Shown in pieces: positions 1 to 64,000 of a stretch of DNA of 64,000 nucleotides. The notes under the pieces are model-generated. The model saw only the letters and a program-made list of their open reading frames with translations. It was not told the origin of the DNA and did not search any database. This DNA comes from Selenomonas sp. oral taxon 892 str. F0426. GTDB taxonomy: Bacteria; Bacillota; Negativicutes; Selenomonadales; Selenomonadaceae. The DNA lies in NCBI RefSeq assembly GCF_000468035.1, contig NZ_KI260523.1:248001-312000 (forward strand). Direction: 5' to 3'. The translations under genes and the position numbers were made by a program. Position 1 is the first letter of the stretch; every line of letters starts with the position of its first letter.

Positions 1-255
1 CGCGCGCATCTCGTCCATCACATCCATAATCAGCACAGGATGTTTTTCATACTCGGTATCGAGCGGCATAAGCTTCAGGATGCCATCGAGCATCTCCGCA
101 GCACCAATACCGTCGGCATTGATTGTAATGCCATTTTTTGCCATGGACACCGCCGGATAGAAATCATCCGCAATCACGACGAGATCTCCATGTCCCATGT
201 CTGCCAGCGCCTTCAAAAGGTCTGGACTGATGCACTTTGGAATACCTTTTAACAT
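1..255 (-). CDS. RbsD/FucU family sugar pyranase or mutarotase (3' end outside window)
   Basis: The first 85 codons are visible; the C-terminus lies left of the window. The N-terminus (MLKGIPKCISPDLLKALADM, then GHGD) is the signature of the RbsD/FucU fold, whose members interconvert sugar anomers, such as ribopyranose/furanose or fucose anomers. The ATG at 255 is preferred over the ATG at 261 because GGAGG at 264-268 sits 8 nt from it and only 2 nt from the other. It is the third gene after the LacI regulator and the SIS isomerase. Transport genes of the same sugar may follow off the left edge (inference). RbsD and FucU cannot be told apart from this fragment, though the GHGD form resembles FucU. 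Confidence 0.85.
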   Translation of the reverse strand, partial: MLKGIPKCISPDLLKALADMGHGDLVVIADDFYPAVSMAKNGITINADGIGAAEMLDGILKLMPLDTEYEKHPVLIMDVMDEMRA

Positions 256-313
256 AAGCATTGCCTCCAATCCAATATCAGCTCATGGATATGAAAGAAA
301 AGAATACGCATGA

Positions 314-877
314 TTACTCGATGTTGCGGTGACGGCTCTCCATTGTTTCGGGGGTCTCATGAAGGCGCTCCGTCAACATGATTGCCAGGATATCAAAGAG
401 AAGAAAGAGATGCTGCTCGAAGAGATTTCCCATCGGCTGTTCCGACGGAATAGTACGTGGATCCTTTCCCTTGTATACCATTGCAGGAACGAAGAGACAG
501 GCATCTGCTTCGGACGGTGTGCGCTCATTCGGGGCGCCTGTGATAACAAGACGCCGAGCGCCAGTCCGTCCTGCCTGGTCCAGCAGATAGTCAATATGAC
601 CAATACACCCAGAACCGTTGACTGCAATAAAGAGATCTCCAGTCTTCATCCCAGGAGTCGTATCATCCCAGAGCCAATGTGTCTCTTTGCCAAGATGCAT
701 CAGCCGCATGGCGAATCCACGCGATGCAATTCCCTCTCGTCCGGCACCCGTAATGAATATGCGCTTGGCTGAGGCAATTTCCCTCATTGCACCGTCAAGC
801 TCCTCCGTGGACTGTGCTGCAAAAACATTTTTGTGCTCAAGAAGTATCGTTTGATAAAGCGCTTCATAGCTTTTCAT
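314..877 (-). CDS. SIS domain protein, 6-phospho-3-hexuloisomerase (HxlB)-like
   Basis: A protein of 187 residues with one SIS (sugar isomerase) domain. ITGAGREG at about residues 42-49 and AVNGSGCIGH further on form the sugar-phosphate binding loops. Length and single-domain layout match 6-phospho-3-hexuloisomerase, which converts 3-hexulose 6-phosphate to fructose 6-phosphate; other SIS isomerases are not excluded. The start at 877 is chosen because GAGGAG lies upstream and it leaves 2 bp after lacI; the longer start at 898 would overlap lacI. It is cotranscribed with the LacI regulator and the RbsD/FucU gene. No hexulose-phosphate synthase partner is visible, so the substrate is uncertain. 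Confidence 0.8.
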   Translation of the reverse strand: MKSYEALYQTILLEHKNVFAAQSTEELDGAMREIASAKRIFITGAGREGIASRGFAMRLMHLGKETHWLWDDTTPGMKTGDLFIAVNGSGCIGHIDYLLDQAGRTGARRLVITGAPNERTPSEADACLFVPAMVYKGKDPRTIPSEQPMGNLFEQHLFLLFDILAIMLTERLHETPETMESRHRNIE

Positions 878-879
878 CT

Positions 880-1920
880 TTATGATTCTCCTCTCCACTT
901 TTCAGAACCTCGTAAAATTAATTTCGTCGGAAGAAAGATCTCATGACGTCCAGAGGCCTCTGAGCTTTCCCCCTCTTCCGCCTCAATTCGACGCGTAAGA
1001 AGGTCAATCGCATTACGCCCCATGCGGTAAACATCCCGATCGACAACGCTGAGAAAAATTCCTCCGTAATAAAGCATCTCGATCTCGTCAAATCCGATCA
1101 TGGAAACATCTTTGCCCAGCTTCATTCCAGACTCTATAAAATATCGGAGGCATCCGAGCGCCGTCATATTATTCGAGGCAAATACCGCGGTCGGAGGAGA
1201 CTCCTGCTCCATCATTTGATGCATCACAGCATAGGCACGCTCCTGGTGAAAATCCCCCTGTGCAACGTATCGCATATCGACCTTCAGATTCCACTTAGCA
1301 AAAGCGGCCTGATATCCGAGCCACCGTTCGTTCCCCGGGCGGGAATTCTCAGGACCACGAATGGTAGCAATGCGGCGATGGCCTTCCTCCAGCAGACATT
1401 CTACTGCATCCATTGCCCCACGAAAGTCTTCCGTAAACACCCCATCAAAACGACCATGCTTGAGACTGCGGTCAATCAGAACAACAGGAACCCCAGAGTC
1501 CTCGAGTGCAAGGAGCCGCTTGCACGTTTCTTCGTTATCGGCATCCACGGGGATAACTAGGACGCCGGAGAGGCGCTCTGTCTTTACCGAATCGAAGAAT
1601 CGATGCTCCTTTTCAATATTGTCATCTGTTCCATAGAGAAAAATGTTGTAACCACTTTCATCAGCTGCATTTGTAATACCACGCAGCAGCTGTGAGAAGA
1701 AGGGATTCTCTATATCTGGTATCAAAAAACCAATATTTCCAGTGTTTCCCGTACTGAGTTTTCTTGCTATAGCGTTCGGTGTATAGTCAAGTTCTGCAAT
1801 GGTTTGCAGAACCCTTTTCCTCGTTGCTTCTCTGACATGAGGACTGCCATTTAATACACGCGACACCGTCGCCGAGGAAACCTGCGCACATCGGGCAACA
1901 TCGTAGATATTAACACTCAT
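880..1920 (-). CDS. LacI family transcriptional regulator of a sugar operon
   Basis: A LacI/GalR repressor of 346 residues. The N-terminal helix-turn-helix (NIYDVARCAQVSSATVSRVL) and hinge (YTPNAIARKLSTGNTGNIGF) lead into a periplasmic-binding-protein-like effector domain ending near KLILRGSEK. The start is the ATG at 1920, 8 nt after AGGAG; upstream in-frame ATGs at 1974 and 1947 lack a site this good. It is first in an operon with the SIS isomerase and RbsD/FucU genes. A 14-bp operator-like palindrome just downstream of its own -10 suggests autoregulation. Neighbouring ribokinase and DeoC point to a pentose effector, which is inference. Confidence 0.93.
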   Translation of the reverse strand: MSVNIYDVARCAQVSSATVSRVLNGSPHVREATRKRVLQTIAELDYTPNAIARKLSTGNTGNIGFLIPDIENPFFSQLLRGITNAADESGYNIFLYGTDDNIEKEHRFFDSVKTERLSGVLVIPVDADNEETCKRLLALEDSGVPVVLIDRSLKHGRFDGVFTEDFRGAMDAVECLLEEGHRRIATIRGPENSRPGNERWLGYQAAFAKWNLKVDMRYVAQGDFHQERAYAVMHQMMEQESPPTAVFASNNMTALGCLRYFIESGMKLGKDVSMIGFDEIEMLYYGGIFLSVVDRDVYRMGRNAIDLLTRRIEAEEGESSEASGRHEIFLPTKLILRGSEKWRGES

Positions 1921-2007
1921 TGCTGCGGCTCCTTTTAGGGACTCCATGCCATCTCCTGAGAATAACTTCACCACATAGGAGGAAAATGAACAGGGATTCC
2001 ATAAATT

Positions 2008-2021
2008 TGTAACCGATTACA
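2008..2021. promoter_or_regulatory. LacI-family operator-like palindrome
   Basis: TGTAACCGATTACA is a 14-bp inverted repeat with one mismatched pair and a central CG, the usual layout of LacI/GalR operators. It lies 5 bp downstream of the -10 element of the lacI operon promoter, so a bound repressor would block initiation. Confidence 0.7.
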
Positions 2022-2026
2022 GCTTT

Positions 2027-2055
2027 AGTTTATTTGGTTTTTTTAGAATTGTCAA
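2027..2055 (-). promoter_or_regulatory. Promoter of the lacI-SIS-rbsD/fucU operon
   Basis: On the minus strand TTGACA (2050-2055), a 17-nt spacer and TAAACT (2027-2032) form a near-consensus vegetative promoter. The LacI-type operator follows at 2008-2021. Confidence 0.8.
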
Positions 2056-2086
2056 CTCAATATTGACCTAATATGGGGCTTTGTTG

Positions 2087-3022
2087 TTATAAAATTTGGG
2101 GCGGCTGATTCTTTTTGAGAAAGTCCGCCAATTCTTCTGACGACGGATAGGACATTTGCGTTCCCTTTCGCGTAACACTTAGGGCTGCAAACGCAGAGGC
2201 CTTCTGCATTGCAGCAAGAACATCAGAGTCCTGGACATAGGTGCTGGCAAAACAGCCAATAAACGCATCCCCCGCACCGGAGGTATCGACAGCATTCACA
2301 CGGTACGCCTCAACATATTTTTTTTCTTTCTCGGTCATCCAGAGTGCACCACGCCCCCCCAATGTGACGATCACATTTTTGAGACCTCGCGCGATCAGCG
2401 ATGCTGCAGCATGCTCCACATCCTCCCGTGTTTCTGTCGGCATCCCAGTAAGAATAGCAAGCTCCGTCTCATTCGGTACAAAGAAGTCACACTCACAAAC
2501 CTTGTTTATGTCAAGGCTTTTCGTCGCAGGTGCCGGATTCAAAAGAACTGGAATACGGTTCTTTTTTCCAAAAGAGATGGCATGATAAACCGTCTCCAGG
2601 GGGATTTCCAATTGAAGAATGATCATCTTGCATTTTTTTAGGTCTTCCTCTGCTGCATCAATATCTGCTGGCAGAAGCTTATTGTTTGCGCCCTTGATGA
2701 TCAGGATGCTATTTTGTCCGCTCTCATCCACAAAGATTGGCGCAACTCCACTGGACATGCCAGGAACCTTTTGAACATAGGTTGTGTCAATGCCATATTT
2801 TTTGAAGTTGGTGATGGTGTTGTCAGCAAAAATATCGCTGCCAACCTTCGTCACCATCAGTACATCGATTCCACAAACGGCCGCAGCGACCGCCTGATTC
2901 GCCCCTTTTCCTCCGCAGCCTATCGTAAAGTCAGGAGCCTCAAGCGTTTCTCCGAGAATCGGCATGCGCGTAATATAGGAGGTCAAATCCACCATATTCG
3001 AACCAATTACTGCAATTTTCAT
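2087..3022 (-). CDS. rbsK: Ribokinase
   Basis: PfkB-family kinase of 311 residues that phosphorylates ribose (or deoxyribose) to the 5-phosphate in the cytoplasm. Visible motifs are the substrate-binding GCGGKGANQA near residue 40 and the catalytic DTSGAGDAF near residue 250, with the anion hole and base Asp. The start has AGGGGG 7 nt upstream. It lies 14 bp after deoC and probably shares its promoter. Pairing with deoC suggests supply of deoxyribose 5-phosphate for DeoC, or ribose salvage; the LacI/RbsD group next door supports pentose use. Confidence 0.93.
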   Translation of the reverse strand: MKIAVIGSNMVDLTSYITRMPILGETLEAPDFTIGCGGKGANQAVAAAVCGIDVLMVTKVGSDIFADNTITNFKKYGIDTTYVQKVPGMSSGVAPIFVDESGQNSILIIKGANNKLLPADIDAAEEDLKKCKMIILQLEIPLETVYHAISFGKKNRIPVLLNPAPATKSLDINKVCECDFFVPNETELAILTGMPTETREDVEHAAASLIARGLKNVIVTLGGRGALWMTEKEKKYVEAYRVNAVDTSGAGDAFIGCFASTYVQDSDVLAAMQKASAFAALSVTRKGTQMSYPSSEELADFLKKNQPPQIL

Positions 3023-3036
3023 ATCGCGTCCCCCTC

Positions 3037-3681
3037 TTATCCCGCAACGATCTTAACGCCGCTGCTCGTACCAAGCCGTGTAGCTCCCGCAGCGACCATT
3101 TCCTCGGCATCGACACGGCTGCGAACCCCTCCGGATGCCTTGACCCCCATTTTCTCTCCCACCGTTTCGCGCATCAATCGAACATCATCCGCGACGGCTC
3201 CGCCTGTAGAAAATCCAGTCGATGTCTTCACGAAATCGGCGCCCGCCTCCTGGGCCAAGCGACAAGCAATGCGCTTTTCTTCATCGGTGAGAAGACACGT
3301 CTCGATAATCACCTTTGTAAGCGCTTTCCCTTTTGCTGCATCGACAACACTTTTGATATCAGCACGTACGTAGTCGTAATCCTGATCTTTCAAACGCCCG
3401 ACAGGAATCACCATGTCGACTTCTTCTGCACCGTCTTCAATTGCCGTTTTCGCCTCGAAAGCCTTTACTTCAGAGGGGGTTGCTCCCTGAGGGAAGCCGA
3501 TTACAGTACACGTTTTTACACCAGTTCCCTTTAGTTTTTCTGCTGCATAAGAAACCCAGATGGGACTAACACAAACCGACGCAAACTGATATTCTTTTGC
3601 CTCTTTCAGGAGTTTATCAAGATCTGCTTTCTGTGCCTCTGTTTTGAGTAGGGTATGGTCAATCATTTTTGCAAAATCCAT
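3037..3681 (-). CDS. deoC: Deoxyribose-phosphate aldolase
   Basis: Class I aldolase of 214 residues that splits 2-deoxyribose 5-phosphate into glyceraldehyde 3-phosphate and acetaldehyde. The Schiff-base lysine lies in [21 protein letters not shown] and the C-terminal KASGGVRS phosphate-binding region are also typical. The start is the ATG at 3681, with AGGAGGG 5 nt upstream; the longer in-frame start at 3714 has no ribosome binding site. It is the first gene of a deoC-rbsK pair with its own promoter. Confidence 0.95.
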
Positions 3682-3721
3682 ACGATCCCTCCTAGAAATA
3701 TTAAGAATTTTCAATGATGAA

Positions 3722-3750
3722 ATTTTAGCATTCTTTTTGTAGATTGTAAA
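3722..3750 (-). promoter_or_regulatory. Promoter of deoC-rbsK
   Basis: TTTACA (3745-3750), 17-nt spacer, TAAAAT (3722-3727) on the minus strand, about 40 bp upstream of the deoC start. The sequence TTTCATCATTGAAA just downstream of the -10 (3709-3722) is a short inverted repeat that could be an operator. Confidence 0.7.
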
Positions 3751-3805
3751 GGCTCTAATATTTTGCCAATGTATCTTTCGCTTCTCTTATTGAATTTCTA
3801 AATAA

Positions 3806-3844
3806 ATACAGCAGAACGGCCGGGATCAGCCAATTCTGCTGTAT
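3806..3844 (-). terminator. Rho-independent terminator of glmS
   Basis: An 11-bp perfect stem (ATACAGCAGAA / TTCTGCTGTAT) with an inner GGC/GCC pairing, followed on the minus strand by TTTATTTA. It lies 16 bp past the glmS stop. Confidence 0.8.
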
Positions 3845-3859
3845 GTCATTTATTCAGCT

Positions 3860-5689
3860 TTACTCTACGGTAACGGATTTCGCAAGGTTGCGCGGCTTGT
3901 CTACATCGCAGCCACGTGTGATTGCTGCATAGTAGGCGAGCAGCTGCAGTGGAATCACTGAGAGAATCGGCATGATGAACTCATCCGATGCAGGTACATG
4001 CATAACGTGATCGACATATTTCTCGAGTTCCATATCCCCCTCTGCCGCAATACCGATGACAACAGCATCACGCGCCTTTACCTCTTTGATGTTGGAGAGT
4101 GTCTTTTCATAGACGCTGCGCTGTGTCGCGAGTGCAATCACAGGCACTCCCTCAACAATCAGGGCAAGTGTTCCGTGCTTCAGCTCACCTGCTGCATATG
4201 CTTCAGCATGAATATAGGAGATCTCCTTGAGCTTGAGTGAGCCCTCAAGGGACACGGCATAGTCGAGACCGCGTCCAATGTAGAAGACATCCTCGTTGAA
4301 GCCATATCGCCTAGCGAAGGTCTTGATCGGATCGACGTCGGACAGAATCTCCGAGATCTGTGACGGAATCTCCTGCAGCTGCATCACAAGCTCTGCCGTA
4401 CGCTCCTGTGCAATCGCCCCTTTGATCTCTGCCATGTAGAGTGCAAGCATGAAGAAGAGGACAAGCTGCGTCGTATACGCCTTGGTCGAAGCAACGGCGA
4501 TCTCAGGCCCCGCCCACGTATAGACAACCTGATCCGCTTCACGTGCAATGGAGGAGCCGACCACATTCGTGATCGCAAGCGTCTTTGCTCCACGGCGCTT
4601 CGACTCCTTGAGCGCGGCAAGCGTATCGCTCGTCTCACCAGACTGGGAAACGACAATGAGGAGCGTATGCTCATCGACAATCGGGTCACGGTAACGGAAC
4701 TCCGAGGCAACATCCACCTCAACGAGAACGCGTGCCATTTTCTCGATGTAATACTTGCCCACAAGACCTGCATGATACGCCGTTCCGCAGGCAACGATAT
4801 AGATCTTGTTGAACGCGTTCAAATAGTCCGCATCCCAAGCAAGTTCTTCGAAGGAAACCGCCTTCTTGTCTGCCGTGACGCGCTGACTCATCGTATCGCG
4901 TACCGCCTTCGGCTGCTCGTGGATTTCCTTGAGCATAAAATGCTCATATCCGCCCTTCTCCGCCGCCTCAGCGTTCCACGTAACCTCAAACACTTTCTTC
5001 GGCACAGGAGCCCCCAGATGGTTCGTCACCTCGACTCCATCTTTACGGACGAGAGCAACTTCTCCATCTCCAAGAATATACGTACGGCGTGTACGAGAAA
5101 TAATCGCTGGAATATCGGAGGCAATGAAGTTCTCCCCCTCACCAAGCCCAATGATGAGCGGATTGTCCTGCTTCGTACAGATGAGCATGTCAGGATGCTT
5201 GCGGCTCATAAATGCGAGCGCATAGGATCCCTCGATCCGCTCTAAAACCGCGCGTACAGCAGCAACAAAATCTCCTGTATAGACCTCCTCTATGAGGTGA
5301 ACAACGACTTCCGTATCCGTTTCGGATTTGAATACATGCCCCTTTGCGACGAGTTCTTCCTTCAGTGAAAGATAGTTCTCGATGATGCCGTTGTGTACGA
5401 TGGCAAAGTCGCCGTGGCAATCCGTATGGGGGTGTGAGTTGACATCAGACGGACGCCCATGGGTTGCCCAGCGTGTATGACCGATCCCAAGGCTTCCGAC
5501 AGGCATATTCCCCTTGATCTTTTCGCGCAGCGCTGCAAGACGACCAACGCTCTTTTCAACGCGGATGTTCTCACCATTGTAGACAGCAATTCCCGCCGAG
5601 TCATACCCGCGATACTCGAGCTTCGAAAGACCATCCAACAGAAACTCTGCTGCCTGACGATCTCCAACGTAACCAACAATTCCACACAT
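3860..5689 (-). CDS. glmS: Glutamine--fructose-6-phosphate aminotransferase (isomerizing)
   Basis: A protein of 609 residues that makes glucosamine 6-phosphate from fructose 6-phosphate and glutamine, the first step toward UDP-GlcNAc for peptidoglycan and LPS. It begins MCGIVGYVG, so Cys2 becomes the N-terminal nucleophile of the glutaminase domain (about residues 2-220). Two SIS domains follow, and the C-terminus DKPRNLAKSVTVE is typical. The start at 5689 has AGGAGGT 7 nt upstream. Longer open frames upstream are noncoding because they run through the glmS ribozyme. Expression is probably controlled by that ribozyme. Confidence 0.98.
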   Translation of the reverse strand: MCGIVGYVGDRQAAEFLLDGLSKLEYRGYDSAGIAVYNGENIRVEKSVGRLAALREKIKGNMPVGSLGIGHTRWATHGRPSDVNSHPHTDCHGDFAIVHNGIIENYLSLKEELVAKGHVFKSETDTEVVVHLIEEVYTGDFVAAVRAVLERIEGSYALAFMSRKHPDMLICTKQDNPLIIGLGEGENFIASDIPAIISRTRRTYILGDGEVALVRKDGVEVTNHLGAPVPKKVFEVTWNAEAAEKGGYEHFMLKEIHEQPKAVRDTMSQRVTADKKAVSFEELAWDADYLNAFNKIYIVACGTAYHAGLVGKYYIEKMARVLVEVDVASEFRYRDPIVDEHTLLIVVSQSGETSDTLAALKESKRRGAKTLAITNVVGSSIAREADQVVYTWAGPEIAVASTKAYTTQLVLFFMLALYMAEIKGAIAQERTAELVMQLQEIPSQISEILSDVDPIKTFARRYGFNEDVFYIGRGLDYAVSLEGSLKLKEISYIHAEAYAAGELKHGTLALIVEGVPVIALATQRSVYEKTLSNIKEVKARDAVVIGIAAEGDMELEKYVDHVMHVPASDEFIMPILSVIPLQLLAYYAAITRGCDVDKPRNLAKSVTVE

Positions 5690-5723
5690 AAAAAATACCT
5701 CCTGACAGAAAAGATTTCTCTCA

Positions 5724-5876
5724 GGGATTTCGCTCCATCTGCAGCTTTGTCCACAGGATCGCCCCTGTGCTTTTACCACAGACTCTCGACAGAGCGTGCC
5801 GGAAGGCATCCGCTGACGGCTCGACAACCTTCTCCTCGTCCTCTGAAATACCCCATTCTATTTCAGAGCCAGCGCT
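5724..5876 (-). ncRNA. glmS ribozyme (glucosamine 6-phosphate riboswitch)
   Basis: The minus-strand leader of glmS carries the conserved glmS ribozyme elements in order. These are AGCGC with the cleavage site 5' of the G (between 5876 and 5875); a P1 hairpin TCTGAAAT/ATTTCAGA; GACGAGGAGAAGGTTGTCGA; GCGGATGCCTTCCGG; and a CACAGG/CCTGTG hairpin followed by GACAAAG. The known ribozyme cleaves its own mRNA when glucosamine 6-phosphate binds, giving feedback on GlmS. The 3' boundary is approximate. Confidence 0.93.
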
Positions 5877-5942
5877 AAGAAACAATTTCTTTTCAGTATA
5901 TGAAATCCCCATATACCGCCATATTCGACGATATACAGGGAC

Positions 5943-5971
5943 ATTCTATCCGATATCATACAAGAAGTCAA
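5943..5971 (-). promoter_or_regulatory. Promoter of glmS
   Basis: TTGACT (5966-5971), 17-nt spacer, TAGAAT (5943-5948) on the minus strand. Transcription would start about 60 nt before the ribozyme cleavage site. Confidence 0.8.
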
Positions 5972-6000
5972 TCCGTCTGAAGGGAGTCTCATGTGCCAAT

Positions 6001-6034
6001 AAAAAACTCAGCCAACTCTATTGAATCGACTGAG
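6001..6034 (-). terminator. Terminator of the tRNA-Tyr/tRNA-Met unit
   Basis: Minus-strand stem CTCAGTC/GGCTGAG followed directly by TTTTTT, 13 bp after the CCA end of tRNA-Met. Confidence 0.75.
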
Positions 6035-6047
6035 CTCTATTTTTATA

Positions 6048-6124
6048 TGGTGGCGGCACAGAGATTTGAACTCCGGACACTGCGGGTATGAACCGCATGC
6101 TCTAGCCAACTGAGCTATGCCGCC
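6048..6124 (-). tRNA. tRNA-Met (CAT)
   Basis: A 77-nt tRNA with encoded CCA. The acceptor pair is GGCGGCA/TGCCGCC, the anticodon stem TGCGG/CCGCA encloses loop TTCATAC, and the T loop is GTTCAAATC. The 5' G paired in the acceptor stem and the overall sequence fit an elongator tRNA-Met. A lysidine-modified tRNA-Ile2 has the same CAT anticodon and cannot be fully excluded by eye. Confidence 0.93.
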
Positions 6125-6126
6125 AG

Positions 6127-6212
6127 TGGTGGGCAGGGATGGATTCGAACCATCGTAATCCGAAGATGACAGATTTACAGTCTGTTGCCTTTAACCACTC
6201 GGCCACCTACCC
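6127..6212 (-). tRNA. tRNA-Tyr (GTA)
   Basis: An 86-nt class II tRNA with long variable arm and encoded CCA. The acceptor stem is GGGTAGG/CCTGCCC. The anticodon stem ACAGA/TCTGT encloses CTGTAAA, giving GTA. It lies just upstream of tRNA-Met in the same transcript. Confidence 0.95.
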
Positions 6213-6225
6213 ATAAGCCTCGACA

Positions 6226-6255
6226 AGTATATGCGATAATACGCTGTCTTGTCAA
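6226..6255 (-). promoter_or_regulatory. Promoter of the tRNA unit
   Basis: TTGACA (6250-6255), 18-nt spacer, TATACT (6226-6231) on the minus strand, between the lysS stop and tRNA-Tyr. The tRNAs can therefore be made independently of lysS. Confidence 0.8.
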
Positions 6256-6268
6256 GGCATTTCTAAAA

Positions 6269-7783
6269 TTATTCCGCCAGTGGCTTCATCGTCGGGAAGA
6301 GCAGCACATCACGAATAGAAGGACTGTCTGTCAGCAGCATGACGAGGCGGTCAATGCCAATACCGAGGCCACCTGTCGGCGGAAGGCCATATTCGAGTGC
6401 TGTGATAAAGTCACGATCCATGACATGCGCCTCGGCATCTCCCGCTTCTCTCTGCGCAAGCTGATCCATGAATCGCTGCTCCTGATCGATCGGATCATTC
6501 AGCTCTGTAAATCCGTTTGCGAGCTCACGCCCATAGACGAAGAACTCAAAGCGATCCGTGATGCGCGGGTCATCCGCATTTCGCTTAGCAAGCGGAGAAA
6601 TCTCCGTAGGATGTCCTGTGATAAAGGTCGGCTGCATGAGTCCATCCTCAACCTTTTCCTCAAAAGCCGCATTGAGGATTCCGCCAATACCATGACGTTC
6701 CTCAAAGGGAACACCAATCTCACGAGCCATCGCACGTGCCTCATCGACGGTCTGACAGGAGAGGAAATCCCTCCCCGTTTCCTCACGCACAGCATCATTC
6801 ATGCTGATCGTACGGACACTCCCCAGGTCGATCTCAACCCCCTGATAGGTAATCTTTGTTGTACCTAGTACATCCTCGGCAGCTTGCCGAACAATTCCCT
6901 CCGTGATTTCCATGAGGTCACGATGATCGGCAAATGCCTGATAGATTTCAATGGACGTAAACTCCGGATTGTGACGCACATCCATGCCCTCATTACGGAA
7001 GATCCGCCCCATCTCATAGACGCGGTCAAGTCCACCGACAATCAGGCGCTTTAGACTAAGCTCCGTTGCAATACGGAGGTAGAGGTCGATGTCAAGGGCA
7101 TTGTGGTGCGTGATAAAAGGACGCGCTGCAGCACCGCCTGCAAGTGTTGAGAGTACGGGGGTCTCCACCTCGAGGAAGTCCCGCGTGTCGAGATAACGGC
7201 GGATGGACTGGATGATCTTCGTCCGCTTGCGGAATACCTCACGCACCTCATGGTTGACCATGAGGTCGAGATAGCGCTGACGATAGCGCGTATCGACATC
7301 CTTAAGTCCATGGAACTTCTCAGGCAGAGGACGCAGCGATTTGGAGAGGAGGTCGAAATCCTCAACACGTACGGTGACCTCTCCACGCCGCGTCTTAAAT
7401 ACAACACCACGAATGCCGATGATATCGCCGATGTCAAGTCTCTTGAACTCTTCCTTGTATTTCTGCTCGCCTAGAACATCCATCTTGAAATAGACCTGTA
7501 TATTGCCTGTACGGTCATTCAATGTGGAGAAGGATGCTTTTCCGTGTCCGCGTATTGCCATCAATCGACCGGCAATACGAACCTCCTCCTCTCCTTCCTC
7601 ATCTTCGGCAAGATAGTCGTATTTCTCTTTCAGGGCAGAGGCATAGTCTGTGACCTCAAAGCGATGTCCGAACGGAGGAACGCCCATGGCTCGAAACGCA
7701 TCCATCTTTTCACGCCGGACACGCATCATCTCACTCAGATCCTGCTCCGGCGCATTTGCTGTGTTTTCTCTTTCTTCAGCCAT
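6269..7783 (-). CDS. lysS: Lysine--tRNA ligase, class II
   Basis: Class II lysyl-tRNA synthetase of 504 residues. The N-terminal OB-fold anticodon-binding domain covers about residues 65-170 ([18 protein letters not shown]). The catalytic domain shows motif 2 ([19 protein letters not shown]) and motif 3 ([12 protein letters not shown]). The acidic N-terminus before the OB fold is ordinary for the family. It follows greA by 9 bp, a common Firmicutes pairing, and closes a long minus-strand gene run. Confidence 0.97.
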
Positions 7784-7792
7784 CCCTGCTCC

Positions 7793-8263
7793 TTACTTCT
7801 TAATATCCATGATTTTGTACTGAATAACCCCTGCTGGTGCATTGACATGTACTACGTGGTCAATGTTTTGTCCAAGTAACGCCATTCCAAGGGGGGACTC
7901 ATTTGAGATTTTCCCCTCATCCGGATCCGCCTCGGTGGACCCCACGATGAGGAAGGTTTCCTCTTCATCGAATTCGAGGTCCTTCACCGTTACACGACTT
8001 CCCATGGTAACAGTTTTACCGTCTCCCGCTTTGATGATATCGGAGTTGCGTATTTTGACCTCAAGTTCTTGAATCTCTCCCTCAAGGAATGCCTGTTCAT
8101 TCTTCGCATCATCATATTCGGAGTTCTCGGAGAGATCGCCGAGTGCAATGGCGGCCTTGAGGCGTTCAGCAACCTCGATGCGCCGAACACTTTTGAGATA
8201 GTTGAGCTTTTCAACGAGCTTGTTATAGCCGTCCTCGGTCAGCATGACCTTCTTCTCTGTCAT
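7793..8263 (-). CDS. greA: Transcription elongation factor GreA
   Basis: A protein of 156 residues. The N-terminal coiled coil (about residues 10-75) has the acidic tip DLSENSEYDDAKNEQ, which enters the RNA polymerase secondary channel and stimulates cleavage of backtracked RNA. The C-terminal FKBP-like domain contains DEEETFLIVGSTEADP and SPLGMALLG. Length and motifs are standard for GreA. It lies between a GIY-YIG gene and lysS with gaps of 13 and 9 bp, so cotranscription is likely. Confidence 0.97.
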   Translation of the reverse strand: MTEKKVMLTEDGYNKLVEKLNYLKSVRRIEVAERLKAAIALGDLSENSEYDDAKNEQAFLEGEIQELEVKIRNSDIIKAGDGKTVTMGSRVTVKDLEFDEEETFLIVGSTEADPDEGKISNESPLGMALLGQNIDHVVHVNAPAGVIQYKIMDIKK

Positions 8264-8276
8264 GAAATGATCTCCT

Positions 8277-8579
8277 TTATTGCATTGCTATATATTTATT
8301 GGTATCTTCCACCAGTGCGGCGATGTCTGCATTTTCCAGCCCCGTGTGAATGAGTGCAAGACGCTGTGCTCTGCGAAGCTTTTTGAACTCACGTTCCCGT
8401 TTTTGCGCCTCCTCTTTTGTCGCAAAGGGCTCTGCATAGGCAAGGCGAACCGGTCGGCGCGAACGCGTGTATTTCGCACCATGTCCTTCATTGTGCGCAT
8501 GGAGGCGTTTTTTTAGATCATTCGTCCATCCGGCGTATAGGCTGCCGTCGGCACACAATAAAAGGTATGCATAGTTCAT
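8277..8579 (-). CDS. GIY-YIG nuclease superfamily protein (UPF0213/YhbQ-like)
   Basis: A 100-residue protein made of a single GIY-YIG domain. [19 protein letters not shown] holds the two strand motifs (here YLL and YAG), followed by the conserved Arg and [17 protein letters not shown]. This small stand-alone family is common, and its biological role is largely unknown; catalytic residues appear present. The start overlaps the stop of the cyclophilin gene by 4 bp (ATGA), suggesting translational coupling. Confidence 0.92.
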
Positions 8580-9187
8580 TCTGCGGCGTCTTTGATGATG
8601 ATTTTCTCAATCACAACATCATGCACAGGACGATCACCGTATTCCGTCTTTGTATGTCCAATATCGCGCACAACATCCATTCCGTCAATAACTTTGCCAA
8701 AGACAGCGTGATGATTATTCAGCCACGGTGTTGGAGCAAGTGTGATGAAGAACTGACTGCCTCCCGTATTCGGCCCCGCATTTGCCATCGAAAGAATGCC
8801 TTCATCGTCATGCTTCAGAGAAGGATCAAACTCATCCGGGATCGTATAACCAGGACCGCCTGTTCCATTCCCCTTCGGATCGCCGCCCTGAATCATAAAA
8901 CCATCGATCACGCGATGGAAGATGAGTCCGTTATAGAATCCTTTTTCCGTGAGGTCAATAAAATTCTTCGTTGTAATTGGTGCCTTATCCTCGAAGAGTT
9001 CCACCTCGAAGGTCCCCTTGTTTGTCGTAAATACTGCGATGCGATTTGACACTGCTCTTTTCTCTCCTTTATCCTGATCCAACAGCATATTAAATGACAT
9101 CCCCGCACTCCCACTGTGTGCCGCAAACAATACAGCAATGACGGCAACTGTAATCCCGAGTGTCAGGAGATAAAATTTCTTTCCCAT
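8576..9187 (-). CDS. Membrane-anchored or secreted cyclophilin-type peptidyl-prolyl isomerase
   Basis: A protein of 203 residues. An N-terminal hydrophobic segment ([18 protein letters not shown], about residues 4-21) acts as signal peptide or anchor and places the enzyme outside the cytoplasmic membrane. The cyclophilin domain follows with [15 protein letters not shown] (catalytic Arg) and [23 protein letters not shown]. It catalyses prolyl cis-trans isomerisation in exported proteins. The start at 9187 has AGGAGGG 11 nt upstream; an in-frame TTG at 9226 is less likely. Confidence 0.92.
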
Positions 9188-9222
9188 TCTACCGAAAGCC
9201 CTCCTATATTTCAACCTATATT

Positions 9223-9927
9223 TCAAAAAGAATGTCGCTCGCCTGCTCTCTGCGGTGACCAGGTAGGGATTTCACAGCCGGGCTCGAAGAAGTCCGCAGA
9301 TGGATGCCATACAGGATAACCGACAGAGTGCATGGATACGAGAGCCTTTGGATGCGTCTCTGTGCAAAACACCTTAGCGCCGCGCTCCATGGACGGACCC
9401 AGCCGCCCATCCACAGGGAAGAACGCAAGGTCGAAAGAACGCCCTGCAAGATATTTCATCTGCTTACGAAATGCATTCTCCGCAAGCTTTCGATTTTCGG
9501 CAGTATCTCCCGTCCAGTCCCACCAATTAAAATCACCAGCATGAAAGACCTGTTTTCCGTTAAGCTGCACTAGAAAAGAGGTACCTTCATCCGTCGACGA
9601 AAATGAGGTGACCTCAATACGATCATCCTGCCACGCATCATAGACACCAATCCAGTTCGTCAGCTCCGCCGGGATACGCTGCGCGCCCGGATTTAATCGT
9701 ATATCCTCACTTAGAATATAACGCGAGGCATTTGCGGCATATTTTGCAATCGCAGGATTAAAGTGATCAAAGTGTCCATGTGATGCAAAAAAATACAGAC
9801 GATCGTAGTCTCCCCTCTCCACAGCATCCGAGAGTACTCCTGCAGGATCATCAAATGCGTCAAAAACGAGCAGAACATCGTCCACACGAACGACAAAGCC
9901 GCTGTTCAGCAAGTAGGTTACTTCCAA
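9223..9927 (-). CDS. MBL fold metallo-hydrolase
   Basis: A protein of 234 residues with the metallo-beta-lactamase metal motif SHGHFDH near residue 50, a later HAGDFNWWD and a C-terminal [12 protein letters not shown] that could supply the last His. It resembles the UlaG/YycJ-like group of small MBL hydrolases. The substrate is unknown. It sits between YitT (7-bp gap) and the cyclophilin gene (35 bp). The gap contains a tandem direct repeat of TTGAAATATAGG. Confidence 0.88.
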
Positions 9928-9934
9928 TATAAAT

Positions 9935-10855
9935 TCATCTCCTTACTCTCTCATCATCGTCGTTGTCATCCGAGGCTGAGGCATCGTTCTGATTGATTCG
10001 GCCGAAGCCGCGCCCCATGACCTCATTCGCAGACATGATGATGACAAATGCATGGGGATCGACATTGTGCACAATAAATTTCAGCTTGCCGACCTGCGTT
10101 GTTCCAACAGCCACAAAAACGACGTTTCGTTCACGGCGTGTGTATGCCCCCTGTCCATACAAAAACGTCACACCACGATGCATTTGATCAATGATGCTCT
10201 CAGCGATCTCCTTGTGCTTATCCGATATAATCAGCACTGCCTTTCGGTGATTAAAGCCTGCAACGATCTTATCCACGACAGTCGCATTGATGAACATATA
10301 GATCAGCGTAAACATAGCAGGAGCCATGCCGAAGAGAAAAGCCGCAATGAGCATGATGAGGCAGTTCATCGAAAAGAGAACACCGCCCATATGCAGATCG
10401 TAGTATTTACGAACAATAGCCGCGAGGATATCAAATCCTCCCGTACTGCCGTTCATACGAAATACAATACCATAACCAAGCCCCGCGAATACGCCGCCAT
10501 ACACGGTCGTAAGCATCATGTCGGTGACTGGTGCATAAGCGTTAAGCGGCCTCGTCAGATCGAGGAAAAAGGAAAAGATCGCTGTGCCAATGATGATATC
10601 GATCGTATAGGCCCGTCCCATCAGCCGCCACGCCATAAAGAGAAGCGGAATATTGTAGATAAATGTCTGAAGGCCGATGGGCAGACCAAACAGATAGTAA
10701 ACAATCATTGCAATACCAGTCGCCCCACCCGTGAGCAGATGCGCCGGCACCAGGAAGAGGTTGATTGCACAGCTCGCAATCAGACATCCGGCAACAATGC
10801 CAACATAGCGCATGATGCGGTGTCCGAGCACGTGCATATGCAGATTGTGTGTCAT
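9935..10855 (-). CDS. YitT family membrane protein (DUF161/DUF2179)
   Basis: A protein of 306 residues with about five or six membrane segments between residues 15 and 195 (for example YVGIVAGCLIASCAINLFLV). A cytoplasmic DUF2179 domain follows (AVLIISDKHKEIAESIIDQ...RRERNVVFVAV). Families of this layout are widespread in Firmicutes; transport or sensing roles have been proposed but none is established. The C-terminal tail is Asp-rich (ASASDDNDDDE). The start overlaps the previous stop by 4 bp, so it is probably translationally coupled to the secreted unknown upstream. Confidence 0.9.
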   Translation of the reverse strand: MTHNLHMHVLGHRIMRYVGIVAGCLIASCAINLFLVPAHLLTGGATGIAMIVYYLFGLPIGLQTFIYNIPLLFMAWRLMGRAYTIDIIIGTAIFSFFLDLTRPLNAYAPVTDMMLTTVYGGVFAGLGYGIVFRMNGSTGGFDILAAIVRKYYDLHMGGVLFSMNCLIMLIAAFLFGMAPAMFTLIYMFINATVVDKIVAGFNHRKAVLIISDKHKEIAESIIDQMHRGVTFLYGQGAYTRRERNVVFVAVGTTQVGKLKFIVHNVDPHAFVIIMSANEVMGRGFGRINQNDASASDDNDDDERVRR

Positions 10856-11493
10856 TTGCCGTATCCTCCCAGCCGCACGTGCTCGTCTTTCGGAAGAGCG
10901 GATACATCGATTTCCTTCGATGCAATAAATCCATGCTTCAGATCGAGTTCAACAAAGGACTCATCATCGGACAAGGCCATTTCATCCGCTTCCTCGTCCG
11001 TAAGAGGAAGCGCTGTGATCCGCGCCGATTGGAGGGCAGCATTCTCAGAGGACAAGTTCAGAATCAGCCGCTCACGTGCGTGTACTGGATGGACATACAC
11101 AAGACATGTGTTGCCATCCAAAAATTGACGTTCGGTCCTCCCATATACCTTCATTAGATAGCCGCTCGTCGAACCGTAATGCACATTTTTGCGCAGACGA
11201 TACTTCTCACCAATCAGATTGATATCTACAACCTTGTTGCTTTGGACGGACGTCGACACAACAACATCTCCATAAGTGAATGTTTTGAGATGAATCCCCC
11301 AAATCACCTGCTCATTTTGAACATCAGGCTCGCCCCAGCGCATACGAAGATCCTGCTCAGAGTCTCCAAGCGCAATATTTTCATAGGAAAAGTCCTCAGC
11401 TCGAACCCTGCCGGCCGCTTCACCATCGGCAAAAACAGAGAGAAAAAGAAAGCACAGCAATATCAGTACGTTGTATCGAAAATGTATCTCCAT
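10852..11493 (-). CDS. Secreted protein of unknown function
   Basis: A protein of 213 residues with an N-terminal signal peptide (YNVLILLCFLFLSVF, then ADGEA). After it comes YENIALGDSEQDLRMRWGEP, which resembles the repeat unit seen in BamE/SmpA-like small periplasmic domains (a helix-turn followed by WGEP), but the rest is not recognised. There is no lipobox cysteine after the signal. The ATG at 11493 lies behind GAGGTGGAG; an in-frame GTG at 11502 is the alternative. It is coupled to the YitT gene by ATGA overlap and may act in the periplasm of this diderm cell (inference). Confidence 0.8.
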   Translation of the reverse strand: MEIHFRYNVLILLCFLFLSVFADGEAAGRVRAEDFSYENIALGDSEQDLRMRWGEPDVQNEQVIWGIHLKTFTYGDVVVSTSVQSNKVVDINLIGEKYRLRKNVHYGSTSGYLMKVYGRTERQFLDGNTCLVYVHPVHARERLILNLSSENAALQSARITALPLTDEEADEMALSDDESFVELDLKHGFIASKEIDVSALPKDEHVRLGGYGK

Positions 11494-11511
11494 ATTCTCC
11501 ACCTCGCAGCT

Positions 11512-12744
11512 TCAAAATGTAAAGTTTCCATTTTCCATGATCGTGACTACTTCACCTGAATCTGTCCGCCCCACTACAGAAAGGTCTGGAGTTCCAATCA
11601 TAAAATCCTCATGAACAAGCGAGTGATTAACGCCGTGTTGACAAAGTTCTTCTTTTGTCATGCTTTCTCCATTCTCTATACAGGTTGGGTATGCTTTTCC
11701 AAGTGCAAGATGGCAGGAGGCGTTTTCATCAAAAAGTGTATTATAAAATAGAATACCACTCTGTGAGATCGGTGAGTCGTGCGGCACAAGTGCCACCTCA
11801 CCAAGGAAGGATGCTCCCTCATCCGTTCCAAGAAGCTCCTTGAGGTGATTCTCCCCATGCGCCGCCTTGTACTCCACGACCTTCCCCTCATGGAAACGAA
11901 GCATGAAGTCACGGATCAGATTCCCGTTGTAGTGCAGCGGTTTTGATGCAAAAACAATGCCGTTGACACCATTTCGTTTCGGCAATGTATATACTTCTTC
12001 AGTAGGAAGATTCGCCGCAAAGAGCGTTCCTTCTGCAGATTTCTCCGCACCGCCCATCCAGATATGTCCTTTTGGAAGTTCGATACGGAGATCCGTGCCC
12101 AAAGAGCTGTGATAGTGCAGTTCAACAAACGATCGGTTATTCAGAAATGCCGTAATCTTTTGAAGGCGCTTGATGTGTGCATGCCATGCGGATACGGCAT
12201 CCTCTTCCTCAGATACACGTACAGCATGGAGAATCTCTGCCCAGAGGCATTGCACTGCATCATCATCTGAACGATGCGGAAAAACCTTACGAGCCCACGC
12301 AGTTGTAGGCACAGAAACAACGCACCAGGTATTCTTGTTGCTCATCAGTCTCGCACGGTAGTCCATGAGAGCTTTTCCCGCGGTCTGACTAGCCTCCGTG
12401 AGGCGCTTCGGATCAATGTCCGCATAGAGATCAGGGTCCGACGCTGCAATCGATATGAAAGCCGCTCCGCGTGCAGCATGATCGTCATAGAAATCCTTAC
12501 GCCATGCCGGAAATTCTTTGAAGCGTTCGCTTGCCGCCTTTTGAAAACGAATATGAGAGAGCTCCTCATCATTCCAGTTGACGGCAACATCGTACGCTCC
12601 GACATCATACGCCTCTGACGCGAGGGCATGCACAAATTCTGCACAGCCAATCGGTGCATGGATGACAAGCGGCTGATTATACTGCAGATTCACTCCCACA
12701 CGTATCACAAGGGCAGCATATTTTTTGAGCAAATCCTGATTCAT
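11512..12744 (-). CDS. M29 family aminopeptidase
   Basis: A protein of 410 residues of the thermophilic-aminopeptidase (AmpS/PepS, M29) family, dimetal enzymes that remove N-terminal amino acids in the cytoplasm. Recognisable regions are LVIRVGVNLQYNQPLVIHAP at the N-terminus, LPKGHIWMGG, FHEGKVVEYKA with the metal-ligand Glu region, LGEVALVPHDSPI and NHSLVHEDFMIGTP near the C-terminus. The start at 12744 has GAGGTG 4 nt upstream and lies just after the dtd stop, so the two genes are cotranscribed. Confidence 0.92.
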   Translation of the reverse strand: MNQDLLKKYAALVIRVGVNLQYNQPLVIHAPIGCAEFVHALASEAYDVGAYDVAVNWNDEELSHIRFQKAASERFKEFPAWRKDFYDDHAARGAAFISIAASDPDLYADIDPKRLTEASQTAGKALMDYRARLMSNKNTWCVVSVPTTAWARKVFPHRSDDDAVQCLWAEILHAVRVSEEEDAVSAWHAHIKRLQKITAFLNNRSFVELHYHSSLGTDLRIELPKGHIWMGGAEKSAEGTLFAANLPTEEVYTLPKRNGVNGIVFASKPLHYNGNLIRDFMLRFHEGKVVEYKAAHGENHLKELLGTDEGASFLGEVALVPHDSPISQSGILFYNTLFDENASCHLALGKAYPTCIENGESMTKEELCQHGVNHSLVHEDFMIGTPDLSVVGRTDSGEVVTIMENGNFTF

Positions 12745-12745
12745 T

Positions 12746-13189
12746 TCACACCTCAGTCGTATCAAAAAGCAGTGTGACAGGACCATCGTTGACAGAACTC
12801 ACCTGCATATCTGCACCGAACTCTCCATGTTCAACATGTAAGTTGCGCGCCGTCAGCTGTGCAATAAATTCCTCGTACAGAGGAATGGCATGCCCCGGCT
12901 TTGCCGCCTTGGAGAATCCCGGACGTCTTTTTTTAAGGTCGGCAAACAGTGTGAACTGAGAGATCACAAGCACAGCTCCACCAACTTCGGCTATGGCATG
13001 ATTCATCTTTCCTGCCTCATCGGAGAATACACGCAAATGCACAATTTTCTCCGCCAGACGTGCAGCATCCTCAGCCGTGTCTGTGGGAGCAATGCCTAGC
13101 AGGATAAGATATCCTGCCTTGATCTGTCCGCAGATATCTCCATCGATCTGAACAGATGCTTCTTTGACTCGTGTGACTACGGCCCGCAA
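12746..13189 (-). CDS. dtd: D-aminoacyl-tRNA deacylase
   Basis: A protein of 147 residues, the usual Dtd length. It hydrolyses D-aminoacyl-tRNAs, such as D-Tyr-tRNA, and so protects translation. The catalytic SQFTLFAD segment and the C-terminal [11 protein letters not shown], with the Gly-Pro motif that rejects L-amino acids, are both visible. It begins [13 protein letters not shown] as in most homologues. It is the first gene of the long run that ends with lysS. Confidence 0.96.
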
Positions 13190-13218
13190 GAAATCCCCTC
13201 TTTCTGTTCAACGTGCCT

Positions 13219-13224
13219 ATTATA
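13219..13224 (-). promoter_or_regulatory. Extended -10 promoter upstream of dtd
   Basis: On the minus strand TGCTATAAT combines an extended -10 TG with a perfect TATAAT (13219-13224), 30 bp upstream of the dtd start. No good -35 is seen at 17 nt. Confidence 0.5.
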
Positions 13225-13249
13225 GCATGCTTCTATGAAGAAGTCTTTC

Positions 13250-14533
13250 TCAACCAGCGAAAAAAGATGCAAGCAGCTCTGTCAGCGCAAATTGATCGCA
13301 TGTCCCCATAGTCTCACGTGCAGAATGCATCCCAAGAATAGGTGCACCAATGTCCATGGTTCGCATTGGTATCTGCGTTGAGAGAATCGATCCAAGTGTT
13401 GCACCGCCCGCTGCATCCGAGTGGTTTGTAAAGACCTGATAGGAAATTCCCTCCCGCTCACAGAGTCCCGCAACAACGGCAAATGCCTCTGGATCACCGG
13501 CATAGGATTGACTCGAGGCGACCTTTAGAACGACTCCACCGCCAAGGAGCGGCTGATTCGTTGGATCCGCCTTCTCAGGTGCATTGGGATGAAGTGCATG
13601 TGCAACATCGACCGACAGGCAGAAGCCCTCGAGAATCTTTGCAAGATACGCGTCCCGTTCAAACCCGAGCGCCATATAGACACGCTCCAACACCATGGCA
13701 AGTGCTGTCGATCCTGCGCCCTGCTTCGTGCGGCTCCCAACCTCCTCGTTGTCGAAGAGTGCCACGATGCGAATCCCATCTCCATCCGTCCAGTCACGAA
13801 CAGCGTCAACACATGCCTTAACAGATGACAGATTATCAAGGCGTGGTGCGGAGAGGAATGCATCATCACACCCCAAAAGACATCCGCGCTCATATGGATA
13901 GACATTCAGATCATAGGACATGATGTCCTCCGACGAAATTCTGAGTTCATCGGCAAGCAAGGCCAGCAATTTATTCGAGTCATCTGCACCACCGTCTGCG
14001 CTCTGAAAGAAGAGTGGCAGCAGATCCTTCTGTGGTTTCAGTTCCACCCCCTCATTCACCTTGCGGTTCATGTGAATCGCAAGATTCGGAACGAGCATGA
14101 GCGGACGACGAAAATCTACGAGACGCAGCGACGGCGCAAAGGGGTCCTCGGTACGCAGAGCTACCGCTCCTGAGAGCGAGAGCGGACGATCCATCCACGT
14201 ATTTCGAATGAGCCCCCCGTACGGCTCGACATTCAGCTTCCCATACCCATGCTCTTTGAGCACGGGATTCGGCTTGACGCGCAGACAAGGGAAATCCGTG
14301 TGTGCGCAGGCAATGCGAAGAGGACCACGCGGATTGTCTCCAATCGAGACAATAATCGTCCCTGTGTTATAGAGAGAAAAAGAGTACATCTGTCCCGCAC
14401 GTATTTTCTCTTTCTCAAACATGCGGACAGGACGCAAAATCTCATGGCACTTTTCCACCACATGATAGGGCGAGGTCGCCTGATCAATAAACGCCGTCAA
14501 TTCTTCCGCACAATGTTTTTCCTCAGGTCTCAT
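13250..14533 (-). CDS. M18 family aminopeptidase
   Basis: A protein of 427 residues of the M18 (aspartyl aminopeptidase/ApeB) family of dizinc exopeptidases in the cytoplasm. Metal-site motifs are ACAHTDFPCLRVKPNP near residue 80, LFDNEEVGSRTKQGAGS in the middle and FTNHSDAAGGATLGS near the C-terminus. The start at 14533 is chosen for GAGGA upstream; the in-frame start at 14566 has no ribosome binding site. The preceding tRNA-Pro has its own terminator, so the promoter of this gene lies close upstream, but none was convincing. Confidence 0.94.
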   Translation of the reverse strand: MRPEEKHCAEELTAFIDQATSPYHVVEKCHEILRPVRMFEKEKIRAGQMYSFSLYNTGTIIVSIGDNPRGPLRIACAHTDFPCLRVKPNPVLKEHGYGKLNVEPYGGLIRNTWMDRPLSLSGAVALRTEDPFAPSLRLVDFRRPLMLVPNLAIHMNRKVNEGVELKPQKDLLPLFFQSADGGADDSNKLLALLADELRISSEDIMSYDLNVYPYERGCLLGCDDAFLSAPRLDNLSSVKACVDAVRDWTDGDGIRIVALFDNEEVGSRTKQGAGSTALAMVLERVYMALGFERDAYLAKILEGFCLSVDVAHALHPNAPEKADPTNQPLLGGGVVLKVASSQSYAGDPEAFAVVAGLCEREGISYQVFTNHSDAAGGATLGSILSTQIPMRTMDIGAPILGMHSARETMGTCDQFALTELLASFFAG

Positions 14534-14588
14534 ATGTTCCTCACATTCATTCGCAGCAGCCAGCAATACATGCCGTGCCGCCTATAAA

Positions 14589-14619
14589 CAGAAAAAGACC
14601 CGCCCATCGGCTGGTCTTT
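14589..14619 (-). terminator. Terminator of tRNA-Pro
   Basis: Minus-strand stem AAAGACC/GGTCTTT followed by a T run, 16 bp after the tRNA CCA end. Confidence 0.75.
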
Positions 14620-14634
14620 GTGCGTCGAGTAAAA

Positions 14635-14711
14635 TGGTCGGGATGACAGGATTCGAACCTGCGGCCTCATCGTCCCGAACGATGCGCGCTACCAAACTGT
14701 GCCACATCCCG
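14635..14711 (-). tRNA. tRNA-Pro (CGG)
   Basis: A 77-nt tRNA with encoded CCA. The acceptor stem is CGGGATG/CATCCCG. The anticodon stem CATCG/CGATG encloses TTCGGGA, giving CGG (reads CCG), and the T loop is GTTCGAATC. Confidence 0.95.
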
Positions 14712-14723
14712 ACAACATGGTGT

Positions 14724-14752
14724 ATTCTACCAACTTTTCACGCAAAAAGCAA
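14724..14752 (-). promoter_or_regulatory. Promoter of tRNA-Pro
   Basis: TTGCTT (14747-14752), 17-nt spacer, TAGAAT (14724-14729) on the minus strand, 12 bp before the tRNA 5' end and just past the stop of the HAD gene. Confidence 0.65.
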
Positions 14753-14756
14753 GCAT

Positions 14757-15470
14757 TTATTTTGAGACCGCATCCATGAGCACTGACCGCAGCTCCTCCT
14801 CCGAATGCACCTCATAGGCAGGATGAAAATGTGTAGGCACAGGCATCGGGCGCTCTCGATGATTGAACCAAACAGAGCGCCAACCTGCAGCCTCCGCGCC
14901 GACAATGTCCAGAGCAAACGCATCTCCAACATAGAGAAGCTGTTTGGGGACAAGATTCAGGCGGCGTTCCATCTCCTGAAAGATGCGCTCATCAGGTTTA
15001 CGAAACGGATGATCACCTGAGACAATAATGTACTCTTGTGACACCCAAGGAGATACATTGAGCGACCGCAGCTTATTTCTCTGGTGACGGGGGTCTCCAT
15101 TGGTGATAATCCCTATTGCAACACTTCTGTGCAGCTCATCCAGAAGCTTTCTCATAACGGGAGAGAGCTGAATCTGATACTGCAAATCCATATAGATGCG
15201 CTGGAACTCCATTGCCTCCTCATCCGTCACATTGATGCCATAGTCTCCAAGACTCATGCGGACGCGATAGATATACATCTCCTCCATTGACATCTTGCCC
15301 GTCTGGGAGTCCGCAAAACGCTCGTCACTGTAATGACGAAAGGACAAAAAAACGCGCTGCAGGGGCAAATCATACTGTCCCCCATAGAGCGACCGATACG
15401 CCCCAAAGAACGGCTGCGCCATATCGTAGAGTGTATCATCGACATCAAATACTACGCCCCGAATATCCAT
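14757..15470 (-). CDS. HAD family hydrolase
   Basis: A protein of 237 residues with haloacid-dehalogenase motif I FDVDDTLYD (nucleophile Asp), motif II IGIITNGDP and motifs III/IV RKPDERIF and LLYVGDAFALDIVGAEAAGW. The YjjG/HAD-IA type layout suggests a small-molecule phosphatase, perhaps acting on nucleotides or sugar phosphates; the substrate cannot be told from sequence. It has its own promoter and appears monocistronic. Confidence 0.9.
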   Translation of the reverse strand: MDIRGVVFDVDDTLYDMAQPFFGAYRSLYGGQYDLPLQRVFLSFRHYSDERFADSQTGKMSMEEMYIYRVRMSLGDYGINVTDEEAMEFQRIYMDLQYQIQLSPVMRKLLDELHRSVAIGIITNGDPRHQRNKLRSLNVSPWVSQEYIIVSGDHPFRKPDERIFQEMERRLNLVPKQLLYVGDAFALDIVGAEAAGWRSVWFNHRERPMPVPTHFHPAYEVHSEEELRSVLMDAVSK

Positions 15471-15504
15471 AAGATCCCCATTCTACATACTGCCTGCCAT
15501 TCAC

Positions 15505-15533
15505 ATTATAAGGGAAAGAAAAGACGCATGCAA
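15505..15533 (-). promoter_or_regulatory. Promoter of the HAD hydrolase gene
   Basis: TTGCAT (15528-15533), 17-nt spacer and a perfect TATAAT (15505-15510) on the minus strand, immediately after the comEC stop. Confidence 0.7.
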
Positions 15534-17969
15534 TCAGTCGTTCAAAAAATTCCCCTCAGCAAAGGTATGGACGGAGAGAGATTTCCCATCCGTATGAAAA
15601 ACGATTGCACCGTCTCGATCCGTCCGAAGCATTCTTGCACCCACCCGCTCATATCGTTCTACAACAGATGGTCTCGGATGTCCAAAAGAGTTGCCCTCCC
15701 CAACACAGTATATGGCATAGCTCGGATGTACTGCACGAACAAAGTCCTCGCAGCTCGACGTATCTGAGCCATGATGCGGCACCTTGACAACAGTGCTGTT
15801 AAGGTCACCCGCCCGTGCAATCATTTTCATCTCATGCTCCTTTACAAGATCACCAGTAAAGAGAAAACTTGCATTTCCATAGCAAACGCGGTAGACATTT
15901 GAAACCTCATTGCCTGTCAGGTGTTCCACTTCACTATAAGGCGGGGCGTATAGAAATTCTACCGTCACGCCATCCAGTACGATGGACTGCCCCTCCTGCG
16001 CCGTTCCGAGTTTCATCAGCAATGGATTGCCGTCACCTATACGCATACTTCTTGCATATACCCCAGTCCCCTCCCCCGCAGTATAGACGTGATTCACCGG
16101 CATATGCAACAGGATCGCACCTGCCCCTGCCGCATGATCTTCATGTGCATGCGAGAGGAAGATATAGTCCAGTGCCTGAATTCCATAGTGACGAAGATAC
16201 GGCAGATCGACGCGTGCACCAATATCGAAAGCATTATCCCGCGTCCCGCCCGTATCAAAAAGCATCGCATGGCCGTGAGGCGTTATCACGAGCGCCGCAT
16301 CCCCCTGTCCAACATCGATGAAGTGAACCTCCATCTCAGGGGACTTCATAAACTGCCACGAAACGAGCACAATAGCAAGAACTGCCGCGATAAGGACAGT
16401 CATACGACGGCGACAGAGCAGTAGTCGCTCCGCCTTTTTTCGATATTGCTTTGGCATAAACAGGATTAAGAGAAGACCATAGTATAGAAGGCCCTCAGGA
16501 ATTCCCATTGATGGAAGCACGATCACGGCAAACGGCAGCGACGCCATCACTTTCGTCATCTCAAATGTCACACCAAGGAGCAGACTATCAACGGCAAAGA
16601 CAATGCTGCCAAGAACGGGGAGGACAAACGCCGCAATGCCTCCCGCAAGACCTAGGATAATAATGATATCGACAAGGGGAACAACGATGAGATTGGACAG
16701 AAGCGCAGAGACGGAAATCTGATTGAAATGCCACGCCAGGATCGGCAGCACCGCAAGCTGAGCTCCCAGAGTAATGGATAGACTTGCAGCAACCACGAAG
16801 GGCAGGCGCTCCATCCAGGAGCGCAGAAGAGGAGCAAGAACCAGCAGTCCGGCTGTCGCCAAGAACGACAGCTGAAAGCTGATGTGAAAGAAGAGCAGCG
16901 GCGATACGACCAACATCAGCAGTCCTGTGAGTACGAGCAGATACTGTGCATCGCGCTCTCGCCCAAGGACGAGCCCCAGAAAGGCAACGGCTCCCATGAT
17001 GCCGGAGCGAACTGCAGGTGGAACAAGACCCGCAAGGATGACGTAAATACCGATGGCTAAGACGACCGCCATCACAGAAATCCATCGCGGCAGTCGAAAA
17101 AAGAGTGCCAGCCATGCGATTACTGCAGCAAGAAGACTAATATGTGAACCAGAGACAGACAATATATGAACAATGCCCGTTGTTGTAAAGGCCTCGAGTA
17201 GTTCAGGCCGTATCCCCTCGTATCCGCCAAAGAGCATGGCAAAGATTGCTGCTGCATCACTGCGCGGCATAACCTCAGCCATGCGGTCAAAATAGTGTGC
17301 ACGCACCTGTGCCACCCAGCGAAGAAAGGCCTGTGCGTAGGAAGGCTCAGTATTTGGAGTGATTTTTATGTCATTTTCAGAGGCTGACAGGCTGGCTGTA
17401 ATTCCCTCACACCGCAAAAGAAATCGAGTGTTGATCTGTCCCGGATTTTGATAGTAGTGCAATCGGCGAATCTTTCCCTCCGCCGTAATCACATCACCGA
17501 TTTCACCAATCGGTGAATCTTCTGCAGAATCCCGTCGTGTGTAGACGTAGAGCTTACCCGTTCCCGGCTGTTCCGCCTGTCCCCGTACGACCTTCTGAAC
17601 GGCAGCTGTGTAACGAATATGCTGAACACCATCTGCATCCGTCGTCATGTGGGGAGCATCTGTCAGAATTCCATGAACGGATGCACGGTCCCCCGTCATG
17701 TATGAAATATCATACGGCAAAAGCTCATATGCAGCCGCAAAGCGAAAGAGTCCCAAAATGAAAAAAAGCCCCAGAAAGGCAATCCATGTTCGTTCACTCT
17801 GTTTGAGAGCAAGGATGCCAGAGGCAAGTATCATGATCACCAAAATCACGACAAGATATGGAAAATATAACGAGAATGTGAGGTGCAGGAAGGCGCTGCA
17901 CAGAATACCCAGGCAGAACGACACAAGGAGACCACAGAGGAACGAGAGCTGGTACTGCCCCGTCGTCAT
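15534..17969 (-). CDS. comEC: DNA internalization-related competence protein ComEC/Rec2
   Basis: A protein of 811 residues that forms the inner-membrane channel for single-stranded DNA in natural transformation. An N-terminal DUF4131 region with membrane segments is followed by the Competence domain (GIVHILSVSGSHISLLAAVI) with many membrane helices. The C-terminal metallo-beta-lactamase-like domain contains LSHAHEDHAAGAGAIL and KVPHHGSDTSS. Full length and uninterrupted. Its start overlaps the comEA stop by 4 bp. With comEA and dprA in the same window it suggests transformability. Confidence 0.95.
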   Translation of the reverse strand: MTTGQYQLSFLCGLLVSFCLGILCSAFLHLTFSLYFPYLVVILVIMILASGILALKQSERTWIAFLGLFFILGLFRFAAAYELLPYDISYMTGDRASVHGILTDAPHMTTDADGVQHIRYTAAVQKVVRGQAEQPGTGKLYVYTRRDSAEDSPIGEIGDVITAEGKIRRLHYYQNPGQINTRFLLRCEGITASLSASENDIKITPNTEPSYAQAFLRWVAQVRAHYFDRMAEVMPRSDAAAIFAMLFGGYEGIRPELLEAFTTTGIVHILSVSGSHISLLAAVIAWLALFFRLPRWISVMAVVLAIGIYVILAGLVPPAVRSGIMGAVAFLGLVLGRERDAQYLLVLTGLLMLVVSPLLFFHISFQLSFLATAGLLVLAPLLRSWMERLPFVVAASLSITLGAQLAVLPILAWHFNQISVSALLSNLIVVPLVDIIIILGLAGGIAAFVLPVLGSIVFAVDSLLLGVTFEMTKVMASLPFAVIVLPSMGIPEGLLYYGLLLILFMPKQYRKKAERLLLCRRRMTVLIAAVLAIVLVSWQFMKSPEMEVHFIDVGQGDAALVITPHGHAMLFDTGGTRDNAFDIGARVDLPYLRHYGIQALDYIFLSHAHEDHAAGAGAILLHMPVNHVYTAGEGTGVYARSMRIGDGNPLLMKLGTAQEGQSIVLDGVTVEFLYAPPYSEVEHLTGNEVSNVYRVCYGNASFLFTGDLVKEHEMKMIARAGDLNSTVVKVPHHGSDTSSCEDFVRAVHPSYAIYCVGEGNSFGHPRPSVVERYERVGARMLRTDRDGAIVFHTDGKSLSVHTFAEGNFLND

Positions 17970-18532
17970 ATGGTCACCCGGTCTTTCAATTTCTCGAACT
18001 TAGCTGCCCCGATGCCTCGTACCTTCTTAATGTCTTCAATATTTTGAAAAGCACCGTTCGTCTCACGATACTCAACAATACGTGCGGACATGGCTGGTCC
18101 AATCCCAGGCAATTCCTGCAGCTCTTTCTCGTTTGCAGTATTTAGGTTGATCTGTCCTTCGGTATTTTTTCCTGCACTCGCATTTTGCGGGCGCTCACTC
18201 CCGCCGACAACGCGCTCAGGCACACGAACCTGCATCCCATCTTCCAAAAAGGCGGCCATGTTGATGCGGTCAATATCCGCTGTTTCGATGACACCGCCCA
18301 CGGCGTTCACTGCGTCTGCAACGCGCTGCCCCTCTGCAAGGGTAACAAGTCCTGGTTTCTTTACCTCACCCGTCACATAGACAACAATAGAGCGCGGCGT
18401 TTCAGCCCGTTCAGCAGTTCCTTCATCAAGGGCAATTGCTTGCTGCTCCGCATAGTAGCCATACATTGTTCCGCCAAAGGCCGCCAGAACAAGAACGAGC
18501 AGAACTAGGAGGGATTTTTTGAACATGGGCAT
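17966..18532 (-). CDS. comEA: Competence protein ComEA, helix-hairpin-helix DNA receptor
   Basis: A protein of 188 residues. An N-terminal membrane anchor (LLVLLVLVLAAFGGTMYG) precedes a SLBB domain (VYVTGEVKKPGLVTLAEGQRV). A C-terminal double helix-hairpin-helix domain follows (INLNTANEKELQELPGIGP...IKKVRGIGAAKFEKL). In competent bacteria it binds incoming double-stranded DNA outside the inner membrane and hands it to ComEC. GAGGGAG sits 8 nt before the ATG at 18532; an ATG two codons later is also possible. Confidence 0.94.
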   Translation of the reverse strand: MPMFKKSLLVLLVLVLAAFGGTMYGYYAEQQAIALDEGTAERAETPRSIVVYVTGEVKKPGLVTLAEGQRVADAVNAVGGVIETADIDRINMAAFLEDGMQVRVPERVVGGSERPQNASAGKNTEGQINLNTANEKELQELPGIGPAMSARIVEYRETNGAFQNIEDIKKVRGIGAAKFEKLKDRVTI

Positions 18533-18572
18533 ATGACCAACTCCCTCAGCAATACACCACAATCAACCGATG

Positions 18573-19367
18573 CTAGTAGACATTCCTTCCACTGAAGATC
18601 TCAATCATCTCACGCCGGAGACTCGTGCTAATGAGGAGGCGTGTCTTAGGCGGAATCTCGTCGACATCCGTATTAAAGAGATAGTTCTGAAGCTGCGGCT
18701 CCTTGATCAGCATGCGTGTATGAAAAAGACTCGCCTGATAGAGATTAATATCCACGGCATCATACTCATCGAGAGTCTCCTGCTTAATAAACTCCTGGAT
18801 GGAGGTCATCTTGCTGTCCATAAAGAGCTTGCGCCCCTGGAGATCACGTGTGAAGCCGCGTACGCGATAATCCATCGTGATGATATCTGAGTCAAACTGA
18901 CTGATGAGATAGTCGAGCGTCTGCAGCGGCGTAATCTCTCCACAGGTTGCCACGTCAATATCTACACGAAACGTTGCAATGCTCGTATCGGGATGATATT
19001 CGGGATACGTATGTACGGTCACATGACTCTTATCGAGGTGTGCAAGGATTGTCTCAGGCGCAGGCGGCTTCGCATTCACAGGCTTCTTACTGCCAGAGAC
19101 AACCGCCGCCTCTTCTGCAATCAGCATGGTGACACTTGCCCCCTGCGGATCGTAATCCTGTTTGGCAATGTTGAGAATCCGTGCGCCGATCATATCCGTG
19201 ACCTGTGACAGAATCTTCGTGAGACGATCAGAATTGTATTGTTCATCAATATATTTAATATAATCCCGCTGCTCACGTGCTGATTTTGCATAGCAGATAT
19301 CATAGATATTAAAGCTCAACGCCTTTGTGAGGTTGTTAAACCCATATAATTTCAGCTTCCCATCCAA
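18573..19367 (-). CDS. speD: S-adenosylmethionine decarboxylase proenzyme, SpeD type
   Basis: Makes decarboxylated S-adenosylmethionine for spermidine synthesis. [11 protein letters not shown] contains the Lys-Ser bond that self-cleaves to give the pyruvoyl group. [20 protein letters not shown] matches the N-terminus of the E. coli-type enzyme. The start is taken as TTG at 19367, with AAGGAAGGA about 9 nt upstream. This gives 264 residues, the E. coli SpeD length, and avoids an unrelated hydrophobic extension from the ATG at 19424. No speE is in the window. Confidence 0.9.
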
Positions 19368-19459
19368 CGCCGGAGTTCCTTCCTTTCTCACAGTGACGAA
19401 TACCATCGCCATCCAAAAAATCATATTCTTTGTTATTTATTATATGTTTTTTGTTATTT

Positions 19460-20794
19460 TTATTTATTTATTTTTGACGGATGATTTTTCTTCCATTCTT
19501 TGATCCAATCAAGCCGCTCTCGAAAACGAGCTTCCATTCCCTGTTCCGTCGGATGATAATAGGTTCTTCCAACGAGAGAATCCGGCAGACACTGCATATT
19601 GGTTATATGTTCCTCTGTATCATGCGCATACTGATAGCCCTTGCCGTAGTCCAGATCCTTCATGAGTCTCGTCGGAGCGTTGCGGATCACAAGCGGCACA
19701 GGCTCTGCCAGCATCTTGCGGGCATCTGCCGCTGCCGCAAGATACGCCGTCTCCATCGCGTTCGACTTCGGTGCAAGGGAGAGATAAACGACCGCCTCCG
19801 TCAGATGCACATTGCACTCCGGAAAGCCGATGTAGTGACATGCCTGGTATGCCGCAACGGCAATCTCAAGTGCCCTCGGATCAGCAAGTCCCACATCCTC
19901 TGCGGCAAAACGCGTCACCCGGCGTGCGACATAGAGCGGGTCTTCTCCCGCCTCAAGCATCCGCGCAAGCCAGTAGACCGCTGCATCGGGGTCTGAGTTG
20001 CGCATGGACTTATGCAGTGCAGAGATGAGATTGTAATGCTCCTCGCCGCTCTTATCGTAGAGGAGAGATTTGCGCAAGATGCACTGTGCCAAATTCTCCT
20101 CCGTCACATAGATCTCTCCATCACGCTCATCTGCGTTCAACACAAGCATCTCGAGCGTAGAGAGTGCACTCCGTGCATCGCCGTTTGCAAAGGCGGCGAC
20201 TGCCGTCAATCCATCCTCGGAGAGATGGATGCGCTGACGGCCAAGCCCTCGCTCGGAGGATATAGCGTGCTGCAGCAGATGTTTGATATCCTCCGTATTG
20301 AGTCCCTGCAGGACAAAGACGCGGCAGCGTGACAGGAGCGCACTGTTGATCTCGAACGACGGATTCTCCGTCGTCGCTCCGATCAATACAATGCTGCCCT
20401 TCTCCACGAATGGCAGAAAGGCATCCTGTTGCGCCTTGTTGAAGCGATGAATCTCATCGACGAAGACAATGATGCGCTCGCCGTATATACGACGGCGATC
20501 TGCCTCCTGCATAACCGTGCGGATGTCCTTGATCCCGCTTGTTACCGCAGAGAAGTTAATGAACTTCGCCTGTGTCCTTGCAGCGATGATCTGTGCCAGT
20601 GTCGTCTTTCCGACGCCGGGCGGTCCCCAGAAGATCATGGACGTAATGCGGTCACTTTCGATGAGGCGTCGCAGCACCTTCCCCTTCCCAAGGAGGTGCT
20701 CCTGCCCGACAAATTCTTCCAGTGTGCGGGGACGGATGCGCTCGGCAAGCGGCTGGTATGCAGCACGTTCAAAGAGGCCGCCCTGTTCGTCCAT
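19460..20794 (-). CDS. rarA: Replication-associated recombination protein A (AAA+ ATPase)
   Basis: RarA/MgsA of 444 residues, a clamp-loader-like ATPase acting at stalled replication forks. Walker A GPPGVGKTT and Walker B IIVFVDEIHRFNKAQQD are in the first 130 residues; GATTENPSFEINSALLSRC is the sensor region. The C-terminal tetramerisation part ends with the typical YYHPTEQGMEARFRERL. AGGAGGTG precedes the start. It has its own promoter and lies after the hslU terminator, at the place where codY stands in Bacillus. Confidence 0.95.
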   Translation of the reverse strand: MDEQGGLFERAAYQPLAERIRPRTLEEFVGQEHLLGKGKVLRRLIESDRITSMIFWGPPGVGKTTLAQIIAARTQAKFINFSAVTSGIKDIRTVMQEADRRRIYGERIIVFVDEIHRFNKAQQDAFLPFVEKGSIVLIGATTENPSFEINSALLSRCRVFVLQGLNTEDIKHLLQHAISSERGLGRQRIHLSEDGLTAVAAFANGDARSALSTLEMLVLNADERDGEIYVTEENLAQCILRKSLLYDKSGEEHYNLISALHKSMRNSDPDAAVYWLARMLEAGEDPLYVARRVTRFAAEDVGLADPRALEIAVAAYQACHYIGFPECNVHLTEAVVYLSLAPKSNAMETAYLAAAADARKMLAEPVPLVIRNAPTRLMKDLDYGKGYQYAHDTEEHITNMQCLPDSLVGRTYYHPTEQGMEARFRERLDWIKEWKKNHPSKINK

Positions 20795-20830
20795 CCCGCC
20801 ACCTCCTATACGCAGATTCTCTCATAATGG

Positions 20831-20859
20831 ATTATCGCATAAAAAGGAGACTTAGGCAA
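20831..20859 (-). promoter_or_regulatory. Promoter of rarA
   Basis: TTGCCT (20854-20859), 17-nt spacer, GATAAT (20831-20836) on the minus strand, 36 bp before the start codon. Confidence 0.6.
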
Positions 20860-20862
20860 CAG

Positions 20863-20894
20863 AAAAAACGGCTTGGACAAATTTCCAAACCGTT
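20863..20894 (-). terminator. Terminator of the dprA-topA-trmFO-hslV-hslU operon
   Basis: Minus-strand 11-bp stem (AACGGTTTGGA/TCCAAGCCGTT with one G-T pair) followed by TTTTTT, 19 bp after the hslU stop. Confidence 0.88.
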
Positions 20895-20913
20895 CTTTTC
20901 CCCCCTCCGCTGT

Positions 20914-22308
20914 TTATAGGATGAAGCGCGATACATCGTGGTCACCCGCAATATGCGCGAGACAGCGGTCGACATAGGCAGTATCGATGACAATCTCCTT
21001 TTCTTCAAGATCCGGAGCATCAAAGGAAAGCTCTTCGAGAAGTTTTTCAAGGAGTGTATAGAGGCGGCGCGCACCGATATCCTCCGTCTGCTCATTGACC
21101 ATCTCCGCAAGTTCAGCAAGCCGTCCAATGGCATCGTCCGCAAAGTGGAGAGAGACACCTTCAACGCCAAGAAGTGCACTGTACTGCTTGATAAGCGCAT
21201 TTTTCGGCTCCGTGAGGATGCGCTCAAAGTCCGCCTTGACAAGAGATTTAAGCTCTACACGGATCGGAAAACGTCCCTGTAACTCCGGAATGAGGTCGGA
21301 GGGTTTCGCTATGTGGAATGCTCCCGCCGCGATGAAGAGGATGTGATCGGTCCTGACGGGACCATACTTCGTCATGACCGTCGATCCCTCGACAATCGGC
21401 AGAATATCGCGCTGTACGCCCTCACGAGAGATATCTGCGCCCGCACTGCGGCCACTCGCAACGGCGACCTTGTCAATTTCATCGAGAAAGACAATGCCAC
21501 TGTACTCAGCGGTATGCACTGCCTCTTCGGCAACGACATCCATATCGATGAGCTTGTCCGCCTCCTCAGCAGTAAAGATCTTGCGCGCCTGATCGACGGT
21601 GACCTTCCGCTTGCGAGGATGCTTCGGCATAAGCTTACCGATCATGGATTGGAGATTGTCGCTCATCCCCTCCAAGGATGATCCCGCAAACATATTGCCT
21701 GCGGGGCGCGCAGACTCCTCGACCTCAATCTCGATTACATCGTTTTCAAGCTCCCCATTTCGCAGACGTTTGCGTACCCACTCACGCCCTGCCTGATACT
21801 TCGGAGGATCCTCCGTCTCTTGCTTCTCCTCTGTATCTGAAGAAAAAATACTGCTGAGAGGATTGACGGACTTCTTAGGCGGTGGAACAAACACATCGAG
21901 AAGGCGTTCCTCTGCATTTTCCGCAGCCTTTTCCTGTACTTCCTCGATCTTTTGCTGACGTACCATGCGTACGGCGGTCTCCACGAGATCGCGCACGATG
22001 GACTCGACATCGCGCCCGACGTAGCCGACCTCCGTAAACTTCGTCGCCTCGACCTTGAGGAACGGCGCACGGACAAGCCGTGCGAGACGGCGCGCAATCT
22101 CGGTCTTGCCGACACCCGTCGAGCCGATCATCAGGATGTTCTTCGGAATGACATCCTCGCGCATCTCATCGTCGAGCCGGCGGCTGCGCCAACGGTTGCG
22201 GAGTGCGATGGCGACAGAGCGCTTTGCCTCATGCTGCCCTACGATGTATTTGTCGAGTTCGGCAACAATCTCGCGCGGCGTCTGTTCGTTGACTCCGATC
22301 TGACTCAT
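20914..22308 (-). CDS. hslU: ATP-dependent protease ATPase subunit HslU (ClpY)
   Basis: AAA+ unfoldase of 464 residues that feeds proteins into HslV. Walker [17 protein letters not shown], pore-loop region [16 protein letters not shown], Walker [12 protein letters not shown] and a variable I-domain at about residues 130-230 are visible. The C-terminus DHDVSRFIL is the tail that docks into HslV. Its start overlaps the hslV stop (ATGA), and GGAGG lies 10 nt upstream. It is the last gene of the operon. Confidence 0.97.
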
Positions 22309-22844
22309 GATTCCAGTTCCTCCACTGTAATATTATGATTGGTATAGACGCAGATATCCGCCGCAATCGAGAGGGATTCCCTTGCAATCTCAGGGGCATC
22401 CATTTCGCTGTGTGCGACAAGGGCACGCGCTGCAGCAAGGGCAAAGAAGCCGCCCGACCCGATCGCGGTGCAGTCCCCGTCCGGCTCGATGACCTCGCCG
22501 TTGCCTGAGATCATGAGGATGCCGTCCTTGTCCGCAACGAGCAGGAGTGCCTCAAGCTTGCGGAGCACCTTATCCGTGCGCCAATCCTTTGCAAGCTCGA
22601 CGGCGGCGCGCTGCAGATTCCCACCGTAGGATTCGAGCTTCATCTCAAACTTCTCGAACAGCGTGAACGCATCTGCAACGGATCCCGCAAAGCCCGCAAG
22701 AATCTTGCCATGATAAAGTCTGCGTACTTTACGCGCATTTGCCTTCATAATCGCGCGCTCACCGAAGGTGACCTGTCCATCTCCGGCAATCGCAACTTTA
22801 TTCCCCTTTTTGACAGCAACAATGGTTGTTGCATGAAATGTCAT
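22305..22844 (-). CDS. hslV: ATP-dependent protease subunit HslV (ClpQ)
   Basis: Proteasome-like peptidase of 179 residues. The mature chain starts at the catalytic Thr of [10 protein letters not shown] after a five-residue propeptide MTFHA, a layout common in Firmicutes. [17 protein letters not shown] and [20 protein letters not shown] are family signatures. Start and stop overlap trmFO and hslU by 4 bp each, so the three are translationally coupled. With HslU it forms a two-ring protease for misfolded or regulatory proteins. Confidence 0.97.
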
Positions 22845-24178
22845 ACTCTATGCACTCCATTCATATACGCTGCGCAGAAACGAGCAAGTTCATCCAATGC
22901 ACGCTCTGCCATCATCTTTTTTTTCTCGGGCTTGCGCGTACGTCGTGGAAGGTTCTCTAGGCGAGGCAGAAGCCCGAAGTTGATATTCATGGGCTGAAAA
23001 TGCGCAGGGTCGCATGAGGTGATATAATGCGCGAGTGCCCCGTGACAGGTCATCTGCGGAAATACAAGCACTTCTTTGCCCGCAGCAAGGCGTACGGCGT
23101 TTATGCCCGCCATCAGTCCGGATGCAGCGGACTCGACATAGCCCTCGACCCCCGTCATCTGTCCGGCAAAGAAGAGCCGATCATTCGTCTGCAGCTGAAA
23201 TGTTGGACGCAAATGACGCGGCGCATTCATGAACGTATTCCGGTGCATCACGCCGTAACGCAGAAATTCCGCCTGTGTGAGTCCCGGAATCATCTGAAAG
23301 ACACGCCGCTGCTCCGGCCATTTGAGCCGCGTCTGAAAGCCAACAATGTTGTAGATCGTCCCCTCTGCGTTGTCCTGCCGCAGCTGAACAACGGCATGAG
23401 GACGAACACCTGTCTCGGGATGCTCGAGGCCCATGGGCTTGAGCGGTCCATAAAGCAGGGTGTCCTTTCCGCGCGACGCCATGACCTCGACGGGCATACA
23501 TCCCTCAAAGAAGATCTCTTTCTCAAAATCATGCGTCTCTGCTGTCTCCGCCGTCGTCAGTGCCGTCCAGAACGCCTCATACTGCACCTCATCCATCGGG
23601 CAGTTGATGTACGCTGCCTCGCCCTTCCCATACCGGGAGGCACGATATGCGGCGCTCATATCGATGCTCGCAAAGCTCACGAGAGGAGCGGCAGCATCGT
23701 AGAAATAGAGGGAATCATTGCCGAGCAGACGCGAAACCGCATCGGAGAGAGCGCCGTCGGTCAGCGGCCCCGAAGCGACGATGACAATGGTCTCTTCCGT
23801 GGAGGGAATCTCCGTGATCTCCTCATGATGTACCGTGATGTTCGGATGCTCTTTAATGAGCGTCGTAACATAATCACTGAATTTTGTGCGGTCAACCGCA
23901 AGCGCACCGCCCGCGGGCACGGCAGTCGCATCTGCCGCCCGCATGATGAGAGAGCCAAGACGCCGCATCTCCTCCTTGAGGACGCCGACGGCATTCTCGA
24001 GTCCCGCACCGCGCAGGGAGTTGCTGCACACAAGTTCGGCAAAACCGTCCGTCTTATGTGCCGAAGATCTGCGCAGGGGGCGCATTTCATAGAGTTCCAC
24101 GACGGCACCGGCTTCGGCAGCCTGCCATGCCGCCTCACTTCCGGCAAGCCCCGCACCGATGACAGTGACCTTCTTCAT
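22841..24178 (-). CDS. trmFO: Methylenetetrahydrofolate--tRNA-(uracil-5-)-methyltransferase TrmFO
   Basis: Flavoprotein of 445 residues that methylates U54 of tRNA using methylenetetrahydrofolate. The FAD-binding motif [16 protein letters not shown] is at the N-terminus, followed by [50 protein letters not shown] and the C-terminal MNINFGLLP are typical. It follows topA with ATGA overlap. In many Firmicutes xerC lies between this gene and hslV; here it is absent. Confidence 0.96.
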
Positions 24179-26460
24179 GAGCGCGTCTCCTTACGACGCG
24201 TATTTTTTTTCTTCGCGGCAGCACCCTTCTCCTCTGCCGGAGTCTCGGCACCCGCCTCTTTCGCCGCCTGCGCACGTTCTTTCTGCCGTGCCAGCTCCTT
24301 TTCGATGGGGCTGCCAACACGCGAGGTACAGGTCTCATTGCTGCAGTAGAGGATGCTGCGACCTGTACGGTAACGATGCTTCTGCATAAACGAATTGCAG
24401 ACCTTGCATTTTTCCTGCTGTGGTTCGTCCCACGTTGTATAGTCACAGTCCGGATACCGATCACAGCCAAAGAAGGCTCGTCCGCGCCGGCTCTTGCGCT
24501 CGACAATCTTGCCGCCGCATTTCGGACAAGCGACCCCCGTATCGCGCAGAAGCGGTTTTGCATTGCGGCAGTCCGGGAACCCGGGACACGCAAGGAATTT
24601 TCCGAAACGGCCCTGCTTGACCACCATCATGCGTCCACATTTATCGCAGGGGATGTCTGTGACCTCGTCTGGAAGATCTACCTCACCGATGACATCCTCT
24701 GCCTGCTTGAGCGTCTCATCAAATGGATCATAGAATTTTCGGAGCAGCACGTTCTTGTCCAGAGAACCATCCGCAACCTCGTCCAATTCCCCTTCCAGAT
24801 TTGCCGTAAACTTCACGTCCACAATGTCCTTGAAATATTCCTCAAGCATATCGGTGACAATGAAGCCAAGCTCTGTGGGGCGGAACTGCTTTTCACGGCG
24901 CTCCACATAGCCGCGCTTCTGAATGGTCTCGATGATGGGCGCGTATGTACTCGGACGACCGATCCCCATCTCCTCCAGCGTCTTGACAATGGAGGCATCG
25001 TTATAGCGCGGCGGCGGTTCCGTAAAGTGCTGTTCCGGCTTCAGTGCATCGAGTACAAGAGTATCGCCTGCTTCGAGCTCCGGGAGCAGCGTATCCTTCT
25101 CCTTCTTTGCGATCTCAGCTCCGACATAGACGGCGGTATAGCCCTTAAACTTCAGTTTTGAACCATGCGCACGCAGCTGGTAGTCCCCTGCTGTGATCTG
25201 TGCTGCGATCGTGTCGTAGACAGCCGCGGACATCTGACTTGCAGCAAAGCGCTGCCAGATGAGCGTATAGAGACGCAGCTGATCACGGTTCAGATACTGT
25301 TCCACGTCACTCGGTGTCCGCAGAATGCTCGTCGGACGGATCGCCTCGTGTGCGTCCTGTGCCTTCTTCCCCATCGCATAGATATTGGGGCGCGTCGGAA
25401 TATAGTCCTTGCCGTACTCCCCGCTGAGATAGCCGCGTGCCTCATCTATGGCGAGATTCGAGATACGCGTTGAGTCGGTTCGCATGTAGGTGATAAGTCC
25501 AGTCGCCCCATGCCGTCCGAGAACGACGCCCTCATAGAGCTGCTGTGCGATCATCATCGTACGGCCGGAGGTAAAGCCCAGCTTGCGAGCGGCATCCTGC
25601 TGAAGCGAGCTCGTGGTAAACGGCGGCGCCGCCTTCTTGCGGCGCTCACTGCGCTTGACCTCCTTGACAGTAAAGCTCTGGCGCTCCAGATCATTCGTCA
25701 GCTTCTTCGTCGCTGCCTCACTGTGCAACGCCAATTTTTTCCCATGAGCATGGGTCACGTCCGCACTGAATGAACTCTTCCCCTTTTTCAGCTTTGCCTC
25801 AACCGTCCAATATTCCTCCGAGCGGAACGCATCGATCTCACGTTCCCGATCACAGATCAGACGTACGGTCACAGACTGCACACGTCCGGCGGAAAGCCCC
25901 TTGCGCACCTTGCGCCAAAGGAGCGGTGAGAGCTTATAGCCCACGATACGGTCGAGCATACGCCGTGCCTGCTGTGCGTCTACTTGCTCCATATGGATGG
26001 GACGAGGATGCTGAACAGCCTCCTCAATCGCAGGCTTTGTGATTTCATGAAAGACAATACGGCAGTTCTCCTTTGGATCAACACCAAGGATGTGTGCCAG
26101 GTGCCAGGCAATCGCCTCACCCTCGCGGTCGGGATCGCTTGCAAGATAGACTTTATCCGCATTCTTGGCCTCTTTTTTGAGCGCACGAATGAGATCTCCC
26201 TTGCCGCGTACATTGATATACTTCGGTAAAAAATCATTGTCAACATCGATGCCGAACTGACTCTTCGGCAGATCGCGCAGATGTCCCATGGACGCGCGAA
26301 CAATGTAGTTCTTTCCAAGATGGCGTTCGATGGTCTTTGCCTTTGCCGGAGACTCCACGATCACCAAAAATTTTTTGGATGTTTTTTTTCCCGATGTTTT
26401 CTCGTTCTTTGTGGATTTCACAGATGCTTTCTTTTTGCGTCCAGATGTTAGCGTAGCCAA
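24175..26460 (-). CDS. topA: DNA topoisomerase I
   Basis: Type IA topoisomerase of 761 residues that relaxes negative supercoils. A Lys-rich N-terminal extension of about 30 residues precedes the Toprim domain ([37 protein letters not shown]). The active-site Tyr is in [14 protein letters not shown]. Three C-terminal zinc-finger repeats begin [16 protein letters not shown] and CKVCNSFM. The TTG at 26460, 8 nt after AAAGGAA and 4 bp past the dprA stop, is the preferred start. An ATG at 26502 would overlap dprA by 38 bp and lacks a clear ribosome binding site. Confidence 0.95.
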
Positions 26461-26464
26461 TCCG

Positions 26465-27556
26465 TCAGTTCCTTTCGGCGCGCCGATAGGCGTGCATTTC
26501 ATTCTCTGTAATAATTCCTTTCAGCTGCATTTGGAGCAGGAGCAGCGGGATACTTGCCGCAATGTGCTCGGGCAGGCTGTCCATAATCTCATCCATGCTG
26601 AGTGGATGATCAACGGACAAAACCCGATAGATATGTGCCTCCTCCGGTGTCAGCTGTTCGCGCACGGAGCGCTTGGGCGGTTCGACAAGACGCATCTCCT
26701 CCAAGATCTCCTGCGGTGTCTCCACCAATCGTGCACCCGCGCGGATGAGATTGTGACATCCGCTGCTCTGCGGCGAGTAGATGCTCCCAGGGATTGCGTA
26801 TACGTCCCGCCCCTCGCTGAGTGCCATCTCCGCCGTGATCAGAGAGCCGCTGCGCTTTGCCGCCTCAATCACAAGCGTTCCTTCGGAAAGTCCGCTGATG
26901 ATGCGGTTGCGCGCGGGAAAAAATGCCGGCAGCGGCTGTGTGCCCGGCGCATACTCGGAGACCACAGCGCCCCCCGCCTCGACAATCTGCAAGAGCAGAC
27001 GGCGGTTTTCGGGAGGATATGCAATATCCACACCGCAGCCGAGCACAGCAACTGTCCTGCCTCCGCGCAGCGCACCACGATGTGCGCGCGTATCAATGCC
27101 GCGGGCAGCACCACTCACAATGGTGACACCAGCCGCCGCAATCCGCTCAGCAAACTCCATCGCTGCAGCCTCACCATAGGCGGTAAACTTCCGAGCACCG
27201 ACCATGCCAATGCGGCGTGCATCTGGAATCAGCACGCCACGATGATAGAGCACAAGAGGAGGATCGAAGATCTCACGCAGGATGATTGGATAGGATGCAT
27301 CCTCTATGGTGATGACCTCAATCTCCTGGCGCGCACACTCTTCCGCTATTTGATGCGGCAATGTGTCATTTTTTCTGCAATGCTGCACAAGCGCATCGGC
27401 AAGAGTCTCTGAGAGAGCTCCCTCGTCCCGAAGGGAGCCGATATCCATAGACCAGATTTCCTGTGCAGAAGGTACAGATGCAAGCAGTCGACGCATACGT
27501 ACGCTGCCAATATGGCGACATTGCAGTAGTGCGGCCAGATAATATCGATCCTCCAT
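26465..27556 (-). CDS. dprA: DNA processing protein DprA
   Basis: A protein of 363 residues that loads RecA onto incoming single-stranded DNA during transformation. A short N-terminal SAM-like region (about residues 1-65) precedes the Rossmann fold with MVGARKFTAYG, VSGAARGIDTRAHRGAL and AVLGCGVDIAYPPENR. A C-terminal winged-helix domain starts near LTPEEAHIYRVL. GGGGAG lies upstream of the ATG at 27556. It heads the dprA-topA-trmFO-hslVU operon. Confidence 0.95.
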   Translation of the reverse strand: MEDRYYLAALLQCRHIGSVRMRRLLASVPSAQEIWSMDIGSLRDEGALSETLADALVQHCRKNDTLPHQIAEECARQEIEVITIEDASYPIILREIFDPPLVLYHRGVLIPDARRIGMVGARKFTAYGEAAAMEFAERIAAAGVTIVSGAARGIDTRAHRGALRGGRTVAVLGCGVDIAYPPENRRLLLQIVEAGGAVVSEYAPGTQPLPAFFPARNRIISGLSEGTLVIEAAKRSGSLITAEMALSEGRDVYAIPGSIYSPQSSGCHNLIRAGARLVETPQEILEEMRLVEPPKRSVREQLTPEEAHIYRVLSVDHPLSMDEIMDSLPEHIAASIPLLLLQMQLKGIITENEMHAYRRAERN

Positions 27557-27571
27557 GGCTGTACGCTCCCC

Positions 27572-27600
27572 ATATTACATAAATTCATATCAAATTACAA
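27572..27600 (-). promoter_or_regulatory. Promoter of the dprA-topA-trmFO-hslVU operon
   Basis: TTGTAA (27595-27600), 17-nt spacer, TAATAT (27572-27577) on the minus strand, about 16 bp before the dprA start. Confidence 0.6.
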
Positions 27601-27634
27601 CTAGAAGTAATACTTTTTTATTTAATGTAGGTTT

Positions 27635-27712
27635 TTATCGCGGAAAGAGTTCATCGCCAAATACATAGTATAGCATGAGGAAAATAAGAAGGCAAAGAAA
27701 GAGATCTGACAT
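27635..27712 (-). CDS. Putative 25-residue single-span membrane microprotein
   Basis: A short frame beginning MSDLFLCLLIFLMLYYVFGD and ending ELFPR. TAGGAG sits 6 nt before the ATG, an ideal ribosome binding site, and the first 18 residues after the start are almost all hydrophobic, enough for one membrane helix. It lies directly after the NlpC/P60 terminator and before the dprA promoter. The function is unknown and no family is recognised. Evidence is the start site and composition only; conservation in relatives was not tested. Confidence 0.5.
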   Translation of the reverse strand: MSDLFLCLLIFLMLYYVFGDELFPR

Positions 27713-27725
27713 GGCGTACTCCTAT

Positions 27726-27749
27726 AAAAAAAGAGGGGCAATGCCCCTC
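27726..27749 (-). terminator. Terminator of the NlpC/P60 gene
   Basis: Minus-strand GAGGGGC-ATT-GCCCCTC stem followed by TTTTTTT. Its T run flows directly into the ribosome binding site of the 25-residue frame. Confidence 0.9.
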
Positions 27750-27765
27750 CCCAGATTCTGTATCA

Positions 27766-28428
27766 TCACATAATGCGGCGTGCACCAATGTAACACGCAC
27801 CCCAGTAGCCGCCATACAGATTGTCAATCGCAACACCACGGCTCGACGAAGCATTGATGAAATTCCCGTTGCCGAGATAGATTCCAACATGAGACGGTCC
27901 GTATTCATACGTGGAGAAAAATACGAGATCGCCGGGCACCATCTCCGAAGACGAGATCGGATAGCCCACATCGTACTGCGCATCTGCCGTACGCGGGAGA
28001 TAGATGCCCGCATTGGCAAAGACATAGCGCACAAAGCCGGAACAGTCAAACCCAGATGGCGTCGTGCCGCCGAAGGAGTAAGGTACTCCGATGTACTGCA
28101 TGGAGTCCGAGATCACACGGCGAACAATATAGTTGGAACCGCGGCTGACCTGCGGCATGGATTTTCCAAGAAGTGCCTGATACGTCGAGGGACCTACCAT
28201 CCCATCGACGGCAAGCCCCTGTGCTGCCTGAAACTCCTTCACTGCCTCTGCTGTCGCCGGTCCGAAATCGCCGTCGGCAACAACGTCATAGCCAAAACTG
28301 GAGAGCTGTCCTTGAATCTCAGCTACATCCGTTCCCTGATCGCCAAGCTGGAATGACTCTGCGCTCGCAACTGCTGCGGAGCAGAGAAGCATTGCGGATA
28401 ATGCAAGAATCTTGATTTTCTTTCGCAA
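27766..28428 (-). CDS. NlpC/P60 cell-wall hydrolase with peptidoglycan-binding domain
   Basis: A secreted protein of 220 residues. The signal peptide (ILALSAMLLCSAAVASA) leads to a PG_binding_1 domain (GDQGTDVAEIQGQLSSFGYD...DGDFGPATAEAVKEFQ). A C-terminal NlpC/P60 domain shows the catalytic Cys in GFDCSGFVRYVF, His in GPSHVGIYLG and the following Asn region. It is likely a D,L-endopeptidase that cuts peptidoglycan stem peptides. The TTG at 28428, 7 nt after AAGGAAG, is preferred over GTG at 28446. It is monocistronic, with a strong terminator. Confidence 0.92.
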   Translation of the reverse strand: MRKKIKILALSAMLLCSAAVASAESFQLGDQGTDVAEIQGQLSSFGYDVVADGDFGPATAEAVKEFQAAQGLAVDGMVGPSTYQALLGKSMPQVSRGSNYIVRRVISDSMQYIGVPYSFGGTTPSGFDCSGFVRYVFANAGIYLPRTADAQYDVGYPISSSEMVPGDLVFFSTYEYGPSHVGIYLGNGNFINASSSRGVAIDNLYGGYWGACYIGARRIM

Positions 28429-28448
28429 GCAAACACTTCCTTCCACCT

Positions 28449-28472
28449 ATACTCAAGGAGCTCCTCGAGTAT
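28449..28472. repeat. 24-bp near-perfect palindrome in the NlpC/P60 leader
   Basis: ATACTCAAGGAG and CTCCTCGAGTAT are inverted copies with one mismatch and no loop. It lies between rnpB and the NlpC/P60 gene, overlapping a possible TATACT -10. It may be an operator or part of the rnpB 3' end; no T run follows. Confidence 0.5.
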
Positions 28473-28501
28473 ATCAAAATGCTTCTGTAAATATATTGGC
28501 T

Positions 28502-28852
28502 GTGAGAAACCAATAAGCCGAGTTCTGTTCCGCCACGATGGCGGTGACAATCATTTATCTGGGACGCCTGTTGCCAGACGCCTCAAGCGACACTACCCGG
28601 AAGGTCGACGGGCCGCCTTAACCCTTCCCTATTTGGTCTTGCTCCATGTGGGGTTTACCGAAGCCAGCCAGTCACCTGACTGCTGGTGCGCTCTTACCGC
28701 ACCTTTCCACCCTTACCGATCAGATCGGCGGTATAAATTTCTATGGCACTTTCCCTAAGGTCACCCTCGCTGGACGTTATCCAGCACACTGCCCTGTGGA
28801 GCTCGGACTTTCCTCGCCCATCAAAACGGACGCGATTGTCTCGGTTTCTCAT
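28502..28852 (-). ncRNA. rnpB: RNase P RNA, class A
   Basis: Catalytic RNA of RNase P, which matures the 5' ends of tRNAs. The conserved core GAGGAAAGTCCGAGCTCC near the 5' end and CAGAACTCGGCTTA near the 3' end are the universal P4-flanking elements. GAGAAACC (5') and GGTTTCTC (3') pair to form P1. GGATAACGTCCAGC, AGGGTGACC and ACCCCACATGGAGCAAGACC are also typical. Ends are set from the P1 pairing and are approximate. Open frames over this region are spurious. Confidence 0.96.
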
Positions 28853-28864
28853 ACCAACGCAAAG

Positions 28865-28894
28865 ATTATACCACATGTGGGGTATAGGTGTCAA
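28865..28894 (-). promoter_or_regulatory. Promoter of rnpB
   Basis: Consensus TTGACA (28889-28894), 18-nt spacer and consensus TATAAT (28865-28870) on the minus strand, about 12 bp before the rnpB 5' end. Confidence 0.9.
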
Positions 28895-28955
28895 AAGTCC
28901 CCCAACCCTTTGTGATATATGGGATGGAGACAATCCTTACGAACAGAAAATCCCT

Positions 28956-28978
28956 TTTATGAAAAATTTTTTCATAAA
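28956..28978. terminator. AT-rich palindrome after pyrD, possible terminator
   Basis: TTTATGAAAAA and TTTTTCATAAA form an 11-bp inverted repeat around one central base, just past the pyrD stop. The stem is AT-rich and weak, so a terminator role is uncertain. Confidence 0.35.
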
Positions 28979-28980
28979 TT

Positions 28981-29925
28981 TTAAGTTGTTTCCCATGCTC
29001 TCCCAACAATTTCGCCTATATTGGAAATTTTATTCTCATGAAGATGTCTGCCAAGGCCATCACATATCTTCATCGTGACCGCAGGATCATTGAAGTTCGC
29101 CGTCCCCACAGCAACAGCAGAGGCTCCTGCGAGGAAGAATTCCATTGCATCCTCCCAGGAGGCAATCCCCCCCATCCCAATGACAGGAATCTGCACCACA
29201 TGCGCTACATCCCAAACCATGCGTACGGCAACAGGCTTGACTGCAGGCCCTGAGAGTCCCCCTGTTCGATTGCCGAGCACTGGCCGGCGTCGATGGATGT
29301 CAATCTGCATGCCGATGAGTGTATTGATGAGCGAGATCACATCTGCCCCTGCCTCTTCAACGGCAAGCGCCATCTCCGTGATGCTCGTGATATTCGGAGA
29401 GAGCTTTGCGATGACGGGCTTCTCGGACACAGCTGCAACTGCACGTACGACATCGGCTGCCGCCCGTGGATCCGTCCCAAAGACAATGCCGCCCTCCTTG
29501 ACATTCGGACAGGAGATGTTGATCTCGAGCGCAGCGACGCCCACAACATTCAGCCGCTCTGCAAGTTCCGCATAGTCGTCCACTAAGCTGCCGGAGATGT
29601 TGACGACCACATTCATACCATACGGCCGAATGCGCGGCAAAATCTCTGTCAGAAAGTGCTCCACGCCTGGATTTTCGAGGCCAATGCAGTTGAGCATCCC
29701 CTGCGGGGTCTCCGCAATGCGTATGCCGTCGTTGCCCCGCCGCGGAGCGAGTGTCGTCCCCTTGACCATCACGCCGCCGAGACGTGCGAGATCGACAAAG
29801 TCCGCAAATTCCTCGCCGAAGCCGAATGTACCGGACGCCGTGAGAACAGGTGTCCGCATCTCGATGCCTGCGATATTTGTGCGCAGGAGATCATCATACG
29901 GATATTTCACTGTATTAGGAGGCAT
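28981..29925 (-). CDS. pyrD: Dihydroorotate dehydrogenase B, catalytic subunit
   Basis: Class 1B dihydroorotate dehydrogenase of 314 residues. It oxidises dihydroorotate to orotate and passes electrons through PyrK to NAD. FMN/substrate motifs are TASGTFGFGEEF near the N-terminus, EINISCPNVKEGG with the catalytic Cys, AKLSPN and GMGGIASWEDAMEFFLAGA. The start at 29925 has GGAGGTG 4 nt upstream and overlaps pyrK by 11 bp; the longer upstream frame lies inside pyrK and is not coding. It is the last gene of the pyr operon. Confidence 0.96.
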   Translation of the reverse strand: MPPNTVKYPYDDLLRTNIAGIEMRTPVLTASGTFGFGEEFADFVDLARLGGVMVKGTTLAPRRGNDGIRIAETPQGMLNCIGLENPGVEHFLTEILPRIRPYGMNVVVNISGSLVDDYAELAERLNVVGVAALEINISCPNVKEGGIVFGTDPRAAADVVRAVAAVSEKPVIAKLSPNITSITEMALAVEEAGADVISLINTLIGMQIDIHRRRPVLGNRTGGLSGPAVKPVAVRMVWDVAHVVQIPVIGMGGIASWEDAMEFFLAGASAVAVGTANFNDPAVTMKICDGLGRHLHENKISNIGEIVGRAWETT

Positions 29926-30682
29926 AATACACCTCCCCCGCCGGGAATACGGGGCCGTCCTTGCAGACCTTACGCCGCCCGCTTTTCGTATCCACGGCGC
30001 AGGAGAGACACGCACCAAGCCCGCATGCCATACGCTTTTCAAGCGATACCTCACAGGGAACCCCATACTCAGCTGCAATGGCCGCAACGCGTTCCATCAT
30101 GACGGGAGGGCCGCAGACCGCCACACCGTCATAGGCGTCGTCTTTCAGCAGTTTCGGCAGGAGCGTTGTCACAAAGCCCTGCGTGCCATATGAACCGTCG
30201 TCCGTTGTAACGAAGCACTCACGCACATGAGGACGGTAGATCTCCTCCCAGAAGACCTCCTCCCGCGTGCGTCCACCCATCAGTACGGAGGTATTCGAAT
30301 GCTCTGCCGCAAAGAAGAGCAGCGGCGTGAGGCCCATGCCGCCCCCGACGAGCAGCGGATGTTCCAGCCCAGTATAGAAGCCGCGTCCAAGGGGGCCGAG
30401 AACGGAGACGGACGTTCCCGTCTCTGCCGACGCCAGCCCCTCCGTACCACGTCCCACCTGACGATAGATCAGACGAATCCATCCCTCCGTGCGTGAGACC
30501 TCCGCAATCCCGAGCGGGCGGCGCAGAAAGCCGGCATCCGCCGGCACAGAGATCTGCACAAACTGTCCCGGCAGAGCAGAACGCGCAATCAGCGGTGCGG
30601 CAAGCGTCAATATATCGACCCCCGCAATCGGAGCTTTATGGGAAAGAATCCGCGCCTCCTCGATTAGCTTAGGCAAGATCAT
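29915..30682 (-). CDS. pyrK: Dihydroorotate dehydrogenase B, electron transfer subunit
   Basis: Iron-sulfur flavoprotein of 255 residues that links PyrD to NAD. The FAD-binding RRPLGIAEV, the NAD-binding [14 protein letters not shown] and the C-terminal 2Fe-2S ligands (CGLGACLSC, then [10 protein letters not shown]) are visible. ATG at 30682 overlaps the carB end by 14 bp. A TTG at 30676 is better spaced (8 nt) from GGAGG and may be the real start. It is coupled to carB and pyrD. Confidence 0.94.
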
Positions 30683-33600
30683 CCCCTCCGCCAACGTAGT
30701 CTTGTATTGCAAGTGTATAGACAAGGCGGCGATTCCGCATGAACTCGAGCACGCGCAGAACCTCCCACGCCGTGTCCAGCGAGGTGAGGCAGGCAATGCC
30801 GTGCTCGACAGTCGCGCGGCGGATCCTGAAGCCGTCGCGTGCGGAGTGCTTGCCCTGCGTCAGCGTGTTGATGACCATGTTGATCTTGCCGCTCTTGATC
30901 ATCTCGATAATGTCCGAGCTGCGTTCGTGAACTTTTCCGACCACTTCCACATCGATGCCGAGGGAGGCAATCGCCTTCGCCGTTCCCTCTGTTGCCACAA
31001 TGTCGAAATTGAACTCGGAGAACGCCTTGGCAAGCTGCTTCAGTTCCTCCTTGTCCTTGTTCGCAACCGTGAAGAGGAGGCAGCCCTTCGTCGGGATGTT
31101 CAGCCCCGAGCCGACGATTGCCTTGTAGAGCGCACGCGCATAGTGATAGTCCACGCCCATGACCTCGCCCGTCGATTTCATCTCAGGTCCGAGAGAGATG
31201 TCCACATCCGTCATCTTTGCAAACGAGAAGACGGGCGCCTTGACCGCAACATAGGGACGCGGCGGAATCAGACCGGAGTGGAACCCAAGCTCCTTGAGCG
31301 TTGCGCCCATCGCCACCTGCGTTGCAACGCCGACCATGTTGACGTTCGTGATCTTGGACAGGAACGGCACCGTGCGGCTCGAGCGCGGATTGACCTCGAT
31401 GATGAAGACCTCGTCACGCGCAACGACGAACTGAATGTTGAGCAGTCCCTTGACATGGAGCGCAACGGCAAGTCGTTTCGTATAATCGATGATGGTGTAA
31501 ATCACGCGCGCGGGCAGCGTCTGCGGAGGATAGACCGCAATGCTGTCGCCCGAGTGAATGCCGGCACGTTCGATGTGCTCCATGATGCCCGGAATGACGA
31601 CATCTACACCATCGGAGATGGCATCGACCTCGACCTCCGTTCCCTGCATATAGCGGTCAACGAGAACGGGATGATCCGGTGTCACCTTGACTGCGCGGCT
31701 CATGTAGTCGCGCAGCTCCTCCTCGTTGTAGACGATCTCCATCGCGCGTCCGCCGAGCACATAGGAGGGACGCACCATGACGGGATAACCGATGCGGGCT
31801 GCCCCAGCCACGGCGTCTGCGAGATTTGTCACGCTGATGCCCTCGGGGCGCGAGATCTCCGTCTGCGTCAGAACCTCATCGAAGCGCTCACGATCCTCGG
31901 AGCGGTCGATGTCATTGACGGAGGTGCCATAGACGCGAAGTCCTGCACGCTCGAGTTCCGCCGCGAGATTGATCGCGGTCTGGCCGCCAAACTGGACGAT
32001 GACTCCGTCCGGCTTTTCCTTATCGACAATGTTGAGCACATCCTCGACGGTCAGCGGCTCGAAGTAGAGACGGTCGGAGATGTCAAAGTCCGTGCTGACC
32101 GTCTCCGGATTATTGTTGATGATGATGGCCTCGATGCCCATCTCACGCAGTGCCCAGACCGAATGCACCGAGCAGTAGTCGAATTCGACACCCTGCCCGA
32201 TGCGGATGGGACCTGAGCCGAGCACGATCACCTTTTTCCGATTGGAGACGGCAACCTCATCCTCCGTGCCGCGGAACGTGGAGTAATAGTACGGCGTCAT
32301 TGCCTCAAACTCAGCGGCGCAGGTATCTACCATCTTATAGCAGGGGAGAATGTTATGACTGCGGCGCATGGTGCGGATCTCATCGCGCGTCTTCTTCGTC
32401 AGCTCGGCGATGGAGACATCGGCAAGACCGACCCATTTCGCCGCCGCGAGCAGCTTCGGTGTGAGCGGAGCGGAGGCAAGCTGATTCTCCACATCTGTGA
32501 TGTGCTTCAGCTTATGGATGAACCACCTGTCCACCTTCGTGATATCCGAAATCTCATCGACCGTCAGCTTGCCGCGCCGCAAAGCCTCAGCTATGACAAA
32601 GATGCGCTCGTCGTTGACCGCAGAGAGCTGCTTCTCTACGCGCTCGTCGTCCCACTCGGCAAAGCGGTCGATATAGAGGCGGTTCACACCGATCTCGAGC
32701 GAACGCACTGCCTTGAGGATTGCCCCCTCGAAGCTGCGGTCAATGGACATGACCTCGCCTGTAGCCTTCATTTGTGTGCCGAGTGTATGGTCTGCGTAGA
32801 TGAATTTATCAAATGGCCAGCGTGGAAACTTCACCACGCAGTAGTCAATCGTCGGCTCAAAGCACGCCTTTGTCTTCTTCGTCACGGAGTTGACAATCTC
32901 ATCGAGCGTGTATCCGATCGCTATCTTCGAGGACACCTTTGCGATTGGATAGCCCGTCGCCTTCGAGGCGAGCGCCGAGGAACGGCTCACACGCGGGTTG
33001 ACCTCAATGACATAGTACTTGTTGCTCTTCGTGTCAAGCGCATACTGTGCATTGCAGCCGCCCTCGATGCCCAGTTCACGGATGATGCGGATACTCGCAC
33101 TGCGCAGCATCTGATATTCATGATCCGTCAGCGTCTGTGCAGGAGCAACAACAATGCTATCTCCCGTATGTACTCCGACAGGATCGAAGTTCTCCATGCT
33201 GCAAACGGTAATACAGTTGTCGTGGCCGTCACGAATGACCTCAAACTCAATCTCTTTCCACCCGGCAACACTGCGCTCAATGAGCACCTGCCCGATCATC
33301 GAGTAGTTCAGGCCCTTGATCACGATGCCGATGAGCTCTTCCTCATTCTCTGCAATACCGCCTCCTGTGCCGCCCATTGTGTACGCAGGGCGTACAATGA
33401 CTGGATATCCGATAGAGTTTGCAAACTCAACAGCAGATCGAACATCCTCGACGATCGTGCTCTCTGGGATCGGTTCGCCGAGCTTCTCCATTGTCTCCTT
33501 GAAGCGCTCGCGATCTTCAGCTTTCTCAATGGCGTCAAGCGAGGTACCAAGAAGCTCCACACCATGCTGTTCGAGAACACCTTTTTCAGCAAGTTGAACA

Positions 33601-33896
33601 GCCAGATTCAGCCCCGCCTGTCCGCCAAGTGTCGCAAGCAGACCATCCGGCTTCTCCTTGGAGATGATTTCTTCGAGAAACTCCACCGTCAGCGGCTCAA
33701 TGTAGACGCGGTCGGCGATATTCGTATCTGTCATGATAGTAGCTGGATTGCTGTTGACGAGTACGACCTCGAGACCATCCTCTTTCAATGCACGGCACGC
33801 CTGCGATCCGGCGTAATCAAACTCAGCCGCCTGCCCTATGATGATGGGACCGGAGCCGATGACCATGACCTTTTTCAGATTTTCCTTGCGCGGCAT
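30669..33896 (-). CDS. carB: Carbamoyl-phosphate synthase large subunit
   Basis: A protein of 1075 residues, full length. Two homologous ATP-grasp halves are visible. The first begins [32 protein letters not shown] and the second [23 protein letters not shown]. Each contains the ATP-grasp [16 protein letters not shown] or [13 protein letters not shown] motif. The C-terminal MGS-like allosteric domain (residues about 935-1075) includes the usual [18 protein letters not shown]. It makes carbamoyl phosphate from bicarbonate, ATP and the ammonia supplied by CarA. Confidence 0.98.
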
Positions 33897-33899
33897 ACG

Positions 33900-34973
33900 T
33901 CACTCCCCCTTCATCAGATTCCAGAACTCGTCAAAGAGATACATATTATCGTCCGGCCCCGGCGCAGCCTCCGGATGGTACTGCACGGAGAAAATCGGCA
34001 GAGACGTATGACGAAGCCCCTCGATTGTGTCATCGTTGACATTCACATGCGTAACAACAAGCGGTGTTCCTTCAAGAGAAACAGGGTCGACAGCATAGCC
34101 GTGATTCTGCGCAGAGATATGTACCTTGCTCATCTTGAGATTCTTGACCGGCTGATTTCCGCCGCGGTGCCCAAACTTCATCTTGTAAGTCTTTGCACCA
34201 AAGGCAAGTGCAAGGAGCTGATGCCCGAGGCAGATCCCAAAGATCGGCTTCTTCCCTGCGAGTTTGCGGACTTCCTCTACGATCTCCGGCACATCCGTCG
34301 GATCACCGGGGCCGTTCGAGAGAAATACGCCGTCTGGATTCAGCGCAAGCACCTCATCCGCACTCGTATGCGCGGGCACAACAGTCACCTTTGCACCAAT
34401 GCGGTTGATGTTGCAGAGAATGCTGCGCTTCACGCCGAAATCCATCGCCACGATATGCGGCGCGTCGGGCGTCTCCGTCTCGAGTGTATAGACCTCCGGC
34501 GTCGTCACAGTCTCAACCACGTTTCGCGGGAGTTCCTCGCTCTGCAGCGCAGCAATCTCGTTCTCTGCCATATCTGCCGGGACAATCACGCCCTTCATCG
34601 CACCTGCCGAGCGAATATGACGCGTAATGGCTCTCGTATCCACATTATAAAGACAGGGAATGTTGTTTTCTGTCAAAAATTCCGTCAGTGTCTCTTCGGA
34701 CTGCCAGTTGTTCGGTGCGTCGCAGAGTTCCCCGATCACAAAGCCGCGCACGAAGGAGTTCCGTGACTGCATGAATTTTTCCGCCGTACCATAGTTCCCG
34801 ATCAAGGGATATGTCATGGTGAGAATCTGCCCACAGAACGAAGGATCGGTCAGGCTCTCCTGATATCCCGTCATTGTCGTGGTAAATACAACCTCACCGA
34901 TGGCTTTTGTTTCACTGTCGAGCAGTTCGCCCATGTAAACGGAACCGTCCTCCAGTATCAGTTTTCCTTTCAT
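33900..34973 (-). CDS. carA: Carbamoyl-phosphate synthase small subunit
   Basis: Glutaminase subunit of 357 residues that supplies ammonia to CarB. The N-terminal CPSase_sm domain starts KLILEDGSVYMGEL; the class I glutamine amidotransferase domain contains the nucleophile Cys in IFGICLGHQLLALAFG and the His/Glu pair in VQYHPEAAPGP. It starts within the pyrC stop (ATGA overlap) and ends 3 bp before carB. Clustering with pyr genes points to the pyrimidine pathway, though arginine synthesis may share the product. Confidence 0.97.
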   Translation of the reverse strand: MKGKLILEDGSVYMGELLDSETKAIGEVVFTTTMTGYQESLTDPSFCGQILTMTYPLIGNYGTAEKFMQSRNSFVRGFVIGELCDAPNNWQSEETLTEFLTENNIPCLYNVDTRAITRHIRSAGAMKGVIVPADMAENEIAALQSEELPRNVVETVTTPEVYTLETETPDAPHIVAMDFGVKRSILCNINRIGAKVTVVPAHTSADEVLALNPDGVFLSNGPGDPTDVPEIVEEVRKLAGKKPIFGICLGHQLLALAFGAKTYKMKFGHRGGNQPVKNLKMSKVHISAQNHGYAVDPVSLEGTPLVVTHVNVNDDTIEGLRHTSLPIFSVQYHPEAAPGPDDNMYLFDEFWNLMKGE

Positions 34974-36262
34974 ACGATTATGACCCCATCCTTCATAACA
35001 ACCTTGCCATCGACCACGGTGAGCACTGCTTTTCCTTTGAGTTCCCGTCCGTTGAACGGCGAGTGCCTGCCCTTCGTATAGAACTTATTCACGTCGACTG
35101 TCCAGACGAGATCCGGGTCGATCACCGTGACATCAGCGGGTGCTCCCTCACCGAGTGTTCCCGCGTTCAGCTTGAATACACGCGCAGGACCGTACGTCAT
35201 CCGCTCAATCAGGATTTCCAAAGGAACTTTTCCTGTATGAACAAGGTCGGTCAGCAGCACGCCAAGCGCCGTCTCGAGCCCTGGAAAACCGCTTGGGGCA
35301 TAGATATACTCACGATCCTTCTCCTCAGGTGCATGCGGCGAGTGGTCGGTAACAACCATATCGATTGTGCCGTCAAGCAGTCCCTCTACCATCGCCTCAA
35401 CATCCTTTGCCGTGCGCAGCGGCGGGTTCACCTTCGTCGAGCTGTCACGCGGATCGACACACGCATCTGTCAGCGTTAGATGGTGCGGCGTGACCTCCGT
35501 TGTCGCCCGTACCCCACGGGCCTTTGCCTCACGTACAAGCTGTACCGCGCGTCCCGAGCTGATGTGTGCGACGTGCACATGCGCACCCGCATATTCCGCG
35601 AGCATGACATCTCGTGCAACGGCAATGTCCTCCGCCACAATGGGACGCCCCTTGATGCCAAGCATCGTGCTTCGATGCCCTTCGTTCATCGCGCCGTCCT
35701 CGACGAGTGATGTCTCTTCCTCGTGATTGATGATTGCCTTGTCAAACGGGACGAGATAGTCGTACGCGCTGAGCAGCACCTTCGCCGAGGGGTCGAAATG
35801 ACCGTCGTCCGAGAACGCAACCGCCCCCGCCTCGACCATGTCACCGAGTTCGGCGAGTTCCTTGCCCTCCTGATTCTTCGTCACGGCGCCGATGATGCGG
35901 ATATGGATGACGCCAACGTCCTCCGCGCGCTTGATGAGGCTCGTGACAAGCGCAGCATCATCCACAACGGGACGTGTATTCGGCATCGTCGCGACCGTCG
36001 TATAGCCGCCCGCTGCACCCGCGCGTGAGCCTGAGGCAAAATCCTCCTTCGCCTCCTGCCCCGGCTCGCGAAGATGCGTGTGCATATCGATGAACCCGGG
36101 GGTGACGATTTTTCCGGCGGCATCATAGACCTCGGCACCGTCCGCGCTCAGATCTTTTCCAACCTTTTTGATCACACCATCCTCGATGAGGACATCACAG
36201 ATTTCATCACGCTGTGCGGCGGGGTCGATCACACGTCCCCCCTTCAAAAGCAATGCGCTCAT
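34970..36262 (-). CDS. pyrC: Dihydroorotase
   Basis: Class I dihydroorotase of 430 residues that closes carbamoyl aspartate to dihydroorotate. Metal ligands lie in PGFIDMHTHLREPGQE, with the carboxylated-Lys region at FSDDGH, then INHEEE, HVHVAHISSG and DHSPHAPEEKDRE. The start at 36262 has GGAGGG 8 nt upstream and shares one base with the pyrB stop (TGATG). Upstream in-frame ATGs lie inside pyrB and are rejected. Confidence 0.96.
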   Translation of the reverse strand: MSALLLKGGRVIDPAAQRDEICDVLIEDGVIKKVGKDLSADGAEVYDAAGKIVTPGFIDMHTHLREPGQEAKEDFASGSRAGAAGGYTTVATMPNTRPVVDDAALVTSLIKRAEDVGVIHIRIIGAVTKNQEGKELAELGDMVEAGAVAFSDDGHFDPSAKVLLSAYDYLVPFDKAIINHEEETSLVEDGAMNEGHRSTMLGIKGRPIVAEDIAVARDVMLAEYAGAHVHVAHISSGRAVQLVREAKARGVRATTEVTPHHLTLTDACVDPRDSSTKVNPPLRTAKDVEAMVEGLLDGTIDMVVTDHSPHAPEEKDREYIYAPSGFPGLETALGVLLTDLVHTGKVPLEILIERMTYGPARVFKLNAGTLGEGAPADVTVIDPDLVWTVDVNKFYTKGRHSPFNGRELKGKAVLTVVDGKVVMKDGVIIV

Positions 36263-37200
36263 CAGGCTTTCCCTCCCATCAGAACCAATGTAAAGAGTGC
36301 CATGCGGATGGCAACCCCGTTTTTCACTTCCTCCTGAATCCGCGACTGCACACCGTACGCGACGGATTCCGAGATCTCCCACCCCTTGTTCATGGGACCT
36401 GGGTGTAGGACGAGAGCGTCGTTTGCCAGTGCCAGACGCTCCTCATTCAGCCCGTAGATGCGTGCATACTCACGCGTCGACGGGAACAGCCCGCCCTTCA
36501 TGCGTTCGAGCTGGATGCGCAGCACTTCGATGACATCTGCACCTTCCACGGCATCCTCGATGCGGTCATGGATGGTAATTCCCTCTTCCTCGTACAGAAA
36601 GCGAGGAATTAGGGTGCGTGGACCCGCGATATGCACGTCCATTCCCATCTTGCGCATCCCCTGAATATCCGAGCGTGCCACGCGGCTGTGCAGTACATCC
36701 CCGAGAATGGCGACCTTCAGCCCCGCGAGTTTTCCCTTGTTCTCTTCTATCGTATAGAGATTCAAAAGCCCCTGCGACGGATGGGCATGCGCGCCGTCCC
36801 CCGCATTGATGATAACCGGTGAGACCGCATCGGCAGCGTACGCAGCGGAGCCCTCCGCCTTGTGCCGCATGACGATCGCATCCGTACCCATCGCCTCAAT
36901 CGTATAGAGCGTGTCGCGCAGGCTCTCCCCCTTGACGATACTGGATGCACTCGCCGTGATGTTCACGACATCTGCGCCGAGATACTTCCCGGCGAGCTCG
37001 AACGACGTACGCGTGCGCGTGCTCGGCTCGTAGAACAGGGTAACGATCGCCTTTCCTCGGAGCGCGGGCACCTTCTTGATATCACGGCCGATGATGTTCT
37101 TCATCTCGCGTGCCGTGTTCAGCACGAGACGAATCTCCTCCGCCGAAAAATCTTCGAGCGCAAGAACATCGCGTCCCTTGAGTGATAACTCCTGACTCAT
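36262..37200 (-). CDS. pyrB: Aspartate carbamoyltransferase catalytic subunit
   Basis: A protein of 312 residues that condenses carbamoyl phosphate with aspartate, the committed step of pyrimidine synthesis. The carbamoyl-phosphate motif is FYEPSTRTRTSFELAGKYLGA; HPSQGLLNLYTI and VLHPGPMNKGWEIS are also typical. AGGGG precedes the ATG at 37200 by 6 nt. It is the first gene of pyrB-pyrC-carA-carB-pyrK-pyrD, behind a PyrR-type leader. No PyrI regulatory subunit is next to it. Confidence 0.97.
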   Translation of the reverse strand: MSQELSLKGRDVLALEDFSAEEIRLVLNTAREMKNIIGRDIKKVPALRGKAIVTLFYEPSTRTRTSFELAGKYLGADVVNITASASSIVKGESLRDTLYTIEAMGTDAIVMRHKAEGSAAYAADAVSPVIINAGDGAHAHPSQGLLNLYTIEENKGKLAGLKVAILGDVLHSRVARSDIQGMRKMGMDVHIAGPRTLIPRFLYEEEGITIHDRIEDAVEGADVIEVLRIQLERMKGGLFPSTREYARIYGLNEERLALANDALVLHPGPMNKGWEISESVAYGVQSRIQEEVKNGVAIRMALFTLVLMGGKA

Positions 37201-37234
37201 GTGCAACCCCTTTCATTTGATCAATGATTCAAAC

Positions 37235-37277
37235 AAAAAAGCTTTCCAATGCCAAAAGAACGGCATAAGAAAGCTTT
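37235..37277 (-). terminator. Attenuator terminator in the pyr leader
   Basis: Minus-strand AAAGCTTTC/GAAAGCTTT stem extended by ATGCC/GGCAT, followed by TTTTTT, ending about 35 bp before pyrB. A strong terminator just upstream of an operon start indicates attenuation. Confidence 0.85.
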
Positions 37278-37326
37278 GTATTCTAAAATTGGATATACGG
37301 ATAGTACAGCGTATTTCATTAAAAAA

Positions 37327-37360
37327 CTCCCTTAAGGCCTCACAGGACCTCTTAAAAGGT
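37327..37360 (-). promoter_or_regulatory. PyrR-binding anti-antiterminator hairpin
   Basis: The RNA GGTCCTGTGAGGCC (37336-37349) matches the PyrR recognition pattern ARUCCNGNGAGGYU except at its first base, which still is a purine. It is flanked by TTAA/TTAA pairing arms. In Bacillus, UMP-bound PyrR stabilises this hairpin, which lets the downstream terminator form and lowers pyr expression. Confidence 0.8.
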
Positions 37361-37406
37361 GATATATGCGGAAGCCTGACGCAGCAGACGCTCCCTTTGT
37401 CTCCCC

Positions 37407-37435
37407 ATTATAGCGTTTTCCCGCCGAAAAATCAA
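37407..37435 (-). promoter_or_regulatory. Promoter of the pyr operon
   Basis: TTGATT (37430-37435), 17-nt spacer and TATAAT (37407-37412) on the minus strand. The transcript would carry a leader of about 200 nt with the PyrR site and attenuator. Confidence 0.82.
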
Positions 37436-37517
37436 CCGCACAGATTCAGATTTTCTCTGTCGGATTGTAGGACTTGTGCAGCAGCCCTATTCTAAGTTTT
37501 GTTCGTGCTGCTCCCTC

Positions 37518-37650
37518 AAGGCGCCCCTTCCACCGCTCACGCAATCCCCCTCCCCCGTCGCGACGGTGGAGGCTAATATGCCGTATCCCCAAGCCTCCAC
37601 TGCCACAGCGGGGGAGGTGGCACGCGCAGCGTGACGGAAGGGGCGCTTTG
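37518..37650. repeat. Nested palindromic GC-rich repeat element
   Basis: About 133 bp between the pyr promoter and tpsB. The outer arms (AAGGCGCCCCTTCCACCGCT at 37518 and its imperfect inverse ending near 37650) enclose a second inverted pair, CCCTCCCCCG/CGGGGGAGG, and a third, GTGGAGGCT/AGCCTCCAC. It resembles palindromic repeats with a 'gggggaggtggc' core found dispersed in many Firmicutes. It may also terminate the adhesin operon. No protein is encoded. Confidence 0.65.
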
Positions 37651-37676
37651 TGCGCTAACACCTCTGTTTCTTTTCA

Positions 37677-39326
37677 CTACCACACTTTACCGACCATGAA
37701 CCAGAGGCGATTTTTTGCCTGTGCCTCCACGCTCGCATTTCGCGCAAGACCGATGCGCCGTGCCCAATCGAGCCGCAGGAAGTAGTCGCCGGGGCGGCTG
37801 TAGGATACGCCGATGCCCCATCCGCTGAGTGTCGTGCCGCCATCCACGCCGTCATGCGCGTATACCACATGCCCCGTGTCATAGTAGGTGCTGAGATCGA
37901 GATGCGGGATGCCCGTCCGATAGACCAGCTCCGCACTCGCAAGATAGCCGCTGTCGCCCGAGCCCTCGCCCTGCGGGTAGGCGCGCACGCCGCTTGCTCC
38001 ACCGAGGTAGATCTCCTCGGAGCTGTCGAGGTTGTCTCCTGCCGCCTGCATCTGCGCCCTCATGTTCAGATGGAAACGCCCACCGAGATCCTGTCGCACG
38101 CCGAGATTCAGCACCCCCTTGGTAAAGCTGCCCTCCGTGCCCGCACGCCGCATCTGCCGCTCTGCCATCGCCGAGTCGGACGCAATCGTGCCATGATAGG
38201 CGGTGAGGTCGTAGGTCAGACGCGTGCGCGGGCGGTTCATCTCGCCACGTACGCCGATATGCGCGGCATTGCTGTGCTTTTCGAGTGTCATGCCGACGTT
38301 CTTGTACTCGTCCTCGAGTTTTCGCCAGTCCCATCCGTAGGTGAGGCTGACGCTGTCCCGCGCGGTGCGCAGGAGCGGCGATGTGCCAAAGAGGCTCATG
38401 GTATCGGCGTGTCCCTGTGCGCCAAGGCGGCGAAATGCGCCCGAAAGCTCGTAGTCCATGCGGCTGACACCGAGACCGAGCATACTGCCGTCCACGCCGA
38501 CGGGGTGGCTGTAGCTGAGGCTGTAGTTCCTCAGATCCCCGTTTGACATCATTGTTCCTATACTCAGACGGTCGCCGCAGTGCGTGAGGTTCGAAAAGCC
38601 CATCTGGACACCGTAGCGGTAGCGTCCCGAAGTCTTGCTCCCGTAGTTCTCGCTGTAGAGAACGATGCTCTGCCGCTTGCCGTCCTTCACGCGAATCGTA
38701 AGGTCGCTCGTGCCGAACGCCGCGCCCGGCGAGAGGAGACCCGCCGCCTCTACGCCGCTGAGGGCGGCGATGTTATACAGTGCCTTTTCGAGGCGACGCC
38801 CCTCGATCGCTCCCCCCGTATGGAGCGCGTGAGCGAGGCGGCGAATCTGTCCGTCGTCGATGGCGGCGTTGTTTTCTATGGTAATGTTTCCATAGCGTCC
38901 GGCAAGAATGCGTATCGTGAGTGCGCCGTCCGCATTCCTCTGTGGCGGGAGGTAAGCAGCTGCCGCCGGATATCCATGGCTGCGTGCATAGGCGGTGAGA
39001 CCCTCGAGGAGCGTATTCAGTTCCGTCTCGGAGATCGTACGCTCCGTATAGTGCGCCGCTTTTCGGTGCAGCTCATCCGCATCCAGCTGTGTCCCATCCT
39101 GCTCGACGTCGATGCGCACGAGACGGAATGCCGCACTCCCCACGCCGGCATCCGTCACGGGCAGACTGCTGTGAAGTGCATCCTTCGGCGCGGTCGCTCC
39201 AATCTCGCCCGTATCGGACGGCGGCAAATTCGTCGCTGCAAGTGCAGCAGACGGCAGAAGGACGGCCGCTGCAAGCGGCAGGGCGCAGTGCAGACAAGAA
39301 AAACGAATACGATGTGCAATTTTCAT
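37677..39326 (-). CDS. TpsB two-partner secretion transporter (ShlB/FhaC/HecB family)
   Basis: An outer-membrane protein of 549 residues that exports the TpsA encoded just upstream. A signal peptide (LPLAAAVLLPSAALAA) and linker precede a ShlB-type POTRA domain at about residues 65-145 (FRLVRIDVEQDG...LTIRILAGRYG). A 16-strand barrel region follows. The conserved hairpin motif appears as GVRAYPQGEGSGD near residue 445, the VRGY-like motif with Ala for Gly. The C-terminus MVGKVW is an outer-membrane strand. Its start overlaps the tpsA stop by 4 bp. It is the last gene of the adhesin operon. Confidence 0.92.
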   Translation of the reverse strand: MKIAHRIRFSCLHCALPLAAAVLLPSAALAATNLPPSDTGEIGATAPKDALHSSLPVTDAGVGSAAFRLVRIDVEQDGTQLDADELHRKAAHYTERTISETELNTLLEGLTAYARSHGYPAAAAYLPPQRNADGALTIRILAGRYGNITIENNAAIDDGQIRRLAHALHTGGAIEGRRLEKALYNIAALSGVEAAGLLSPGAAFGTSDLTIRVKDGKRQSIVLYSENYGSKTSGRYRYGVQMGFSNLTHCGDRLSIGTMMSNGDLRNYSLSYSHPVGVDGSMLGLGVSRMDYELSGAFRRLGAQGHADTMSLFGTSPLLRTARDSVSLTYGWDWRKLEDEYKNVGMTLEKHSNAAHIGVRGEMNRPRTRLTYDLTAYHGTIASDSAMAERQMRRAGTEGSFTKGVLNLGVRQDLGGRFHLNMRAQMQAAGDNLDSSEEIYLGGASGVRAYPQGEGSGDSGYLASAELVYRTGIPHLDLSTYYDTGHVVYAHDGVDGGTTLSGWGIGVSYSRPGDYFLRLDWARRIGLARNASVEAQAKNRLWFMVGKVW

Positions 39327-42300
39327 TTGAATTTCCTCTCTCCTTCGTCGAGGCGCACCCCCTCAATACCGAAGTCACGCGCGGGTGCAAAGCGATAGAA
39401 ACCGAGGGTTGCGGCGGAGATGGGACGCGGTGTGCCATAGAGGTAGACGGCCTCGCCGAAGCCGAAGTCGAAGCGCGGCACAGCGTCCTGCACAAGTGCA
39501 GCAAGGATACCGCCTGCGGTAGGCATGGCATTGACGATGAAAGCAGTCGCGTTACCTGGCGCCTGTCGGATGCGGTAGTTGCCGAGGAGGCCGTCACGGA
39601 TGCCGCCCGCCTTGCCGATGACGGCGTAGCTGCCGGGCGTTTCTGTGTTCGTCACCATACTCTCAAACGTCAAACCACCCGTACCGAATACGGCTGGGTC
39701 TTCACCGTCGACGAAGCCTTCCGCGCGTCCCGTAAAGAATGGCAACGGCTCGCCCTGCACAACACTCTTGGCGTCAGCAATCAGCGTGAGATCGCGCGAC
39801 GTGATCGTGCCCGCGCCCTCTGCGGTATTGGCGATGGTATAGTTCCTCGCGCCTGTGCCTGTAAGGGCGACGCCCGTATAGCTCACCGCATTTGCCCCGG
39901 CGACGTTCTTGTCGTTATACGCCGCGTCCGTGGCGGTCGCCGTCACACTGTTTTCCTCGCCCGCGACAACGTTTCCGAGCGCCGCGCGGAACTTCGATGC
40001 GTCAGCGGCGGTCGTGCCGTCGTAGGTCTTCGTCTGCGCCCCGACTTCGCCGAGCGTCAGCGCACGCGGCGCAATCGTACCGATGCCCGTGAGCGCATTC
40101 GTGTCGAGCGTGTAGTTGCCCGCGCCCGTTCCCATGAGCGTGAGGTTCTTGAAGGTTACTTCCTTGTCTGTCCCCGCGTCTTTGCCCGCCGTATACGCGC
40201 CTGTGGCAGATGCCAGTGCGAGATGGTCGCCCTCCGTGCCGATGAAGCCCGTGAGGGTATAGTTCGTCCCCTTCGTGAGGGACTGCGTCACGTTTGCCGT
40301 GCCGTCATAGGTCTTGTCAAAGCGTGCGCCGCCCGTGAGTGCGAGATTCAGCTGCTTTGCCGTGATGCTGCCCTGCCCCTCGGTGGTATTGGCGATGGTA
40401 TAGTTCCCCGCGCCTGTGCCTTGGAGCGCAACGCCCGTATAGCTCACAGCATTTGCCCCGGCGACGTTCTTGTCGTTGTACGTCGCGCCCGCAGCAGTCG
40501 CCGTTACGCTGCCTTCCTCACCCGCGACGAAATTACCGAGCGTCGCGTGGAACTTCGATGCGTCTGCGGCGGTATTGCCGTCGTAGGTCTTGCTCTGCGC
40601 CGCGACGGTATCAACAGTCAGTGCACGCCGCGAGATCGTGCCCACGCCCTGCGCTGTGGTCGCAGCGAGCGTGTAGTTCCCCGCCTCCGCACCTGCGAGG
40701 GCGACACCTGTGTAGTCAATGGTGCTTGCCGCCGCGACATCCTTGCTGTTGTACGCCGCACCCGTGGCAGTCGCCTTCACGCTGTTCTCCTCGCCCGCAA
40801 CGACATTGTTCAGTACCGCGCCGAACTTCGACGTATCTGCGGAGGTCGTGCCGTCGTAGGTCTTACTCTGCGCCGCGACTGCGCCGAGTGTCAGCGCACG
40901 TGGCGTGATCGTGCCTCTGCCCTCTGCGGTCGTGGCGACGGTATAGTTCCCTGCGCCTGTGCCTGTAAGCGCAACACCCGTATAGCTCACGGCATTTGCC
41001 CCGGCAACATTCTTATCGTTGTACGCCGCGCCCGCAGCGGTCGCCGCTACGAGGTTTTCCTCGCCCGCGACAACGTTTCCGAGTGTTGCGCGGAACGCTG
41101 CTGCGTCTGCGGCGGTCGTGCCGTCGTAGGTCTTTGTCTGCGCCGTGACCGCGCCAACGGTCAGCGTGCGCTTTGCAATCGTACCTGTACCCTGCGCCGT
41201 CGTCGCGGCGAGGCTGTAGTTGCCCGCATCCGCACCCGCGAGACCGACACCCGTGTAGTCAATGCGGTTCGCCGCCGCGACGTTCTTATCGTTGTAGGTC
41301 GCACCTGTGGCGGTCGCCGTCACGCTGTCGCCTGTGACCGTGTTGTTCAGTGCCGCACGGAACTTCGATGCGTCTGCGGCGGTTGTGCCGTCGTAGGTCT
41401 TGCTCTGCTGCGCAACTGTGCCAAGGGTCAGCGCACGCTGCGTGATCGTTCCCGCTCCCTGCGCCGTATCGGCGACGGTATAGTTCGCCGCGCCCGCGCC
41501 GGTGAGGGCGATGCCTGTATAGTCAATGCGATTTGCCCCCGCGGCGTTCTTGTCGTTGTACGCCGCGCCCGTGGCGGTCGCCGCTACACTGCTTTCCTCG
41601 CCCGCGACGACATTTCCGAGTGTCGCATGGAACTGCGCTGCGTCTGCGGCGGTTGTGCCGTCGTAGGTCTTGCTCCGCACCGTGACTGTATCAACGGTCA
41701 GCGTGCGCCGCGTGATCGTGCCCTTCCCCTCTGCCGTCGCAGCGGCGAGACTGTAGTTCCCCGCGCCCGTGCCTGTAAGCGCAAGCCCTGTATAGCTCAC
41801 CTTGTTTGCCGCAGCGACGTTCTTGTCGTTGTACGTCGCGCCCGTGGCGGTTGCCGCTACGCTGCCTTCCTCGCCCGCGACAAGATTATCGAGCGCCGCA
41901 CGGAACTTCGATGCGTCAGCGGAGGTCGTGCCGTCGTAGGTCTTGCTCTGCGCCGCGACGGTGCCAACGGTCAGCGCACGCTTCGTGATTGTGCCCGTGC
42001 CCTGCGCCGTGGTTGCGGCGAGGCTGTAGTTCCCCGCATCCGCACCTGAGAGGGCGACACCTGTGTAGTCAATGGTGCTTGCCGCCGCGACATCCTTGCT
42101 GTTGTACGCCGCACCCGTGGCAGTCGCCTTCACGCTGTTCTCCTCGCCCGCAACGACATTATTCAGCACCGCGCCGAACTTCGACGTGTCTGCGTCGGTC
42201 GTACCGTCGTAGGTCTTTGTCTGCGCCCCGACTGCGCCGAGGGTCAGCGCACGCCGCAAGATCGTGCCGATGCCCGTGAGCGAGGTCTTGTCCAGCGTGT

Positions 42301-44800
42301 AGTTGCCCGCGCCCGCCCCCGTGAGCGTCAGCCCGTTAAACGTGACAGCTTTGTCTGCGGCGGCATTCTTGTCGCTGTATGTGCCTGTGGAGGAAGCGAG
42401 TGCGATGCCCGTGCCCTCGCTGCCGACAAAGCCTGTGAGATTGTAGTGCGTCCCCTTCGCGAGCGACTGCGTGACGTTTGCATTGCCGTCATAGGTCTTA
42501 TCAAAGCGTGCGCCGCTCGTGAGTGTGAGATTCAGCTGCTTCGGATAGATTGTCCCCACGCCCTGCGCCTTTTTAACGGTATAGTTGCCCGCGCCCGTGC
42601 CCGTGAGCGCGAGATTTTGGAACGTCACTTCCTTATCCTCGCCTGCGTTCTTGTCCGCATACTTGCCCGTGACATTACGCACCAGTTCGATATTATCTTC
42701 GTCCTCGCTGCTGACAAAGCCCGTGAGACGATAGTTCAGCCCATTCGTGAGCGTCCGCGTGGCGGTATCGCTCCCGTCGTAGAGCTTGTCAAAGCGCGTG
42801 CCGCTCTTAAAGTCGAGCGTCAGCTCCTTCGGCTTGACCGTGTACGCGCCGCCGATGATGTCATACTGCTCGCTGTAGGCATGATATGTGCCGGCATCCT
42901 TCCCTGCCGTCCATGTGATACCGGGGGCAAGCCCCGCAATCGTCGGCGCCGTGCCGTCGTAGACACTCTCGCGGTTTGCAAGATGCTTCGTCCGGAGGAA
43001 TGCCGTGAGCAGCGGCATGGTCTTGCCGTCGTAGATGCGCCACGGCATCCTCTTGCCGCCCTCGGTGGCAACGTCGCTGCCCCATTCCGCGTATGTCGCC
43101 GCCTTCTTCATATCGTCCAGACTGTGCTCTTTGACATCGGTCACTGTAAAATTTCCCTGCGTTTTGCCGACGCCCTTCCGGATCAGAGCGCCGTTCCCAT
43201 TCTTTACACTGCCCTCCTTCCATACGGCATGGCTGACCGTGTCACCGTTCAAAAGTCCCACAACGCCGCCGACTTGCGAATCCGTCTGTCCCGCTCTTTG
43301 CTCCACGGTTCCCGTCTGCAGGGCGTTCTGAACGCGGCTTCCCCCATCTACCACGCCCGCAATGCCGCCGAGCATCTCATTTCCTATGACCTTGCCCGCA
43401 TTCCGGACGTTCTGAACGGTGCTGTAGCTAAACACATATCCCACAATGCCGCCGACAGCCTTGTTCCCTTCGACTGCGCCCTCATGGTAGACGTTCTCAA
43501 TGGTACTTCGTTTTAGCGTTCCCACAATGCCGCCGACCACGGTACCGCTTCCATAGACCTTACCGCTGAAGGAGACGTTCCGTACGACACACGAATGGTC
43601 TGTAGCTCCCACAATGCCGCCGACGTCCTTCTCTCCCGACACGGAGGCGTCCTTCAGGGAGACATTCTCGATGCACGCGTGATCGATGTATGCGAACATC
43701 CCGCGAGAATACCTCCCGAAACTATCGGTCGGTGCCGGTGGCTTAACGGTCAGCCCCGTGATCGTGTGCCCTGCGCCGTCAAATCGTCCCGTAAAGGCCC
43801 CCATGCTATTATCAGAACTGCCAATCGGCTGAAAGCCCCCATCCCAGTCCTGTGTCTCACTTGCCGCGATGTCATTCGCGAGCATATATCTGCCGATAAT
43901 CTTCTTATCCGACCCGGTAACCGCTGCATTCACCCGATTCGCGTCCATGTGCTGCAGCTCGTAGACGTCATGCACGCGCATATAGTCATAGTCCGTATGC
44001 GCCGTGCCGCCGAGGTTCTGGACAACCCACCCGCGCGTGCTTGCAGATTTTGAGGTGTTCGCATTCGCATAGTCGGAAACATTCTTCGAGACCGTTGCGC
44101 CGTTTACGGTAAAGTTCCTCGTCGTTGTATTAGCGACATCGTAGCCGATGTGCGGCGCATCCTCGCTGCGGATGGTGACGTTCGCCCCCGTGAGCGCCGT
44201 GCCGTTTGCGTCCGTTACAGCATCCGTGTTGAGGACTTTGACGTTCTTGCCCTCGATGTAGAGTTTGCTCGCCTTTACCGTGCCGAGGTTCAGCACGTCG
44301 CCCGTCTGTGCGGTGGCGGAGAGCGGACTCGTGCCGTTTGTCTTGAATGTGCTCGTCGCTGCTGCAATATCAGCGGGATTTGCCGTCGAGAGGTAGAGTG
44401 CGCCCGTATTGACCTGTGAACCCTTCGCGAAGAGGATGCCGTGCGGGTTGACGAGGTAGACGTTCCTGCCGCCCTCGATCGTGCCGTAGATGTTCGACGC
44501 GCCCTCGCCCGTGACGAGGTTCAGATAGTCGCGCGTCTGACTGCCGCCGTCAAAGCGTACCTTCTCGCCCGAGTCGATGGAGAAGTCCTCCCATTTGAGG
44601 ATATTGTGATCGGTCTTGCCCATGATGTTCATGACCGTGCCGCTTGTCGAGATATCCGCCTCGGTCTTGTTCGTCGCTGCGTTCGCGCCCTCGATGGGGA
44701 GAGCATACGCTGTCTGCGCGGCAAAGGGGGCGGCGAGTGCGCCCGCAACGAGGGCACAGAGGAGTTTGCGGCGCAGCTGCTTCGTCGATGCTGATTTCAT
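39323..44800 (-). CDS. TpsA filamentous-haemagglutinin-like adhesin with YDG repeat array
   Basis: A protein of 1825 residues. A signal peptide (about residues 1-33, ending TAYA) precedes the TPS secretion domain (about 50-150), with WEDFSIDSGEKVRFDG and the NPHGILF motif recognised by TpsB. GLUG motifs (repeated VGGIVG) occupy about residues 390-560. From about 640 to 1680 there are 8 copies of a 91-residue KTYDGTT.AD unit and 3 copies of a second FDKxYDG type. A final MBG-like domain (SVVQGEPLPFFTGRAEGF) and a short C-terminal tail follow. It is probably secreted through TpsB and displayed as a long beta-rich fibre for adhesion; the target is unknown. Confidence 0.93.
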   Translation of the reverse strand: MKSASTKQLRRKLLCALVAGALAAPFAAQTAYALPIEGANAATNKTEADISTSGTVMNIMGKTDHNILKWEDFSIDSGEKVRFDGGSQTRDYLNLVTGEGASNIYGTIEGGRNVYLVNPHGILFAKGSQVNTGALYLSTANPADIAAATSTFKTNGTSPLSATAQTGDVLNLGTVKASKLYIEGKNVKVLNTDAVTDANGTALTGANVTIRSEDAPHIGYDVANTTTRNFTVNGATVSKNVSDYANANTSKSASTRGWVVQNLGGTAHTDYDYMRVHDVYELQHMDANRVNAAVTGSDKKIIGRYMLANDIAASETQDWDGGFQPIGSSDNSMGAFTGRFDGAGHTITGLTVKPPAPTDSFGRYSRGMFAYIDHACIENVSLKDASVSGEKDVGGIVGATDHSCVVRNVSFSGKVYGSGTVVGGIVGTLKRSTIENVYHEGAVEGNKAVGGIVGYVFSYSTVQNVRNAGKVIGNEMLGGIAGVVDGGSRVQNALQTGTVEQRAGQTDSQVGGVVGLLNGDTVSHAVWKEGSVKNGNGALIRKGVGKTQGNFTVTDVKEHSLDDMKKAATYAEWGSDVATEGGKRMPWRIYDGKTMPLLTAFLRTKHLANRESVYDGTAPTIAGLAPGITWTAGKDAGTYHAYSEQYDIIGGAYTVKPKELTLDFKSGTRFDKLYDGSDTATRTLTNGLNYRLTGFVSSEDEDNIELVRNVTGKYADKNAGEDKEVTFQNLALTGTGAGNYTVKKAQGVGTIYPKQLNLTLTSGARFDKTYDGNANVTQSLAKGTHYNLTGFVGSEGTGIALASSTGTYSDKNAAADKAVTFNGLTLTGAGAGNYTLDKTSLTGIGTILRRALTLGAVGAQTKTYDGTTDADTSKFGAVLNNVVAGEENSVKATATGAAYNSKDVAAASTIDYTGVALSGADAGNYSLAATTAQGTGTITKRALTVGTVAAQSKTYDGTTSADASKFRAALDNLVAGEEGSVAATATGATYNDKNVAAANKVSYTGLALTGTGAGNYSLAAATAEGKGTITRRTLTVDTVTVRSKTYDGTTAADAAQFHATLGNVVAGEESSVAATATGAAYNDKNAAGANRIDYTGIALTGAGAANYTVADTAQGAGTITQRALTLGTVAQQSKTYDGTTAADASKFRAALNNTVTGDSVTATATGATYNDKNVAAANRIDYTGVGLAGADAGNYSLAATTAQGTGTIAKRTLTVGAVTAQTKTYDGTTAADAAAFRATLGNVVAGEENLVAATAAGAAYNDKNVAGANAVSYTGVALTGTGAGNYTVATTAEGRGTITPRALTLGAVAAQSKTYDGTTSADTSKFGAVLNNVVAGEENSVKATATGAAYNSKDVAAASTIDYTGVALAGAEAGNYTLAATTAQGVGTISRRALTVDTVAAQSKTYDGNTAADASKFHATLGNFVAGEEGSVTATAAGATYNDKNVAGANAVSYTGVALQGTGAGNYTIANTTEGQGSITAKQLNLALTGGARFDKTYDGTANVTQSLTKGTNYTLTGFIGTEGDHLALASATGAYTAGKDAGTDKEVTFKNLTLMGTGAGNYTLDTNALTGIGTIAPRALTLGEVGAQTKTYDGTTAADASKFRAALGNVVAGEENSVTATATDAAYNDKNVAGANAVSYTGVALTGTGARNYTIANTAEGAGTITSRDLTLIADAKSVVQGEPLPFFTGRAEGFVDGEDPAVFGTGGLTFESMVTNTETPGSYAVIGKAGGIRDGLLGNYRIRQAPGNATAFIVNAMPTAGGILAALVQDAVPRFDFGFGEAVYLYGTPRPISAATLGFYRFAPARDFGIEGVRLDEGERKFK
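39780..42860 (-). repeat. Tandem 273-bp YDG-domain repeats inside tpsA
   Basis: Coding repeats with a period of about 273 bp (91 residues). The segments near 40701-40850 and 42054-42203, about 1353 bp apart, are almost identical at DNA level, while intervening copies differ more. This points to recent recombination between units. Confidence 0.85.
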
Positions 44801-44836
44801 TTTGCTTCTGCCTTTCTTGTTTCAAAAAGTATACGA

Positions 44837-47206
44837 TTAGAGCTCGATGCGCACGCCGAGATTCGCCTTCCATTTCTCGCTGATGACATCTGCGCCCGCC
44901 GTACGACTGAATTCACCGTAAAGATCCGCTCTGCCGACGCGCCGTGTAAAGCCCAGTCCATACTCAAAATAGCTGTCCCACGCCGTGTAGCTGCGGTCAA
45001 TGGAGGTCGATCCATACTGCGCCCGCAGGTGGAGATCGCCCTTGAACTCGCGCAGATAGCCGAGTTTCAGATAGACCGTGCCGTGCTCGTCCTCGCAGCC
45101 AATCTGTGTGCCAATGCGCCCGACGAGTGTGGTGACGGCATCGTTTGCGATGTGAGCCCCCGGCAAAGAACCTGCACGCATCGTGTAGTCTGCCGCGCCG
45201 ATGCGTCCATAGTTCAGCTCGACCTGTGGTGTCCAGTAGAAATGCGGTGTGATAGCTATGCGGTGTCCGTATTCGACGGAGATGTTCCAGCCGTTCACGC
45301 CGTAGCCGCCCGTGTATGCCGTACCGTCAAAGACGGCGGTTGCATCGTTCGTCATGCGTCCGTATTTCACGATCGTGTCGAGGTAGTCGCCGCGTTTGCC
45401 CATGTAGCTGCCGTACACACCGAAAAAGTGTGCACGATGGCTGCCGTCGAGGTCGCTGTTCCGCGCCGTGCCGCTCGATGCTGAGGCTGCAACCCCCATG
45501 AAGAGCGTGCCTCCATGGAGCGAAGCAGCACGGTCAATACCGACCTGTACGCCGTTGTAGCGTCCCGTCGTGGGGTAACTGCCAAATTCGTTCCTGCCGC
45601 CGTAACCGCGCACCCATGCACCGGATTCCCCACCCGCACGCAGTCCGCCTATGCGCCGATGCAGGTCGTTGTTCTCGCCGCGCCATGCACTGAGCTGGGC
45701 GAGTGCCATATCCATAAGAAGGTCGGCGGTGCGCAGCGCGGGACCTGGGGTTGGCGGCTGCGGCTCTGGCTGCGGCTGCGGCTGTGGCTGCGGCTCTGGC
45801 TGTGGCTGCGGCTGCGGCTGTGGTTGCGGCTCTGGCTGCGGTTGCGGCTGTGGCTGTGGCTGCGGCTGTGGTTGTGGCTGCGGCTGCGGCTGCGGCTGTG
45901 GCTCTGGCTGCGGTTGTGGCTGCGGCTGCGGCTGTGGCTGTGGCTGCGGCTGTGGCTGCGGTTGTGGCTGCGGCTGTGGCTCTGGCTGCGGCTGTGGCTG
46001 CGGCTGCGGTTGTGGCTGCGGCTGCGGTTGTGGCTGCGGCTGTGGTTGTGGCGTTGGAGTAATATCCGAAATCGTAATCTTGGTGACACGCACGATCTTT
46101 CTGCCGCTCTCCGTTGCCTCAACAAGTGTCGGCTTTACCTTGAAGTCCTTTTGCAGCAAACCCGCCGCAACAGCTTTTCGCGTAATATACTCGGATGCCG
46201 CTGCTGTGTCGCTCGTATTTTCAGAGTCCAGTACGGGAACGCCGCCCGCCGCTACAGCCTCAATCACATAGTTCGTCTTGTTCACCGCATCGTTCATCTT
46301 CGGATCGAAAGCGACTTGCAGTTTGTACTGATTGCTCGCTCCTGTAACACCGTTCAGCGTGATCTTATCTGCCTTGTTCTCCGTAAGGTTCGTGGAGATG
46401 CGGAAGGTCGCACCATTCAGCGCCGCACGCGTATTGTCAAAGGTCAGCGTTCGCTCTCCGACAGCGGTTATACGCGCCTCATTCGGTGCAGCAAACGCCA
46501 TGTCGATCACGCCGCCGTTCGCCGAGAGATGGAGTCCACGCGGCTTGTTGTCCTGATCCTCTGTCCATGTGCCGTTCTTATAACCAAAATCCTGCGAATA
46601 GGGATCGGGATTAAATAGCGTATAGGCATCCCCCTTCGGATACCACGTCGCCCCATCCGAGAGTTCGAGACGTACGCCGCCGCGATTATGCAACGGAATC
46701 GGATTGTTCCCCGCGTCTTTTACCTCCGCAATCCCACCCACAAAGTAGGACTCCTCGCCCTTCAGATAGAGATTGACATAGCCTCCCGTCATATATGAAT
46801 GATTATTGTATTCATCCAATCTGTCCACGAGAATATCGCCGCGTAGCTGCACCTTGCTCGTTCTGTCAGGATTGATCGTCAGAATCCCCGACCAATCCAT
46901 TGTTCCACCCCCGCGGCTGAGTGCTGTGAGGATGTTGCTCGAGTTTGTAATCTTGATTGTGCTCCCCTGTAAGATTACTGTAGGGTTTGTATGCTGTGGC
47001 GTATCATCGTCATTGACCCCCTCCATGGTGATCGTTCCATCCGCAATATCCACATCATCCGTCACCGTTACATCAGCTGTATAAGTTTGGGATGTGGTGA
47101 TCGGTGCGGCGAGTGCCGTACTTGGCACAAACGCTGTGCCAAGTGTGAGTGCAAGGGCAATCTGTGCGCTAAGGCGCATCTGCTTCTTTTCTACATTCGA
47201 TTTCAT
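44837..47206 (-). CDS. Classical autotransporter with Pro-Gln repeat stalk
   Basis: A protein of 789 residues. A signal peptide (IALALTLGTAFVPSTALAA) precedes a beta-helix-like passenger at about residues 35-380. A Pro-Gln/Pro-Glu dipeptide repeat covers about residues 385-484, and a C-terminal autotransporter barrel runs from about 527 (SGAWVRGYGGRNEFG) to the end (KWKANLGVRIEL). The repeat probably forms a stiff extended stalk between barrel and passenger. TAGGAG sits 7 nt before the ATG. It lies 10 bp after the GT8 gene and 36 bp before tpsA. The function is unknown; surface adhesion is the usual role. Confidence 0.9.
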   Translation of the reverse strand: MKSNVEKKQMRLSAQIALALTLGTAFVPSTALAAPITTSQTYTADVTVTDDVDIADGTITMEGVNDDDTPQHTNPTVILQGSTIKITNSSNILTALSRGGGTMDWSGILTINPDRTSKVQLRGDILVDRLDEYNNHSYMTGGYVNLYLKGEESYFVGGIAEVKDAGNNPIPLHNRGGVRLELSDGATWYPKGDAYTLFNPDPYSQDFGYKNGTWTEDQDNKPRGLHLSANGGVIDMAFAAPNEARITAVGERTLTFDNTRAALNGATFRISTNLTENKADKITLNGVTGASNQYKLQVAFDPKMNDAVNKTNYVIEAVAAGGVPVLDSENTSDTAAASEYITRKAVAAGLLQKDFKVKPTLVEATESGRKIVRVTKITISDITPTPQPQPQPQPQPQPQPQPQPQPQPEPQPQPQPQPQPQPQPQPQPQPQPQPEPQPQPQPQPQPQPQPQPQPQPQPEPQPQPQPQPQPEPQPQPQPQPEPQPPTPGPALRTADLLMDMALAQLSAWRGENNDLHRRIGGLRAGGESGAWVRGYGGRNEFGSYPTTGRYNGVQVGIDRAASLHGGTLFMGVAASASSGTARNSDLDGSHRAHFFGVYGSYMGKRGDYLDTIVKYGRMTNDATAVFDGTAYTGGYGVNGWNISVEYGHRIAITPHFYWTPQVELNYGRIGAADYTMRAGSLPGAHIANDAVTTLVGRIGTQIGCEDEHGTVYLKLGYLREFKGDLHLRAQYGSTSIDRSYTAWDSYFEYGLGFTRRVGRADLYGEFSRTAGADVISEKWKANLGVRIEL
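45755..46051 (-). repeat. Hexanucleotide-based Pro-Gln repeat tract
   Basis: About 300 bp built from 6-bp units (GGCTGC, GGCTGT, GGTTGT, with GGCTCT at the Glu codons on the plus strand) encoding the Pro-Gln/Pro-Glu stalk of the autotransporter. Gain or loss of units keeps the reading frame. Confidence 0.95.
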
Positions 47207-47216
47207 TTCAATTCTC

Positions 47217-48170
47217 CTATTCCGATTGGTTCATTTTGCTTGTCTGTTCCAAATAGAACTGCATGAGTCGCTCCGCCGCCGCATGAAAGTACTGCGCTGC
47301 CGCGCGGTAATCCTCCGCCTGCTCGGCGTGGCAGCCCGCGAGATAGGCAATGCGTGTCTCCCACGGCTCAGATGGCGTGAGGTCGCTCCACGGCGATCTG
47401 CGCGCGACCTGCCAATACGGCTCGCGCACGCGCGGGTCTGCATAGCGAATCCACGGCTTCCCCTCGTTGAGAAAATGCCAGATTGTATGTCGCGCAGAAA
47501 AGTCCACATCCCACGGCGCAAAGGCATCCATCATCTGTACATAGTTCCGCCCGAGCAGCAGGAAATCCCCGTCCAGTACATGGTTGAGTGCGTCCTGCTC
47601 GAGCAGCGGAAATAATGCGCCGTGCTCCTCCCATGCCGTAAGCGTGCGTTCCGTGAGGTTCTGTGCGCGCCAACGTACGAGGTCGATGAGCATAACGCCC
47701 GCATTGAAATATGCGGATCCCTTCCTGCCGATCCGCAACGCCTTCCGCTGCGCCTCTCCCTCGGGTGCGGCAGCGATGGATGCGCCTGCGAGATCGAGCG
47801 ACCAGAGTGCTCCCATACTGCCGACGCAGAGTGTATCGGCATCGAGGTAGAGGATGCGGTCAAGGCTATGCGGAACGAGTTCCGGCATGAGAATCCGCGT
47901 GAACACGCTGCGGTTGATCCGCTCGCGCGGGATGCCGCTCGGAAAGGGAATCGCGTCCAACGCTGCGCGCGCGTCATAGATGTGGACATCCGTCCACGGA
48001 AATGCAGCGAGGAAGGCTTCCAAACGTTTGCGGTCGGCGTCCTCAATCCCGTCACAGACGAGATGAAATCCGACTTTCTCCCCCTCACTCTGCATGGCAG
48101 CGGATGTCATGGCGATGCCCGCGTACTTCACATAACGTGCGTCAACACCGAATGCAATCTCGCAGCGCAT
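47217..48170 (-). CDS. Glycosyltransferase family 8 protein
   Basis: A cytoplasmic glycosyltransferase of 317 residues. The nucleotide-sugar region IAFGVDARYVKYAGIAMTS and the DXD motif RILYLDADTLCVGSM are typical of GT8; AYFNAGVMLIDLVRWRAQNL and LLEQDALNHVLDGDFLLL complete the fold. A C-terminal helical tail of about 60 residues follows. GT8 enzymes transfer glucose or galactose, often in LPS synthesis. Here the gene leads an operon of two surface adhesins, so protein glycosylation is a possible alternative (inference). Start is ATG at 48170; GTG at 48182 is the alternative. Confidence 0.88.
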   Translation of the reverse strand: MRCEIAFGVDARYVKYAGIAMTSAAMQSEGEKVGFHLVCDGIEDADRKRLEAFLAAFPWTDVHIYDARAALDAIPFPSGIPRERINRSVFTRILMPELVPHSLDRILYLDADTLCVGSMGALWSLDLAGASIAAAPEGEAQRKALRIGRKGSAYFNAGVMLIDLVRWRAQNLTERTLTAWEEHGALFPLLEQDALNHVLDGDFLLLGRNYVQMMDAFAPWDVDFSARHTIWHFLNEGKPWIRYADPRVREPYWQVARRSPWSDLTPSEPWETRIAYLAGCHAEQAEDYRAAAQYFHAAAERLMQFYLEQTSKMNQSE

Positions 48171-48200
48171 GATTTTACCCACTCTCTAAAATAAAAGGAC

Positions 48201-48231
48201 AATATACCCATAGAGTATATTTGCTTATACT
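48201..48231. promoter_or_regulatory. Overlapping inverted repeats in the divergent control region
   Basis: AATATAC (48201-48207) and GTATATT (48215-48221) form one inverted repeat with a 7-nt spacer. AGTATA starting at 48214 and TATACT ending near 48231 form a second, with a 6-nt spacer. They lie between the GT8 start and the possible -10 of its promoter, so they could bind a regulator. Confidence 0.45.
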
Positions 48232-48237
48232 ATCATT

Positions 48238-48265
48238 ATTTTCTCATATATAAAAAGAACGTCAA
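48238..48265 (-). promoter_or_regulatory. Possible promoter of the GT8-autotransporter-tpsA-tpsB operon
   Basis: TTGACG (48260-48265), 16-nt spacer, GAAAAT (48238-48243) on the minus strand. The -10 is weak (4 of 6 consensus), compatible with activator dependence. Confidence 0.35.
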
Positions 48266-48323
48266 TAAAAGTTGTCATAAATGCCGAAAATATGATATGA
48301 ACGCAAATTATTTCAAATTGTAC

Positions 48324-48352
48324 TTGCGCATTTCAATGCTTTTTCATAGAAT
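48324..48352 (+). promoter_or_regulatory. Promoter of the LytTR regulator operon
   Basis: TTGCGC (48324-48329), 17-nt spacer, TAGAAT (48347-48352) on the plus strand, 30 bp before the start codon. Confidence 0.55.
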
Positions 48353-48382
48353 AATTTAAGGAAAAGGAGGAGGACGTTTGTT

Positions 48383-49111
48383 ATGAAAATTGCTGTACTG
48401 GACGATAACGCAGATGATTTGCACGCGCTCTGTGCGATGATTGATATCGTTTGCGCGGAGCATATGCCGCGCCCCATGATCCGTGCGTTCACGGACGACA
48501 GGAAATTTCTTGCACACATGTCCTCCGCACGCGCCGACATTGTCTTTCTCGACATCTATCTGAAGGAGCGCACGGGCATCCGCACGGCACAGATTCTTCG
48601 ATCGTTCAATACAAACTGTGCAATCATCTTTGTGACAACGAGCCGCGAGCACGCCGTCGAGGCGTTCGATGTGACGGCGTCGCACTATCTCATCAAGCCC
48701 GTGACGGAGGAAGGTGTCCGCGAGGCGCTCGCGCGTACGCCATTTTTCCGGAAGGAACGCCCGACGATTGCGCTTACCATCGACTATACGGAGCAACGTG
48801 TACCGATTGAACAGATTCGCTATATCGATGCGAGCGGACGCCGCTGCTGCTTCCATCTGGCAGACGGCACGATACTCGCACCCTATATGACGATTGCACG
48901 CGCACGCGAACTCTTGGAACATCTGCCAATGTTTCTGTCCTGCCACCGCAGTCTGCTGATCAACATGGACTATATACACCAGCTGACGCCCGAGGGAATC
49001 CTCCTCATGGACGGGACTCTCCTCCCCATCGCAACACGCCGTACAAGCGAGGTCAGTCAGGCATACCGCGCCTATATGCTTCGAAAGATGCGCGCAGGGT
49101 TTACCCCTTGA
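48383..49111 (+). CDS. LytTR family response regulator
   Basis: A protein of 242 residues. The N-terminal receiver domain (about 1-120) has the acidic pair in VLDDN, the phospho-acceptor Asp in ADIVFLDIYLKE, and Lys in HYLIKPVTEEG. The C-terminal LytTR DNA-binding domain (about 135-235) includes IRYIDASGRRCCFHLADG and FLSCHRSLLINMDYI. AGGAGG lies 9 nt upstream. Regulators of this type often control secreted virulence or adhesion factors. It is divergent from the adhesin operon with a shared intergenic region, so that operon is its likely target (inference). Confidence 0.95.
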   Translation: MKIAVLDDNADDLHALCAMIDIVCAEHMPRPMIRAFTDDRKFLAHMSSARADIVFLDIYLKERTGIRTAQILRSFNTNCAIIFVTTSREHAVEAFDVTASHYLIKPVTEEGVREALARTPFFRKERPTIALTIDYTEQRVPIEQIRYIDASGRRCCFHLADGTILAPYMTIARARELLEHLPMFLSCHRSLLINMDYIHQLTPEGILLMDGTLLPIATRRTSEVSQAYRAYMLRKMRAGFTP

Positions 49112-49125
49112 GAGATTCCGTATGA

Positions 49126-49141
49126 CGGAGCCTACGCTCCG
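49126..49141 (+). promoter_or_regulatory. Intercistronic hairpin between regulator and sensor genes
   Basis: CGGAGC-CTAC-GCTCCG stem-loop just before the ribosome binding site of the sensor gene, followed by CTTTCT. It may lower readthrough or stabilise the upstream mRNA. Confidence 0.4.
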
Positions 49142-49161
49142 CTTTCTATAGGAGAGCATTC

Positions 49162-50568
49162 ATGAATCTGCCGCTGACGTTCGATCTCTTGCAGCACCCG
49201 CTTGCCGTCCCGATGGTGACGCTGTTCTATACCATTGTCCACGTTCTGCCCGGAAATCTGATACGTCTCTATCTCTTTCGCCGCTATCTGCGCTTTTCCC
49301 CACAGCTGATTATTGCGGGGCTGCTCGTACTCATCGGCATCGAGACCATGATTCAGATCGAGGCGGTAACGGTCTTTTCGCGACGCATCGCCTTTCCGTT
49401 TCTCTTCTTTATCTTCTTCTATCTGATCGCAGTCACGCGCGTGCCGATGGCCAAACAGATCTGCATCATCGCTCCGCTCGGGCTCCTCTGGTTCGGGATG
49501 CAGACGGTGGTCTATGCGATCGAGGATGCCTATCCCGTATTTGAAATTCCATTTCTGCTCTCAGGCCTGCTCACTCTGGCAAACCTGCTCATCATCATTC
49601 CGTTCTGCCTGTACTATGGGCGTACAATCGCCGATCCCCTGCTTGCAGACGATTCCTTCGATGCCGTCTGGAAGCCACTCGCATGGCTGGGGACGCTCAT
49701 CCTCGTGCTTACCATTCTCCTTTCCCCATTCAACGAGCTGCGAACAAACACGGCGCTCTTCGTCCGTCTGAGTGCGGCGATCGGCGCATTCTGCTGCATC
49801 GGGCTTGCCCTCTACGCCATGAACGAACGCCTGCGTCAGCGTGCACTGCGCGAGCAGCTTGCACGCGAGGCGGAGATGGCAGAGATTACACGCCAGAATG
49901 CGGCGCAGATGGAGGAGAACGAACGCACAACACGCACCTTTCGCACGCAGTTCACAGCGCTGCTTGAAAAGGTAGAGGAAAACCTCGCGGACGGGGACTA
50001 TACGGGCATCGAACATCTGATGCGCGATGCTGCCGCTCAGATCAACACGAATTATGCACCCGTCTGTGGAAATGAAACTGTAAACATCCTCATCGGCTAC
50101 TGGCAGCCCGTCTTCGATCGTCTGGGGGCACGCACAGAGTACCGCATTGAGATCGGCACGGAGAACCCCATAGACCCACTCGATCTGACGGCAATCCTAG
50201 GCAATCTCCTCCGTAACGCTGCCGAGGCGATGGAGCGACTTTCCCCGACCGCAGAGCGCATCCTCCGTCTCGCCCTCGTACATCAGGCAGATATGTTGTT
50301 TCTAACAATGGACAACAGTTTTGACGGTACACTGCGCTACGATGCGGACGGCAATCTGCTCTCGTCCAAGCGCGGCTGTATCGAGCACGGTATCGGCATG
50401 GAGAGCATTCGTGCGAGCCTTGCACGCTATGACGGAGCGATGGAAGTTGCGGTGGAGGACGGTCTCTTCTCGGTGGATATGACGCTGACTACATCAGTCG
50501 ATTCATATGGAGATGTCCCGTCTGTGGAGCGCAGCGGGCAGTACGGGGAGGTCGACGGTATATCATGA
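49162..50568 (+). CDS. GHKL sensor kinase-like membrane protein lacking the phosphoacceptor His
   Basis: A protein of 468 residues. About six or seven membrane helices span residues 12-217. A coiled linker and a dimerisation helix (about 255-290) follow, then a HATPase_c_5 domain with N box ILGNLLRNAAEAM and G2 box CIEHGIGMESIRASL. In the dimerisation helix, where AgrC-like kinases carry RHDxxNH, this protein reads RTFRTQFTALLEKVEENL, so the phospho-accepting His is missing. ATP-binding motifs look intact. The ribosome binding site is TAGGAG. The stop overlaps the next start (ATGA). It probably acts with the following protein (inference). Confidence 0.9.
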   Translation: MNLPLTFDLLQHPLAVPMVTLFYTIVHVLPGNLIRLYLFRRYLRFSPQLIIAGLLVLIGIETMIQIEAVTVFSRRIAFPFLFFIFFYLIAVTRVPMAKQICIIAPLGLLWFGMQTVVYAIEDAYPVFEIPFLLSGLLTLANLLIIIPFCLYYGRTIADPLLADDSFDAVWKPLAWLGTLILVLTILLSPFNELRTNTALFVRLSAAIGAFCCIGLALYAMNERLRQRALREQLAREAEMAEITRQNAAQMEENERTTRTFRTQFTALLEKVEENLADGDYTGIEHLMRDAAAQINTNYAPVCGNETVNILIGYWQPVFDRLGARTEYRIEIGTENPIDPLDLTAILGNLLRNAAEAMERLSPTAERILRLALVHQADMLFLTMDNSFDGTLRYDADGNLLSSKRGCIEHGIGMESIRASLARYDGAMEVAVEDGLFSVDMTLTTSVDSYGDVPSVERSGQYGEVDGIS

Positions 50569-51431
50569 GCGATTTTGAAATCCGGCTGCTGCATACACTT
50601 GTATGTGCGCCCCCCTTCGATTTTCTGATTTTCTATATCTTTCGTACACGTCTGCGCTTTCGGCGATCATACACCATCATCGGCTATCTCCTCCTGATCA
50701 CTTTGACGCTTGCCATACAGATGTCATCCGCATTGGATATGTCGCTGACCGCACTCCTCTGCCGCCCACTCGCCCTCCTCTATATGACAGCGGTGATCCG
50801 CGATCATCCGCTGCGCATTCTTTCAATCGCGCTGCTCGTCTATCCACTTCTCCTCCTTGCATCGACGCTTGGGACGACGATGGAGTTTTTCTTTGGCGAG
50901 GGGCTGCCTCATGGGCTGTGGAAATGTCTGCTGATCCCGATGTTCTTCCTCATTGTCTTGCCTACTGCACTGCATACGATTCACCATCTGCTCACGCCCA
51001 TCCTCCGTGTGGATGACAGGAGGCTCTGGCTCTTCCTCTGCGGTTATGAGCTGATCCTCATTGCACTCGCGATTGCCGCTGATCCGTCGAGTTCCTCCGT
51101 ACGTCCGACCATCATCGCTGCACGCTTGCTGCTCCCGTTCGCCCTCGTTCAGTATCTTCGTGTATCCGATCTCCTCACCCGCTATACGGAGGAAGGAAAT
51201 GCCCTTCTCCAACGGCAGATGCATGAGAGGATGATCCGCAAAGCCGAAGAGGCGCACTATCATACGATGCTGGAGATCTGGCGCAGATCGCGTCGCATGC
51301 GTCACGATCTCAGTCAGCATGCGACGATGATTGCACAGCTCGCGCGCGAGGGCAGACGGGAACGCCTTGCGGCATATCTGCACAATATTGCACAGCAGTT
51401 TGCTGCGATGCCTGGAGAGATAAAGAAGTAA
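50565..51431 (+). CDS. Membrane sensor protein with His box but no ATPase domain
   Basis: A protein of 288 residues. About six membrane helices cover residues 15-205. A dimerisation helix follows with MRHDLSQHATMIAQLAREG, which matches the His box of GHKL/LytTR-type kinases, and continues RRERLAAYLHNIAQQF. The protein ends 7 residues after AAMP, where the ATPase domain would normally begin. A perfect terminator lies 3 bp past the stop, so no ATPase sequence follows. It complements the upstream protein, which has an ATPase but no His. Either a split kinase or a decayed paralogue. Confidence 0.85.
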   Translation: MSDFEIRLLHTLVCAPPFDFLIFYIFRTRLRFRRSYTIIGYLLLITLTLAIQMSSALDMSLTALLCRPLALLYMTAVIRDHPLRILSIALLVYPLLLLASTLGTTMEFFFGEGLPHGLWKCLLIPMFFLIVLPTALHTIHHLLTPILRVDDRRLWLFLCGYELILIALAIAADPSSSSVRPTIIAARLLLPFALVQYLRVSDLLTRYTEEGNALLQRQMHERMIRKAEEAHYHTMLEIWRRSRRMRHDLSQHATMIAQLAREGRRERLAAYLHNIAQQFAAMPGEIKK

Positions 51432-51434
51432 TTT

Positions 51435-51486
51435 AAAAAAGTTAAACCCGAAAGCGATTTCTTGCGCTTTCGGGTTTAACTTTTTT
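51435..51486. terminator. Bidirectional terminator between the sensor operon and recD2
   Basis: A perfect 22-bp stem (arms AAAAAAGTTAAACCCGAAAG plus CG and its inverse) with an 8-nt loop. Each strand ends in TTTTTT, so it can stop both the plus-strand sensor operon and the minus-strand recD2 operon. Confidence 0.92.
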
Positions 51487-51575
51487 AGGTGTGGAGGATT
51501 TGTCGACAAAGACAGGGCGGAAAAGATGCGCCACGATGGCCGTGCTGAATTTATCAGTGATTCCTTAGGGTAGAA

Positions 51576-53744
51576 TCAGATTTTCTCAGCCAGACGCTCC
51601 GCAAGAAGGGTATAGCGGCGGCGCGTACGATCATTGCTGACCGCCGCAAAGAGCGCCGTGCGGTCCCCGACGAGAATGACGCCCTTTTTCGCACGCGTCA
51701 CGCCCGTATAGAGGAGATTGCGCTGCAGCATGATGTGATGTGCGCGCACGAGCGGCAGGATGATGATGTCGTACTCGCTGCCCTGGCTCTTGTGCACGCT
51801 CATTGCATAGGCGAGGGTGAGTGCGCCGAACTCGTCGCGCGTGTAGGAGACCTCCATATCCTCCGCAAACGCGACGACGAGATGCTCTGAATCGATCCAG
51901 CGGATGCGGCCGATGTCACCGTTGAACACATTCTTCGTGTAGTCATTCCGCGTCTGCATGACCTTGTCGCCGATGCGGAACCCAACGGCCTCCGCCTTAT
52001 CCATCGCGGGCGGATTCAGCGCTGACTGCAGGCTTCGGTTGAGCATATCCACACCACACGCCTCACGCCGCATGGGCGAGAGCACCTGCATATCCATGAG
52101 ATCCGTTCCAGCGCGCAGGAGCCGCGTGCATATTGAGACGATCTGTGCGGCGGCATCCTCACTGGATACGGCTGTGACAAAGGAAAAGTCCGCCTCCGTA
52201 AAGGAAGGCACGCGCCCCGCATTGATGGCGTGTGCATTGAGGACAATCGTGCCCGTATTGTTCTGACGGAAGATCTCGGTCAGACGAACGCTCGGAATGA
52301 CGCCGGAGCGCAGGATGTCTTTGAGCACAGAGCCGGGACCGACGGCAGGAAGCTGATCCACGTCGCCGACAAGGATGAGATGCGCCCCCGGAAGAACGGC
52401 GCGAAGCAAGTGCTGCATCAGTACAATATCCATCATCGAAACCTCGTCCACGATGATGACATCTGCCTCAAGCTGCGTCTCCGCGTCGCGCCCGAAGCGC
52501 ATCTCCCCCTCCTCCCTGCCCTGTGCTTCGAGCATGCGGTGCACCGTCGCGGCAGGGCATCCCGTTGCCTCCGCAAGACGCTTTGCCGCGCGTCCCGTCG
52601 GCGCGGCAAGCAGGATCTCAAGTCCCTGCGCACCGAGGATGTCGATGATGCTGCGCACGACGGTGGTCTTGCCCGTCCCGGGGCCGCCCGTCAGAACGAG
52701 GACGCCGTGTTCCAGCGAGGCAATGACCGCCTCCCGCTGCGCCGAGGCAAGGCTGACATGATGCTCCTTCTCCCATGAGGTGACAAGAGAGGATGTGTCA
52801 TGCACATGAATGTGCTCCGCCCTCCGCTGCAGAGTGAGGAGAAGGCGTGCCGTCTCCTCCTCTGCCTTGTAAAGCTGCGGAGCATAGATGAGGCGTTCCC
52901 CCATCTCATCCACTGCGTAGAGGCGGCTCATCTTCACCTCACGGCCGAGCACCTCCATGACCTCCCCCCGTGCGACGCCGAGGCGCTGCGCCGTGCGCTC
53001 TGCGAGCAGCCCCTCGGGAATGCAGCAATGACCGCCCGAGGCAATCTGCGCGAGTTCATAGGAGAGACCTGCGGCGATGCGTGCAGAGGAGTTCTTCTCC
53101 CATCCTGCAGCAATGGCGATCGTATCCGCCGTAATGAAGCCGATGCCGTCGATCTCCTGCGCGAGGCGGTAGGGCGATTTCTCCATCACCTCTATCGCAA
53201 GCGAGCCATAAGCCTTGAAGATACGTGCAGCATACGTCCCCGTGACTCCATGCTCCTCAAGCCAGAGCATGATGTCCCGCAGCTCGGACTGACGCATATA
53301 GGAGGCAGTGATCTTCTCCACCGTCTTCGGTCCGATGCCCGCGACCTCTCTGAGACGACTCGGCGCACGTTCGATGATGAGGAGCGCCTCCGCGCCGAAT
53401 TTCTCCACGATGCGCCGTGCCATCGCGGGACCAACACCGTCGATCGTACCGGAGGCGAGAAAGCGTTCGATGCCGCCCGCGCTCGTGGGCGCACTGACGT
53501 GCATCCGCAGGGCTTGGAACTGCCGTCCGAAGCGCGGATGTGTGACCCAGCTGCCCGTCAGGCGCACCTCCTGCCCGACGAGCGGCGCAGCGCCTTTCGT
53601 CGTCGCCGTACACTTGCCCTTCTGCTCCAATCTCAGACGAAAGACAGAAAACGCGCCGTCCGTGGAGGCAAATATGATGTGATCCACAACACCCGTGAGT
53701 TCTTCCTCCTCGGAGTGAAAGCCGAGATTCTGCTGCAGCTCCAT
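51576..53744 (-). CDS. recD2: ATP-dependent RecD2-like DNA helicase
   Basis: SF1B 5'-3' helicase of 722 residues. The N-terminal region (about 1-320), typical of RecD2 and absent from RecBCD-type RecD, contains helix-hairpin-helix segments (DGVGPAMARRIVEKFG, VAGIGPKTVEKI). Helicase motifs include Walker A LTGGPGTGKTTVVRSI, VIIVDEVSMMDI and ILVGDVDQLPAVGPG, with TLAYAMSVHKSQGSEYD near the end. It probably acts in DNA repair and mismatch processing. GGAGG precedes the start, one base after the ABC-F stop. Confidence 0.95.
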   Translation of the reverse strand: MELQQNLGFHSEEEELTGVVDHIIFASTDGAFSVFRLRLEQKGKCTATTKGAAPLVGQEVRLTGSWVTHPRFGRQFQALRMHVSAPTSAGGIERFLASGTIDGVGPAMARRIVEKFGAEALLIIERAPSRLREVAGIGPKTVEKITASYMRQSELRDIMLWLEEHGVTGTYAARIFKAYGSLAIEVMEKSPYRLAQEIDGIGFITADTIAIAAGWEKNSSARIAAGLSYELAQIASGGHCCIPEGLLAERTAQRLGVARGEVMEVLGREVKMSRLYAVDEMGERLIYAPQLYKAEEETARLLLTLQRRAEHIHVHDTSSLVTSWEKEHHVSLASAQREAVIASLEHGVLVLTGGPGTGKTTVVRSIIDILGAQGLEILLAAPTGRAAKRLAEATGCPAATVHRMLEAQGREEGEMRFGRDAETQLEADVIIVDEVSMMDIVLMQHLLRAVLPGAHLILVGDVDQLPAVGPGSVLKDILRSGVIPSVRLTEIFRQNNTGTIVLNAHAINAGRVPSFTEADFSFVTAVSSEDAAAQIVSICTRLLRAGTDLMDMQVLSPMRREACGVDMLNRSLQSALNPPAMDKAEAVGFRIGDKVMQTRNDYTKNVFNGDIGRIRWIDSEHLVVAFAEDMEVSYTRDEFGALTLAYAMSVHKSQGSEYDIIILPLVRAHHIMLQRNLLYTGVTRAKKGVILVGDRTALFAAVSNDRTRRRYTLLAERLAEKI

Positions 53745-53745
53745 G

Positions 53746-55671
53746 TTACGCCTCCGTCAGCTGTTCCCACTTCTCATAACGCTGCATGATCTCGATTTCC
53801 TTTGCTGCATACGCCTCGGCAATCGCATGGCTGCGCTCCGGATCCGCCTGCGTCTCCGGTCGATTCATCTCATACTCGAGTCCCTTCAGCTCCGCCTCTG
53901 CCATCGCGATCTCCGCCTCTGTGCGCTCGAGCATCTCCTGCCGCCGTGCGGCAGGTATGGCGCTGTGCACCGCCGTTTTGGGCGCGGCAGGCTTCTCCGT
54001 GCGATCTTGTTCCGCCTGTTCGGACGGCACACGGCGCACATGCTTCTCCGCAGTCCTCTCTTCCTCTGCCGCCTCCTCCGCCTCGGCCTCCTTCTTCATC
54101 AGATAGTAGCCATAGTTGCCGAGATACTCGGTGATCCTGCCGTCCTTGAGTTCAAGCGTGCAGTTCGCCGTCTTGTCGAGAAAATAGCGGTCATGGGAGA
54201 CGGCAATAAACGTCCCCGGAAACGCCATCAGCGCCTCCTCCACCGCCTCGCGCGCGGGGATGTCCAGATGGTTCGTCGGCTCGTCCAGCACGAGAAAGTT
54301 TGCACCCGTAAGCATGAGCTTCAAGAACGCCACGCGCGCCTGTTCGCCGCCCGAGAGCGCACCGATGAGCCGCAGGACATCATCGCCGTGAAAGAGGAAC
54401 GCGCCGAGATAGCCGCGTGCCGTCTCCTCATCAAGTCCAAATGTATAACAGATTTCATCGAGTATGGTCTTGCTGGGATCCAGTCCCTCATGCTGCTGGG
54501 AGAAGTAGCCGATCTTGACACGGCTGCCGATCTTGAGACGCCCCGTGGCTTCAAGCTCCCCAACCAAAATCTGAAGGAGCGTAGTCTTGCCGACGCCGTT
54601 CTCGCCGATGAGTGCCACACCGTCCCCCTTGCGGATGAGCAGGGAAATACGGTCGAGTATGCGCTGCCCGCCCGGATAGGCGAAGCTGATGTCCTCAAGT
54701 TCTGCCACGCGCTGCGCACACTCCGTCGGCTTTGTGAATGCAAAGTACTTGAAACGTGCGGCCTCGGGCGGCAGCACGATCCGCTCGAGGCGGTTCAGCT
54801 GACTCTGCCGTCCGCGCGCCTGCTTTGCCTTGATGCCTGCCTTGTAGCGGCTGATGTACTCCTCGGTCTTCTTGATATGCACCTGCTGCTTCTCATAGGC
54901 ATTCTGCAGTGCCGCACGGCGCTCATTCTTCACACGCATATAGTGCGTATAGTTGCCCGTATACGCCGTGACCTCCGCGTGATCCAGCTCCAAAATACGG
55001 TTCACCACACGGTCGAGAAAATAGCGGTCGTGCGAGATCAGAAGCACGCCGCCGCGATAGGACTGCAGAAATTTTTCGAGCCATTCGATCATCCCGATGT
55101 CCAGATGGTTCGTCGGCTCATCCAGAAAGAGAAAGTCCGGCTCACGCAAGAGAGCCTTCGCAAGACAGATGCGCGTCGTCTGCCCGCCCGAGAAATGACG
55201 GACATCCTTTTGGAGTTCCTCCTCGGAGAAACCGAGTCCAAACGCCACGCGGCGGATGCGACTCTCAAAGTCATAGCCGTCCATCGCCTCGAACCGCGTC
55301 ACGAGATTCCCATACGCGGCAAGTTCCTCTGCGCCGGCATCCCCTGCCGCAATCGCGTGCTCCATCCGCTCCTTTTCCGCACGGAGCGTGATGAGGTCGG
55401 AGAACGCGCTGCGCAGCTCTTCGTAGAGCGTATCATGGGAGAACGACGCCTGCTGCTCAACATAGCCGACCGTGTCGGCACGATCCATCACAACCTGTCC
55501 GCCGTCGTTCTCCTCTCGCCCGAGCAGAATCCGCATCAGCGTCGTCTTGCCCGTGCCGTTTGCACCGACGAGTCCCACCTTGTCCCCGCGCATGACCTCA
55601 AAGTTCACATTGGAAAAAAGCGTACGTATGCCATACGCCTTTTCGAGTCCTATGACCTTCAGACTTCCCAT
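53746..55671 (-). CDS. ABC-F family ATP-binding protein
   Basis: A soluble protein of 641 residues with two ABC domains and no membrane segments. Domain 1 has LVGANGTGKTTLM, FSGGQTTRICLAKALL and FLFLDEPTNHLDIG. A Lys/Arg-rich linker (MRVKNERRAALQNAYEKQQ) follows. Domain 2 has LIGENGVGKTTLL, LSGGEQARVAFLKLML and FLVLDEPTNHLDI. A charged C-terminal region of about 110 residues, probably coiled coil, ends the protein. ABC-F members act on the ribosome; this one is closest in layout to YdiF/Uup types. Start ATG at 55671, 1 bp past the LCP stop. Confidence 0.93.
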   Translation of the reverse strand: MGSLKVIGLEKAYGIRTLFSNVNFEVMRGDKVGLVGANGTGKTTLMRILLGREENDGGQVVMDRADTVGYVEQQASFSHDTLYEELRSAFSDLITLRAEKERMEHAIAAGDAGAEELAAYGNLVTRFEAMDGYDFESRIRRVAFGLGFSEEELQKDVRHFSGGQTTRICLAKALLREPDFLFLDEPTNHLDIGMIEWLEKFLQSYRGGVLLISHDRYFLDRVVNRILELDHAEVTAYTGNYTHYMRVKNERRAALQNAYEKQQVHIKKTEEYISRYKAGIKAKQARGRQSQLNRLERIVLPPEAARFKYFAFTKPTECAQRVAELEDISFAYPGGQRILDRISLLIRKGDGVALIGENGVGKTTLLQILVGELEATGRLKIGSRVKIGYFSQQHEGLDPSKTILDEICYTFGLDEETARGYLGAFLFHGDDVLRLIGALSGGEQARVAFLKLMLTGANFLVLDEPTNHLDIPAREAVEEALMAFPGTFIAVSHDRYFLDKTANCTLELKDGRITEYLGNYGYYLMKKEAEAEEAAEEERTAEKHVRRVPSEQAEQDRTEKPAAPKTAVHSAIPAARRQEMLERTEAEIAMAEAELKGLEYEMNRPETQADPERSHAIAEAYAAKEIEIMQRYEKWEQLTEA

Positions 55672-55672
55672 A

Positions 55673-57142
55673 TCACTCTTCTCCATCCCCATGCACGGCA
55701 TCGGGGCGATAGTCACGCCCAACGATCACAATCGCCTGCTTATCGCCTGCACCGTCGACCGGCATGATAACACAGGGAAACGGCATACCGTAGAACATAT
55801 TCACATGCGCGTCCGTCGTCATCACGGCGGTCTTCGGACGATCCGAGGCACTTCCCGTCTCTACACTGGCGATGCGGAAGCCCTTTGCACGAAGGGTATC
55901 GGCGATCTCCGCACCGGCTCCATCAATTCCGCTCGCATTGATGATCATTACAGAGATATCCTCTGCACGATCCTCCGCGCTCTCCTGCACCGGCTTCTGA
56001 GCATGCTCCTCTTTCTCTGTGCCCTTCTCTTTCTTTTCCGATGCCTTATCCGCAGATTTCTTCTCACCGCGTGCGGAGCGCTGTGCCTCGATGGCAGTTT
56101 CTCCCTCCGCCAGGAGCTCCTCGGCTGAGGGGAGGAGCTCCCGCTCCTCAGTCTCCGTCATTACACGCAGACGCTCCGGCATTTGCGCACGATAGACAGT
56201 GGCATCATGCACTGCATCCTCCTCCATGCGCGCTGTCATTGTCTTTCCCACACCCGCAAAGAAGTTTTTTCGGGTTTCCATAATGTCCGGGATCCAATAG
56301 CTCACATCGCCGAGATATGCCGGTGCTCCCTCAACCATCTGCATGGAGGGCCCATTTTCCTCAACATCTTTCAGAAGCTTTGCAAAAGAGAGGAGCTGAC
56401 GCGTCGTCAGATCGGTCTCGACCGCATTTTTCACCTCATCGATCACCGCTGCGATCCGTGGGAGTACCTGCGGACTCAGGAACTGCGTGAGAAGCGCCCG
56501 CAGAAAATGCTGCTGACGCCCAATACGGCCAATATCCCCTTCACCGTCGCGATAGCGCACATATTGGATCGCCTGCGCCCCATTCATATGCTGCTCTCCC
56601 GGCGCGAGATCGATGACAAGACCGCCGTGATCATCCCAAGGGTCTTCGTAGTACATACGCTTCTCGACATCGATATCCACACCACCCACAGCATCCACGA
56701 TCCGCTCGAACGCAGACGTGTCGATCAGGATATAATGCGTGACAGGAACGCCCACGAGACTCCCGACGGCGGAAAGTGTCAGCGTATGACCACCGAACGC
56801 ATAGGCATGGTTGATCTTATCATAGCCATAGCCGCGGCCAAGGTCAATGCGTGTATCACGCGGGATCGACAGCACAGATACGCGCGCATGCTCCTCATCG
56901 ACGGCAGCGAGCATCAGTGTGTCACTGCGGCCGATATCGCCCTCCCTGCGGTCAACCCCCATGAGGACGACATAGCCCAGCTCATGCTCCGCCCCATCCT
57001 CGAAAGGATGTCCACTCCGAAGCGACCCGGACATAAAATAATGCGCACCATAATAAATGGCGCATACCAGTAGAAATGATACCGCAAAAATACCGCTTGC
57101 ATATTTGATAAATGTATGATCCGCCTTCTGTTCCCTTGCCAT
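55673..57142 (-). CDS. LytR-CpsA-Psr (LCP) family protein with LytR_C domain
   Basis: A membrane-anchored protein of 489 residues. One N-terminal helix (GIFAVSFLLVCAIYYGA) precedes the LCP domain (about 65-240) with GVDRREGDIGRSDTLML, LSIPRDTRIDL, NHAYAFGG and VRYRDGEGDIGRIGRQQ, including the Arg/Asp residues that bind polyprenyl pyrophosphate. A Lys/Glu-rich linker and a C-terminal LytR_C domain (ISVMIINASGIDGAGAEIADTL) follow. LCP enzymes attach glycopolymers to peptidoglycan. The acceptor in this diderm is unknown. It is the first gene of an LCP-ABC-F-recD2 operon. Confidence 0.93.
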   Translation of the reverse strand: MAREQKADHTFIKYASGIFAVSFLLVCAIYYGAHYFMSGSLRSGHPFEDGAEHELGYVVLMGVDRREGDIGRSDTLMLAAVDEEHARVSVLSIPRDTRIDLGRGYGYDKINHAYAFGGHTLTLSAVGSLVGVPVTHYILIDTSAFERIVDAVGGVDIDVEKRMYYEDPWDDHGGLVIDLAPGEQHMNGAQAIQYVRYRDGEGDIGRIGRQQHFLRALLTQFLSPQVLPRIAAVIDEVKNAVETDLTTRQLLSFAKLLKDVEENGPSMQMVEGAPAYLGDVSYWIPDIMETRKNFFAGVGKTMTARMEEDAVHDATVYRAQMPERLRVMTETEERELLPSAEELLAEGETAIEAQRSARGEKKSADKASEKKEKGTEKEEHAQKPVQESAEDRAEDISVMIINASGIDGAGAEIADTLRAKGFRIASVETGSASDRPKTAVMTTDAHVNMFYGMPFPCVIMPVDGAGDKQAIVIVGRDYRPDAVHGDGEE

Positions 57143-57198
57143 TCCAGTATGTCTTTCCCTTCGCTCGTGCCGTAAATCATAGATTGTCAACGGCATAC

Positions 57199-57227
57199 AG
57201 TATAACAAAAACAAAGGTTCTATGCAA
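57199..57227 (-). promoter_or_regulatory. Promoter of the LCP-ABC-F-recD2 operon
   Basis: TTGCAT (57222-57227), 17-nt spacer, TATACT (57199-57204) on the minus strand, about 57 bp before the LCP start. Confidence 0.7.
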
Positions 57228-57286
57228 ATTGAAAGGCTTTGGAGACAACAAAAAGCCCCCTCATATCTTCCCAGAGAACAAATGCA

Positions 57287-58909
57287 TCATGCCTGCGGGA
57301 AGAACACTGATTTCCCAATGAACTCGCGCAAAATCGAATTATTCGGGATGTCGTCCGTATTGTCGATCGAATCGACATACTGCAAAAATCGCAGAATCAA
57401 GCGTGCTTCCGTATAACCTTCTTCCATCTGCTTGATTTCAGATAGGAGCGGAACTGCATATGCTTTTAGTACACCGATCTCATAGATCAGTGCGGAGTTG
57501 AAGAGGGCATCCGCATCCTCTTGAAACGGGAAGATATACTTCTCCTCTCCGGCTCTGACATCCGGCCATTGGCGTATGCTCTTGAGTGCCTTTGCACCGC
57601 GAAACTGGTAGTCCCGTACAAGACGTCGCAGAAAACGAACCTCGGTCGTTGGAATCCGATTGTGTGCGTCAATGTTCAGCTGAGTCAATGCACTGATATA
57701 TATTTTATATTTATTGATGCGTGGAATAGCCTTCGTAAGATATTCGTTCAGCCCGTGAATGCCCTCAATGATGATGGGCTGATCTTTTTGAATGGCGAGG
57801 AATGCATCCTCCTTCCACTCCCTCTTCCCCGTGATGAAATTGTAGCGTGGGATTTGAACCTCCCGACCTGCCAAGAGGTTGAGCATATTCTCATTGAAGA
57901 GCTTTGTATCCAATGCGTCGAGAGACTCATAGTCATACTCTCCTTTTTCATTCAGAGGAGTATCCTCTCGATTGAGGAAGTAATCATCGAGAGAGATCAT
58001 CACAGGGCGCAGCCCATTGACACGCAGCTGGATGCGCAGACGCTGTGCAAAGGAAGTCTTTCCTGAGGAGGAGGGACCGGCAATCAGAATGATACGGATA
58101 TTCTCCTGATTGGCAGCAATATGATCCGCAATCTGTGCAATTCTCTTTTCCTGCAGTCCCTCCGAGATGCGGATGAGCTCCCCGATTTGATGCTCTTTGT
58201 TCATGCGATTGAGGTCGGAGATAAACCTGCACTCCAAGATATCTGCCCATTCCTTCGACTCCGCAAGGATGGAGCCAAACTTTGGCTGGTTGATTCGCTG
58301 CCGGATGTGCCCCTGCGTCATCTCGTCAGGAGTACGGATGAGTACGCCGTCAGGTTCGTAATCGAGCTCAAACAGTCCAAGCTCTCCTGTCTCATAGAGC
58401 ATCGGGCCGTAGAGATAGTCGAAGCAGTCCTCACACGTATAGATGCTGATCGTCTCGTTTGATAACGCAGAGAGCAGCTGCACCTTTCCATCGCGCCCCT
58501 GCCGGCGAAAGAGATCAATGGCATCCTCACGCGATATACTGCGCTTGATGATCGGAAGATTCGCCGCAATCATTTCCCGCATCTGAGCCTCGATTTTCTC
58601 GATAAAGGCGGGCTCAATCGCAGCGTTTGGCATCTTTATTTCACAGTATAGGCCCTTATTTACGGTAAATTTGGCAATGACTTCTGCACGTTTCTCCAAT
58701 TGATTTACCGCAGCAATCAGCAGAAAGAGCACAGAGCGCCGATAGATTGTCCACCCATGGGGAGAGTCGCGTGTCACAAAACGGATCTCGTCCGCTTCGG
58801 CGTATGATGTTTGAAGATCATGTATTTCCCCATTGATCTTCGCTGCAACAATCAGGCTGTCATATAAATGTTGGCTCTCTTTGGCGCACATAATCAGACT
58901 TTTTCCCAT
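57287..58909 (-). CDS. Nucleoside kinase with threonyl-tRNA-synthetase-like N-terminus
   Basis: A protein of 540 residues. The N-terminal half (about 1-260) resembles the second additional domain of threonyl-tRNA synthetase (FVTRDSPHGWTIYRRSVLFLL, QGRDGKVQLLS). The C-terminal half is a uridine kinase-like P-loop domain with Walker A IAGPSSSGKTSFAQRL, ISLDDYFLNREDTP and IIIEGIHGLNE. Fusions of this layout are common in Firmicutes and are annotated as uridine kinases or nucleoside kinases; the true substrate is not established. The start at 58909 has GGAGG 9 nt upstream; the longer frame to 59080 lies in the terminator region and is rejected. Confidence 0.9.
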   Translation of the reverse strand: MGKSLIMCAKESQHLYDSLIVAAKINGEIHDLQTSYAEADEIRFVTRDSPHGWTIYRRSVLFLLIAAVNQLEKRAEVIAKFTVNKGLYCEIKMPNAAIEPAFIEKIEAQMREMIAANLPIIKRSISREDAIDLFRRQGRDGKVQLLSALSNETISIYTCEDCFDYLYGPMLYETGELGLFELDYEPDGVLIRTPDEMTQGHIRQRINQPKFGSILAESKEWADILECRFISDLNRMNKEHQIGELIRISEGLQEKRIAQIADHIAANQENIRIILIAGPSSSGKTSFAQRLRIQLRVNGLRPVMISLDDYFLNREDTPLNEKGEYDYESLDALDTKLFNENMLNLLAGREVQIPRYNFITGKREWKEDAFLAIQKDQPIIIEGIHGLNEYLTKAIPRINKYKIYISALTQLNIDAHNRIPTTEVRFLRRLVRDYQFRGAKALKSIRQWPDVRAGEEKYIFPFQEDADALFNSALIYEIGVLKAYAVPLLSEIKQMEEGYTEARLILRFLQYVDSIDNTDDIPNNSILREFIGKSVFFPQA

Positions 58910-58938
58910 AGAGAATATCCTCCCTTTCCTCTCTATAT

Positions 58939-58970
58939 AAAAATCCTGCTCATCGTACGAGCAGGATTTT
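58939..58970 (-). terminator. Terminator of the DUF47-pit operon
   Basis: Minus-strand AAAATCCTGCTC/GAGCAGGATTTT stem, 7-nt loop, then T-rich sequence, starting 8 bp after the pit stop. Confidence 0.9.
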
Positions 58971-58977
58971 CTGTCCA

Positions 58978-59976
58978 TCAGATAAACATCATTACAATCT
59001 TGTATGTAATTGCCCCCATGACTGCGGTGCAGGGAATCGTCATCACCCATGCAATCACCATCTGCTGGGCAACCCCCCAACGAACCGCGTTGATGCGCTT
59101 TGCCGCACCGACCCCCATGATCGATCCAGACACGACGTGCGTCGTACTGACGGGCAGATGCAGAAGAGTCGCACCAAATATGATGATGGAGGAGTTCAGA
59201 TCTGCTGCGAATCCAGAAATCGGCTGCAGCTTAAAGATCTTCCCCCCGATCGTCTTGATGATGCGCCAGCCGCCGCAAGCAGTTCCGGATGCCATTGCAA
59301 GTGCCGCAAGCACCTTGACATAGGTGGGAACCTCAAAAACATCGATGTAACCACCGGCAAGCAGCGCAAGGGTCATGATGCCCATCGACTTCTGTGCATC
59401 ATTGGAGCCATGCGAGAACGCCATCGTGGCTGCCGTCAAGATCTGCATCTTCTTAAACTTGCCATTGATCGATGCAGGCCGAAAGCGTCCAAAGAAGCGA
59501 AACAGAACGAGCATAATCACGCATCCCAAGGCCATACCAACGAGAGGCGAGAGAATCAGGGAAAGTATAATTTTTCCGATTCCATAAAAATTAAGGCCAT
59601 CAATACCAGAGACAGAGACGAGAACGGCACCAATAAGGCCGCCGATGAGTGCGTGGGAACTGCTGGATGGCATACCAAACTTCCACGTTATGATATTCCA
59701 TATGATAGAACCAAAGAGCGCAGCAATCAATACGTGTTCATCTACGTGAGAGGCCGATTTCACGATGTCCGATCCGATGGTCTTTGCAACACCCGTGCTG
59801 TACATAGCGCCAAAGAAATTAAGAACGGCTGCCATGATAATCGCATTCTGTGGGCTGATGGCTCTTGTCGATACGGATGTCGCAATCGCATTCGCTGTAT
59901 CATGGAACCCGTTGATAAAGTCAAAGATGAGCGACAAGATAATGACCAAGAAGATCATAAGCTGGAAATCAGGCAT
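58978..59976 (-). CDS. pit: PiT family inorganic phosphate transporter
   Basis: A membrane protein of 332 residues with about ten membrane helices. The family repeat appears twice, as FDFINGFHDTANAIATSVSTRAI near the N-terminus and MAFSHGSNDAQKSMGIMTLALL in the second half. It carries phosphate (as metal-phosphate) with a cation gradient. The start overlaps the upstream DUF47 stop by 8 bp, so the two are coupled; DUF47 proteins are thought to modulate Pit activity. Confidence 0.94.
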   Translation of the reverse strand: MPDFQLMIFLVIILSLIFDFINGFHDTANAIATSVSTRAISPQNAIIMAAVLNFFGAMYSTGVAKTIGSDIVKSASHVDEHVLIAALFGSIIWNIITWKFGMPSSSSHALIGGLIGAVLVSVSGIDGLNFYGIGKIILSLILSPLVGMALGCVIMLVLFRFFGRFRPASINGKFKKMQILTAATMAFSHGSNDAQKSMGIMTLALLAGGYIDVFEVPTYVKVLAALAMASGTACGGWRIIKTIGGKIFKLQPISGFAADLNSSIIIFGATLLHLPVSTTHVVSGSIMGVGAAKRINAVRWGVAQQMVIAWVMTIPCTAVMGAITYKIVMMFI

Positions 59977-60595
59977 ACTTCATTACCACTCCCCGCAGCA
60001 TATCCGCAATGAGTTCACAATGATCCAGAGTATCCTCTAACTGCTCCAAGACATCCTTCCAGCGAATGAGCTCAATCGGATCCTTTTCATTTTCGAAAAG
60101 ATAGGCGACCTCGCTGCGGTAGATGAGATCTCCCTCACTCTCAAAACGCTCGATCTTATGAGAGGCATCCAGTATCTGCATTTGATTCTTGCGGATGTTT
60201 TCGAGGTAGGATACTGCCCGAACGACCTCCTCCGTCGCAGAGATCAGGAGCTTCGTGAGCTTGATTGCGCCCGGCATCGGCTTTCCCATACGGTACATAT
60301 CATAGCGCTGGAGAATGCCCTGCAGGAGGTCGACGCCGTCGTCCAGATCATTTGCCATGGCATAGATATCTTCTCGGTCAATCGGCGTGATAAATGTCAG
60401 ATTCAGCTTATCTATAATGCGGTCATTGATCGCATCTGCTTCGTGTTCGATCCGATTGATGACCTCTACCTTCGCATTGGCGGTTGTATAGTCCTGCATC
60501 ACCTCGTCTAAAACCAGCGCGCCTTTCTGAAAGTACTTTGCACTCTCGATGAACAGGTCGAAGAATTCGTCATCTTTCTGTTTGAAATTAAACAT
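59969..60595 (-). CDS. DUF47 family (PhoU-like) Pit accessory protein
   Basis: A cytoplasmic, all-helical protein of 208 residues with PhoU-like fold features. It begins MFNFKQKDDEFFDLFIESA and contains INRIEHEADAINDRIIDKL and DLDDGVDLLQGIL, where repeated acidic positions are thought to bind metal. It is encoded upstream of and overlapping pit, the standard arrangement. It probably regulates phosphate uptake by Pit. The start at 60595 has AGGGG 10 nt upstream; a longer frame to 60649 has no ribosome binding site. Confidence 0.92.
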   Translation of the reverse strand: MFNFKQKDDEFFDLFIESAKYFQKGALVLDEVMQDYTTANAKVEVINRIEHEADAINDRIIDKLNLTFITPIDREDIYAMANDLDDGVDLLQGILQRYDMYRMGKPMPGAIKLTKLLISATEEVVRAVSYLENIRKNQMQILDASHKIERFESEGDLIYRSEVAYLFENEKDPIELIRWKDVLEQLEDTLDHCELIADMLRGVVMKYA

Positions 60596-60653
60596 AAATC
60601 CAAATCCCCTATGATGTAAAATATGGAGGCGCTTACATAGAATATGCAAGGTA

Positions 60654-60682
60654 ATAATATCATTATTTCAGAGGGACAGCAA
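60654..60682 (-). promoter_or_regulatory. Promoter of the DUF47-pit operon
   Basis: TTGCTG (60677-60682), 17-nt spacer, TATTAT (60654-60659) on the minus strand. No Pho-box was recognised. Confidence 0.55.
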
Positions 60683-60724
60683 GATAAATTTGAAAAGCAG
60701 CGCTCCAGGTTCATCGTAGACAAG

Positions 60725-60765
60725 CAAAAAAGATGCTGCACGAAGCGGGAAAACTTTGTGCAGCA
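60725..60765 (-). terminator. Terminator downstream of the ABC importer operon
   Basis: Minus-strand TGCTGCAC/GTGCAGCA stem followed by TCTTTTTT, about 137 bp past the last ABC gene. Confidence 0.8.
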
Positions 60766-60793
60766 CCCTTGATGTTGTGTTAGATGTATCCTT

Positions 60794-60865
60794 GCAAGTG
60801 CCCCTTCCAGTGCTTACTCGGTCCCCCATAGAAACGGGAGAAGCGGCGCTCGGAGGGCAGCTCTT
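60794..60865. repeat. Degenerate copy of the palindromic GC-rich repeat
   Basis: AAGTGCCCCTTCCA, then GTCCCCC, then ACGGGAG and GGAGGGCAGCTC follow the same order as the arms of the element at 37518-37650, but shorter and without the central stems. It lies between the last ABC gene and its terminator. The rest of the roughly 300-bp gap holds only the terminator and the DUF47 promoter. Confidence 0.4.
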
Positions 60866-60901
60866 TTCTAACGCATATTCGATTTTCTTGAATATCCGAT
60901 G

Positions 60902-61732
60902 CTATGCAGGGATTTCCACTTCTGGAACTTCAATACGCGGTGCCTTTCCCTTTGGCAGGAGAGTAAACACAGACTTTAGCAGTTTCTGCGTGTACGGATG
61001 CTTCGCCTGTGCGAGATCTTTCCCCTCCAGCTCCTCCACAACCTTGCCGAAGTACATAACGACGACGCGGGTGCAGAGACGCGAGACAAGTGCGAGATCA
61101 TGACAGATAAAGAGAATCGTCAGATTCCGCTCGCGCTGGATACGGACAAGGAGCTCCACGATCGTTTCCTGGACGGAAACATCGAGTGCGCTCGTTGCCT
61201 CATCGCAGACCAGAATCTCAGGCTCGAGGGCAAGCGCACGCGCGATACCTACACGCTGCCGCTGCCCGCCGCTCATATTCGCGGGGTAGCGTTCAGCAAA
61301 CTCCTCGGGCAGATCGACGAGACGGAGCAGTTCTGCTGCCTTGTCCCGTGCACTGCCTTCGAGAATACCGAAGTTCCGAAGCGGTTCACAGATGATGTCC
61401 TTGATCTTCATCTTCGGATTGAACGAGGTCGTCGGGTCCTGGAACACCATCTGGATGTTGCGCCGCATATTGCGCGCATCCTCGCCCTTGAGGCCGGTGA
61501 TCTCCTGGTCTTTAAAGAAGATCTGTCCCTCCGACGGCGGATGCAGCTGCATCAATGTGCGCACCAGCGTACTCTTTCCGCAGCCGCTCTCACCAACGAT
61601 GCCGAGAATATCTCCCCGATAGACGGGGAACGTCACGTCATCGCATGCCGTAAGTACCTTACCACCCTCCAGAGGAAAGCGCTTCGTGATGTGATCGATG
61701 CGCAGGATAACCTCACGCTCCGATGTTGTCAT
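60902..61732 (-). CDS. ABC importer ATP-binding protein, DppF/OppF/NikE type
   Basis: An ATPase of 276 residues. Walker A GIVGESGCGKSTLVRTL, Q-loop MVFQDPTTSFNP, signature MSGGQRQRVGIARALALEP and Walker B ILVCDEATSALDVSVQ are visible. The C-terminal part with KHPYTQKLLKSVF and PKGKAPRIEV is the oligopeptide-ABC extension. GGAGG lies 8 nt before ATG at 61732, and the start overlaps the previous gene by 20 bp. It powers uptake of peptides or nickel chelates with the proteins encoded upstream. The longer frame to 61882 lies in the upstream gene and is rejected. Confidence 0.92.
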   Translation of the reverse strand: MTTSEREVILRIDHITKRFPLEGGKVLTACDDVTFPVYRGDILGIVGESGCGKSTLVRTLMQLHPPSEGQIFFKDQEITGLKGEDARNMRRNIQMVFQDPTTSFNPKMKIKDIICEPLRNFGILEGSARDKAAELLRLVDLPEEFAERYPANMSGGQRQRVGIARALALEPEILVCDEATSALDVSVQETIVELLVRIQRERNLTILFICHDLALVSRLCTRVVVMYFGKVVEELEGKDLAQAKHPYTQKLLKSVFTLLPKGKAPRIEVPEVEIPA

Positions 61733-62510
61733 AACGCTCTCCTCCAATCTGTGGTACGGCACGCAGGAGTTCCTTTGTATACGCCTGCTGTGCGTGCTCG
61801 ATGATCTCTTCGGCGGTGCCGTGCTCGACAACATTGCCGCTCTGCATAACCATGATCTGGTCGGACATATAGGCAGCGACACCGAGGTTGTGCGTCACGA
61901 GCACAATGGATGTCCCATCTAGTTGACAGATATCCATCATTTCGTTGACGACCTGTGCCTGCGTCGTCACATCCAGTGCCGATGTAGGCTCATCGGCGAG
62001 CAGGAGTGCCGGCTTGAAGAACATTGCCATGGCAACCCCCACACGCTGACGCATACCACCCGAGAGTTCAAAAGGGAAACTCTTCATGACATTAGCGGGA
62101 TTGGAGAGGTGCATGCGCGCCAGCATATCCTGTGCCTGCGCAGCAGCCTCCTTCACGCCCATATCATCGTGTGTCTGAATGTACTCAACGAACTGCTCGC
62201 CGATGGTCCGAATCGGATCCATCATACTGCCGCTGTCCTGGAAGATCATCGCGGCGGTCTTGCCGCTCACGCGGCGCCAGTCCTCTGCGGAGCACTTCGT
62301 CATGTCCTTCCCGTCATAGAGGATCTCACCGGCCGTTACCCTGCCGACATGCGGCAGGCAGCCGAGCATCGCCCGAATGACGGTGGTCTTTCCGCTGCCG
62401 CTTTCGCCGACAATGGTCAGCACTTCCCCGTCCTTGAGGGTGAAGTCCACACCGTGCACCATTTCCGTGCCTTCGTATGCGATTTTGAGCCCTCGCACCT
62501 CAACTAACAT
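61713..62510 (-). CDS. ABC importer ATP-binding protein, DppD/OppD/NikD type
   Basis: An ATPase of 265 residues. Walker A IVGESGSGKTTVIRAML, Q-loop MIFQDSGSMMDP, signature FELSGGMRQRVGVAMAM and Walker B LLLADEPTSALDVTTQ are visible. The C-terminus has QQAYTKELLRAVPQIG. It is 18 bp after the substrate-binding protein gene and overlaps the next ATPase gene by 20 bp. The permeases are not between these genes, so they are expected upstream, beyond the right edge. Confidence 0.93.
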   Translation of the reverse strand: MLVEVRGLKIAYEGTEMVHGVDFTLKDGEVLTIVGESGSGKTTVIRAMLGCLPHVGRVTAGEILYDGKDMTKCSAEDWRRVSGKTAAMIFQDSGSMMDPIRTIGEQFVEYIQTHDDMGVKEAAAQAQDMLARMHLSNPANVMKSFPFELSGGMRQRVGVAMAMFFKPALLLADEPTSALDVTTQAQVVNEMMDICQLDGTSIVLVTHNLGVAAYMSDQIMVMQSGNVVEHGTAEEIIEHAQQAYTKELLRAVPQIGGERYDNIGA

Positions 62511-62528
62511 TCGGGCTTCTCCTCCTTA

Positions 62529-64000
62529 TTACTTCGCAGGTTTGATCTTGTTCGTGATCCAGTAGTAGTCTGCCGGATGCATAATCGCGCCCGTGATCTT
62601 CGTGGAACTGATGATGTTCGTCTCGGGATAACCAAGGAATAGCGCTGCGCCGTCGTCCAGCAGAATCTGCTGCATATCGATCATCAGCTGACGGCGTTTT
62701 CCACGGTCAAACTCAACAGCAAGGTCAGCACAGAGCGCATCGTATGCAGGATTGCTGTAACCGGAGCCGTTCTGCGGGTTGTTGCCGTTGATGTTCGTGC
62801 GCCAGTACCAGTTGAGGTAAATCTCGGGGTCACCCGTATTTGCCGTCGTGATGTTGGAAATCAGCAGGTCATACTCACCATTGATTCCAATTTTGTCAAG
62901 AAGATTGTAATCAACCGTCTTGACCTTCACATCGATGCCAACCTTCTTCGCATCCGCCTGGACTGCCTCTGCATAGATCGGCAGCTCAGCACGGCTGTTG
63001 TAGATGATAAAGTCCACAGACAGTGGTTTGCCGTCCTTATCACGAATGCCGTCGCCGTCTGTATCCTTCCAGCCTGCCTCATCGAGGAGCTGCTTTGCAC
63101 GCTCGACATTATAGGCATTCGGATCGGTCAGCTGATCGAAACCATAGTCAAGAGAGGGCGGAACCGGAGCCTTTCCCGGGATAAAGGTCCCTTTGAGGAT
63201 AACCTCATTGTACGCCTTGCGGTCCGTCATCGAAATGAACGCAGCGCGTACCTTCGGATCGCCAAGAATCCCCTTTTGGTTGATGCGCGCCAAAACCGTA
63301 CGCAGCGATGCAATGCGGTCAACATGGAACTTCGCAGTGTCACTGAAGAGCCCAATATCACCAGCAGCAATGTTGACTGCCATATCGACCTCACCCGACT
63401 GCAGGGCCATCGCGCGTGTATTCGGATCGTCGATGGACGGAATCTCTATCGTTTCAAAGGGAACTTCTCCGCCCCAGTAGTTCGGGTTCTTCTTCATGAC
63501 GGCCTTTTCCTTCACGAAGGCCTCACAGACATACGGACCGGTACCAATAGGTCCCTGCGTTGCAAAGTTACGCTCCTTTTCGCTCTCAACATCGACAATG
63601 AGGAAGAGCGGATCTGCAAGATAGCCCAGCATACTCGGTGCCGGTTTATCCGTCGTGATCTTGAGTGTCTGTCCGTCCGCCTCCATATTCGTATACTTGA
63701 AGAAGGTTGCTGCGCGTGTATTCTTCGCAAATGTACGCTCAAGGGATGCCTTGACCGCTGCAGCCGTCAGAGGCCTGCCGTTCGAAAACTTAACATCACG
63801 AATTTTGAATATCCACGTCAGCTTATCGTCACTGATCTCCCAACTCTCGGCAAGCCACGGCTGGATGTTCATCTTTTCATCAAACTGCGTCAGTGTCTCA
63901 CCTATGCCATAGCGTACGACAACCCATCCAAATGCATTCTCCGTGGGTTCAAGAGAATCCGCAAAATTTGTAACGCCGACCTTCAGCGTCGTTTTGTCGC
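62529..64000 (-). CDS. ABC importer substrate-binding protein, SBP_bac_5 family (5' end outside window)
   Basis: At least 490 residues; the N-terminus with the signal sequence lies past the right edge, and the frame stays open to base 64000. The visible part begins DKTTLKVGVTNFADSLEPTE and contains TQFDEKMNIQPWLAESWEIS, TWIFKIRDVKFSNGRPLTA, GTGPYVCEAFVKEKAVM and ADYYWITNKIKPAK at the end. The family binds peptides, nickel chelates or opines in the periplasm or at the membrane. The start of the fragment resembles nickel-binding members, but the ligand cannot be fixed. A Met at 63872 is internal, not the start. Confidence 0.92.
   Translation of the reverse strand, partial: DKTTLKVGVTNFADSLEPTENAFGWVVVRYGIGETLTQFDEKMNIQPWLAESWEISDDKLTWIFKIRDVKFSNGRPLTAAAVKASLERTFAKNTRAATFFKYTNMEADGQTLKITTDKPAPSMLGYLADPLFLIVDVESEKERNFATQGPIGTGPYVCEAFVKEKAVMKKNPNYWGGEVPFETIEIPSIDDPNTRAMALQSGEVDMAVNIAAGDIGLFSDTAKFHVDRIASLRTVLARINQKGILGDPKVRAAFISMTDRKAYNEVILKGTFIPGKAPVPPSLDYGFDQLTDPNAYNVERAKQLLDEAGWKDTDGDGIRDKDGKPLSVDFIIYNSRAELPIYAEAVQADAKKVGIDVKVKTVDYNLLDKIGINGEYDLLISNITTANTGDPEIYLNWYWRTNINGNNPQNGSGYSNPAYDALCADLAVEFDRGKRRQLMIDMQQILLDDGAALFLGYPETNIISSTKITGAIMHPADYYWITNKIKPAK

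Follow-up and report, generated by a model that had tools for sequence, protein, structure and literature searches.

A co-encoded pair of complementary half-kinases in Selenomonas as a probable split membrane histidine kinase

A three-gene operon with two incomplete kinases

The window, by which we mean the whole stretch of 64,000 nucleotides that was analysed, contains an operon in which the gene for a LytTR response regulator is followed by the genes for two kinase-like membrane proteins, designated HK1 and HK2. The features of the locus are as follows.

44837..47206, minus strand: autotransporter, divergent (Pfam Autotransporter, 3.5e-28); probable target gene
47217..48182, minus strand: GT8 glycosyltransferase, divergent (Pfam Glyco_transf_8, 3.8e-36); probable target gene
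48274..48303, plus strand: candidate LytTR operator, two direct repeats resembling GTCATRAACG with a period of 20 bp
48383..49111, plus strand: response regulator, receiver plus LytTR DNA-binding domain (Pfam Response_reg, 1.4e-13; LytTR, 6.8e-10)
49162..50568, plus strand: HK1, 468 aa; polytopic membrane domain, DHp hairpin without the phospho-acceptor His, intact GHKL ATPase
50565..51431, plus strand: HK2, 288 aa; polytopic membrane domain and DHp hairpin with MRHDLSQH (H247), no ATPase domain
51435..51486, plus strand: terminator-like inverted repeat, AAAAAAGTTAAACCCGAAAGCG ... CGCTTTCGGGTTTAACTTTTTT, as read in the sequence

HK1 matches Pfam HATPase_c_5 at 7.5e-16 over residues 338-442 and retains the ATP-binding residues of the N and G2 boxes (N348, N352, N385, G410 and G412). 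When HK1 is aligned with 56 relatives, the column that holds a near-invariant His in the family is occupied by T262, such that HK1 reads R261-T262-Q263-F264 where the kinase family has R-H-D-L, and its DHp contains no H[DEN]. Measured against the AgrC-like GHKL (PF14501) kinases, HK1 has the GHKL ATPase and lacks the phospho-acceptor His of the DHp. Its AlphaFold model (pLDDT 85.5) places six membrane helices ahead of a long helix, a DHp hairpin (helices 196-276 and 280-294) and an alpha/beta CA domain (305-443), the ATPase domain. The AgrC kinase module (6e52) is the best fold match, and AgrC is also the best profile match.

HK2 presents the opposite arrangement. A Pfam search with HK2 returned no ATPase match, and its AlphaFold model (pLDDT 87.4) runs from six membrane helices through a long helix to a DHp hairpin, with the final helices spanning 181-262 and 265-281 and the chain ending after DHp helix 2. 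H247 and D248 are invariant in a 40-row alignment that includes canonical kinases, so that HK2 carries the RHDxxxH box of the AgrC-like kinases in its DHp and lacks their GHKL ATPase. The original prediction had described HK1 as having N and G2 boxes without an H-box His, and HK2 as having a canonical MRHDLSQH without an ATPase. The Pfam searches, alignments and AlphaFold models agree with both descriptions, and the coordinates and reading frames were correct.

The end of HK1 and the start of HK2 share ATGA in the window, and the overlap between the two genes is 4-8 nt among orthologues, which is consistent with coupled translation. The HK2 stop codon lies 3 nt ahead of the terminator-like repeat, leaving no space for a remnant of an ATPase domain. 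A search of the genome with PF14501 (GHKL_5) gives one match, HK1, and a search with PF04397 gives one match, the window regulator, which is therefore the sole LytTR protein of the genome. Given this single GHKL_5 ATPase and single LytTR regulator, the three genes form a closed 1:1:1 set; the idea that a further GHKL_5-family protein encoded elsewhere might serve either half as a partner was considered and rejected.

Conservation and recurrence of the split

Close homologues of HK1 and HK2 co-occur in the same 9 of 189 Selenomonadaceae genomes, with the HK2 profile run against all 189 and both proteins against 151. At high similarity, both genes are present or neither is (9 of 9 genomes). Of these Selenomonas/Centipeda-group genomes, seven are among the 14 of the window's own genus and two come from another genus; the holders include Selenomonas sp. 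FOBRC6, Centipeda periodontii, S. infelix and S. massiliensis. The His is missing from all nine HK1 orthologues, which retain N348, N352, G410 and G412 and carry variously T, A or M at the lost-His position. All nine HK2 orthologues keep RHDL..H, with RHD invariant, and terminate at the same place. Thus, the anatomy of a split kinase, in which the His and the ATPase reside on two co-encoded proteins that each lack the other part, is found in every orthologous pair. This bears out the expectation of the original prediction that the two losses would be conserved side by side in related genomes. Comparison of the window with its two nearest relatives gives dN/dS values of 0.13-0.14 for HK1 and 0.14-0.15 for HK2, and other orthologue pairs give 0.11-0.33. 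Judged by these ratios, both genes are under purifying selection.

The complementary arrangement is not confined to these orthologues. In many Selenomonadaceae genomes, a profile of the His-only proteins picks out short frames that adjoin long GHKL ones. Sorting of the retrieved loci by a custom DHp-plus-ATPase profile yields 39 complementary pairs in 8 Selenomonadaceae genera, each an ATPase-less RHD protein beside a His-less GHKL kinase; in two of the 39 (L180 and L189) the ATPase end of the kinase runs off the contig. The His-less kinases keep their N and G2 boxes, with one G2 residue deviating in L192, and the lost His is replaced by a variety of sequences (RTQF, RQSF, RKNL, QENL and others). 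No ATPase-less RHD protein was found beside a His-retaining kinase among the classified Selenomonadaceae loci, a judgement that covers neither L190, whose partner lies off the contig, nor L178, whose partner is in fragments. Among clostridial and other relatives (L091-L166), 74 of the 75 evaluable loci encode single kinases with both parts, the exception being L150. A class-wide profile search for the short proteins gave no short frames outside Selenomonadaceae among the matches listed.

Intermediates are also present. A His-less kinase adjoins a full kinase in L072, L077 and L197, and in L199 and L056 it stands beside an RHD protein with a degenerate or partial ATPase. At the other extreme, the His partner is reduced to a single membrane helix plus DHp in two genera (L192-L195 and L191), with lengths of 103-118 aa in L192, L194 and L195; the partner in L205 has two membrane helices. 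When the diverse short partners are aligned, R-H-D is the main shared motif, and five columns, no more, are invariant. Gene order varies by group, with the short gene first in L177-L188.

A tree was built from 84 proteins that carry the ATPase, after masking of the H box. A single clade of split kinases is rejected (p-AU 9e-7). The split label requires 6 changes on the tree, or at least 5 going by starred branches, although the exact number of origins is uncertain, the tree having been built quickly with some long rows and its groups having been named only once the loci were classified. As read from this tree, the data require that the split arose independently at least five times in Selenomonadaceae. 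The complementary pair, described originally at one locus, is thus found to have evolved repeatedly within the family. We think it fairly probable that Selenomonadaceae have repeatedly, at least five times, made tandem LytTR-type kinases into obligate heteromers of an ATPase chain and a His chain, down to a minimal His subunit of about 100 aa, and that these constitute a convergent class of split membrane kinases.

Some tandem loci have other arrangements. Two tandem GHKL pairs (L200 and L201, in genomes G002 and G062) have no canonical RHD in either member, with N and G2 boxes intact in one, and both members of the L196 pair carry RHD, so complementarity is not a universal rule for tandem pairs. 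At L206 (genome G026, 2417-7342, minus strand), both members of a tandem GHKL-type pair are His-less and share one operon with an 881-aa hybrid kinase. A stand-alone HPt protein replacing the His in G026 was considered and rejected, since the HPt is the C-terminal domain of this hybrid kinase. At L203 (genome G130, 2502-4722, plus strand), the frame of the ATPase chain extends about 500 nt into the His-only gene as a same-strand overlap.

How the two chains may work together

In the usual description histidine kinases are homodimers, an arrangement that obscures the job of each subunit. In the split pairs the two jobs have been allotted to separate chains several times, with intermediates preserved, and the pairs offer a natural test of phosphorylation in trans and of the evolution of an obligate heterodimer from a homodimer. 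The partners of about 100 aa are, moreover, ready-made parts for engineered split sensors. The ATPase and the His are likewise on separate kinases in the three-protein Rv0600c/Rv0601c/TcrA system of Mycobacterium tuberculosis, in which Rv0600c and Rv0601c cooperate with TcrA, although their kinase family differs from that of HK1 and HK2. AgrC of Staphylococcus aureus (6e52, 4bxi) resembles the window proteins in having a membrane domain, a DHp and a GHKL ATPase that feed a LytTR regulator, but it holds the His and the ATPase in a single chain. No earlier description of a split kinase in Selenomonas was found in the literature searched.

The shared membrane-plus-DHp architecture, the gene overlap and the reciprocal losses are best explained by a heteromer. 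It is likely, as the original prediction had proposed, that HK1 and HK2 each supply half of a single obligate membrane histidine kinase, with HK1 phosphorylating H247 and the pair feeding the LytTR regulator. The two proteins would pair through the DHp helices that both have kept. The HK1 ATPase domain would act in trans on H247 of HK2, from which the co-transcribed regulator would then receive the phosphate. The pair probably originated by tandem duplication, followed by loss of the His from one copy and then of the ATPase from the other. The repeated independent splitting suggests that the two chains must pair to signal.

The FasB/FasC/FasA system of group A Streptococcus is the closest studied system and provides an experimental precedent for the heterodimeric type (PMC12675982). 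There, as in the window, two adjacent six-TM AgrC-like kinase proteins are encoded with one LytTR/ComE-like regulator, which FasB and FasC feed. According to that 2025 report, FasB and FasC heterodimerise and form no homodimers in two-hybrid assays; H246 of FasC is required, whereas both the kinase domain of FasC and the membrane domains of one of the two chains can be dispensed with (PMC12675982). Unlike HK2, FasC still carries a (pseudo)kinase domain, whereas the ATPase of HK2 and the His of HK1 are wholly gone, and the available portion of that report does not describe repeated splitting across a family for FasBC (PMC12675982).

A different, improbable arrangement has HK1 and HK2 each homodimeric, with the HK2 dimer serving as a separate substrate protein for phosphorylation by the HK1 dimer, in the style of CheA3 and CheA4 of Rhodobacter sphaeroides. 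Those kinases, which also carry the ATPase and the phospho-accepting His on separate proteins, are inactive alone and active on mixing, and they show that a kinase divided in two can function (PMC3591291). With a full DHp hairpin in both window proteins, homodimers are possible, and phosphorylation of HK2 dimers by HK1 dimers fits the same sequence data. The overlapping genes and common membrane-plus-DHp architecture nonetheless favour 1:1 pairing, as does the heterodimer without homodimers seen for FasB/FasC, a pair of the same kinase type (PMC12675982). CheA3 and CheA4 also differ from the window pair in that they belong to the cytoplasmic chemotaxis kinases, contain P1 and P5 domains and bear the His on P1 rather than on a DHp, and CheA3, unlike either window chain, has no dimerisation domain (PMC3591291). 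No Hpt or CheW domain was matched by Pfam in HK1 or HK2, and neither protein shows the CheA-type organisation of a His on a P1/HPt domain with a CheW-like P5 domain. Hik36/Hik43 of Synechocystis have been termed a split histidine kinase, with interacting parts that feed one regulator, but they are CheA-like, are encoded at distant loci and have no shared membrane sensor fold (PMC7656254).

It is much less probable still that HK2 is a regulatory pseudokinase partner and that phosphate from HK1 goes elsewhere, for example to the His of another protein or to an HPt domain. The pair in G026, His-less in both chains and in the same operon as an HPt-bearing hybrid kinase, could be read in this way. 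Against such a role for HK2, RHD is the most conserved portion of the short partners, and the window genome has no other GHKL_5 ATPase. Finally, although HK1 and HK2 each lack one essential part, a decaying duplicate pair, which the original prediction had named as its alternative, or an assembly error is scarcely credible given that the stop and the losses are shared by 9 genomes from two genera (identity about 70-89%), that dN/dS is about 0.13 between the window and its nearest relatives, and that the split arose repeatedly and independently. A stop shared by all nine orthologues is also not a sequencing error, and the co-occurring losses and purifying selection dispose of the suggestion that the stop or the H-box change is specific to this strain.

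Returning to the heteromeric kinase, the AND gate of the original prediction is possible for the window pair, because selection acts on both membrane domains in the window clade. The His partners with one membrane helix in two genera indicate that not every such kinase needs a second sensor input, and they speak against AND gating as a general rule.

Upstream site and divergent genes

A -35/-10 pair lies at 48324-48352, about 20 bp downstream of the candidate operator repeats. The repeats are conserved between species: both are present upstream of four orthologues (L020, L023, L024 and L025), and the second is also conserved in L022. The regulator would be expected to bind at 48274..48303. No copy of the repeat was found elsewhere in the window genome at two or fewer mismatches, and a wider regulon was rejected on that ground. 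At the orthologous loci (L020-L027), divergent GT8 and/or large autotransporter-like genes lie 5' of the cassette and the 3' flank varies. The regulator probably acts on its own promoter and on the glycosyltransferase and autotransporter genes that diverge from the cassette, which would amount to local control of surface protein genes together with autoregulation. Within the autotransporter, a long PQ/EPQ repeat linker (window positions 45650-46130) is open in several frames.
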